From the IMG/VR virus record IMGVR_UViG_3300012002_000197, positions 1-33,957 of that record: a stretch of 33,957 nt of DNA; one strand, given 5' to 3'. Under the pieces are notes generated by a model that worked only from the letters and a program-made list of their open reading frames with translations, was not told the DNA's origin and ran no database searches. Origin of the DNA: a virus. Position 1 is the first letter of the stretch. Every line of letters starts with the position of its first letter. Shown here in pieces: positions 1 to 33,957 of the stretch. The position numbers and the translations under genes were made by a program.

Positions 1-52
1 GAGCAACAGCCTTCTAAGCTGTGGGTCGTGGGTTCGAATCCCGCCCGGATCA
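1..52 (+). tRNA. tRNA-Arg (anticodon TCT), 3' part only
   Basis: Only the 3' portion lies in the window; the acceptor 5' strand and D-arm are outside it. The anticodon stem is ACAGC (6-10) with GCTGT (18-22). The 7-base loop CTTCTAA (11-17) puts anticodon TCT at 13-15, which reads Arg AGA codons. The T-arm is GTGGG (28-32), loop TTCGAAT, CCCGC (40-44) with one G-T pair. The acceptor 3' strand CCGGATC ends at 51, the discriminator base A is 52, and CCA is not encoded. This gene is the integration target: its last 14 bases lie within the att core. Confidence 0.93.
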
Positions 53-55
53 CAA
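39..55 (+). repeat. attL core (17-bp direct repeat with attR)
   Basis: TCCCGCCCGGATCACAA occurs here and at the very end of the window. It starts in the tRNA T-loop and runs three bases past the tRNA end, so the integrated element restores an intact tRNA. The flanking bases differ on the left (A here, T at the right copy). The copy at 33941 may continue past the window, so the true repeat length is at least 17 bp. Confidence 0.93.
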
Positions 56-83
56 GCCTGTCACACCCTGACAGGCTTTTTTT
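55..83 (+). terminator. Rho-independent terminator behind the tRNA
   Basis: Stem AGCCTGTC (55-62) pairs with GACAGGCT (70-77) around a 7-base loop and is followed by a run of seven T. It lies just inside the element, so it would end the tRNA transcript and shield the integrase region from host transcription. Confidence 0.85.
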
Positions 84-167
84 ATACATATCAACCACTT
101 ACCACCATTTTCACCCATTCCCAAAAACAAAAAAACACCCCCAAAATGTCACCTTTTGCCCAAAATG

Positions 168-216
168 TTGTACCATGGTTGTACCGTACAAAAAAGAACC
201 CTAAATTTGTTGTACC
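168..216 (+). promoter_or_regulatory. Left arm-type integrase binding sites (3x TTGTACC)
   Basis: TTGTACC occurs at 168-174, 179-185 and 210-216. The first two are 11 bp apart, one helical turn. The same pair with the same 11-bp spacing recurs beside attR (33884 and 33895). Repeats confined to both inner flanks of att sites are the expected layout of arm-type sites for a tyrosine integrase with an N-terminal arm-binding domain. Bases 179-191 also form a small palindrome, TTGTAC-C-GTACAA. Confidence 0.7.
178..209 (+). promoter_or_regulatory. Integrase promoter (Bacteroidota type)
   Basis: The -7 element TAAATTTG (202-209) matches TAnnTTTG exactly. A GTTG -33 element lies at 178-181, 20 bp upstream. 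The start site would be near 216, giving a leader of about 50 nt. Both elements overlap or abut TTGTACC arm sites, so integrase bound to its arms should block this promoter. Downstream, GTTATTAAG (226-234) and CTTAACAAC (240-248) form an imperfect 9-bp inverted repeat that could bind another regulator. Confidence 0.6.
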
Positions 217-266
217 GTAATATCAGTTATTAAGAAATCCTTAACAACTGAAAAGACCGCATTGCT

Positions 267-1421
267 ATGAACCTAAACTACAAATTCGTCCACGCCCGAA
301 AAGGGTTTCGGGAAGATGGCACCGCCTTGGTCCAACTTCGCGTTACCTTAAAGCGAAAAACCAAATACTTTTCCACCGGGCTGTACCTGAAAAAAAACCA
401 GTGGAACACGGCCGGGCACGTTGTGAAACACCCGCAGGTGGAAATCTACAACCAGATTTTGAGCGACATCAGCACCCGGATTAACAATTACACATTCGCC
501 TGTTATCAGAATAAACGTGAGCCGTCCATCGACGAACTGTCAGGTATTATCAACAACAGCAACTACGATAGTTTTATCGAATTTTGCGACAATCTTCCCC
601 AGGATGATCGTTTGAAAAGCAGCACCCGGCATCAACTTGCCAGTTTCACCCGGTTGCTTCGCGGTTTCGGAAAAATCGAATCATTCTCCGACATATCAAT
701 AGAGACCATCCGCCAGTTTGATGAATATCTCTATCGAAAGAAATACCACCCGAATACGATCCGGAAGAAACACGCCATTTTGCGCCGGTACATCAATAAG
801 GCCATCGAAACCGGCCGAATGAAAGAAACCCCTTACAGACATTTCACCATGCCCCGCGGCGTAGACGTCCGCCGAAAATATTTGTCCTGGGAAAACCTCA
901 ATGCTATTATTGAAAAAGAAATGCCCAATCAGCGCCTGGAAGTTGTAAAGGATATGTTCCTATTTAGTTGTTTCACCGGTTTGGCCTATGCCGACGTCAG
1001 GGAACTGGGCCCCGGCGATTTTTACACCCACAACGGCACCATGTTCATCATTACAGCCCGGAAGAAGACCGAAGAAGAATCCGCCATTCCACTCATGCCA
1101 GAAGCGGCCGCCATTGTCGAAAAGTACAACGATCCCAAAGCCGACCGTTTGCTTCCAATTCCTTCCAATCAGCGAATGAATAGTTACCTGAAAGAGATCC
1201 AGACCCTGTGTAATATTTCCATCGAACTCACCACCCACGTTGCTCGACATACATTTGCCACAACCGTCACACTCGAAAACGGGGTCCCTATCGAAACGGT
1301 TTCCCGGATGCTGGGCCACAGCAAGCTGTCAACAACGCAAATATATGCCCGAATCACCCGCCAAAAGCTGGCTGATGACATGCAGGCCCTTCAGGATAAA
1401 ATGAGAAAAAATCACCGATGA
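267..1421 (+). CDS. int: Tyrosine recombinase, phage integrase
   Basis: Site-specific recombinase of 384 residues that should integrate the phage into the adjacent tRNA-Arg. The domain order is typical of Bacteroidota integrases: arm-binding domain (about 1-90), SAM-like core-binding domain (about 100-195), catalytic domain (205-384). Visible active-site residues are Lys266/267, His324 and Arg327 (HVARH), His351 (LGHSKLSTTQ) and nucleophile Tyr360. The usual first arginine is missing: the motif reads TGLAYADV (237-244) with Ala at 240, as in IntDOT-like enzymes where this Arg is also replaced. Position next to attL supports the role. The ATG follows GCT in the context GCTATGA, shared with many starts here. 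The last base of its stop codon is the first base of the 48-bp repeat array, and a diverged copy of its 3' end lies beyond that array. Confidence 0.95.
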   Translation: MNLNYKFVHARKGFREDGTALVQLRVTLKRKTKYFSTGLYLKKNQWNTAGHVVKHPQVEIYNQILSDISTRINNYTFACYQNKREPSIDELSGIINNSNYDSFIEFCDNLPQDDRLKSSTRHQLASFTRLLRGFGKIESFSDISIETIRQFDEYLYRKKYHPNTIRKKHAILRRYINKAIETGRMKETPYRHFTMPRGVDVRRKYLSWENLNAIIEKEMPNQRLEVVKDMFLFSCFTGLAYADVRELGPGDFYTHNGTMFIITARKKTEEESAIPLMPEAAAIVEKYNDPKADRLLPIPSNQRMNSYLKEIQTLCNISIELTTHVARHTFATTVTLENGVPIETVSRMLGHSKLSTTQIYARITRQKLADDMQALQDKMRKNHR

Positions 1422-2476
1422 AATCCTATAGAACTCACATAGAATTACCAGCTCCAAAATCACCCCGGAAATTCTGTAAAACTCACATAGAATTTGTCGC
1501 TTCAAAATGACCCCGGAAATCCTATGGAACTCACATAGGATTACCAGCTCCAAAATGACCCCGGAAATCCTATAGAACTCACACAGGATTTGCAGTTCCA
1601 AAATCACCCCGGAAATCCTATAGAACTCACATAGAATTACCAGCTCCAAAATGACCCCGGAAATTCTATGGAAGTAAAATACAATTTGCAGCTTAAAAAC
1701 TACCCCGGAAATTCTATGAAACTCACATAGAATTTTCAGCTCCAAAATTACCCCCTAAATTCTGTAGAAGTGAAATACAATTTCCCAGGCCAAAACTACC
1801 CCGGAAATTCTGTGAAACTCACATAGAATTACCAGCTCCAAAATTACCCCCTAAATTTTATGGAAGTGAAATACAATTTAGCAAGATAAAACTACCCCCT
1901 AAATCCTATAGAACTCTCATAAAATTTGTCGATTCAAAATGACCCCGGAAATTCTATGGAAGTGAAATACAATTTCCCAGGTCAAAACTACTTCGGAAAT
2001 TCTATAGAACTCACATAGAATTACCAGCTCCAAAATGACCCCCTAAAATCTATGGAAGTGAAATACAATTTAGCAGGCCAAAATGACCTCGGAAATTCTA
2101 TAGAACTCACATAGAATTACCAGCTTCAAAACTACCCCGGAAATTCTGTGGAAGTGAAATACAATTTTCCAGGCCAAAATCACCCTGGAAATTCTGTGAA
2201 ACTCACATAGAATTTGTCGCTCCAAAATCACCCCCTAAATTCTATAGAACTCACACAGAATTTCCAGCTTCAAAATGACCCCGGAAATCCTATGAAACTC
2301 ACATAGAATTACCAGCTCCAAAATGACCCCCTAAATTCTATAGAACTCACACAAAATTTCCAGCTCCAAAATGACCCATTAAGTCCTATGGAAGTAAAAT
2401 ACAATTTCCCAGGCCAAAATCACCCCGGAAATCCTGTGAAACTCACATAGGATTTTCAGCTCTCGCATCACCCGCC
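1421..2476. repeat. Tandem array: 22 units of exactly 48 bp
   Basis: Units start every 48 bp without a single slip (1421, 1469, 1517 ... 2429). Each begins with AAATTCTAT or a close variant and ends with ACCCCGG or ACCCCCT. Type A (15 units) has left arm AAATTCTAT, 9-bp centre AGAACTCAC, right arm ATAGAATTT. Type B (7 units, starting 1661, 1757, 1853, 1949, 2045, 2141, 2381) has centre GGAAGTGAA and right arm ATACAATTT. Every unit is therefore a 27-bp dyad plus about 21 bp of linker. From 1661 to 2188 types B and A strictly alternate, a 96-bp higher-order repeat. The last unit runs into a copy of the integrase 3' end. There is no conserved gene on either strand. Function unknown; a protein-binding array or a structured RNA are both possible. 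Confidence 0.95.
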
Positions 2477-2518
2477 AAAAGCTGGCTGATGACATGCAGG
2501 TTCTTCAGAATAAAATGA
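2467..2518 (+). pseudogene. Duplicated 3' end of the integrase gene
   Basis: Bases 2467-2500 are identical to 1353-1386, which encode the integrase segment just after the catalytic Tyr (ITRQKLADDMQ). Similarity continues with a few substitutions to about 2518, matching 1404. It has no start and no catalytic part. The 48-bp array is thus framed by two copies of the same gene tail, which suggests a duplication, or replacement of the integrase end by recombination. Confidence 0.85.
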
Positions 2519-2535
2519 ATTCAAAAAAAAATCCC

Positions 2536-2543
2536 TAATTTTG
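2536..2543 (+). promoter_or_regulatory. Possible promoter -7 element for the 2565 gene
   Basis: TAATTTTG matches TAnnTTTG and lies 21 bp upstream of the ATG at 2565. I see no good TTTG 19-20 bp upstream, only A-rich sequence, so the promoter is weak or needs an activator. Confidence 0.4.
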
Positions 2544-2564
2544 ATTAAATCAAACTGATAACTT

Positions 2565-2969
2565 ATGAAAAAACTAACAGCCCTTATTTTCGTACTCATG
2601 ATCGCATTTTCGGCCTTTTCTCAAAGGGTGGGCGATGATGTCTACTATTCAGGAAAAGCAAAGCAGAGTGCATTTTCTGTTGAAATTTCGGACGCGTCAG
2701 CCGAAGAAAACGCCGCGGCTATTGCAAACATGCAATATTGCCTTGACCGGTTTCAGGAACAGCAAAAAATTGCTACTTACATTTCGATCTTAGGGGGCGC
2801 ATTTGCCGCCTTAGGGCCTACAACAATGCCCGATTCTAATGTCCCGTATTACGTAGGGGGCGGAATAAGCCTCACGGGATTCGTATTTTATTTAGATTCT
2901 TTTAAATGGTTGCAACGGGCATCGGTGCAACCCAATAAAGACGGAATGTCTTTCATCTTTGAATTTTAA
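2565..2969 (+). CDS. Small exported protein, probable lysogenic-conversion gene
   Basis: A 134-residue protein of unknown family. The N-terminus is a clear Sec signal: MKKL, a hydrophobic stretch to about residue 18, then SAFSQ, where cleavage before Gln20 is likely. The mature part has two further hydrophobic stretches (about 72-85 and 95-110), so it may be membrane-associated. It stands alone between integrase and repressor, in opposite orientation to the repressor, with its own candidate promoter and a strong terminator. That is the usual setting of a gene expressed from the prophage that changes the host surface, such as superinfection exclusion; this role is inference. The start is the first ATG before the signal peptide. 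Confidence 0.75.
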   Translation: MKKLTALIFVLMIAFSAFSQRVGDDVYYSGKAKQSAFSVEISDASAEENAAAIANMQYCLDRFQEQQKIATYISILGGAFAALGPTTMPDSNVPYYVGGGISLTGFVFYLDSFKWLQRASVQPNKDGMSFIFEF

Positions 2970-2975
2970 ATACAA

Positions 2976-3008
2976 AACCCCGCGGGCAACCACACCCGCG
3001 GGGTTTTT
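2976..3008. terminator. Strong terminator
   Basis: Perfect 11-bp stem AACCCCGCGGG (2976-2986) with CCCGCGGGGTT (2995-3005), 8-base loop, then TTTTT. It lies between the convergent 2565 gene and repressor gene. The A-run before the stem means it could also stop leftward transcripts from the repressor. Confidence 0.9.
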
Positions 3009-3108
3009 CTTCGTAACTCACGCAACGTTTACGAAGTATTTTTGATTAAATATACGCCAATTACCAGTCTTCTTCAAATTTTTTAGGTTCTGTTAAATTT
3101 GCGCCAAA

Positions 3109-3495
3109 CTACCCGGAGTTTCTCATGTTCCCCGGATTGGTCCCCCTAATATTTCGAACTTCTTTCATCAATTCATCATATTTATCTCGTAACCACTTGT
3201 TTTCATCTTCCAGGTGCCGGGCATATTTGTCGTCACTTTTACCGTATTGTAATTGACTTTCAGCTACGACACTTTTTTCGCTGTTCTCACCAAATATTTC
3301 GCCATTTCCGGCAATAAGCCAGTTTAAATTGACGTTATGTTTGACATGAATGTTGTAAAGAAACGCAACTGGCAACGCCGTCACTTCGCTGTTTTTCAAT
3401 CTGCTGATTGTCCTTGTACTCACATCACAACTTTGAGCAACCTGCATATCTCTCAGGTTAAGCATTTTAATTACTTTTTTAAATCTCTCATTCAT
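3109..3495 (-). CDS. HTH transcriptional repressor (CI-like)
   Basis: Predicted lysogeny repressor of 128 residues. The N-terminal helix-turn-helix is visible in MQVAQSCDVSTRTISRLKNS (about residues 16-35), followed by a segment ending NWLIAGNGEIF. That NWL-GxG ending is typical of Bacteroidota phage repressors with an XRE-like domain. The C-terminal third (ENKWLRDKYDELMKEV) is helical and may dimerise. There is no LexA/CI-type Ser-Lys protease domain, so induction probably does not use RecA-stimulated self-cleavage. I chose the ATG at 3495 rather than the upstream TTG at 3516 because it has the GCTATGA context used by many genes here. It is the only convincing leftward gene in the window, divergent from the early operon, with two opposed promoters between. 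Confidence 0.88.
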   Translation of the reverse strand: MNERFKKVIKMLNLRDMQVAQSCDVSTRTISRLKNSEVTALPVAFLYNIHVKHNVNLNWLIAGNGEIFGENSEKSVVAESQLQYGKSDDKYARHLEDENKWLRDKYDELMKEVRNIRGTNPGNMRNSG

Positions 3496-3513
3496 AGCAA
3501 TATGTGTAAAAAA

Positions 3514-3544
3514 CAAAATTTTGCGCTAAATTTAACACGTCAAA
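3514..3544 (-). promoter_or_regulatory. Leftward (repressor) promoter
   Basis: Read leftward: -33 TTTG (complement of 3541-3544), exactly 19 bp, then -7 AAATTTTG (complement of 3514-3521), one base off TAnnTTTG. It would start transcription just upstream of the repressor ATG. Its -33 element nearly touches the -33 of the rightward promoter. Confidence 0.6.
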
Positions 3545-3560
3545 TGTTGCATTTACGCAA
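3522..3560. promoter_or_regulatory. Probable operator region between divergent promoters
   Basis: TTGCGCTAAAT (3522-3532) and ATTTACGCAA (3551-3560) are inverted copies with one extra base. TTGC at 3547 and GCAA at 3557 form a smaller dyad. These motifs overlap both promoters, the right place for repressor to switch one off and control the other. A related half-site TTTGCGCC lies at about 3099-3106. Confidence 0.55.
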
Positions 3561-3577
3561 CTTCTGTCTTATATTTG
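3546..3577 (+). promoter_or_regulatory. Rightward early promoter
   Basis: -33 GTTG (3546-3549), 20-bp spacer, -7 TATATTTG (3570-3577), a perfect TAnnTTTG. Transcription would start near 3584 and run into the KilA-N gene at 3640 and the long early operon. The inverted repeats around TTGCATTTACGCAA overlap the spacer, so repressor binding should block it. Confidence 0.75.
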
Positions 3578-3639
3578 TATCGTGTTCCTGAAACAAATGT
3601 AACAAAAAAGGACGCCACCGGCAATAACACAATGATGCT

Positions 3640-4287
3640 ATGAAGACAAATCAGATTTTAACACGTCAAATGGGTGAATTTATCGTTCACCAACGAACCA
3701 AGGATGGCATGTTCAACGCTACTGACTTGTTAGGTCAATGGAACAACCATTCTGGTCAGCAAAAACAAATGAGCCATTTTCTTGAAAATAACTCAACAAA
3801 AGAGTTTATTCAAACAATTGAAGATGAGCAGGATTTTAAAGAACGGAATTCCGTTCTTTCGAAAACTCGAGGCAAACAAGGCGGAACCTGGATGCACCCT
3901 TTCCTTTTTATTGACTTCGCTATGTGGTTAAATCCCCGGTTCAAATACCAGGTCATCAAATTCGTTTACGACGAACTCATAAAGTACCGCCACGAAGCCG
4001 GCGATGCATACCGTCAGATGACTTCTTCCCTGAAAAAAATCGTACCCCCGGACCAACTCACAAAAAGCATTCAGGAAATTGCCAAAGCGATCAATTACAT
4101 TGTTTACGACAGTCACGCCCCTGGCATTCGCAACCATCGCGCCGAAGAAGAAAAGGCCCGCGAACTGGCAGAGATTGAAAGAGACATTGCCAAATTTATC
4201 GATTTGGGTTTTATCGACAACTACGATTCCCTCATTAACCATCTTCGAAGGCGATGGACAGATAAGTATGTACCAGCCATTGTATAA
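3640..4287 (+). CDS. KilA-N domain protein
   Basis: A 215-residue phage protein with an N-terminal KilA-N domain, a DNA-binding fold common in phage and large-virus regulators. Diagnostic stretches are the start with GEFIVHQRTKDGMFNATDLL (residues 12-31), GTWMHPFLFIDFAMWLNPRF (about 82-101) and VIKFVYDELIKYRHEAGD. The C-terminal half is helical and charged and may be specific to this group. It is the first gene behind the rightward early promoter, the usual position of an antirepressor or early regulator, but a direct role in lifting repression is inference. The start is the ATG at 3640 in the GCTATGA context. The next gene follows after 19 bases. Confidence 0.88.
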   Translation: MKTNQILTRQMGEFIVHQRTKDGMFNATDLLGQWNNHSGQQKQMSHFLENNSTKEFIQTIEDEQDFKERNSVLSKTRGKQGGTWMHPFLFIDFAMWLNPRFKYQVIKFVYDELIKYRHEAGDAYRQMTSSLKKIVPPDQLTKSIQEIAKAINYIVYDSHAPGIRNHRAEEEKARELAEIERDIAKFIDLGFIDNYDSLINHLRRRWTDKYVPAIV

Positions 4288-4306
4288 CTCACTAACAACC
4301 TCACAA

Positions 4307-4525
4307 ATGATCCTTGAACAAAAAGCACGTGTAAACTTTAAAGACGCCTATGACAGTCTCCCCCGAAATCTTCAACCACAATTCCGGCATACTGTCATGG
4401 CCTCACAAAAGTGGGATCACCGACAAAGATTTTACTTAGCCATCAGCGGTAAAAAATGGCTGTCAAAACAGCAAATCGAAGAGATAAAAGCGATTTTCCG
4501 CCAATTTGGGCAGGAAATCAATTAA
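4307..4525 (+). CDS. Small conserved-looking early protein
   Basis: A 72-residue basic protein that I do not recognise. It begins MILEQKARVNFKDAYDSLP and ends with a helical IEEIKAIFRQFGQEIN. An ATG further upstream in frame (4079) lies inside the KilA-N gene, so I chose 4307, in the gap after that gene. It shows a mixture of aromatic and basic residues (WDHRQRFYLAISGKKWLS), consistent with a small folded, possibly nucleic-acid-binding protein. It is part of the early operon, 23 bases before the next gene. Confidence 0.72.
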   Translation: MILEQKARVNFKDAYDSLPRNLQPQFRHTVMASQKWDHRQRFYLAISGKKWLSKQQIEEIKAIFRQFGQEIN

Positions 4526-4548
4526 TAACCTATAAAAACTCACGCAAC

Positions 4549-4887
4549 ATGCAACTCAACGATTTAGTAATCATCACCAGAAAGCCGCAAGGCCGCCACA
4601 TTCCCGATCAGGTCATTGGCCGCCGCGCTCGCGTTGTCAAACTTCACAAATACAACAATGTTGATGTAATGCTTTTAGAGCCTTATCGCGACGTTAAAAC
4701 CCTTCCCCTGATGCCACCGTCGGCCCTGGAGAAAATCGACACAGGACAGGCCCCGGAACAGGCAATAATGAAGCGAATTGATCAGGAGATCCGCAACATC
4801 TCCGATATCATTAAGGAAACCACCGATCCGGACGCCCGAATGAGATTGCACGCCCGCCGGGCATCCCTTATTCCGTTCCGGTCATGA
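4549..4887 (+). CDS. Hypothetical early protein
   Basis: 112 residues, family not recognised. The N-terminal half (MQLNDLVIITRKPQG through VKLHKYNNVDVMLLEPY) alternates hydrophobic and charged residues and looks like a small beta-barrel, such as the SH3/KOW folds that often bind nucleic acid. The C-terminal half is helical with many Arg and Asp. I chose the ATG at 4549 over one at 4456 because the latter overlaps the previous gene by 70 bases. Its stop overlaps the next start as ATGA, so the two genes are translationally coupled. The motif ACTCACGCAAC, found three times in this phage, ends directly before the ATG. Confidence 0.72.
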   Translation: MQLNDLVIITRKPQGRHIPDQVIGRRARVVKLHKYNNVDVMLLEPYRDVKTLPLMPPSALEKIDTGQAPEQAIMKRIDQEIRNISDIIKETTDPDARMRLHARRASLIPFRS

Positions 4888-5270
4888 GACCAGCCATCAC
4901 ACCGCGCGAAATGCAGATATGGTCAATGGTAGTGGATGGAAGAACGAAAAAGGAAATTGCCTGCAACCTGGGCCGATCTTACCACACCGTCAATCAGCTT
5001 TACCGGAATCTCTACCAAAAACTCAATATCTGCAAGGAAACGGACCTGGTCCGGGAGTGGTTCATCTATCATGCCATTGTGACAAAAGACGAACTATCCC
5101 GCGCCATACGCCATCACGCCGCCCCGGCCATCATGTTTTTTCTAATGATCACAGCCGCGCAAATTACTTTAGATACCCCGGCCGTAAGGGCCCGAACAAC
5201 ATCACGAACCGTTAGCCGGACATCCAGCCGATCAGGCAGCCGGCGCAAAAAAGCCACCTATTATGCTTAA
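4884..5270 (+). CDS. LuxR-type HTH protein with membrane-like segment
   Basis: 128 residues. The N-terminus is a LuxR/GerE-type helix-turn-helix: ITPREMQIWSMVVDGRTKKE followed by IACNLGRSYHTVNQLYRNLYQKL (about residues 5-48). The middle has a hydrophobic stretch, HAAPAIMFFLMITAAQITL (about 78-96). The tail is very rich in Ser, Arg and Thr (SRTSSRSGSRRKK), a possible DNA- or RNA-contacting tail. A DNA-binding head with a possible membrane segment is unusual; the segment could instead be a buried helix. Its start overlaps the previous stop (ATGA) and its end overlaps the next small gene by 8 bases. Likely an early regulator. Confidence 0.78.
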   Translation: MRPAITPREMQIWSMVVDGRTKKEIACNLGRSYHTVNQLYRNLYQKLNICKETDLVREWFIYHAIVTKDELSRAIRHHAAPAIMFFLMITAAQITLDTPAVRARTTSRTVSRTSSRSGSRRKKATYYA

Positions 5271-5376
5271 CACCATTTTTCACATACTCGTCCTGGTCAT
5301 CATGACCAGTTCAATTGCCTGGATGGCAATTAAGACAATAAAAGATGTAAAAAAACTCTTCAAAAATCACTTGTAA
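5263..5376 (+). CDS. 37-residue single-pass membrane protein
   Basis: Short gene of 37 residues with one long hydrophobic segment (NTIFHILVLVIMTSSIAWMA, residues 3-22) and a Lys-rich tail (KTIKDVKKLFKNHL). Topology by the positive-inside rule puts the C-terminus in the cytoplasm. It overlaps the previous gene by 8 bases, and its stop and the next start share one base (TAATG), strong signs of a real coupled gene in this operon. Function unknown. Confidence 0.65.
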   Translation: MLNTIFHILVLVIMTSSIAWMAIKTIKDVKKLFKNHL

Positions 5377-5741
5377 TGAGCCAAACCAATAACCATCCGC
5401 CAGTCGGGGCCGAAATCGACCCCCCGGTTTCCGAAATTCAAACCGATGCCGTCATTGTCAGCAAGGCCGATCTCAACACCCTGCTGTCACGAATCGACGA
5501 AATTCAGGAAGAAATGAAGGAGATCAGGCAGCAGAACCAGCTCCGCCAACGCGTCGAAGCCCTGGCAAAAGGCAACACCATCGACGCCCCGGCCATCTGC
5601 AAAATCCTCAACTGGTCCCGCCGTACTTTCTACCGCCGCGTGATGGATGGCACCATCCCGGTTTCCCAGGAAGGCGGCAACCGGTACAAAATGAGTGTAG
5701 AAAATTTCTTGAAGTGGTACGAGCAAAATTTTGAGCTATGA
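5376..5741 (+). CDS. Excisionase/MerR-type HTH protein
   Basis: 121 residues. The first half has a charged coiled-coil stretch (LNTLLSRIDEIQEEMKEIRQ, about 32-51). The second half is a winged helix-turn-helix of the HTH_17/excisionase type: IDAPAICKILNWSRRTFYRR, then the wing VSQEGGNRYKMSVENFLKWY. Such proteins bind repeated sites and in Bacteroidota phages are common near the start of the early operon. It is my best candidate for the recombination directionality factor partnering the integrase; a transcription factor role is equally possible. One-base overlap with the upstream gene and four-base overlap (ATGA) with the downstream gene. Confidence 0.82.
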   Translation: MSQTNNHPPVGAEIDPPVSEIQTDAVIVSKADLNTLLSRIDEIQEEMKEIRQQNQLRQRVEALAKGNTIDAPAICKILNWSRRTFYRRVMDGTIPVSQEGGNRYKMSVENFLKWYEQNFEL

Positions 5742-6298
5742 AAGGAATCATGTTTATCGAATCAATGTTTCGGGCTGTTGTTTCTGGAAAAAAGGTTCAA
5801 ACAAGAAGAATAATTAATCCGCAGCCTGATGAAAGGGGCCTAAGATTGTCAAAAGTTCAATATGCCGTTTCTTTTGCAAAGTGGACTTATGAAGATTGGC
5901 ACGGCAAACAATACAAACCGCGCTACAATCCTGGGGAAATAGTATATCTCAAAGAACCTTATCAACACACCGGAGAGATTTTAGGATTACACCCTACTGG
6001 CAGAAATTACGGATATGTCTACAAATATGATGATGGTGATTGGGATGATATTGAATATTGGTACTGGAAAAACAAAATGTTTATGCCCGCCAAAGCCGCC
6101 CGGTTCTCTATAAAAATTACAAAAATGTCTATAGAAAGGGTAATGGATATTTCAGAAGAAGACGCACAAAAAGAAGGTTTTTACCCCTATGAAGGCAAAA
6201 CTGCAAAGTCCCAATTTATCGATTTGTTTAACCACATAAACAAAGAAATTTCGCAGGAAAACCCATGGGTCTATGTGTACTCTTTCACTCTATGTTAA
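5738..6298 (+). CDS. ASCH-domain-like phage protein
   Basis: 186 residues resembling phage ASCH/PUA-like proteins. Features are the opening MFIESMFRAVVSGKKVQTRR followed by IINPQPD, the segment YNPGEIVYLKEPYQ in the position of the strand-rich core, and KAARFSIKITKMSIERVMDIS followed by EEDAQKEGF, which matches the usual C-terminal ASCH motif in which the protein is told to avoid or place an RNA-like ligand. ASCH domains are predicted RNA-binding or nucleotide-modification folds; what this phage version does is unknown. Acidic and Tyr/Trp-rich in the middle (DDGDWDDIEYWYW). Start overlaps the previous stop (ATGA). Confidence 0.75.
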   Translation: MKGIMFIESMFRAVVSGKKVQTRRIINPQPDERGLRLSKVQYAVSFAKWTYEDWHGKQYKPRYNPGEIVYLKEPYQHTGEILGLHPTGRNYGYVYKYDDGDWDDIEYWYWKNKMFMPAKAARFSIKITKMSIERVMDISEEDAQKEGFYPYEGKTAKSQFIDLFNHINKEISQENPWVYVYSFTLC

Positions 6299-6309
6299 AT
6301 AAATAACTT

Positions 6310-6534
6310 ATGTCACTCAATAACCCTAAAAAACTCCCCTGGCAAATAACAACCCACACCCCCACCGAAACCAATCACTATAAAGCCTATGATACCATTC
6401 CAAACATTTTTAAGCGCATTAAAAACTTTTTCAACCATGTTCAAAGCCAAAAAACCAAAACAATTCCGGGGCGAACTCATCCGGAAGCAAGGAGCCACCA
6501 GGGCCATTATTCGCGAACAGATCGAAACTTGTAA
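6310..6534 (+). CDS. Doubtful small ORF
   Basis: 74 codons beginning 11 bases after the ASCH gene, with a Bacteroidota-like leader (AAATAACTTATG). The first 45 residues (MSLNNPKKLPWQITTHTPTE...) look plausible. The last 30 are Arg/His/Thr-rich and lie in the frame shadow of the zinc-ribbon gene at 6437, which looks better. Either this is a real short gene overlapping the next by about 100 bases, or the region 6310-6436 is the remains of a shortened gene. Confidence 0.3.
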   Translation: MSLNNPKKLPWQITTHTPTETNHYKAYDTIPNIFKRIKNFFNHVQSQKTKTIPGRTHPEARSHQGHYSRTDRNL

Positions 6535-6628
6535 CCGATGCAAGGGCAAAAATCCGGAATGCCCAGTTTGTTTAGGGTCAGGTAAGGTTATTTGCGAAAA
6601 CATTGTCAATATTTTTCCTGAGCTATGA
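6437..6628 (+). CDS. Zinc-ribbon protein (DnaJ-type cysteine motif)
   Basis: 63 residues from the ATG at 6437. The C-terminal half carries CNRCKGKNPECPVCLGSGKV, the CxxC...CxxCxGxG pattern of DnaJ-like zinc fingers. The N-terminal half is basic. An upstream in-frame ATG at 6389 would add 16 residues; I prefer 6437 because the extra part is not compact. Small zinc ribbons of this type are frequent in Bacteroidota phage early regions and probably mediate protein or nucleic-acid contacts. Overlaps the next start by 4 bases (ATGA). Confidence 0.68.
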   Translation: MFKAKKPKQFRGELIRKQGATRAIIREQIETCNRCKGKNPECPVCLGSGKVICENIVNIFPEL

Positions 6629-7062
6629 AAACGCATTGTCTAAAAGTTAAAATATGCGTCCATCCCAATTTAAAAGATGAAAATTCAGTCACAGGAGTGA
6701 CCCCAAACCACCGGAATTGGCACATATTAAAGGTTTTGGACTTCCCGACTGAAATTTTAAAAAGACGGGATTGGGTTCAGAAATACTGGGCCGCCAAAAT
6801 GCAATTAAGGTTCCCAAAGCATCTCATAAACCAGCGCGTTGCCGGTTACTGGTACCCTGATGACGACGAAAGCACCATCAAAAAAAGGCAAATTTCAGCC
6901 GCCAAAGGGCAAATATCGAAATTGAAAAGACTAATCGAAGAGCGGAAAAAAGAGTTGTCAACTCAACTTTTTCAGGATTACGAAAACGACCCTTTTATAG
7001 TCAAATGTGAAGCAAAATTGCATACAAAAGAGAATCATTTGTCCAATTTACTAAATTCCTAA
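6625..7062 (+). CDS. Hypothetical early protein with coiled coil
   Basis: 145 residues of unknown family. The N-terminal half contains several aromatic residues and ends in the motif RVAGYWYPDDDEST. The C-terminal third is a basic-acidic helix (AKGQISKLKRLIEERKKELS, about 93-112) likely to form a coiled coil. Start context AGCTATGA; separated from the next gene by only three bases. Its place in the early operon before the replication gene suggests an accessory DNA-metabolism role, which is only inference. Confidence 0.7.
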   Translation: MKTHCLKVKICVHPNLKDENSVTGVTPNHRNWHILKVLDFPTEILKRRDWVQKYWAAKMQLRFPKHLINQRVAGYWYPDDDESTIKKRQISAAKGQISKLKRLIEERKKELSTQLFQDYENDPFIVKCEAKLHTKENHLSNLLNS

Positions 7063-7065
7063 GCT

Positions 7066-7272
7066 ATGAAAACACGCCTTTTAAGAAAACTGAGAAGGAA
7101 GTTCTACATCAGATATTTTCCCGGACGAGGTAAATATAGAGTAAACTGTAAGCGCAATTTTTTTGACTGTGACAATTTAATTCTTGCTAAAGACATTCAA
7201 AGAATTGATATACTGAAAGAAGGTAGGGATAAATACGAAAAGTATGGTAAAAAGTTAAAAATCAAACCTTAA
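7066..7272 (+). CDS. Small basic hypothetical protein
   Basis: 68 residues, very rich in Lys and Arg (MKTRLLRKLRRKFYIRYFPG at the start, KYEKYGKKLKIKP at the end). Family not recognised; the charge suggests nucleic-acid binding. AGCTATGA start context. Base composition is more AT-rich than the neighbours by eye. Confidence 0.6.
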   Translation: MKTRLLRKLRRKFYIRYFPGRGKYRVNCKRNFFDCDNLILAKDIQRIDILKEGRDKYEKYGKKLKIKP

Positions 7273-7277
7273 AACTT

Positions 7278-7598
7278 ATGAGTGAACAGCTAAACAGCGT
7301 GTCGTATTTCGAACAGGTCAAAAACGACAAGCTGAAACTAAAAAAAGCGGGCATAAAAAGCCCCAATCACACGAAAATGTACCGGATCCGACGCCCGGAT
7401 GGCTACTACTATTACAAAAACAAAAAGAAGTACGAAACCGCCCTGGAACATTTCCGCAAGCTGGATGAACAACACGAAGCTGAAGAAGCCAGGAAGGAAG
7501 AGCGCCTGAGAAAGATCAGAGAAAAAGCAGCCAAACAACGCAAAAAACCAATATCCAAAAATGAGCCAATCCATGACAAAAGATGCATTCTATTTTAG
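7278..7598 (+). CDS. Hypothetical Lys-rich early protein
   Basis: 106 residues, unknown family. The middle reads MYRIRRPDGYYYYKNKKKYE, a Tyr/Lys-rich strand-like part. The rest is a long charged helix (EARKEERLRKIREKAAKQRK) that should be a single coiled-coil arm. Its 3' end overlaps the replication gene by 38 bases if that gene starts at 7561, which implies coupled translation. Possibly a small loader or accessory factor, but nothing proves it. Confidence 0.65.
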   Translation: MSEQLNSVSYFEQVKNDKLKLKKAGIKSPNHTKMYRIRRPDGYYYYKNKKKYETALEHFRKLDEQHEAEEARKEERLRKIREKAAKQRKKPISKNEPIHDKRCILF

Positions 7599-8430
7599 CC
7601 ACGACTCTAACGCGTCAAACGACCCGAAGATAATGATGATGATGAACGATCTCGGCCTGGAAGGATACGGTTTTTTCTGGATTCTCGTCGAAATCCTGCG
7701 AGAACAACCCGGATACCGGGCACCCGTCAGCCTCGTTGATGTCATCGCGAAACGATATGATTTCACCCAGGCCAAAGCCATGACCATTGTCAAAAATTAC
7801 GGTCTTTTTGAGGTCGACGAAGATGAGTTCTTCTTCAGTCCGTCATTGTCCAGGCGGATGAACGAGATGGAAAAAGTCCGCGAAAAAAAGCGGTTAGCTG
7901 GCAGAAAATCAGCGCAAAAGCGGTTGCAACAACCCGCCAACACTGCCGGTTTAGATTCCCAACAGCGTTCCAACGGTGATGCAACAGCGTTCCAACACCG
8001 TTCCAGCAGTGTTAAAACACCGTTCGAACAGAGCGGCAACGGTGATGCAACAAAAAAACAAAACAAAAAAAAACAAAACGAAAAAAAACAAAAGGAAAAC
8101 ATAAAGGGATGTGTGTTTGACCTTTTAGAGTATTACAATTTTAATGAAATAACCAATCCCGATAAGTTAAAGCAAGCCCATCAGTTTGCAAGCATTCTCG
8201 ATCACAACGAGCGCCTCGATTATTTTCGCCGCCAGTTCGATGCATACCGGGAATACAAGGAGCGGACCGGCGAAAAAACCCACACCTGGCCCCGGTTCCT
8301 GGGCACCATCGGCGAAAATTACGAAGATGGCGGATGGAACGCCCGAAATTGGGAAGAGGAATTGTCCGATCAACCACAAGAGGGCACCACTTCCGAAAAA
8401 CTCGATCAGATTTTCAACCAAAACAGCTAA
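7561..8430 (+). CDS. Replication initiation protein, Lin1244/DUF4373 type
   Basis: 289 residues. Residues 5-105 (DAFYFSHDSNASNDPKIMMM through LGLEGYGFFWILVEILRE and the winged-helix part) match the Lin1244/Lin1753-like N-terminal domain (DUF4373), which is widespread in phage replication proteins and occupies the place of lambda O. A low-complexity linker (about 120-180) is rich in Gln, Asn and Lys (KKQNKKKQNEKKQKEN). The C-terminal domain (FDLLEYYNFNEITNPDKLKQ onward) is helical and probably contacts DNA or the helicase loader. The linker DNA holds repeated iterons and an A-rich strand-asymmetric stretch, the same arrangement as the lambda origin inside gene O. Alternative start at 7573 (MTKDAF). 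Central gene of the early operon. Confidence 0.85.
   Translation: MSQSMTKDAFYFSHDSNASNDPKIMMMMNDLGLEGYGFFWILVEILREQPGYRAPVSLVDVIAKRYDFTQAKAMTIVKNYGLFEVDEDEFFFSPSLSRRMNEMEKVREKKRLAGRKSAQKRLQQPANTAGLDSQQRSNGDATAFQHRSSSVKTPFEQSGNGDATKKQNKKKQNEKKQKENIKGCVFDLLEYYNFNEITNPDKLKQAHQFASILDHNERLDYFRRQFDAYREYKERTGEKTHTWPRFLGTIGENYEDGGWNARNWEEELSDQPQEGTTSEKLDQIFNQNS
7961..8100 (+). other. Candidate phage replication origin inside the initiator gene
   Basis: AACAGCGTTCCAAC occurs at 7961 and 7983. AACACCGTTC occurs at 7994 and 8016. The shared core CGTTC therefore lies at 7966, 7988, 7999 and 8021, spacings of 22, 11 and 22 bp, all whole helical turns. CAACGGTGATGCAACA is repeated exactly at 7971 and 8037. 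Immediately downstream, 8052-8100 is almost pure A on the top strand with a few C and G, a likely easily melted region. The reading frame stays open across it as a Lys/Gln/Asn linker. Confidence 0.6.
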
Positions 8431-8433
8431 AAA

Positions 8434-9045
8434 ATGGAACTCACGCATCAGTATTACGACGAACGCATCAGCGACATACCAAAACAGTATGTCCGCCAGC
8501 TTATCAATGAGAAGCTAAAACAAATGATCTTCGATTTCGGCCAGAAACTTGCCACTAAAGCCGACGAAGAAGCCGTCACCCATCTCATTCAACGCACCTA
8601 CGAGATATTAACTCAAAAGCATCGATACTGGACATGGGGCGACGTGATCTCAGCGCTCGAACGTGGCAAGGTGGGCCAGTATGGCGGCGTCGCATCTTCA
8701 AAAATAACCGTACAGAAAGTTCAGAGCTGGTTATATCACTATTCCGAAGATCGCGCCCGCCAAAAAAATCAGGAAAAAAAGGACATCCCCCCGCCGGTTG
8801 ACAAAAGCCAGATGGCACCCCCTGAATATGGCGCCGCCCTGGAATGGAAATCAAAGCACCTTTCCGGATACCCGGAATTGTGGGAATATTACACCCTTTC
8901 ACGCGTCCGCGAGCACGTCCGGGCCGGAACGATCAAAGAACTAACCGAACAGGTCAACATCGAAAAGGAAAACTATGCCCCAGTCAACAACTTTTTCACG
9001 AAGCGAAGCAATCGCCGTTCAGCGAATCAGCCAGCTAATAGATAA
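8434..9045 (+). CDS. Hypothetical replication-region protein
   Basis: 203 residues beginning three bases after the initiator gene, so probably part of the same function block. The N-terminal 110 residues are helical with a notable WTWGDVISALERGKVGQYGG motif followed by VQKVQSWLYHYSEDRA. Similar W-x-x-G-E/D-V helical motifs occur in proteins next to replication genes of Bacteroidota mobile elements, as I recall, but I do not recognise a defined family. The position where lambda has gene P makes a helicase-loader role worth considering, but no Walker motif is present. The C-terminal part is basic. Confidence 0.7.
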   Translation: MELTHQYYDERISDIPKQYVRQLINEKLKQMIFDFGQKLATKADEEAVTHLIQRTYEILTQKHRYWTWGDVISALERGKVGQYGGVASSKITVQKVQSWLYHYSEDRARQKNQEKKDIPPPVDKSQMAPPEYGAALEWKSKHLSGYPELWEYYTLSRVREHVRAGTIKELTEQVNIEKENYAPVNNFFTKRSNRRSANQPANR

Positions 9046-9163
9046 CAACCACGTTTCCGAGCTGGTCATCAACAACGAAACAATCAGGATCATCCTTTTA
9101 AATCAGTCAGAGATAACAGTAAAATCAACTTACGCAATCCGAAAAAAAATAGTAGAGCTATGA
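8975..9163 (+). CDS. Small hypothetical protein, start uncertain
   Basis: 62 residues; the first 24 codons overlap the previous gene in another frame. The part after that overlap (ISQLIDNNHVSELVINNETI) looks like a real compact protein. Its end overlaps the next start (ATGA-type, 4 bases). No later in-frame ATG is available, so either this ATG or a non-ATG start near 9040 is used. Confidence 0.5.
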   Translation: MPQSTTFSRSEAIAVQRISQLIDNNHVSELVINNETIRIILLNQSEITVKSTYAIRKKIVEL

Positions 9164-9363
9164 CATTCACCCCCGAACAGATCAAATCAATAACGGCAAC
9201 TGTCCGCCAAAAACACGAAGAAGCCCAGCGCACCGCCACCGAAATGCGCGCCGCCCTCGAACTCGTCCAGCGCCTTTGCGAACATGAGTACGTCGAGCAG
9301 GGCCACGATCACAACTATGTGTATTACAAGTGCAACTATTGTGGCAAAACAAAGCAGGTATGA
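9160..9363 (+). CDS. Small zinc-binding protein
   Basis: 67 residues: a helical first half (ITATVRQKHEEAQRTATEMR) followed by a zinc-ribbon-like end with CEHEY, a His-rich turn (QGHDHNYVYYK) and CNYCGKTKQV. Two Cys pairs plus His could hold one zinc. AGCTATGA start context; its stop overlaps the next ATG (ATGA). Probably an adaptor protein of the early operon; role unknown. Confidence 0.65.
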   Translation: MTFTPEQIKSITATVRQKHEEAQRTATEMRAALELVQRLCEHEYVEQGHDHNYVYYKCNYCGKTKQV

Positions 9364-9986
9364 ATAAGCATCACTATACCGAAGCCGAACGCGGTTACAT
9401 TCGCGACAACTATCCCCACACACCCACCAGAGAAATGGCCAAAAAATTAGGGGTTTCCGTAAATAGCATTTGGAACCAGGCCAATAAAATGGGTCTGAAA
9501 AAAACAAAAGATTGCCTCGCCCGAATGTCAAAAGAGCACATGAAGGATCCGAACCACCCCGGCCGAAAACATTTTTTCCGGCCCGGTCATCAGCCCTGGA
9601 ATCAAAACAAAAAAGGGTGGTGCGCTCCCGGATCTGAGCGAACCTGGTTTAACAAAGGTCACGAACCGCACAACACGAAGTACGACGGTCACACCCGAAT
9701 CAGCAAGGATGGTTATATCGAAATACGCGTAAAAAAAGGAAAGTACAGGCTGATGCACCGACTAATATGGGAGCGCGAATACGGCCCGATACCTTCGGGC
9801 TACATTGTCATTTTCAAAGATGGCAACCCCATGAACGTAACCCTCAGCAATCTGAAGATGATAAGCATGGCCGAAAATATGAAGCGAAACTCTTTTGCCA
9901 ACCTTCCGCCACAAGCGAGGGAACTATTACAAATTAAGCGGGTTCTTACCCGAAAAATTAACCAAAAAACAGAAGATCATGAGTAA
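9360..9986 (+). CDS. HNH endonuclease (HNH_3 type) with HTH head
   Basis: 208 residues from the ATG at 9360 (ORF also open 30 bases upstream, but 9360 overlaps the previous stop as ATGA). The N-terminal 45 residues are a helix-turn-helix (YTEAERGYIRDNYPHTPTRE followed by MAKKLGVSVNSIWNQANKMG), common in phage HNH homing-type enzymes. The nuclease core is YRLMHRLIWEREYGPIPSGY followed by IVIFKDGNPMNVTLSNLKMI, the HNH_3 signature H-R-x-x-W ... G ... V/I-x-F-K-D-G-N ... N-L. The His of IVH is replaced by Phe (VIFKDGN), as in several family members. It could be a free-standing homing endonuclease or a phage-DNA processing nuclease. Coding overlaps the next gene by 8 bases. Confidence 0.83.
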   Translation: MNKHHYTEAERGYIRDNYPHTPTREMAKKLGVSVNSIWNQANKMGLKKTKDCLARMSKEHMKDPNHPGRKHFFRPGHQPWNQNKKGWCAPGSERTWFNKGHEPHNTKYDGHTRISKDGYIEIRVKKGKYRLMHRLIWEREYGPIPSGYIVIFKDGNPMNVTLSNLKMISMAENMKRNSFANLPPQARELLQIKRVLTRKINQKTEDHE

Positions 9987-10284
9987 AGTCACATTCACAG
10001 AAGTAAGAGGCGAAGCCCTCGACGCCATTAAGCAACTCAAAGAGGGCAAAATGGACGTGAAAACCGCCCAGGAAGTTCGCGGTTTGTTAGGTACCATTAT
10101 CGACACCGCCAAAACAGAGGTCGATTTTATTAAATCCATCCCCGACGACGTCAAAAAACAGATGAGTGAAACCCAGTTCAGGTCCATCGCCCCCACGGTC
10201 GAAGATAAGGACATCGCCCTGGATGAATCAATTGAAAAAATCGAAAAAAGCCGGAATAATTATTTGCCCGGCAACAACCCCTAA
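9979..10284 (+). CDS. Hypothetical early protein
   Basis: 101 residues, unknown family: an opening EVRGEALDAIKQLKEGKMDV, then helical segments and an acidic end (VEDKDIALDESIEKIEKSRN). Starting at the ATG 9979 gives an 8-base overlap with the HNH gene; an upstream start at 9895 would overlap far more. Likely a small helical accessory protein of the early operon. Confidence 0.68.
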   Translation: MSKVTFTEVRGEALDAIKQLKEGKMDVKTAQEVRGLLGTIIDTAKTEVDFIKSIPDDVKKQMSETQFRSIAPTVEDKDIALDESIEKIEKSRNNYLPGNNP

Positions 10285-10293
10285 AAATAAAAT

Positions 10294-10503
10294 ATGTTAG
10301 GAGCCGCCGGCTGTGGTTACGAATACGACGAACCCAAATACCAGTGTCATTTTTTAATCAAAAACCTGTTCGGGTTCACCTGTTCCAAATACCACACAAG
10401 CCTCAGAGTTGACAAAAATAGTCAACACCCTTTACGATGCCACCAGTGTCGTGAAGATGCAAGCAAGGACGCCTGGAATAAGATTGTTAAGCAACGGCCG
10501 TAA
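10294..10503 (+). CDS. Small cysteine-rich protein
   Basis: 69 residues with six Cys, including C7, C18, C30 and the pair CHQC (49-52), suggesting one zinc site. The protein is compact and basic at the end (WNKIVKQRP). It is the last gene with base composition like the rest of the early operon. Directly after it the sequence becomes AT-rich, and its final codons contain GTTAAGC, which may be the entry point of the cassette-like insertion. Confidence 0.65.
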   Translation: MLGAAGCGYEYDEPKYQCHFLIKNLFGFTCSKYHTSLRVDKNSQHPLRCHQCREDASKDAWNKIVKQRP

Positions 10504-10522
10504 ACTTTTTAATTTTAAACTT

Positions 10523-10891
10523 ATGATATACTCAACTGAAATAGAAAAATTCCCTAAAGCAAAACAATGCCTGGAATGCCATTCTTGCCAAGATGAAAAT
10601 GATTTTGAATGGAAAATAGCGAGGGTTAAAAATGGTTTTTTCATTGCCTAATTTGGAGATCCTTATTTTAAGGATACTTACTTTAGCTTAGAGGTAAATG
10701 GCAAACATAAGCTGCTTGCAAACTCTGGATGCTTCTTTATACAAGATGATGACTTTGATACCTTTTACGAATTTATAACCATTTTGAAAGAAGGTTGGAC
10801 TGATGATATATGGGATAGCATTGGGGAATTTTTAACAGAAAGACTTACGCAAGATGACGGACTTATGGAATGCGAAATAGTAAAAAATTAA
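10523..10891 (+). pseudogene. Broken small gene with in-frame TAA (cassette 1)
   Basis: One reading frame runs from ATG 10523 to TAA 10889-10891, 122 codons plus stop, interrupted by a single TAA at 10649-10651. Before the stop: 42 residues with CLECHSC and ENDFEWKIARVKNGFFIA. After it: 79 residues beginning FGDPYFKDTYFSLEVNGKHK and ending LTERLTQDDGLMECEIVKN, clearly protein-like and in the same frame. The simplest reading is one recent nonsense change (for example from CAA, GAA or AAA). Recoding of TAA or two separate short genes are less likely. Unknown family; CxxC pattern in the first part. It is AT-rich and lies directly before an attC-like stem-loop, so it looks like the first of three cassette units. 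Confidence 0.75.
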
Positions 10892-11013
10892 CGTTCTGAG
10901 GCTATGAAAAGTAGCGGAATTGAAACACTTAACTATCGAATGAGAAATAAACTTAAATATAATTACTAACTTTTCGGTAAGCACAGACACCGCTATTTTT
11001 TATAGGTGCTGTT
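10890..11013 (+). repeat. attC-like stem-loop 1
   Basis: AAC (10890-10892), overlapping the stop of the broken gene, is paired at the far end with GTT (11011-11013). Inside, CTATGAAAAGTAGCGG (10902-10917) pairs over 16 bases with CCGCTATTTTTTATAG (10990-11005), 14 Watson-Crick and two G-T pairs. The loop is about 70 bases. AAC...stem...GTT with a long variable loop and a total near 120 bp is the layout of long integron attC sites. The right end continues as GTTACCTGCC, the start of the next unit. Confidence 0.6.
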
Positions 11014-11038
11014 ACCTGCCGTTTTAATTCAAATTACA

Positions 11039-11290
11039 ATGGAAAAAGTAAATAGTAAGTTTTGGTTTAAAAATAAATACCAAGACAAAAATGGAAGTAT
11101 GCAAGATGCAACGGTTGTTTTAGATATAAATTACCGACAAAAAACTTACGACATTACACCTTATTGCGGAACTGTCAATGATGGTTTTAAATTCATTCAG
11201 ACAAGCCATAAATGGAAAATGTGGAAAGCTTTGACGAAAAGTATTGATGATGCAATTGATTTTGCTAATAACGAACTTGGCTTGTCTTAA
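11039..11290 (+). CDS. Small unknown protein (cassette 2)
   Basis: 83 residues from ATG 11039; an upstream in-frame start at 11006 would begin inside the boundary sequence and is rejected. The protein starts MEKVNSKFWFKNKYQDKNGS, contains VVLDINYRQKTYDITPYCG and ends in a helix (SIDDAIDFANNELGLS). I do not recognise a family. It is alone in a unit that begins with GTTACCTGCC (11011-11020) and ends, just after its stop, with the exact inverse GGCAGGTAAC (11293-11302). That is the integron cassette rule: the start of a cassette is complementary to the inverse core at its own end. Composition is AT-rich and unlike the flanking phage genes. Confidence 0.72.
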   Translation: MEKVNSKFWFKNKYQDKNGSMQDATVVLDINYRQKTYDITPYCGTVNDGFKFIQTSHKWKMWKALTKSIDDAIDFANNELGLS

Positions 11291-11292
11291 AT

Positions 11293-11424
11293 GGCAGGTA
11301 ACGTCAAACTTGTATAAAATGGCGGGGATATGTGGCACTGACGTATCACCCGGCATAAATTAAAATAAACAGTGCAAGCGGGCTAAAAAGTCATCACACC
11401 CCCGCTTTTTTATACAAATTGTTG
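11293..11424 (+). repeat. attC-like stem-loop 2
   Basis: Begins with inverse core GGCAGGTAAC and ends at GTT (11421-11423). Outer stem: TTGTATAAAA (11310-11319) with TTTTATACAA (11408-11417), then GCGGGG (11322-11327) with CCCCGC (11400-11405). A weaker inner pair is GCACTG (11335-11340) with CAGTGC (11370-11375). Total about 130 bp with a few unpaired bases between arms, close to VCR-type attC sites. Confidence 0.65.
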
Positions 11425-11441
11425 TGGTGCGTTTTATTCAG

Positions 11442-11705
11442 ATGAAAATATCAGAAGCTATAATTCAAAAACGCATGATTCATGAGCATTCAGATATTAC
11501 TTTTCACGCCACTTACAAAGGGCGCGACATACACGTAACAAGCGACCACGGACATGGTTACCCCAAATATGATCACTTAACCAGATATGACATTGAAGTT
11601 CGTGCGGTGGAAAGTGGCATTGCAGATGTTAGCACATGGGAAGACTTTCATACAATGCACGATGCTATTCGGTATGCGTTGAAAGGTGCATGTTTAATAA
11701 ATTAA
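11442..11705 (+). CDS. Small unknown protein (cassette 3)
   Basis: 87 residues from ATG 11442; a GTG at 11424 lies in the boundary motif and is less likely. The sequence MKISEAIIQKRMIHEHSDIT, the His-rich HVTSDHGHGYPKYDHLTRYD and VESGIADVSTWEDFHTMHDA give no known family; two-layer alpha-beta folds of this size are common among cassette proteins. The unit starts with GTTGTGGTGC (11421-11430) and, after the stop, carries GCAACACAAC (11707-11716), its inverse complement in nine of ten positions. The spacer after the start motif (GTTTTATTCAG) resembles that of cassette 2 (GTTTTAATTCA). Confidence 0.7.
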   Translation: MKISEAIIQKRMIHEHSDITFHATYKGRDIHVTSDHGHGYPKYDHLTRYDIEVRAVESGIADVSTWEDFHTMHDAIRYALKGACLIN

Positions 11706-11706
11706 T

Positions 11707-11761
11707 GCAACACAACACGCCCATAACAACAATGTCACATAAAACATTATTGTTAAATGCC
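11707..11761 (+). repeat. attC-like stem-loop 3 (short)
   Basis: GCAACACAAC is followed by AACAACAATGT (11725-11735), which pairs with ACATTATTGTT (11744-11754) except for one mismatch, around an 8-base loop. The right end GTTAAATGCC (11752-11761) fits the integron core GTTRRRY and contains the start codon of the next phage gene. Shorter than the other two, as attC sites vary. Confidence 0.5.
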
Positions 11762-12086
11762 ACACAAACCACAGAAAAAGATCCGCCCCTGGGAGCGAAA
11801 AGCAGACGACAAACCGCATGCCCGTCGGACAAATCCCAACAGGGAAGTGTACAACACCCGCCGATGGCAGAAGGTTAGGGCCTTGTACCTCGCCGATCAT
11901 CCTTTTTGTGAGTGTTCAGAGTGCAAGGCCCGCCCTGTGCCATTGCCGGCCAATGTTGTCGACCACATTGTGCCGATCAACCAGGGCGGCGATCCATGGG
12001 ATGATAGCAACTTTCAGGCAATGAACAGCCGTTGTCACAACCGAAAATCAGGAAGAGAAGCACATGAGTACAACCCTCACAATTAG
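11757..12086 (+). CDS. HNH endonuclease
   Basis: 109 residues. Typical small phage HNH nuclease: a basic N-terminus, YNTRRWQKVRALYLADHPFC followed by ECSECKARPVPLPANVVDHI and VPINQGGDPWDDSNFQAMNS, then RCHNRKSGRE. The catalytic DH is in VVDHI, the central N and final H in NSRCHN; the two CxxC-type Cys pairs hold a structural zinc. HNH proteins of this type often assist cos cleavage with terminase and lie upstream of it, as here. The start codon sits in the cassette boundary GTTAAATG, so the original upstream region has been replaced by the insertion. The gene overlaps the next by 23 bases. Confidence 0.88.
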   Translation: MPHKPQKKIRPWERKADDKPHARRTNPNREVYNTRRWQKVRALYLADHPFCECSECKARPVPLPANVVDHIVPINQGGDPWDDSNFQAMNSRCHNRKSGREAHEYNPHN

Positions 12087-13005
12087 TCAGCTTATCCGGC
12101 AATTCCTTTCCGATCAGGATGTAAGCGACCAATCCCGCGCCCTGTATAGCCGCGTTATTCGCATCTGGTTTCGATACCTTCAGGCATCCGGCATCGATTA
12201 CAACAGCGTCCGCCGCGAGCATGTTATTCAGTACAAGCAACACCTTATCCGCTCCGGAAAAAGCCAGCTAACAGTCGACAATTATATCACAGTTGTGAAA
12301 CTATTCTATCGCTGGGCATCTGGCCGCGGCTACTTTCAGAACATTGCCGAAGGCATCAAAAAGTCACGCCGGTACAAAGGTTTCCGGAAACTTACCATCT
12401 CCCGTGAGAAAATGTCAGAGCTGATCCATAGCCCAGACATTACGAAAGAGAAAGGAAAGCGGGACAAAGCAATCATAACCCTGCTGGCCAAACGCGGCCT
12501 GCGTACCATCGAAGTAAGCCGCGCCAACGTGGAAGACGTGACGCCTGAAGGCATGTACGTTCAGCGAAAAGGCCACAGCGAAAAGGATGAGTTTGTCGAG
12601 CTAACAGATGAAACCATTGACGTCATTCATGACTATCTCGTAACCCGCAACAACTTAAGAGGATATCAACCTCTGTTCACTTCATTAAGCCGGTACAACG
12701 CGCATCAGCGTATAGGTCAGCGGTCAATCAGTAAGATCGTTCGCGACTATCTCATCAGCATCGGCATTCGGGATAAGCGGGTTTCCGCTCACAGTCTCAG
12801 GCATAGTATCGCGAAGTATCTTATCGATGATGGCGTCGAGCTTTACAATGTCCAGTTATTCTTAGGCCATTCATCGCCAGTCATCACACAGATATACACC
12901 CGCATGGCCGAAGAAGAGATCCGCCGCAAGAATGTAGCCGGAAAGGCCATTGACAGAATATTCAATTTAAGCCTAAATAAGGACGTCACATCTGAGAATG
13001 TATAG
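12064..13005 (+). CDS. Second tyrosine recombinase (XerC/D-like)
   Basis: 313 residues with an N-terminal SAM-like DNA-binding domain (1-100) and a complete catalytic domain: Arg147 (RGLRTIEV), Lys169 (QRKG), His243 and Arg246 (HSLRH), His269 (LGHSSPVITQ), Tyr278. Unlike the integrase at 267 it lacks an arm-binding domain and keeps the first Arg, so it resembles Xer-type resolvases more than phage integrases. It lacks the extra helix before the HxLR motif that marks integron integrases. Possible roles are resolving phage dimers, recombining a phage site, or handling the cassettes 300 bp upstream; none is shown. Its start overlaps the HNH gene by 23 bases, so it belongs to the operon. Confidence 0.88.
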   Translation: MSTTLTISQLIRQFLSDQDVSDQSRALYSRVIRIWFRYLQASGIDYNSVRREHVIQYKQHLIRSGKSQLTVDNYITVVKLFYRWASGRGYFQNIAEGIKKSRRYKGFRKLTISREKMSELIHSPDITKEKGKRDKAIITLLAKRGLRTIEVSRANVEDVTPEGMYVQRKGHSEKDEFVELTDETIDVIHDYLVTRNNLRGYQPLFTSLSRYNAHQRIGQRSISKIVRDYLISIGIRDKRVSAHSLRHSIAKYLIDDGVELYNVQLFLGHSSPVITQIYTRMAEEEIRRKNVAGKAIDRIFNLSLNKDVTSENV

Positions 13006-13192
13006 CCACATGAAAAAGCACAGCCACAAAAACACAGCCCCACAGAAGCAAAAAATAAAACGGTTTTTTGATCATGTTATAGACGTTAGTTCTGTAATGA
13101 TAGAATTTACTGTCCTTTATGTTTTGTTAAATAGAAAGGCCAAAAACACCCCCCAAAACCCAAACTTTAAAAGGGCAGTGCAACATTTGTAA
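12998..13192 (+). CDS. Small basic protein with hydrophobic segment
   Basis: 64 residues; overlaps the recombinase stop by 8 bases. A Lys/His-rich N-terminus (HMKKHSHKNTAPQKQKIKRF) is followed by FFDHVIDVSSVMIEFTVLYV (about 24-43), a possible membrane helix, and a basic tail. An alternative ATG at 13010 removes four residues. Family not recognised. Confidence 0.5.
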   Translation: MYSHMKKHSHKNTAPQKQKIKRFFDHVIDVSSVMIEFTVLYVLLNRKAKNTPQNPNFKRAVQHL

Positions 13193-13216
13193 CGTCCATA
13201 TTGTCAGAGAGTAATA

Positions 13217-13264
13217 CGGGGGGCGGGTCAAATCTCTACAGCCTAATGCCTGTAGATCGCACCC
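13217..13264 (+). other. Candidate cos site
   Basis: The 79-base gap before the packaging genes contains ACGGGGGGCGGGTC, then AATCTCTACAG, an 8-base loop and CTGTAGAT with GCACCCC further on. The inverted repeat CTACAG (13236-13241)/CTGTAG (13250-13255) extends imperfectly outward to the G-rich and C-rich flanks. A G-run followed by GGTCAAATCTCTACA just upstream of P27/TerL genes is, to my recollection, a familiar feature of cos-type HK97-like phages; the exact nick positions cannot be read from one genome. Confidence 0.45.
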
Positions 13265-13271
13265 CAATAAA

Positions 13272-13925
13272 ATGAACATGCATGCAAAATCAGCGAAAAT
13301 GATTTCAGGAGATATTTCAAAAGTCAAAGGTTTGACATCGGTCATCAAGAAAAAACAAAAGACGGAAGCCGAAAAAGATGAGGACGGGAACTTGCAACTT
13401 GAAGATCATGTCCTGAAAAAGTACATTGAAAAATCGTACCAGGTCATCGAACGTGTTGAAAGCATCGGTCTACCCAGGCAGGGTGAACAACTTAGGATCA
13501 TCACCATGAAAGTGTTCAACACAATAAGCATCATTAAGCTGATCGCCGAGCGCGAAGTCATTGAGGACGCTGTTTTTGTTATTTTCGCCATCAACCAGCA
13601 TGCCGCGAAAATACTAATCGACCTAAAAACCCAGGGCATGATCCAAAGCGCTCAACTTGTTGTTTCTTCTATCCGCAACGCCGGTCACAAAAGCAAGTCC
13701 ATTGCCGTTGATATGCTGAAACGTTATTTCGATGTAATCTATGTCAACTCGCACGCGAAGATTTCGGTTATGAAGACCGCCGCGGGCAACCACTACAACG
13801 TCGAAGGATCCGGAAACTTTTCCTTCAACGGGCGCATTGAGCAATATGTGATCGACAATGATATCGGCATATACGAGTTTTCGCGCGAATGGATTGAAGA
13901 ATTGAAAAAATACAAAATGAAGTAA
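13272..13925 (+). CDS. Phospholipase-D-like nuclease near terminase
   Basis: 217 residues. The C-terminal part contains one HKD-type motif: FDVIYVNSHAKISVMKTAAG with His161 and Lys163, followed by GSGNFSFNGRIEQYVI (179-194), the glycine-serine-asparagine and N..E arrangement of PLD-family nucleases. The middle (about 75-135) is helical-hydrophobic, like the strands and helices preceding HKD. Single-HKD enzymes such as Nuc act as dimers. PLD-like nucleases next to terminase are known in some phages; a role in DNA ends, cos cutting or host DNA degradation is inference. The gene lies between the candidate cos site and small terminase; two bases separate it from the next gene. Confidence 0.72.
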   Translation: MNMHAKSAKMISGDISKVKGLTSVIKKKQKTEAEKDEDGNLQLEDHVLKKYIEKSYQVIERVESIGLPRQGEQLRIITMKVFNTISIIKLIAEREVIEDAVFVIFAINQHAAKILIDLKTQGMIQSAQLVVSSIRNAGHKSKSIAVDMLKRYFDVIYVNSHAKISVMKTAAGNHYNVEGSGNFSFNGRIEQYVIDNDIGIYEFSREWIEELKKYKMK

Positions 13926-13927
13926 CT

Positions 13928-14392
13928 ATGCCAGGCAGACCACGCAAGCCAGAAACCATGAAGCAACTTTCAGGCACCTCACAACCATGTAGGCAGCAAC
14001 CCGAAACCCACTTCAACACCATCACGAAGGTGCCACCCCCGCCAAAATACATGAATAAGTACGCCAAAAAACTCTATAAAACCACAGCCAATCAATTGGC
14101 CGCCCTTCAATTGCTCAATGAAGTCAATCTTCCCATTGTGGTAGGCTATGCCAACGAAATGGGGAAATATTGGGAGGCCGAATTTGAACTTCAGCAAACC
14201 GGGCGGCAACATATCCAGCGCGACCAGGACGGAAATGTCCTTAAAATTGAACGGTTGCCCTTGGATAAGATGGCAACTGAGTATCTCGGCAACGCGAAAG
14301 CCTACGCCAACGAGCTGGGCATAACGCCCGCAAGCGCTTCCAAAGTAAAAGCCCCGGAAACGAAACCCTCAAACCCTTTTTCAGACTTTTAG
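13928..14392 (+). CDS. terS: Terminase small subunit, P27 family
   Basis: 154 residues. The opening MPGRPRKPETMKQLSGTSQP is the P27-family signature (GRPxKP, LxGT). The middle helices (NKYAKKLYKTTANQLAALQL onward) and the closing PASASKVKAPETKPSNPFSDF follow the usual plan. It recognises phage DNA ends or the cos region and delivers them to the large subunit. The stop is directly adjacent to the ATG of the large subunit. Confidence 0.92.
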   Translation: MPGRPRKPETMKQLSGTSQPCRQQPETHFNTITKVPPPPKYMNKYAKKLYKTTANQLAALQLLNEVNLPIVVGYANEMGKYWEAEFELQQTGRQHIQRDQDGNVLKIERLPLDKMATEYLGNAKAYANELGITPASASKVKAPETKPSNPFSDF

Positions 14393-16090
14393 ATGAGACA
14401 CCCTGCACACACTTACGCCGAAAACGTCCGGTCCGGGAAGATCATCGCCGGAAAGATGGTTCAAAAAGCCGTGGCCCGATATTTCGACGACCTTGAAACC
14501 GGCATCGACCGTGGTTTATACTTTGATCAGCAGAAAGCCGGGCGCGCCTGTCGTTTCTTCCCGAAATTTCTCAGGCACTCAAAAGGGAAATGGGCCGGCA
14601 AACCTTTTGAACTCGAACCCTGGCAAACATTCATCATCTGGAACCTGTTCGGCTGGTACACCGCCGACGGCCACCGGCGCTTTAACACCGCCTACGTGGA
14701 AGTGGCCCGGAAAAACGGAAAATCTACCCTGGCATCCGGCATCGGTCTTTTTATGATGATCGCTGATGGGGAGCTGGGCGCTGAAATCTACGTAGGAGCT
14801 ACGAAGAAACCCCAGGCATACATCACTTTCGACGAAGCCAAAAATATGGTCCGCAAATCCCCGGAACTGGCCAACTACATAACCGCCTATCAACACAACA
14901 TCCACAGCATTGAGCTGGCCGCGAAATTTGAGCCCCTGGCATCCGACAGCGAAAAGCAGGACGGCCTCAACCCCCATTGTGGAATTATCGATGAGTACCA
15001 CGCCCACAAAGATTCCAGGTTATACAACGTTCTCGAATCCGGGATGGGTGCCCGCGAAAATCCTCTTATGTTCGTCATTACCACCGCCGGGTTTAACAAA
15101 CTGGGCCCGGCCAAACAGATGCGCGATATTTGCGGCAAAATTCTGGATGGCGTCATTGAACAGGATGAAATGTTCGCCATGGTCTTCTCCATGGATGATG
15201 AAGACGACTGGCAGGACGACAGCAAGTGGATTAAGTCAAACCCTTCCATGGAAAGCATCGACACCACAAAGGATTTTCTATACAAGCGATTCCGGTCGGT
15301 CAAAAACGACCCTTCCAAACAGGTCGATTTCCTCACGAAAAATCTAAACGTCTGGACGGACGCATCCGAAATCTGGATCCCGGACAAACGATGGATGGCC
15401 TGCAACCTGCACGAAATTAACTGGGATGATCTGAAGGACCGGGAATGCTATGCCGCCCTGGACCTTTCCAGCGTCGAAGACATTACCTGTCTTTTTCTCT
15501 TATTTCCCGGCGAAGAACATCACGACGTCCTCCCCTTCTTCTTCATTCCGGAAGAAACCGTCCGCGAGCGAAGCAACCGCGACGGCGTTCCTTACGAAAC
15601 CTGGGTCCGCCAGGGATATATCGAAACCACCCCCGGCGATACCGTCGATTACGATTACATCCGAAAAAGGATTTCCGGCTATTACGTCCTCGATGGTCAG
15701 GTCATGCACGACGACAACTGCATTGCCGATCACGTCAACCTTTTATCCATCGCCTTCGACAAGTGGAACAGTTCCCAACTTGTCAACAACCTCACAGCCG
15801 ATGAAATTCAAATGTCACCCTTCGGTCAGGGCTATGTCAGCATGTCCACCCCGACCAAGGAATTTAAAAAACTGATCCTTCGGGAAGAGATCAACCACGC
15901 CGGAAACCCGGTTCTTCGCTGGATGATCTCAAACGTAGAGATCAAACGCGACCCCGCCGGCAATGAGAAGCCAGACAAAGGCGCCAGCAAGGAAAAAATT
16001 GACGGCCCCGTTGCCGGAATCATGGCCCTGGGCGAATATCTCACAGAAGCCGCCGACAGCCACGACGTTTACGAAGTTCTAACTCTTTAA
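14393..16090 (+). CDS. terL: Terminase large subunit (HK97/Terminase_1 type)
   Basis: 565 residues, the ATP-driven packaging motor and nuclease. Walker A is ARKNGKST (105-112); Walker B with catalytic Glu is GIIDEYH (197-203); the coupling motif follows near FVITTAGFN (about 226-234). The C-terminal RNase-H-like nuclease begins at ECYAALDLSSVEDIT with a metal-binding Asp and ends with DGPVAGIMALGEYL. Length and motif order match HK97-type cos phages. It follows the small subunit without a gap. Confidence 0.96.
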   Translation: MRHPAHTYAENVRSGKIIAGKMVQKAVARYFDDLETGIDRGLYFDQQKAGRACRFFPKFLRHSKGKWAGKPFELEPWQTFIIWNLFGWYTADGHRRFNTAYVEVARKNGKSTLASGIGLFMMIADGELGAEIYVGATKKPQAYITFDEAKNMVRKSPELANYITAYQHNIHSIELAAKFEPLASDSEKQDGLNPHCGIIDEYHAHKDSRLYNVLESGMGARENPLMFVITTAGFNKLGPAKQMRDICGKILDGVIEQDEMFAMVFSMDDEDDWQDDSKWIKSNPSMESIDTTKDFLYKRFRSVKNDPSKQVDFLTKNLNVWTDASEIWIPDKRWMACNLHEINWDDLKDRECYAALDLSSVEDITCLFLLFPGEEHHDVLPFFFIPEETVRERSNRDGVPYETWVRQGYIETTPGDTVDYDYIRKRISGYYVLDGQVMHDDNCIADHVNLLSIAFDKWNSSQLVNNLTADEIQMSPFGQGYVSMSTPTKEFKKLILREEINHAGNPVLRWMISNVEIKRDPAGNEKPDKGASKEKIDGPVAGIMALGEYLTEAADSHDVYEVLTL

Positions 16091-16100
16091 ACCAACCACC

Positions 16101-16286
16101 ATGGAAACTCATTTTGAAATTCTCAAAACCAAAAAAGGATTCGAAAACGAATTCTACCGCATGACCGCCGATTACGACACCTACGAAGAAGCCTACGAAG
16201 CCGTCGAACGCAAATACCGCCGCGCCTTCGGGCAACGTAAGTACAAGAATTACAACAGTTTCCGAAATGTAAGAGACAGAAAGTAA
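16101..16286 (+). CDS. Small hypothetical protein behind terL
   Basis: 61 residues: METHFEILKTKKGFENEFYR, then an acidic-aromatic helix DTYEEAYEAVERKYRRAFGQ and a basic tail. Family unknown. It begins ten bases after the terL stop, so it is probably cotranscribed with the packaging genes. The following 152 bases hold a promoter, marking it as the last gene of that block. Confidence 0.65.
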   Translation: METHFEILKTKKGFENEFYRMTADYDTYEEAYEAVERKYRRAFGQRKYKNYNSFRNVRDRK

Positions 16287-16322
16287 TCTTTTAAGGTTAA
16301 AAAAAGTTAAATCCCAAAATTT

Positions 16323-16366
16323 TTGTGGCCAGAGTTTGGCCACAATCCGAAAAGGTTGTATCTTAG
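16323..16366 (+). promoter_or_regulatory. Islet promoter overlapped by a strong inverted repeat
   Basis: -33 TTTG (16335-16338), exactly 20 bp, -7 TATCTTAG (16359-16366; one base off TAnnTTTG). A perfect 9-bp inverted repeat, TTGTGGCCA (16323-16331) and TGGCCACAA (16337-16345), covers the -33. It lacks a following T-run, so an operator is more likely than a terminator. Transcription would start near 16373, giving a 65-base leader for the gene at 16439. Confidence 0.65.
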
Positions 16367-16438
16367 TAGTAACAAATCAGGGAGATAACAACCAATCGAA
16401 CCATACTGGAATTTGTAAAACTTTAAAAGATTAATACG

Positions 16439-16948
16439 ATGACAACTTTAAATTTCAACAACCGCTACGCATTAGTTTCATTTTCAAAGTCTTCTCTTGA
16501 AGACTACAATTACACAGTAGAACATTCTGACGACGACATTAACTTTTTAGAAGAAGAAGGTCAGGATCCTATTTATGAAGAAGGCCCAAAAGGTGCGACA
16601 ATCCTTGAAAAAGTTGCAGATGGCATTGTAGATTACTACACCCGTGAGTATTTTCAAAAAGACAACACAACTTTTGAAAATGACGAACAAAAAAAACAAC
16701 GCGGGTTAGAATTGAAACAAGAATTAGGGGCAAAATATATGTTTGTAAATTACACATACGACACCCCTGACATGGTATTTACTCCCCTGTACTCTGACGT
16801 ACAAAGCGAATTTGTTAAAAAGCTATGGAATGAAGGTTCTTCAATTTTTGGTAGTATCATTAAGCAAGTATGCACAAAAGAAAATGCAGACCAAACAGAA
16901 GAAGAGCTGGAAAAAGCATACTGGAATTTAGTTGATATTGACGATTAA
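16439..16948 (+). CDS. Acidic unknown protein (islet)
   Basis: 169 residues, not recognised. Strongly acidic: I count 36 Asp/Glu against 16 Lys/Arg, with clusters such as HSDDDINFLEEEGQDPIYEE. It also carries many Tyr and Phe. Charge and size resemble DNA-mimic anti-restriction proteins, but there is no specific motif to prove that. It is the first gene behind the islet promoter, which an operator seems to control. AT-richer than the terminase and head genes on either side, which suggests separate origin. Confidence 0.72.
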   Translation: MTTLNFNNRYALVSFSKSSLEDYNYTVEHSDDDINFLEEEGQDPIYEEGPKGATILEKVADGIVDYYTREYFQKDNTTFENDEQKKQRGLELKQELGAKYMFVNYTYDTPDMVFTPLYSDVQSEFVKKLWNEGSSIFGSIIKQVCTKENADQTEEELEKAYWNLVDIDD

Positions 16949-16962
16949 GTTCACCCACCGGG

Positions 16963-17004
16963 GCGCAGCATCCGAAAACCACACTGCATCCTCTATTTAA
17001 CAAC
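16963..17004 (+). repeat. Intergenic direct repeat, copy 1
   Basis: A 42-base segment starting GCGCAGCATCCG and ending CTATTTAACAAC recurs at 17315-17355 with one base missing and no other clear change (AAAACC here, GAACC there). It precedes the gene at 17020. Short internal pairing GCAG...CTGC is possible. The two copies frame one gene with its leader, a unit of 352 bp. Confidence 0.9.
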
Positions 17005-17019
17005 TTAAAAAGCAGATTT

Positions 17020-17301
17020 ATGAAACTATCAAAAATTTTAAACGACTACCGAAACGGTTCTTACATTAGAAAATTGGCCGTAAAAAATGCAGTTAATATT
17101 ATTTACGGAGCAGAAGAATATTCTTACAACATTACAATATTACAACAATCTTACAGGGAAGGAGATGAAATTGTAATGTGCAACGGGAAACAACGTAATG
17201 TTTCTGCATTAAAAAGAATACTATCTTCTCATCCCAATGAAGAATGGAGTATTTGGATCGGTAATAATGCGCACGATTGTAATATCGAAATAGATTGCTG
17301 A
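17020..17301 (+). CDS. Unknown islet protein between direct repeats
   Basis: 93 residues, family not recognised: MKLSKILNDYRNGSYIRKLA with a helical start, a strand-like middle (EDGEIVMCNGKQ-type turn: GDEIVMCNGKQRNVSALKRI), and an end WSIWIGNNAHDCNIEIDC. AT-rich. It is flanked by 42/41-bp direct repeats, so it may have entered or can leave by recombination between them. Same operon as its neighbours. Confidence 0.68.
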   Translation: MKLSKILNDYRNGSYIRKLAVKNAVNIIYGAEEYSYNITILQQSYREGDEIVMCNGKQRNVSALKRILSSHPNEEWSIWIGNNAHDCNIEIDC

Positions 17302-17314
17302 ACAATTCCTCGAA

Positions 17315-17355
17315 GCGCAGCATCCGGAACCACACTGCATCCTCTATTTAACAAC
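17315..17355 (+). repeat. Intergenic direct repeat, copy 2
   Basis: Second copy of the 42-base element at 16963, 41 bases here. It precedes the gene at 17373, again ending in ATTTAACAAC shortly before the start codon. Each islet gene thus has the same leader, possibly a shared control or translation element. Confidence 0.9.
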
Positions 17356-17372
17356 CACAAAACCACACTACC

Positions 17373-17834
17373 ATGCAACTCACAGAACAACAAAAAAGCC
17401 AAATCGCCAAAATCGCAACCCCTAAAGCCAACGCCATCGAAAACGGTTTCCTTAAAATCTGGATGACAACCGACGGCCATTTTAAAATTACCGACGATTA
17501 CATGGATTTCCGCGACGAAGATCACTTTTTCATCACCATAATCCACATACAGAACGAAGAACACCCCTACGAATACGAAGAAGATGACATCATCAACATT
17601 CTGGATCACCAGGAAAAAATGTACCAAATCAACGTCCCCACCTACGACGTCGTGTTCAACGATTTCACCAGCAGCAACAGCAAAGGTTTTCAGGAATCCC
17701 TCGAATATTGCCGCGATTACGTCGAAGCCAGCAACGGCACCAACGACAGTTATTTCGCCGATTACAAAGGCGGCACCGTTGCCGTTGTCTGCAACGACAA
17801 CGGACAAAGAGTTTTTGAAGAAAAAGTAAAATAA
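17373..17834 (+). CDS. Acidic unknown protein (islet)
   Basis: 153 residues with about 29 Asp/Glu and 13 Lys/Arg, dense in the middle (NEEHPYEYEEDDIINILDHQ). The predicted order is a helix, a beta-rich acidic part (GHFKITDDYMDFRDEDHFFI), then mixed structure ending AVVCNDNGQRVFEEKVK. Family not recognised. Its base composition is closer to the phage core than that of the two preceding genes. Last gene before the islet terminator. An anti-defence role is a guess from charge and context. Confidence 0.72.
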   Translation: MQLTEQQKSQIAKIATPKANAIENGFLKIWMTTDGHFKITDDYMDFRDEDHFFITIIHIQNEEHPYEYEEDDIINILDHQEKMYQINVPTYDVVFNDFTSSNSKGFQESLEYCRDYVEASNGTNDSYFADYKGGTVAVVCNDNGQRVFEEKVK

Positions 17835-17907
17835 CCATTATGCCTCGGGCGCACTTTTGAACGGACGTTTTTCGCAGTTTGAGTTTGAGAAAAAAAGGGA
17901 AGTGCAC

Positions 17908-17938
17908 AAACCGGTCAGGAAGCGGGGGCCGGTTTTTT
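17908..17938 (+). terminator. Islet terminator
   Basis: AAACCGG (17908-17914) pairs with CCGGTTT (17929-17935), 14-base loop, followed by T to 17938. Upstream, GCACTT (17857) and AAGTGC (17900) can also pair, so the 17835-17907 stretch is structured. It ends the islet transcript before the gene at 17962. Confidence 0.7.
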
Positions 17939-17961
17939 AACCCGTTAAAAAAACATAAGCT

Positions 17962-18381
17962 ATGACCAGAATACTATCAAAAATCACCCACCTAAACGAA
18001 GCCGAACGCAAATACTTCCACGACAAAGCCAGTGAGCTGGGCTACGGAAGTTTCGTCGAGTTCGCCAAAACAGCCATGGAAAAAGAGATCGCATCCAACA
18101 ACTTCGCGGTCTCCAATCTCAACAAAATTGCCGACCTGGCGGGAAACCTGAAACAAGTATTCGATATTCAGGAAGAAGAAACGGACCTTACCCCCGAAGA
18201 AGAACAGGCCAACCTGGCCGCCGAACTCATCTACGACCTTGCTGTTCACACCGACATCATGAAAAACAGCCCGGAAAACCAGGTATGGATGGATGACCCC
18301 GCCTATCTGGAAGGCGAAAAACCCCGGTATGTTTACCGGCATGCCCTGCAAAAAGGGTTTGATATTAGTAAATACATCTAA
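17962..18381 (+). CDS. Hypothetical protein before portal
   Basis: 139 residues. The first 50 (ITHLNEAERKYFHDKASELG followed by YGSFVEFAKTAMEKEI) look like a small plasmid-type ribbon/helix or helical DNA-binding head. An acidic centre follows (EEETDLTPEEEQ), and the end is PRYVYRHALQKGFDISKYI. Unknown family. It lies between a terminator and the promoter-like gap before portal, in AGCTATGA start context. Could be a structural accessory or a regulator. Confidence 0.68.
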   Translation: MTRILSKITHLNEAERKYFHDKASELGYGSFVEFAKTAMEKEIASNNFAVSNLNKIADLAGNLKQVFDIQEEETDLTPEEEQANLAAELIYDLAVHTDIMKNSPENQVWMDDPAYLEGEKPRYVYRHALQKGFDISKYI

Positions 18382-18502
18382 ATCTGTCATAAACTGACAA
18401 TCCCACCTCCGCCAAAGTTGCATTTTCCACCCTAAATGCAACAAATCGTTTGGATTTAACCCTTTTTAAAAGCCATATTTGTCATGTAGAATATTGACAG
18501 AT
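18382..18502 (+). promoter_or_regulatory. Candidate promoter and inverted repeats before the head operon
   Basis: TGTCA/TGACA (18385-18399) and a longer repeat GTTGCATTT (18417-18425) with AAATGCAAC (18434-18442) lie upstream of TTTG (18449-18452) and CATATTTG (18474-18481), a near match to TTTG...TAnnTTTG with 21-bp spacing (20 if TTGG is taken). ATCTGTCA at 18382 is also inverted as TGACAGAT at 18494. GTTGCATTT also occurs in the repressor operator region (3546). Plausibly the control point for late head genes. Confidence 0.45.
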
Positions 18503-19756
18503 ATGGCATTTTCTTTTAAAATATTTGGCCGCGAGGTCCTCTCAATCGATAAGCCCGAAACCCGTAGTGTTCAGGATCCGAGCAAATCACTCACCAGTCC
18601 TGACGTGATCGATGCCCTCACCGGAAGCGGTCAGTTTACTTCCACATCCGGCAAATCTGTCACCCCCACCACGGCCATGACAGTTTCGGCATTTTTCCGC
18701 GGGGTTTCCCTTTTAGCCGGACAGATCGCAACCCTTCCACTTTCAGTCTATTCCATCGACGAAAACGGAAACCGCAAAGTTTCAACCGCCCATCCGGTTC
18801 ACAAGTTGCTGCACACCGAGCCCAATCACCTTTATACCTCTTTCATATTTCGCGAAACAATGATGATGCACCTTCTCGTCCTTGACGGGAATCATTATTC
18901 CATCATCGAGCGCGACGGAAATTTTAGACCGACAAAGTTGTGGATGGTTGACCCCAAACAGGTTTGGCCGGTACTCTACGAAAGCCAGATTTTTTATTTC
19001 ATCAACGGATACAAGGAGCCATTCCCGGCCCGCGATATCATTCACGTCCCTGGCTTAGGGTTCGACGGCATCACGGGTCTCACCCCGCTGAAGTATCACG
19101 CGCAAAGCATCGGGTACAGCCTCACCCTTCAGGATTTTTCACAGCAATTTTTCAAAAATGGCGCCAACGTGGGCGGCGTGGTCGAGCATCCCAATAAGAT
19201 GACCCACGATCAATACGAAATGTTCCGCGACAGTTGGGAACGCGCCTACACAGGTTTGCAGAACACCGGCAAAACGGCCATCCTTCAGCAGGGCGCCCAG
19301 TTCAAAAAGATCGGTATTGCCCCCGAAGAAGCCCAATACCTCGAAAGCCGCAAGCATTCGGTTTCCGATATTGCCCGCATTCTGGGGGTTCCCCCGCACA
19401 AAATTTATGATCTGGAAAGGTCAACCTTTTCCAACATCGAACAGCAGGGAATTGAGTTTGTCCAGGACAGTCTGTTGACCTGGATCCGCCGCATTGAATC
19501 GGAGTTCGACCGCAAACTTTTCACCGAGCGCGAAAAGGGTCGCATGTACACAAAATTCAATGTTTCCGGCCTGTTGCGCGGCGACGCGGCATCCCGAAGC
19601 AGTTACCTCACTTCCATGGTCGGGGCCGGAATATTGAAGCCCGACGAAGCCCGCGAAAAAGAAGACCTGAACAGAGAGGGCGGCCTTGCTGATGAACTGC
19701 ATTACCCGCTGAATTATACAACCGAATCACAACTTAATTCACAGAACAATGAGTAA
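18503..19756 (+). CDS. Portal protein, HK97 family
   Basis: 417 residues forming the dodecameric ring through which DNA enters the head. Typical stretches are VTPTTAMTVSAFFRGVSLLA followed by GQIATLPLSVY near the N-terminus, LGFDGITGLTPLKYHAQSIG, the stem region NVGGVVEHPNKM and ARILGVPPHKIYDLERSTFS. The ATG at 18503 is chosen; upstream frame offers only TTG. Ends overlapping the protease gene by 8 bases. Confidence 0.95.
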   Translation: MAFSFKIFGREVLSIDKPETRSVQDPSKSLTSPDVIDALTGSGQFTSTSGKSVTPTTAMTVSAFFRGVSLLAGQIATLPLSVYSIDENGNRKVSTAHPVHKLLHTEPNHLYTSFIFRETMMMHLLVLDGNHYSIIERDGNFRPTKLWMVDPKQVWPVLYESQIFYFINGYKEPFPARDIIHVPGLGFDGITGLTPLKYHAQSIGYSLTLQDFSQQFFKNGANVGGVVEHPNKMTHDQYEMFRDSWERAYTGLQNTGKTAILQQGAQFKKIGIAPEEAQYLESRKHSVSDIARILGVPPHKIYDLERSTFSNIEQQGIEFVQDSLLTWIRRIESEFDRKLFTEREKGRMYTKFNVSGLLRGDAASRSSYLTSMVGAGILKPDEAREKEDLNREGGLADELHYPLNYTTESQLNSQNNE

Positions 19757-20384
19757 GCGAAGCCAAATATTCGAACCGGAACGGCGTTACTTCGAAAGTA
19801 ACGTCCAAATCCGTGCCGCCGCGGATGAAAACGAAAGCCGGACCATTGAAGGATATGCCTTCAAGTACGGCGTATGGTCTCGGAAAATCATGTGGTTTTA
19901 CGAACAGATCGAACGCGGTTTCATCGATGACCTCAATTTCGATGAGATGGACGTCCTCGCCCTGTTCAATCACAACGACAACAAGGTGCTGGCCCGGACC
20001 ATCTCAAAAACGCTTCAACTCATAAAAGACGACACGGGTTTGAAGTACGTTTTCGAAGCCCCCAACACCACGGCCGGTAACGACCTTCTCGAATCTGTCC
20101 GCCGCGGCGACATTCAGCACAGTTCGTTCAGCTTCGTTCTTCAGCCCGATGGCGACAGCTGGACCATCAACGACGACGGCGACGAACTCAGAGTTCTGAA
20201 AAAAGCCGCCCGCATCATTGACGTTTCACCGGTCACCCAACCGGCCTACCTCGACACCACCGTCGCGCAACGCAGCCTGGAAGAGTTCCGCAAGCAGCAG
20301 GGACCACCATCATACCACCGTCGCGAGATGGCGCGACGCAAGCTCAATCTTTCAATGTCAAATTTTAAATCTTCAGAAAAATGA
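19749..20384 (+). CDS. Prohead maturation protease (HK97 gp4-like)
   Basis: 211 residues, serine protease that trims the capsid protein's N-terminal scaffold domain. Motifs: RTIEGYAFKYGV (31-42), catalytic His75 in LALFNHND, and the Ser in DIQHSSFSFV (Ser125/126), followed by VSPVTQPAYLDTTV, which is diagnostic. The end carries a short basic tail. Lies between portal and capsid as usual, overlapping the portal by 8 and the capsid by 4 bases. Confidence 0.94.
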   Translation: MSKRSQIFEPERRYFESNVQIRAAADENESRTIEGYAFKYGVWSRKIMWFYEQIERGFIDDLNFDEMDVLALFNHNDNKVLARTISKTLQLIKDDTGLKYVFEAPNTTAGNDLLESVRRGDIQHSSFSFVLQPDGDSWTINDDGDELRVLKKAARIIDVSPVTQPAYLDTTVAQRSLEEFRKQQGPPSYHRREMARRKLNLSMSNFKSSEK

Positions 20385-21724
20385 AAAAGTCAATCATCAA
20401 ATTAATGTTCTTCTTCGTTGCGGCCATCATAGTCGGTGGTCTTTTCAACGACGTTTTTGCCGCCCTGGCTGGCGGTTCCATTATCGCTTTCGCGGCCCCG
20501 GCTGCCGGAGTCGATTACGACAAAGCGATCAAGGAAGCCCGTGAGCAACTTGCTACCAAACAAGGCGAAATGCGGACCCTCATCGAAACCGCCGAAGCGG
20601 AAACCCGCGATTTTAATGAGGATGAGCAAAAGCAGTTCGATAACCTCGAAAAAGAAGCGAAGTCCATCGAACAGCGAATTGCCCGCCTCGAAAAAGCGGA
20701 AAATATGAACGCATCCGGCGCCGGTAAGCAAAAACAAAAGACCGAGAAGGAACAGAAAGAAGAGCGCAAGCAGGAATTAGAACAGGCTTTTCGTTCTTAC
20801 ATCCGCCGCGGATGGAACAACATGCCCGCCGAGCATCGTCAAATAATCGAAGAGCGCGCGCTCAGTTCCACCACCGATGCCGAAGGGGGCTACACTGTCC
20901 CGGAAACTTTTTCCGGTTACCTGGAAAAAGCCATGAAGGAATTCGGTGGCATTATGTCAGTTGCATGGTTGTTCCCAACCACCACCGGGTCAAGCATGAA
21001 TTACCCCACCACGGACGACACGAACAACGAAGGGGAGATCATTGATGAGAATACTGATGCCGGCGAATCGGTTGATCCAAGCTACGGAAATGTCCGTCTC
21101 AACGCGTTCACCTATTCCAGTAAGCCTGTTCTGGTTCCCAACCAGCTTCTGCAGGACAATGAGGTGAACCTCGATCAGGTGCTGGCCCAAATGCTCAGTG
21201 AGCGGATTTTCCGCGCATTCAATAAGCACGCCACCATCGGGGACGGCACCACCCAACCGCAAGGAGTTACCACCGGCGGAGCCCTGGGTAAGGAAGCCGC
21301 GATGGATGCCATTACCTACGACGACATGGTCGATCTTCAGCATTCCGTCGATGCGGCCTATCGGGATGGCGCTGTTTGGATGTTCCACGACAGCACCCTC
21401 AAGCATCTTCGTAAGCTGAAGAATACCAACGACGAACCTATTTTCCAGGAAAATTTGCGGACCGGTGAACCATCTACCATCCTGGGGAAACCTTTCGTCA
21501 TCAACAACCACATGCCTGAAATCGGCGCTGGCAACAAATCGGTTGTTTTCGGAAACTTCCAGAAATACATGATCCGTCAGGTTCGCGGGGCATCCGTCAA
21601 AAGACTGGAAGAGTTGTACGCAGCAAAAAACCAGACCGGTTTCCTTCTCTTCATGAGATTGGACGGAAAGATTCTGGATGCTGGCACCAAGCCTCTGAAG
21701 TACATCCAGCACGCTACTTCATAG
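20381..21724 (+). CDS. Major capsid protein, HK97 fold, with hydrophobic N-terminus
   Basis: 447 residues. Residues 45-125 are a charged coiled coil (delta-type scaffold domain) ending before the likely protease site. The shell domain starts near LSSTTDAEGGYTVPETFSGY and includes FPTTTGSSMNYPTTDDTNNE, WMFHDSTLKHLRKLKNTNDE and GKPFVINNHMPEIGAGNKSV, all HK97-fold landmarks. Odd feature: the first 43 residues (MKKSIIKLMFFFVAAIIVGG onward) look like a signal peptide or two short membrane helices, not expected for a cytoplasmic assembly protein. Maturation would remove them along with the delta domain. They may anchor prohead assembly to the membrane; untested. The first ATG is fixed by overlap with the protease stop. 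Confidence 0.94.
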   Translation: MKKSIIKLMFFFVAAIIVGGLFNDVFAALAGGSIIAFAAPAAGVDYDKAIKEAREQLATKQGEMRTLIETAEAETRDFNEDEQKQFDNLEKEAKSIEQRIARLEKAENMNASGAGKQKQKTEKEQKEERKQELEQAFRSYIRRGWNNMPAEHRQIIEERALSSTTDAEGGYTVPETFSGYLEKAMKEFGGIMSVAWLFPTTTGSSMNYPTTDDTNNEGEIIDENTDAGESVDPSYGNVRLNAFTYSSKPVLVPNQLLQDNEVNLDQVLAQMLSERIFRAFNKHATIGDGTTQPQGVTTGGALGKEAAMDAITYDDMVDLQHSVDAAYRDGAVWMFHDSTLKHLRKLKNTNDEPIFQENLRTGEPSTILGKPFVINNHMPEIGAGNKSVVFGNFQKYMIRQVRGASVKRLEELYAAKNQTGFLLFMRLDGKILDAGTKPLKYIQHATS

Positions 21725-21757
21725 CATGCATTTGTTTCATAGCAATGTGTTTCATAA

Positions 21758-21780
21758 GCCCCCGGCCAACGGGCCGGGGC
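21758..21780 (+). terminator. GC-rich hairpin behind the capsid gene
   Basis: GCCCCCGGCC (21758-21767), AAC, GGGCCGGGGC (21771-21780), pairing with one bulge. It is followed by ATTTAAAAAAATT, not a T-run, so it is more likely an attenuator or mRNA 3' protector that sets capsid level above the downstream genes. Confidence 0.5.
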
Positions 21781-21798
21781 ATTTAAAAAAATTATCTC

Positions 21799-22287
21799 AT
21801 GAAGACAGTTAAAATAAAAACATCAATGACCGGCAACGGGTTCGCCTACAAAAAAGGCGACATCGTTGAATTGTCCGACGCGCGTGCCAATTCCTACATT
21901 AAGCACGACGCCGCAATTCAATACAACCCCGGCCCGAATGAAAAGGTCCTGAAAACTTCAACCGAAGATCAGCCCAAAACCCTTTCGGAAGATTGCCCCG
22001 GTTATGACATGCTGATCGAAGCGGGTCTCGACACGCCTGACAAGGTTCTGGCATATGAAGACCTAACAATGATCAACGGTATAGGCGACGCCATAGCCGA
22101 AAAAATCAGGGTTTTTTTGAGCGAAGATCAGTCTGTTCCCCTTCCTGATAATTGCCCCGGTTATGATATGTTGATCGAGGCGGGCCTTAAAACTTCGGAT
22201 GAGGTTTTGGCATATGAAGACCTCACGATGATCAACGGCATAGACGAAGCTATAGCCGAAAAAATCAGGGAATTTTTAAGCGAATAA
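21799..22287 (+). CDS. Head protein with duplicated helix-hairpin-helix repeat
   Basis: 162 residues. The first 55 form a small beta domain (VKIKTSMTGNGFAYKKGDIV followed by ELSDARANSYIKHDAAIQY) like the accessory proteins found between capsid and connector genes. Two copies of a 53-codon repeat follow (from 21994 and 22153), each CPGYDMLIEAGL ... VLAYEDLTMINGI ... AIAEKI, a helix-hairpin-helix. The copies are also nearly identical in DNA, so the duplication is recent. HhH modules bind DNA or proteins non-specifically; in this position they might hold the terminal DNA at the head vertex or decorate the capsid. No known family name can be given. Confidence 0.75.
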   Translation: MKTVKIKTSMTGNGFAYKKGDIVELSDARANSYIKHDAAIQYNPGPNEKVLKTSTEDQPKTLSEDCPGYDMLIEAGLDTPDKVLAYEDLTMINGIGDAIAEKIRVFLSEDQSVPLPDNCPGYDMLIEAGLKTSDEVLAYEDLTMINGIDEAIAEKIREFLSE

Positions 22288-22291
22288 GAAA

Positions 22292-22855
22292 ATGGGGTAC
22301 GTCACGACATCTCAAATAACCGACCTGATAGACCTTAACAAGGTCAAGGCACACTGTTACATCCACGGCACCGAAGAGGACGACCTTCTTCAAATGTACA
22401 TCGCTGCCGCCTGCATGCGCTTTACGGCCGAAACCGGGTTTGTTATCGGGATGTCAGATATTGAATACCGCGCCGATATGTTTCAAAACATCATTCGCCT
22501 TTACCGGTCGCCTATTTCGGAAATCACTTCGGTTTCCTACCACGATACCGAAGGCGTTGAACAAACCATTCCGGCCACGGAGATATTACTCGACAACAGT
22601 ACCCACCCCGCCCGCATTGCCCGCAAGGGCGAAAAATTCCCGGAAACAGATCGCACCCCCGGCAATGTCATCATCAAATTCAAAGCAGGCCACGACACCC
22701 TGGCGGAATTGCCCGACATGGTAGAATGGGCCATCCTTTCCACCGTCGCTCACATGTACGAAAACCGGGAGGAAGTTTCTGACGTCCGCTCTTATGCCGT
22801 TCCGTCATCGGCCAGAATGGTCATGGATATGTACAACGTGAAAGAAGTGTTATGA
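22292..22855 (+). CDS. Head-tail connector (gp6-like)
   Basis: 187 residues, HK97 gp6/Phage_connect_1 type, the ring under the portal. Typical pattern: an N-terminal helix pair (ITDLIDLNKVKAHCYIHGTE, DDLLQMYIAAACMRFTAETG), a beta part with the conserved RSPISEITSVSYHDTEG, and a late helix (PDMVEWAILSTVAHMYENRE). Overlaps the next gene by 4 bases. Confidence 0.88.
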   Translation: MGYVTTSQITDLIDLNKVKAHCYIHGTEEDDLLQMYIAAACMRFTAETGFVIGMSDIEYRADMFQNIIRLYRSPISEITSVSYHDTEGVEQTIPATEILLDNSTHPARIARKGEKFPETDRTPGNVIIKFKAGHDTLAELPDMVEWAILSTVAHMYENREEVSDVRSYAVPSSARMVMDMYNVKEVL

Positions 22856-23160
22856 AAGCAATCAACCGCCGGCACCTGGTCACTTTTCAGTCACGCGACG
22901 TCATAAAAGATTCTTACGGACAGAAAAAAGAATCTTTCAGTGACCTGAAAACCTTGTACGCCGAAGTTGATTCCGAACAGGCCGATGATCGCGGATATGA
23001 ACGCGACGTCAACCAGACAAAAATCACAGTCACCTGCCGCCCGGTTACGGGATTAATGACAGGCGACCGCGTGGTTTACGAAGGAAAAAGTTTCAATATT
23101 ACGAACATTCGCCCGAAATCACGCACCATGCGCGAAGTCGAGGCCGAAGAAATTGTTTAA
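22852..23160 (+). CDS. Head closure protein (SPP1 gp16-like)
   Basis: 102 residues, Phage_H_T_join family: a beta barrel that closes the head after packaging. Recognisable parts are RRHLVTFQSRDVIKDSYGQK at the start, LYAEVDSEQADDRG, and the end VYEGKSFNITNIRPKSRTMR. Coupled to the connector gene by the ATGA overlap and to the next gene by a two-base gap. Confidence 0.88.
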   Translation: MKAINRRHLVTFQSRDVIKDSYGQKKESFSDLKTLYAEVDSEQADDRGYERDVNQTKITVTCRPVTGLMTGDRVVYEGKSFNITNIRPKSRTMREVEAEEIV

Positions 23161-23162
23161 AA

Positions 23163-23642
23163 ATGGCGTTTGAAGTAGAATTCGACGGGACAGAGAACAT
23201 CGATCAGATTCTCCAGAAGTTGCCGGCGAAATATGCCAAAAAACCCGTGATCTCTACTTTCAGAAAGGGAGCCAGAATATTCACGAAAACCCTTCGCCGC
23301 AATACGCCCCGTGATTCCGGTGAAACGAAAAAAGCCATTGGCGTGAAAGCCGGCAAAGGGAAGAACAATGCATCAATTAAGGTAGGTTTCCGCGGCGGAA
23401 AGTACCTGCCGGCCTATATGAAAGCATATTGGCACAACTACGGGACCCTTGAAAACCGCGATCCGTCGCATAAGTTTCAGAAAGGCCGCCGCAGCGTTTC
23501 ATCACACTGGTCAGGCGGAATTCAACCAAAACACTTTGTAGAGGAAAGCTGGGAAAGCACACAGGATAAGGTTCAGGATAAAATCGAACAGGAATTGGAA
23601 AACGAAACGGTCAAATTCCTTCAAAAGCACGCAGCTCGATGA
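23163..23642 (+). CDS. HK97 gp10-like tail-completion protein
   Basis: 159 residues. The family signature is clear in KKPVISTFRKGARIFTKTLR followed by RNTPRDSGETKKAIG, then WHNYGTLENRDPSHKFQKGR and PKHFVEESWESTQDKVQDKI. It helps join head and tail. The stop overlaps the next start as ATGATT within GATGATTATT. Confidence 0.9.
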   Translation: MAFEVEFDGTENIDQILQKLPAKYAKKPVISTFRKGARIFTKTLRRNTPRDSGETKKAIGVKAGKGKNNASIKVGFRGGKYLPAYMKAYWHNYGTLENRDPSHKFQKGRRSVSSHWSGGIQPKHFVEESWESTQDKVQDKIEQELENETVKFLQKHAAR

Positions 23643-24001
23643 TTATTGAAGCCCTCATATCAACCATAAACCCGATTGTTCCAGCCTATTCTCTCAATGC
23701 CGATCAGTCAGAGGAATTGCCCCTGGCTGTCGTAGGTGAACGGCATTCACCGCAACGAACAAAAGCGGGGGTTTTCGGATATCAGGGTTCTGGTATGCTG
23801 TCAGTCATTTCCAGAACCTACGAGGAAACCCTGAATCTTTCCAATCAGGTTGTCAATGCCCTCAGCGGACTTGAAAACAGCACGGTTCAGGGCACCACTT
23901 TCCGAAAATTTCACACCGGTGAAATCAATATAGAGTTCGACCCCGGCGATAATGCCTATTACAGCGAAGTGCAATTTCAGTTCAACACTCAAAATTTATA
24001 A
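23639..24001 (+). CDS. Tail terminator (DUF3168-like)
   Basis: 120 residues in the standard place for the tail terminator that caps the tube. MIIEALISTINPIVPAYSLN at the start, PLAVVGERHSPQRTKAGVFG, and EETLNLSNQVVNALSGLENS fit the DUF3168 pattern of an alpha-beta ring protein. The overlap with gp10-like gene is four bases. Confidence 0.82.
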   Translation: MIIEALISTINPIVPAYSLNADQSEELPLAVVGERHSPQRTKAGVFGYQGSGMLSVISRTYEETLNLSNQVVNALSGLENSTVQGTTFRKFHTGEINIEFDPGDNAYYSEVQFQFNTQNL

Positions 24002-24004
24002 GTC

Positions 24005-24451
24005 ATGAAAACAGTTTTTGGATATGACATAATTCTTCGGAAAACCGAAGATGATGGAGAAGGCGGAATCACTGAAAAGTTTTTTGCCGGAACAATTTCA
24101 AATAGTTTCGGGATTAGCCCCGAAGTGAAAGAATCCCTCACGAAAGCCGATAAGGGTTTCAAAAAGCCTAAAGTGGTCGGGTATCAGTACGAATTCGGAA
24201 TCGAAGGTTTGGTCAGTGTCAAAGATGATGGTGAGACGACCGATGATCTCTCAAAAGAAGATATCATCGACATGACTACAGACGGCGAGGAGTTTGATTT
24301 TGTTTATGGTGGCACCGAATCAGGGGAAAAAACAAGGACGGGAAAGCTGATTATCACGAATTACAGCGAATCTTCCAACAGCGAAGATGAAGCAACCTAC
24401 TCAGTTTCCTGCCGTGGCACTGTGCCATTAGCAAAATCAACTGTTGAATAA
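24005..24451 (+). CDS. Major tail tube protein
   Basis: 148 residues, rich in beta strands with acidic loops (TEDDGEGGITEKFFAGTISN). Position after the tail terminator and before the chaperone pair identifies it as tail tube. SCRGTVPLAKSTVE at the end is typical of the final strand. No Ig-like extension is present, which makes the protein short. It is followed by a hairpin that probably separates its high expression from downstream genes. Confidence 0.85.
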   Translation: MKTVFGYDIILRKTEDDGEGGITEKFFAGTISNSFGISPEVKESLTKADKGFKKPKVVGYQYEFGIEGLVSVKDDGETTDDLSKEDIIDMTTDGEEFDFVYGGTESGEKTRTGKLIITNYSESSNSEDEATYSVSCRGTVPLAKSTVE

Positions 24452-24454
24452 TTT

Positions 24455-24475
24455 GTGCCGGGGCAATCCCGGCAC
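24455..24475 (+). terminator. Hairpin behind tail tube gene
   Basis: Perfect 8-bp stem GTGCCGGG (24455-24462) and CCCGGCAC (24468-24475), five-base loop, followed by TTAAAAC. Lacking a T-run, it may act as a partial terminator or as an mRNA stabiliser. Confidence 0.5.
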
Positions 24476-24494
24476 TTAAAACATTCTCATAAAA

Positions 24495-24854
24495 ATGAAA
24501 GCAGAATATATCAAATTTCCCAACGGCCAAAAATTTCGCGTCGAAAGCAACTGGAATTCTTTTGAAACGTTCTGTGACCTTACCGGACGCACCGATCTGG
24601 GGTCACTCGACAAAATCAAAGACATCCAGATGAACGAGGCGCCTATTCTTATGTGGGCCTGCATGAAAGAAGGAGAGCGCATGGATGGCAACGATTTCAA
24701 GCTGTCTGTCAACGATCTCAAAGCGCGGATCAATCCTTTCCTGGTAGGTGAATTTTTCAAAATTTACACCAGGCAGACGTATGCCCAGATTCCTGAAGAA
24801 TACCAGCCAAAAAAAAAGGGAGTGAAGAATCTGTTCAAGCACGCGAACGACTAA
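24495..24854 (+). CDS. Tail assembly chaperone, G-like (unshifted product)
   Basis: 119 residues; acts with the tape measure protein during tail assembly. Start MKAEYIKFPNGQKFRVESNW, then helical segments typical of the G protein, and KARINPFLVGEFFKIYTRQT near the end. The stop is reached only if the ribosome stays in frame; slipping back one base at the A9 run (24809-24817) leads into the following frame and makes a GT fusion, as in lambda. Confidence 0.85.
   Translation: MKAEYIKFPNGQKFRVESNWNSFETFCDLTGRTDLGSLDKIKDIQMNEAPILMWACMKEGERMDGNDFKLSVNDLKARINPFLVGEFFKIYTRQTYAQIPEEYQPKKKGVKNLFKHAND
24809..24820 (+). promoter_or_regulatory. Programmed -1 frameshift site
   Basis: Nine A followed by GGG. 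In frame the slippery heptamer is A-AAA-AAG (24812-24818). After a -1 slip the frame is open with no stop from here to 25198, and it lacks its own ATG near the beginning. Both the site and its place between tail tube and tape measure are the lambda G/GT arrangement. Confidence 0.85.
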
Positions 24855-25198
24855 CAATCGATTATTTCGCTTCGGTGGGGCTTGGTGTATTGGGAATGTC
24901 TCCCGATGAATTTTACGAGATGAGGTTACGCGATTTTTTTCTGAAGTTGTTTGCATTTCGCAAAGAACAGGAAATCGACCGCCGCGAAAATGCCGAATTA
25001 ATAAGACTACAGACCGTCGAGCTGTTGAACATCAACCTCAAAGATGATGATAAAATCAAAAAAACATCCGATCTGTGGAAATTTCCCTGGGACAATGAAT
25101 CTGAACCCGTTGCCGATAAGCCTAAAGAGGTAGTCGATGAACAGCAACAATCCGCCCGTTTGCAGAACCTTTTGAAATCCTTCAAAAATCATGAGTAA
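24818..25198 (+). CDS. Tail assembly chaperone, T-part of GT fusion
   Basis: Read in the -1 frame after the slip: the translation continues GSEESVQARERLTIDYFASV, then GLGVLGMSPDEFYEMRLRDF, adding about 126 residues to the G part. Its charged C-terminal half includes LLNINLKDDDKIKKTSDLWK and FPWDNESEP. A GTG at 24875 could in theory start it alone, but nothing favours that. Ends overlapping the tape measure start by 8 bases. Confidence 0.8.
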   Translation, partial: GSEESVQARERLTIDYFASVGLGVLGMSPDEFYEMRLRDFFLKLFAFRKEQEIDRRENAELIRLQTVELLNINLKDDDKIKKTSDLWKFPWDNESEPVADKPKEVVDEQQQSARLQNLLKSFKNHE

Positions 25199-26972
25199 CG
25201 TCATAACAAATCTGAAAGTCCGTTTTGGCGCCGATTCGTCCAAATTCCAAAAAGGGATGAATGAGGGCAAACAGTCAATGAAGGACTTTAAAAAGAAAGG
25301 TTCTGGATTTTTCAAGGAATTCGCGCAAGCCTTCGGCGTTAATATCGACGCCATTCAGGAAAAAACCCAGGCTTTCAATTCCGGGCTGGCTACCATGCAA
25401 ACAGGCATGAAAGGGGCCGCCGGGGGTTCGGGCATTCTTACCAAAGCGCTCAAATTTCTTAAAGTGGCCATGGTCAGCACCGGCATTGGTGCCCTGGTGG
25501 CCGCCCTGGGTTCGCTGGTTGCCTATTTCACCAAAACCAAAAAGGGTAGCGACATGCTTAAGCGGGCCATGGATGCCATCGGCGCCGTTTTCGACGTTAT
25601 TGTAGATCGGGCCAGCGATCTGGGCGAAGCCATTGTCAATGCTTTCAAAAATCCCAAAAAAGCGGTCAACGACCTTTGGGAATTTATTAAAAGCCAGTTT
25701 GTCAATCGCATCGCCGCGATGCCTAAACTTATCGAATCCGCCTGGAATATTGTAAAAGGCATTTTCGAAGGCGGCACCAAAGAAGCGGCCAAAGAATTTG
25801 CCTCGGCCATGACCCAGCTGACCACCGGCCTTGATGAAAATCAACAAAAAAAGGTGGCTAATGGAATTAAGGGCATAGGAAAAGAAATGGCCAATGAGGC
25901 CAGAACCGCCGCCCAACTTCGCAAACAACTTCAGGAACTCGAAGAAGAAGAGATTCGCCTCATTGAAATTAACAGTGAGCGCGAAAAAAGCATTGAGGAC
26001 CTTCGCCGCAAATCAAAGAAACTTCGCGATAAAGATATCGAAGAAAGCCGCGACGCGTTAAAGCGGGCCATGGCCATCGAGCAACAGCGCCTCAATGATG
26101 AGTTGCGTATTGCCCGCGAACGTGCCCGAATCATGGAAGAACAACAGGCCCTGGGCAAAAACATGCGCGAAGACGACCGGGCCCTGGCCGAAGCAAAGGC
26201 GAAAGTCAACCAGTTAGAAACCAAATCGCTTAAACTCAGGCGCACCATGACGTCTGAGATGCAAACGCTAAACCGCGAATACAAAAAACAGCAACAGCAA
26301 ATTCGCGAAAATGAAATGGCCATTTACGACCAGATCGAAGCCGCCGGAAAATTGCAATCCACCGGCGGAAAGGTTGATGCTGGTTCCATCGATACCACCA
26401 CCATGGCTCCCATGCCGGAAATAGACACTTCTGCACTTGAAGAAAGCGCCGGGCAGGCACGTGCCATTTTCGAAAACCTCCACAACGAAATCAATAACAC
26501 CATGTCCAGCCTGGTAACAGGTTTTGCAGAAAACTTCGGCGCTATGATGACCGGCGCCAGCGGATTGGCCGATTTTGGAAGTTTTGTAATGAACACTCTT
26601 GCCAATTTGGCTATTAATGTCGGAAAAACTGCTATTGCAACGGGGATCGCGGTCGCTGGTATAAAAAAAGCGCTGCAATCTTTAAATCCGGTTGTAGCAA
26701 TAGCAGGCGGGGCAGCTCTTGTTGCTTTAGGAACATTTGTTAAATCCTCTCTTTCTAATGCTGCAGGTGGTGGCGGCGGTAATGCTTCATTATCTTCAGC
26801 ATCTTCAGTTGGTGGCAGTGGAACAAACACTTTCAAACCAAGCAGTTTAACAAAAGATGCGCAAAAAGAACAAAATATTAACGTGCGGGTTCGCGGCCAA
26901 TTAAAAGGCGAAGGTTCCGAACTCAAAGGCGTCATCGAAGAAGCGGAATACGAACGTGACTTAAGAACCTAA
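25191..26972 (+). CDS. Tape measure protein
   Basis: 593 residues. It sets tail length and spans the tube interior. The start VITNLKVRFGADSSKFQKGM is the family motif. A hydrophobic stretch lies at about 90-115 (LKVAMVSTGIGALVAALGSL). A long coiled coil with alternating Arg/Glu runs from about 235 to 390, and a second hydrophobic region from about 465 to 520. A short tail, roughly 90 nm if the usual 0.15 nm per residue holds, is an inference. The DNA from about 26590 to 26860 has a more AT-rich codon choice than the rest, suggesting an exchanged segment. Ends one base before the next gene. Confidence 0.92.
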   Translation: MSNVITNLKVRFGADSSKFQKGMNEGKQSMKDFKKKGSGFFKEFAQAFGVNIDAIQEKTQAFNSGLATMQTGMKGAAGGSGILTKALKFLKVAMVSTGIGALVAALGSLVAYFTKTKKGSDMLKRAMDAIGAVFDVIVDRASDLGEAIVNAFKNPKKAVNDLWEFIKSQFVNRIAAMPKLIESAWNIVKGIFEGGTKEAAKEFASAMTQLTTGLDENQQKKVANGIKGIGKEMANEARTAAQLRKQLQELEEEEIRLIEINSEREKSIEDLRRKSKKLRDKDIEESRDALKRAMAIEQQRLNDELRIARERARIMEEQQALGKNMREDDRALAEAKAKVNQLETKSLKLRRTMTSEMQTLNREYKKQQQQIRENEMAIYDQIEAAGKLQSTGGKVDAGSIDTTTMAPMPEIDTSALEESAGQARAIFENLHNEINNTMSSLVTGFAENFGAMMTGASGLADFGSFVMNTLANLAINVGKTAIATGIAVAGIKKALQSLNPVVAIAGGAALVALGTFVKSSLSNAAGGGGGNASLSSASSVGGSGTNTFKPSSLTKDAQKEQNINVRVRGQLKGEGSELKGVIEEAEYERDLRT

Positions 26973-26973
26973 T

Positions 26974-29900
26974 ATGTACGGCGAAAAATACAACATAGAA
27001 TTCAAAAGCATCAGCAACGTCCTCAACAGGATTAAGATTGATGAACTCGATTTTACAGGCACCCCCGTCGATCTTCAACCAGGTGCCGAAATCCCGAAAT
27101 TGTCAAAAGACCAGGAAGGCCATTTCATGGGTTCCGAACTTGTATTCTATGTAGAGGCCAATTCGGTCGATGGCATGCCGGAATTTTACACCGAAAACCC
27201 CCGTAAATTTCGCGTCACACACTATCAGGATGGCAACGTCGTATTTCAGGGCTACCTGGTCCCGGAACAATATTCAGATCCTTACATTTACCATCCTTTC
27301 GACATTAAGCTAAAAGCTGTTGATGGTTTAGGGTTGTTAAAAAAGGCCGATTTCGATCTCAACTATTTTCAAAAAGAGAGCGACATCTTAGATCATATTC
27401 TAAAAAAAACAGGGTTTGACCTGCCAATTTACATTGCCATCGACATTAGACACGACTGTCAAGGAGTGTCCTCAGATCCGGCAATGGAATACACGTCAGT
27501 TAATGTCAACCAACTCTACACCAACGAAGGCGAAGCTCCCTCGTGCTACGAGGTTATAGAAAAAATACTCGAAAGCTACGGAAAAGAGCTGTTTATAACC
27601 CAATATCGCGAAAAATGGCTGATTTTCCGAAAAATTGACATTCTGGGAAAATTCTATGTTTACGTAGATGGAACCTATTTAAGTAATGACACCCTTTTCT
27701 CAATTAAAGAGTTTGGCAACGACAAAAATCTTTTTCCCGTCGGCTCACTTCGCCGGGATATCAATAAGCGGTTGCATCACGTCAATTTAAGCACCGACCT
27801 GGGCCGGGCCAACAACATTTTGCCGGAAAACATTTTCGAAAAAGAAGTTTGCCCGGACAATAGCCGACAATATAGATCAAAAAATTGGGTTGCACATGGA
27901 ACTCTATCGTCGCAATGCAATGTTTCCAGAACCTTCATGGATAGCAAATCTGTCTATGTTAGATTTGATCCTCAATCAAATCCGGATTTTGACCAATACT
28001 TGTATTACAATTTATATAACATTGATCAAAATTCTCAAAATTGGTTGTTTCAGTTTTCAATGCAAATGTCAACGGGGTATCTTTCCAGCAGAGAGGTTGA
28101 AATCCCCTTTGATATTAAGATCAAACCAAATACTGAAACTGGATCAGTCTATTATTTAAGAAATGACGGATGGAGCACAACTTTTGACCCGGACAAAGTT
28201 TTAAGGTTGAAATTTAAGATTTCAATGGTTCCGGACAAACAAGCCGTGATCCCCATTGAATCTGCTGATGTTTCTATTCCAGGCATACCAGTTGATTGTA
28301 ATTTAGTTTTCCGATTTTTTAGAAATCAAGAAAGCAAAACAGACTATTACACCGACATTCGGGTGTTCGACATGAATTTCGGCCTTAATGAAGATGACCT
28401 CGAAGTTCCGGCCTTCATTAATTATGATATGCCTATTACCGACAATCCGATCAATAAAGAAAAGATCGAGAACATCATAGGCAGCGCCCCCGATTATGCC
28501 AATAAGGAAACACTTTTTAAAAAGGTCAAATACGACGAATCCGCCGAAATTGCCCCGGTCAACTGGCAGCACAAAGATGATACGTCCCAATATTCCCTTT
28601 CCGAGATTGTCCTGCACGAAATTGCTTCCAATAACCGGCAACCCCGGCAGATTCTTTCAGGTGTCATCACAGGGTCAGCCATCGACACCCTTATGATATT
28701 TCGCGACTATACCGTCGCGGATCAACCTCTGTTTTTTGCCAAACAAGTAACCTACAACCTCCACCAGGAAGAAGTTTCCGGTAAATTTGAAGAATACCTC
28801 TATTTCGAAAAAGTCGCCACCATAATCGACCAGGCCGTCATTTCCGAAAATTTCAGCTCAAACAATTCGGATCCCATCACTTCTTCAAAAATTGGCGAAG
28901 GCAGCCGCCTGAAATCAATAAACTGGGACGATATTGCAGGTAAACCCCGCGCTTTTCCACCATCACGTCACTCCCATGGCGATGAGGAAATGTTCCTGTT
29001 CGATGGCAAAATATCAATTAATGACGACGGCGATATCCTTTTCGGTGCAAAAAGCATCTTCAATGCCGACGTCCACATCAATGGCAACATCTACCAAAAC
29101 GGCCAAGCCTACGAAACCCACGCCGAACAACTCTACACCACCAAAGACTTCATAATCCAGCGCGACGGAGCCACAACCGCCATAGCCGCCGGAGAGATAG
29201 CCGGAAGCAAAATCCTGAAAGCCGACGGCACCAACAACGTCATATTCGGCACCACAAACGATGCCGTAGCCCGGATAGGCTGGGAAGGCGACGCCCTGCA
29301 AGCAATCGCAACCCGCCAAGATAATCCTACAAACAACGGCCACGCTGTCTGGTCAGATGCTGACAATATGTTTCTGACACGGTCGGCGGCGTTTGATTCG
29401 GATAAGTTAGGGGGTCATGCGGCTGCGGATTATCCAAGAAGGTATATAAATGAAACAATATCTGGTCTTTATGATTTTGAAAATGGCATAAAAGCTTTAT
29501 CTGTTGAATCCGGGTTGATAAAAACGGAGGCCGGGGATAATAATCATATAACAATCGAAACTTTTGCAGGGGAGAATACTTCGGGTGATATTTATCTTCA
29601 TACCGATAGTAGCGGAGATTATTATCAAGGCGTTGTTGATATAAATACAGACCTTGAAGTGTTGAAATCAATTCGTGTAGGTGATAACTTAAAATCACAA
29701 TCCGCCTTTGTAGGGGGGTTTGCAGGTCAAAACTGGCTGCTTGACGGTTCAACAAATCATCTGACACTTGACCGTCTTACAGTTCGTGGAAGGATGGACG
29801 TTTATGAGTTGGTCATCAATAAAATAAGAGCGACAAATGGTAGTTTGTGGGTGAGTGATTCGGCAAAAGTTGTTAGCGTCAGCGAGGATGATACTTATTA

Positions 29901-32097
29901 CTATCTCAATTTTGACGATGACGATGGTAATAGCTCACAGCCTTTCTGGGAAAATGATATCATAAAGGCACAGCAATTTACGGGAAGAAATGTGAGGGTT
30001 GTTGAAGGTAGGATAAGTAGTATTACGACTAAATTAAAGTCTGACCAAGTAGCTCTAATTAAATCAACAACAACAGGGACACCACAAGCCGGTGATGAGT
30101 TCGTGAGGATGGGTAACTATACGGACACAGACAGGCAAGGAGCCGTTTATCTAACTTCAAGTGACAATAACGCTCCTTACCTTGATGTAATTGATGGTGT
30201 TAGTAGTGTAAATTATACGGGCTCTGATAAGGTAAAAGCACGTTTAGGAAAGTTGGATGGAATTACTGATACTGACTTTGGGGGCACTCTTTCAGGCTAC
30301 GGATTATACTCTGAGAATGTATATCTTAAAGGTAAAATTGTTGTAACAGGTGGAAATGCTGAAACTCAATCAGGGGCACAATCCAAAGCAGATACAGCAG
30401 AAGGTAATGCAATTTCAGAAGCCGAATCTAAAGATAATACACTTATAGGTAATTATTCATTAGGCAGTCTTGACAGCCTTGCATATAAAAACACCGTAGA
30501 AAAAGCAGAACTTGGAACGACAGTAATTCAAGGAGGATATTTAAGAACTGACCTTATTGAAGCAGGAACAATAGTTGCTGAAAAACTGGCATTCACACCT
30601 ACTGACAGTGATAATATCATAGGTACAATAAATACCAGTACAGAAGGTCTTGAAATTAATGCTGACATATCAGTTAATTCTTTTCCTACCGTTTCTGATG
30701 TAGGCTGTCGGTTGCTTGTTAGATTTGATAATTCCGGAATTGAAGCTACCGGAAATTCACCTTTACAAACAGAAAGAGAACCAGATTATTATGAAGGAGT
30801 TGCTGGAATGTCTGCTGATTTTCGGAATACAAATCAGTATTTCCGAATGCACTACCGATATGAATTAGGCTATTCAGGCAATTATCTGATATATAGCCTT
30901 TGGTTCAAGGCTGCAAAAAATAGTACAAACAGAGCCCTTGTTACTCAGAAACTTTCTGGAAGTAGTTTGTATAGAGGTTTGCTGATAACAAGTTCAAACC
31001 AAATCAGAATGGTTGGGCGTGACAGCTCAGACGGTTATCAATCTGTTGGGTCATCATCATCGGATTGGAATGAAAATGAGTGGACACACGTCATAGGCAG
31101 GCAGCACAGTGATAGAATTGAGCTTTGGATTAACGGAAATAAGATTGGTGAAACCAATATGGGTTCCACAGCCAGTTTTGACCGGGATATTGACGTAGGA
31201 TTAAGATACAATGACGCTTATCCTTTCGATGGTTTTATTGATGAATTGAGAATTTATCAATATTCAAGAATGGAGAGTTCTGTTACAAGTGATCTGGCTA
31301 AATTTTACAAGTCTCTTTATTTATATCCTGCTGGCAACGCCGGTGGAAAAATAAGTGCTAATCAGGTAAGAACAGGCGAGCTACTTTCCCAAAACTGGGA
31401 AAATGGAAAAGGAACCCGGTTCGATTTAAATGCAGGGTTGCTGGAGATGAAGAATAATGCAGGTGACACCATTTTTAAGTTCGATTCCGGAGATCAAACT
31501 GCAAAGATAGCAGGGTTTGAGTTTGATGAAGACTCTTTATTTAGTGATACCGTATCTTTAGGTTCAGGAAGTTTAGCACTTCAAGATAGTGCAACACTTT
31601 ATTTTTACAAAAACAATCAAATAAATTACATTGCCCCAGGTTCTGATATATTTTACGGTAATAATTCGCATGGTCTAAAGATGGTTTCAATGCCATCTTC
31701 ATATACACCTACTTCACAAAATGAAAGAGCACAAATATCATTAATTGACACATCAATTGATCAATATGATGAACAAAGATTAATTTATTTAAATGGATTA
31801 ATCATAACAGCCGGACAGAGATTTATTAATTTAACAAGTAATACAATACAAGCGAATCAAATAGCAGATTACAATGTTATTTATACAACTGATAGTCAAT
31901 TATATTTACCCAGTTTATCAACAAATGATAAGTCTGATAGCGGCTATGTTGCGAAAGGGAAAGAAATAACAATAATAAATAAATCAGGAACTAACTTATT
32001 AATACAAAATGTTGAGAGTGGAAATTTTAGTATAAGTAATAATACTTCTACAAAAGTGATAGTTGGTGATGACAGAAAATTTTACAAAATAACTTAA
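26974..32097 (+). CDS. Large tail tip/fibre protein with LamG-like domain
   Basis: 1707 residues. The first 620 or so resemble a baseplate/tip protein (FKSISNVLNRIKIDELDFTG, then FRVTHYQDGNVVFQGYLVPE and HPFDIKLKAVDGLGLLKKAD). A link region follows (ITSSKIGEGSRLKSINWDDI and KPRAFPPSRHSHGDEEMF), then GGHAAADYP near 811, a motif common in fibre shafts. Residues about 1237-1431 look like a concanavalin-A/LamG domain (YLIYSLWFKAAKNSTN, WTHVIGRQHSDRIELWINGN, GFIDELRIYQYSRM), which probably binds a surface polysaccharide. From about base 29390 the DNA is visibly more AT-rich and uses different codons until the gene ends, pointing to exchange of the receptor-binding half. A second AT-rich patch lies around 27860-28340. 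Confidence 0.88.
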   Translation: MYGEKYNIEFKSISNVLNRIKIDELDFTGTPVDLQPGAEIPKLSKDQEGHFMGSELVFYVEANSVDGMPEFYTENPRKFRVTHYQDGNVVFQGYLVPEQYSDPYIYHPFDIKLKAVDGLGLLKKADFDLNYFQKESDILDHILKKTGFDLPIYIAIDIRHDCQGVSSDPAMEYTSVNVNQLYTNEGEAPSCYEVIEKILESYGKELFITQYREKWLIFRKIDILGKFYVYVDGTYLSNDTLFSIKEFGNDKNLFPVGSLRRDINKRLHHVNLSTDLGRANNILPENIFEKEVCPDNSRQYRSKNWVAHGTLSSQCNVSRTFMDSKSVYVRFDPQSNPDFDQYLYYNLYNIDQNSQNWLFQFSMQMSTGYLSSREVEIPFDIKIKPNTETGSVYYLRNDGWSTTFDPDKVLRLKFKISMVPDKQAVIPIESADVSIPGIPVDCNLVFRFFRNQESKTDYYTDIRVFDMNFGLNEDDLEVPAFINYDMPITDNPINKEKIENIIGSAPDYANKETLFKKVKYDESAEIAPVNWQHKDDTSQYSLSEIVLHEIASNNRQPRQILSGVITGSAIDTLMIFRDYTVADQPLFFAKQVTYNLHQEEVSGKFEEYLYFEKVATIIDQAVISENFSSNNSDPITSSKIGEGSRLKSINWDDIAGKPRAFPPSRHSHGDEEMFLFDGKISINDDGDILFGAKSIFNADVHINGNIYQNGQAYETHAEQLYTTKDFIIQRDGATTAIAAGEIAGSKILKADGTNNVIFGTTNDAVARIGWEGDALQAIATRQDNPTNNGHAVWSDADNMFLTRSAAFDSDKLGGHAAADYPRRYINETISGLYDFENGIKALSVESGLIKTEAGDNNHITIETFAGENTSGDIYLHTDSSGDYYQGVVDINTDLEVLKSIRVGDNLKSQSAFVGGFAGQNWLLDGSTNHLTLDRLTVRGRMDVYELVINKIRATNGSLWVSDSAKVVSVSEDDTYYYLNFDDDDGNSSQPFWENDIIKAQQFTGRNVRVVEGRISSITTKLKSDQVALIKSTTTGTPQAGDEFVRMGNYTDTDRQGAVYLTSSDNNAPYLDVIDGVSSVNYTGSDKVKARLGKLDGITDTDFGGTLSGYGLYSENVYLKGKIVVTGGNAETQSGAQSKADTAEGNAISEAESKDNTLIGNYSLGSLDSLAYKNTVEKAELGTTVIQGGYLRTDLIEAGTIVAEKLAFTPTDSDNIIGTINTSTEGLEINADISVNSFPTVSDVGCRLLVRFDNSGIEATGNSPLQTEREPDYYEGVAGMSADFRNTNQYFRMHYRYELGYSGNYLIYSLWFKAAKNSTNRALVTQKLSGSSLYRGLLITSSNQIRMVGRDSSDGYQSVGSSSSDWNENEWTHVIGRQHSDRIELWINGNKIGETNMGSTASFDRDIDVGLRYNDAYPFDGFIDELRIYQYSRMESSVTSDLAKFYKSLYLYPAGNAGGKISANQVRTGELLSQNWENGKGTRFDLNAGLLEMKNNAGDTIFKFDSGDQTAKIAGFEFDEDSLFSDTVSLGSGSLALQDSATLYFYKNNQINYIAPGSDIFYGNNSHGLKMVSMPSSYTPTSQNERAQISLIDTSIDQYDEQRLIYLNGLIITAGQRFINLTSNTIQANQIADYNVIYTTDSQLYLPSLSTNDKSDSGYVAKGKEITIINKSGTNLLIQNVESGNFSISNNTSTKVIVGDDRKFYKIT

Positions 32098-32107
32098 TCA
32101 AACACTT

Positions 32108-32695
32108 ATGACACAACCGAAGAAAGCACAACCGAAAAAGGCAGAACAGGCCAAAAAAGCCCCCGCCGGGCCAACCAACCAGGAACTGTTCGACCTCAAA
32201 TCAGCCATTGAACAATTGAAAAAAGGCGGATCCAACAGCTTCAAACTGGCCATGATGGACAACGAGGACCTTATTAATCCCGAAGTCCGGAAACTCAACG
32301 AGCTGCAGGAGCCATCCGAAAGTTTCAAAAAGTACCAAGAAGAATACCGCCAACTCTTACAAAAACACGCCGAAATTGATGAGAATACCGGCGCTCTGGC
32401 ACTCTATTCTCAACCTTATGGCCAAGGCGTCCGGGTCAGCAACCCCGGTCCAAATTCGTTCTTTAATATCGTAAATGATGAAGAAGGCTGGAAAAAGGCA
32501 ATCAAAGACCTGCAAGAAAGGCATAAGGACACCCTTACAGAGCGCGATAAGCAGATGAAGGAGTTTGAGGAGACCCTTCAAAAGCCAGCCAAAAAGATCA
32601 ATTTCGTTAAAGTGGGCCGGGCTGCAATTCCGGGAAATGTAGAAGTTGGATACGAAGAGTTGAGGACGTTTCGGAAATGGATCATAAAAGAGTAA
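32108..32695 (+). CDS. Coiled-coil protein after the fibre gene
   Basis: 195 residues, unknown family. The start is Lys/Pro/Ala-rich (MTQPKKAQPKKAEQAKKAPA), then helices (QELFDLKSAIEQLKKGGSNS, SFKKYQEEYRQLLQKHAEID) and a long charged helix near 140-165. The end (AIPGNVEVGYEELRTFRKWI) is more compact. It may be a fibre chaperone or minor tail protein given its place; a lysis role is less likely as it has no membrane segment. Base composition returns to that of the phage core. Confidence 0.7.
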   Translation: MTQPKKAQPKKAEQAKKAPAGPTNQELFDLKSAIEQLKKGGSNSFKLAMMDNEDLINPEVRKLNELQEPSESFKKYQEEYRQLLQKHAEIDENTGALALYSQPYGQGVRVSNPGPNSFFNIVNDEEGWKKAIKDLQERHKDTLTERDKQMKEFEETLQKPAKKINFVKVGRAAIPGNVEVGYEELRTFRKWIIKE

Positions 32696-33171
32696 ATCCA
32701 AAAAACCATGCCAGTTCTATGCTACAACATTCCGACGCATTTTTTTCTCAATTGTGGTCATTTATAACAGGGGTAATTATGTCGGTGATAGGCTACTTTT
32801 TGCCCGTGAAAGACATTGTCCACCTCATTCTTTTGTTTTTCATCTTAGACGTGATTTTCGGATATTGGGCCGCCCGTCGCACCCGCGGCGAAAATTTTTC
32901 AGCCAAAATAATTTGGAACACAACAATCCCCCGGATGGTCCTTTCACTTGTACTAATTTTAGGAGCATTCATGTGGGATACGACCTTCGGGCAGGACTAC
33001 ATCGCTACATATAAGATCGTCGGATGGTTCATAGCTGGCATATTGCTTTTCTCCATCGGCCAAAACGGTTACCAAATAACCCGCTGGCGTGCATTTCGCC
33101 ACATCGGCGACGCGATTGAAAAAAAACTGGGCACAGAAATAACAACAAAAGATCATGAGAGAAATAGTTAG
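32677..33171 (+). CDS. Holin (phage_holin_4-like)
   Basis: 164 residues with three or four membrane segments: about 24-42 (SQLWSFITGVIMSVIGYFLP), 47-65 (IVHLILLFFILDVIFGYWAA), 85-103 (RMVLSLVLILGAFMWD) and 113-130 (IVGWFIAGILLFSIGQ). Between them lie RRTRGENFSAKIIWNTTIPR and a basic C-terminal tail. It matches holins of the toxin-secretion/phage-lysis family. ATG 32677 overlaps the previous gene by 19 bases; an ATG at 32719 would remove 14 residues. Followed with a 17-base overlap by the amidase gene. Confidence 0.82.
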   Translation: MDHKRVNPKNHASSMLQHSDAFFSQLWSFITGVIMSVIGYFLPVKDIVHLILLFFILDVIFGYWAARRTRGENFSAKIIWNTTIPRMVLSLVLILGAFMWDTTFGQDYIATYKIVGWFIAGILLFSIGQNGYQITRWRAFRHIGDAIEKKLGTEITTKDHERNS

Positions 33172-33568
33172 AATAATCATTCACTGTTCCGACAGCGACA
33201 ATCCCGATCACGACGACATTTCCGTAATTAGGGAATGGCATACGTCCCCGTCCCCCAATGATCCATCAAAGCCATGGAGCGATGTCGGATATCATTATTT
33301 CATCCAGTCCGATGGGACCATCCAGAAAGGCCGCGACGAAGACACCATCGGCGCCCACGCCCTCGGTTACAACGCCAACAGCATCGGCATTTGCCTGCAC
33401 GGCCGGCACAATTTCACCGAAATTCAATTCCGGCACCTGGCCAATCTCATTCAGCACATCCGCAAAGACCATGATATTTCCGAAATTGAAGGGCATTACC
33501 ATTATGATTCCCATAAGACGTGCCCCAATTTCAATGTTTCAAAATTCAAAAAAAACTATGACCTATGA
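33155..33568 (+). CDS. N-acetylmuramoyl-L-alanine amidase (T7 lysozyme type)
   Basis: 137 residues, endolysin cutting the amide between MurNAc and the peptide. Zinc ligands are His10 (IIHCSDS), His114 (GHYHYD) and Cys123 (HKTCPNF); Tyr46 (DVGYHYFI) and Lys121 complete the T7-lysozyme catalytic set. GTIQKGRDEDTIGAHALGYN and SIGICLHG are standard Amidase_2 landmarks. There is no cell-wall-binding domain and no signal peptide, so release depends on the holin next to it. Its end overlaps the last gene by 4 bases. Confidence 0.94.
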   Translation: MREIVRIIIHCSDSDNPDHDDISVIREWHTSPSPNDPSKPWSDVGYHYFIQSDGTIQKGRDEDTIGAHALGYNANSIGICLHGRHNFTEIQFRHLANLIQHIRKDHDISEIEGHYHYDSHKTCPNFNVSKFKKNYDL

Positions 33569-33879
33569 GCATTTTCAGCAAATTACTCGGAAAAGACGGC
33601 GGCATCATCGGGCAGGTCACTGGCATTGTCGATAAAGCTATCACAGACAAGGACGCCCGCGACAAAATGATCTACCAGATCAGCCTTCTCATGATGCAAA
33701 GCAGAATCGCCCCGTATGTTAGAGCGATCATCGGCATCATCATTGTCGTTTCCGTCATGTTCTTCGGCGATTCCGTCACCCTCTCGAACGACGGCCAGCA
33801 ATATGCCCTTTACGCCGTCCTGGGCTACTATTTCCTCGACCGCGTCTTCAGCTCCCTCGGCGCCGGAAAAAACAAATAA
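33565..33879 (+). CDS. Membrane protein of the lysis cassette (holin of 3TMs type)
   Basis: 104 residues. An amphipathic N-terminal part (SIFSKLLGKDGGIIGQVTGI, DKAITDKDARDKMIYQISLL) is followed by SRIAPYVRAIIGIIIVVSVM (about 46-65) and QYALYAVLGYYFLDRVFSSL (about 78-97). The layout fits holin-of-3TMs proteins. With a holin before the amidase, this one could be an antiholin or second holin. Last gene before attR; the shared ATGA overlap with the amidase shows cotranscription. Confidence 0.78.
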   Translation: MSIFSKLLGKDGGIIGQVTGIVDKAITDKDARDKMIYQISLLMMQSRIAPYVRAIIGIIIVVSVMFFGDSVTLSNDGQQYALYAVLGYYFLDRVFSSLGAGKNK

Positions 33880-33883
33880 TTTG

Positions 33884-33901
33884 TTGTACCCTCGTTGTAC
33901 C
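33884..33901 (+). promoter_or_regulatory. Right arm-type integrase binding sites (2x TTGTACC)
   Basis: TTGTACC at 33884-33890 and 33895-33901, 11 bp apart. The whole block GTTGTACCCTCGTTGTACC matches the left block GTTGTACCATGGTTGTACC in 16 of 19 positions, and the flank TTTGTTGTACC also matches the third left site. Together they are probable arm sites on both sides of attP. Confidence 0.68.
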
Positions 33902-33915
33902 ACGACTCACGCAAC

Positions 33916-33940
33916 ACCCGCCGGTCGGGTTTAGTTCTTT
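33916..33940 (+). terminator. Weak terminator before attR
   Basis: ACCCG (33916-33920) with CGGGT (33926-33930), loop CCGGT, followed by TTTAGTTCTTTT. A short stem, but it stands at the end of the lysis genes and would keep phage transcripts from entering host DNA. Confidence 0.45.
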
Positions 33941-33957
33941 TCCCGCCCGGATCACAA
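33941..33957 (+). repeat. attR core (17-bp direct repeat with attL)
   Basis: TCCCGCCCGGATCACAA, identical to 39-55. It marks the right end of the integrated phage; the window ends with it, so host sequence to the right is not visible. Confidence 0.92.

Follow-up and report, generated by a model that had tools for sequence, protein, structure and literature searches.

The window, by which we mean the whole stretch of DNA analysed here, corresponds to a 33,957-base virus record that has an att core at each end (Table 1). Three small-gene units stand head to tail at 10486-11751, in an AT-rich insertion between early genes, as the original prediction had described. The G+C content is 0.33, 0.34 and 0.39 in units 1 to 3, compared with 0.45 in the left flank and 0.53 in the HNH gene on the right, and base composition breaks sharply at both edges of the array (approximately 0.35 inside versus 0.45-0.53 outside). 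Early genes make up the left flank (9160-10503), and on the right lie the HNH gene at 11757, a Xer-like gene at 12064 and the terminase genes from 13928.

Table 1. Features of the array and of the prophage that carries it, in window coordinates
Feature	Position	Strand	Description
attL	1..55	+	3' part of a tRNA with the core CCCGCCCGGATCACAA; Rfam tRNA match at 1-52
Prophage integrase	267..1421	+	tyrosine recombinase, Arm-DNA-bind_5 and Phage_int_SAM_5 (Pfam); not IntI
Cassette 1	10486..11010	+	starts G|TTAAGC; gene 90% identical in nucleotides to L007 1547-1912; G+C 0.33
Gene of cassette 1	10523..10891	+	122 codons, interrupted by an in-frame TAA (10649-10651)
Predicted attC, cassette 1	10886..11017	+	AATTAAC ... 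GTTACCT; arms CTATGAAAAGTAGCGG/CCGCTATTTTTTATAG; best window match of model R2
Cassette 2	11011..11420	+	starts GTTACCTGCC; inverse core GGCAGGTAAC at 11293-11302; 10/10 complementary
Gene of cassette 2	11039..11290	+	83 aa; predicted beta-beta-beta-alpha; 74% homologue in L005, another phage
Predicted attC, cassette 2	11296..11427	+	AGGTAAC ... GTTGTGG; arms TTGTATAAAA..GCGGGG/CCCCGC..TTTTATACAA
Cassette 3	11421..11751	+	starts GTTGTGGTGC; inverse core GCAACACAAC at 11707-11716; 9/10 complementary
Gene of cassette 3	11442..11705	+	87 aa; phrog_33371, function unknown; 74% homologue in L006
Predicted attC, cassette 3	11710..11758	+	ACACAAC ... GTTAAAT; short, lopsided
Right junction	11752..11758	+	G|TTAAAT; composition break; HNH gene starts 5 bases further
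HNH endonuclease	11757..12086	+	right flank of the array; Pfam HNH, phrog_589
Second tyrosine recombinase	12064..13005	+	XerD-like, 300 bases downstream of the array; TIGR02225 141.7 bits
attR	33942..33957	+	16-base core, second copy of CCCGCCCGGATCACAA, by direct reading of the sequence

The same 16-base core lies at both ends of the window, indicating that the window is an entire prophage, att to att. ARAGORN listed no complete tRNA in the window. The prophage integrase carries arm and SAM domains common in Bacteroidota integrases, and we assign it to the Bacteroidota type with its nearest phage matches as a further basis. Its type and the paired att cores, the first of them inside the tRNA match, bear out the proposed setting in a Bacteroidota prophage. 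Directly 3' of the integrase gene, positions 1408-2462 hold approximately 21.7 tandem copies of a 48-base unit (GAAATTCTATGGAACTCACATAGAATTTCC...).

A unit can be judged to be a cassette by complementarity between its start and its own terminal inverse core. The original prediction had reported such complementarity for units 2 and 3, and we recovered it in full (11011-11020 with 11293-11302, and 11421-11430 with 11707-11716). Cassette 1 matches at 5/7 positions (inverse core AATTAAC, start GTTAAGC), and comparison with its homologue in another virus contig (L007) suggests a small deletion between two TAA. The last boundary, GTTAAAT at 11752, fits the consensus GTTRRRY as proposed, and GTTAAGC at 10486, previously described as fitting only in part, fits as well; the internal boundaries GTTACCT and GTTGTGG depart from the consensus, retaining GTT alone. 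The left edge had also been called uncertain, but position 10486 is supported by L007 and L008, two further virus contigs in which unit 1 recurs and begins at the same boundary. Joining both flanks at the outer GTTs yields ATTG|TTAAATGCC, which reads as a plausible attG-like insertion target; our search for a relative with an empty target, which would confirm the joined-flank site, found none.

We assessed how readily such a pattern arises by chance. We counted as a unit any start and inverse core, 150-1600 bases apart, that were complementary at no fewer than nine of 10 bases, and as an event any unit with a hairpin behind it leading into the start of a further unit; the strict form requires an exact first unit and a strong hairpin. 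The strict event occurs once in the window and was absent from dinucleotide shuffles of positions 9900-12400 (0/300), from shuffles of the whole window (0/25) and from 623,030 strand-bases of other phage contigs, while a looser form appeared in 1/300 shuffles of the 9900-12400 region. At least one event was found in each positive control, Shewanella phage M16-3 and Polaribacter phage P12002L, and in two loci from other phages with arrays (L028 and L029). The Tetrasphaera TJE1 array gave 0 events by the same count, indicating that the test overlooks some arrays. In the window, both the chained complementarities (10/10 and 9/10) and the attC-like hairpins are real and beyond chance expectation.

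Long stem-loops with paired arms, ending in GTT, had been placed between the units, and they are present at 10886-11017 and 11296-11427. These two good predicted attC sites stand 278 bases apart, and in a scan of all 1175 AAC...GTT pairs on the plus strand they rank 5 and 2, respectively. The top pairing of that scan (11849-11961) falls within the HNH gene, and we discounted it as a chance pairing. When the boundary hairpins were folded, the second was more stable than its shuffles on both strands (z -2.3/-2.5) but the first was not (z -0.3/-0.7), a weak value that reflects its AT-rich sequence and long loop. The hairpin at 11710-11758 has fold z values of -1.6 and -2.1, and the attC of cassette 3 is probably degenerate or truncated. 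An Rfam scan of the window returned the tRNA piece alone and no attC family.

The original prediction also called for scoring with an attC covariance model. Model R1 was built from six loop-trimmed sites from L007, P12002L and a related phage contig (G005), with none from the window, and recovered 5/6 of its training sites plus three further sites in L029 and L034. R1 gave no match in the window with default filters and a single weak, off-register match of 8.8 bits with filters off; it also missed a 131-base site in G005, because it cannot span long loops. With no in-register window match, R1 was replaced as the scoring model by R2, which was built from eight R1 matches (in G005, L007's phage and P12002L) and left out both the window sites and the 131-base G005 site. 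The training sites were hand-picked by us, and R2 is no stand-in for published attC models. Run on both strands without filters, R2 ranked 10886-11017 first (13.9 bits, weak E of 0.4) and 11296-11427 third (10.9 bits, weak E of 2.3) in the window, while the site at 11710-11758 was found by neither model. The individual window scores are weak, and the evidence lies instead in two of the top three matches having exactly the ends predicted by the boundary rule. The held-out 131-base G005 site scored 25.9 bits (E 0.005) under R2.

Cassette 1 recurs outside the window, where its 90% DNA identity to L007 across the gene is bordered on both sides by unrelated sequence. A breakpoint test of this cassette showed that homology among the window, L007 and L008 runs from GTTA to the stop codon just before attC. 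L007 comes from an unrelated tailed phage, as judged from its matches to Terminase_3 (another terminase family), portal and tape measure proteins, and the neighbors of cassette 1 in that phage also pair start with end at 10/10 (L029 10369-10594, 10676-10905 and 11222-11458). The L008 copy has the start/end pair GTTAGCTG and CAGCTAAC. Two GGGGGAGTGTCAA-type palindrome copies (L008 4155-4190 and 5280-5325) bracket the unit 1 homologue and its neighbors there, an arrangement suggestive of a second mobile element around the cassette.

These shared breakpoints bear on the idea that the units are ordinary phage “morons” with terminators, acquired by homologous or illegitimate recombination, with coincidental boundary matches. 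The cargo families of units 2 and 3 are indeed found in phages without the boundaries, and the hairpins contain T runs. However, a terminator consensus scan, which accepts loops of 3-8 bases only, detected none at the hairpins, chance poorly explains the chained complementarities, and the breakpoints in an unrelated phage fall at the same GTT. We therefore regard ordinary morons as an extremely improbable source of the units.

The genes of cassettes 2 and 3 are open frames, and the gene of cassette 1, interrupted in the window, has intact copies in L007 and L008. The dN/dS between copies of the cassette 1 gene is approximately 0.08-0.13 (window versus L007, approximately 0.08), which points to purifying selection on the cargo genes wherever it could be measured. 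The predicted structure of the unit 1 product is a poor model (pLDDT 43), and the AlphaFold model of the unit 2 product (pLDDT 78) consists of three strands and a long helix, with no confident structural match in a fold search. The same genes without boundary repeats in related phages had been named as evidence against a cassette array. Such genes turned up only as the 74% homologues of units 2 and 3 in unrelated phages, which shows that these families occur outside cassettes too and leaves the boundaries in the window standing. In L006, the repeat TTAAATTAACTTAAAATA occurs on both sides of the unit 3 homologue (4979-5300), with a shorter copy near 6830, and is probably a repeated promoter or leader. 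A defense-gene search of the cargo gave nothing convincing; the cargo is expected to comprise small phage-host interaction genes, with any benefit that they bring presumed.

Searches of annotated phages and plasmids, at both DNA and protein level, gave no relevant match to the cassettes. Two genome-collection scans, one with unit 2 and one with the terminase, returned nothing and thus no genome with IntI plus these cassettes, and viral scans with the unit 1 alignment, the unit 2 alignment and the protein at 8434 added no contigs to those already found.

A comparison with related phages had been suggested, and it proved informative. The closest relative, the 28,286-base contig G005, matches the window in its integrase (67%), its terminase (75%) and many early proteins between, and it holds other cassettes in the corresponding region. 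Correspondence here is defined by the left side and gene order, since the contig stops before the right flank; the cassettes sit at the contig end, beyond the counterpart of the window gene at 9160. One G005 attC (L028 778-648) has arms GCTATGAAAAGTAGCGG/CCGCTATTTTTTATAGC, near-identical to those of the first hairpin in the window. One of its cassettes, GTTAGCGTTT...GAACGCTAAC, encloses a gene of 83-93 residues, and another, GTTAGAAAAC...TTTTTCTAAC, encloses a phrog_21778 gene. The early region of G005 also carries a tandem array different from that of the window, with 4.6 copies of a 66-base unit (L028 6438-6739).

The different content of G005 weighs on the question of whether the array is a fossil, that is, a piece of a chromosomal integron acquired with flanking DNA and without cassette exchange since. 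Qi et al. described phages that took a piece of a chromosomal array (PMC9892861), and parts of the window array would agree with such an origin: cassette 1 looks worn, with an interrupted gene and an inverse core that poorly matches its own start, and the last attC site is lopsided. Yet the window contains no integron flank (attI or intI), the genes of cassettes 2 and 3 are still open, and the relative holds different genes. A fossil without later exchange is a doubtful explanation, although one to be taken seriously.

All proteins encoded in the window score below the TIGR02249 cut-off of 265 bits, in agreement with the earlier statement that no integron integrase is visible; the prophage integrase scores 41.8 bits. 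The protein at 12064-13005 was considered as an integron integrase and rejected, as it scores 48.7 bits against the same cut-off and is without the IntI-specific segment of the Shewanella IntI2. With no intI above the cut-off, the locus is not a complete integron (intI plus attI). It has at least two nearby attC sites and no intI near, the pattern that defines a CALIN, an assignment that hinges on accepting the attC calls. We conclude that 10486-11751 is very probably a phage-borne CALIN of three integron cassettes within a complete temperate Bacteroidota prophage.

Which enzyme inserted the cassettes is a separate question. The Xer-like recombinase of the phage could shift them in cis, giving the phage its own two-part exchange device: its gene lies 300 bases from the last array boundary, a separate attachment integrase is already present at 267-1421, and a contig that is 91% identical to the array-bearing G005 in DNA (L012) has a Xer-like homologue (C-terminal 59%) at the same place, before the small terminase. 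Against this stand its score as a XerD, far under the IntI cut-off, the missing Shewanella IntI2 segment, and the record of L007's array-bearing phage, perhaps incomplete, in which a search that detects ordinary integrases matched no tyrosine recombinase. The enzyme in that phage thus most likely came from elsewhere, and we consider action of the Xer-like protein in cis very unlikely. As the window has no IntI, its recombinase is XerD-like and none was matched in L007's record, the simplest reading is that a host integron integrase inserted the cassettes in trans, as the original prediction had supposed; whereas the cassette architecture, its sharp edges and the differing content of G005 are demonstrated, the identity of this enzyme and any current mobility of the array we infer.

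Each cassette is one small gene with a terminal attC-like hairpin. Under insertion in trans, most likely a host integron integrase would join the single-stranded attC hairpins of free cassette circles. The first insertion would take place at the GTT-bearing, attG-like site ATTG|TTAAAT in the phage genome, and later ones at attC sites already in the phage. Carried by the phage, the cassettes would then reach new hosts and could be swapped again by an integrase there. Insertion at attG sites in bacterial genomes was reported by Loot et al. (2024; cited in PMC11023631), and it would account for cassettes outside integrons at a simple GTT-type site. A bolder proposal, which we rate as rather improbable, is that this temperate Bacteroidota phage lineage maintains a standing cassette-exchange locus fed by a pool that circulates in phages, perhaps with help from the adjacent Xer-like recombinase. 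If true, the exchange locus would lie between the early genes and the HNH/Xer genes, and the pool, made up of small genes from phage families, would be mainly in phages and not in chromosomal integrons.

Phage-borne CALINs have been known since 2023, when Qi et al. described complete integrons in temperate phages and 17 phage CALINs, including that of the Bacteroidota phage P12002L, and found that IntI1 recombined 5/6 of the phage attC sites tested, a P12002L site among them (PMC9892861). The window is a further example. Like the P12002L CALIN (PMC9892861), it is carried by a Bacteroidota phage and has cassette-type attC without an integrase, and sites in both share the form TAACG, approximately 6 bases, stem ... 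stem, 3-4 bases, GTT. In contrast, P12002L is virulent, with methyltransferase cargo and sites of 55-65 bases, whereas the window is a temperate phage with small genes of unknown function, 132-base sites and a relative that has other cassettes. The integrons of Vibrio anguillarum and Shewanella temperate phages (M16-3; PMC9892861) likewise place cassettes in temperate phages, but they have an integron integrase, and M16-3 also attI, neither of which is present in the window.

New here are the occurrence of a CALIN in a temperate Bacteroidota phage, the other cassettes of a near relative, and the sharing of one cassette between unrelated phages. In Bacteroidetes, the one complete integron reported by IntegronFinder 2.0 was that of Salinibacter ruber M1 (PMC9024848); no suitable host integrase is therefore known, a point against insertion in trans. 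Our results point to phages as cassette carriers in Bacteroidota, a phylum with few reported complete integrons and a hardly known integrase, and suggest that viruses help cassettes move among bacteria. In P12002L itself, a gene on the minus strand (L034 14505-15197) lies between GTTGTGTACA and TGTACACAAC, which pair at 10/10, with a hairpin after, and is possibly a cassette apart from the two methyltransferase-rich stretches of that phage.
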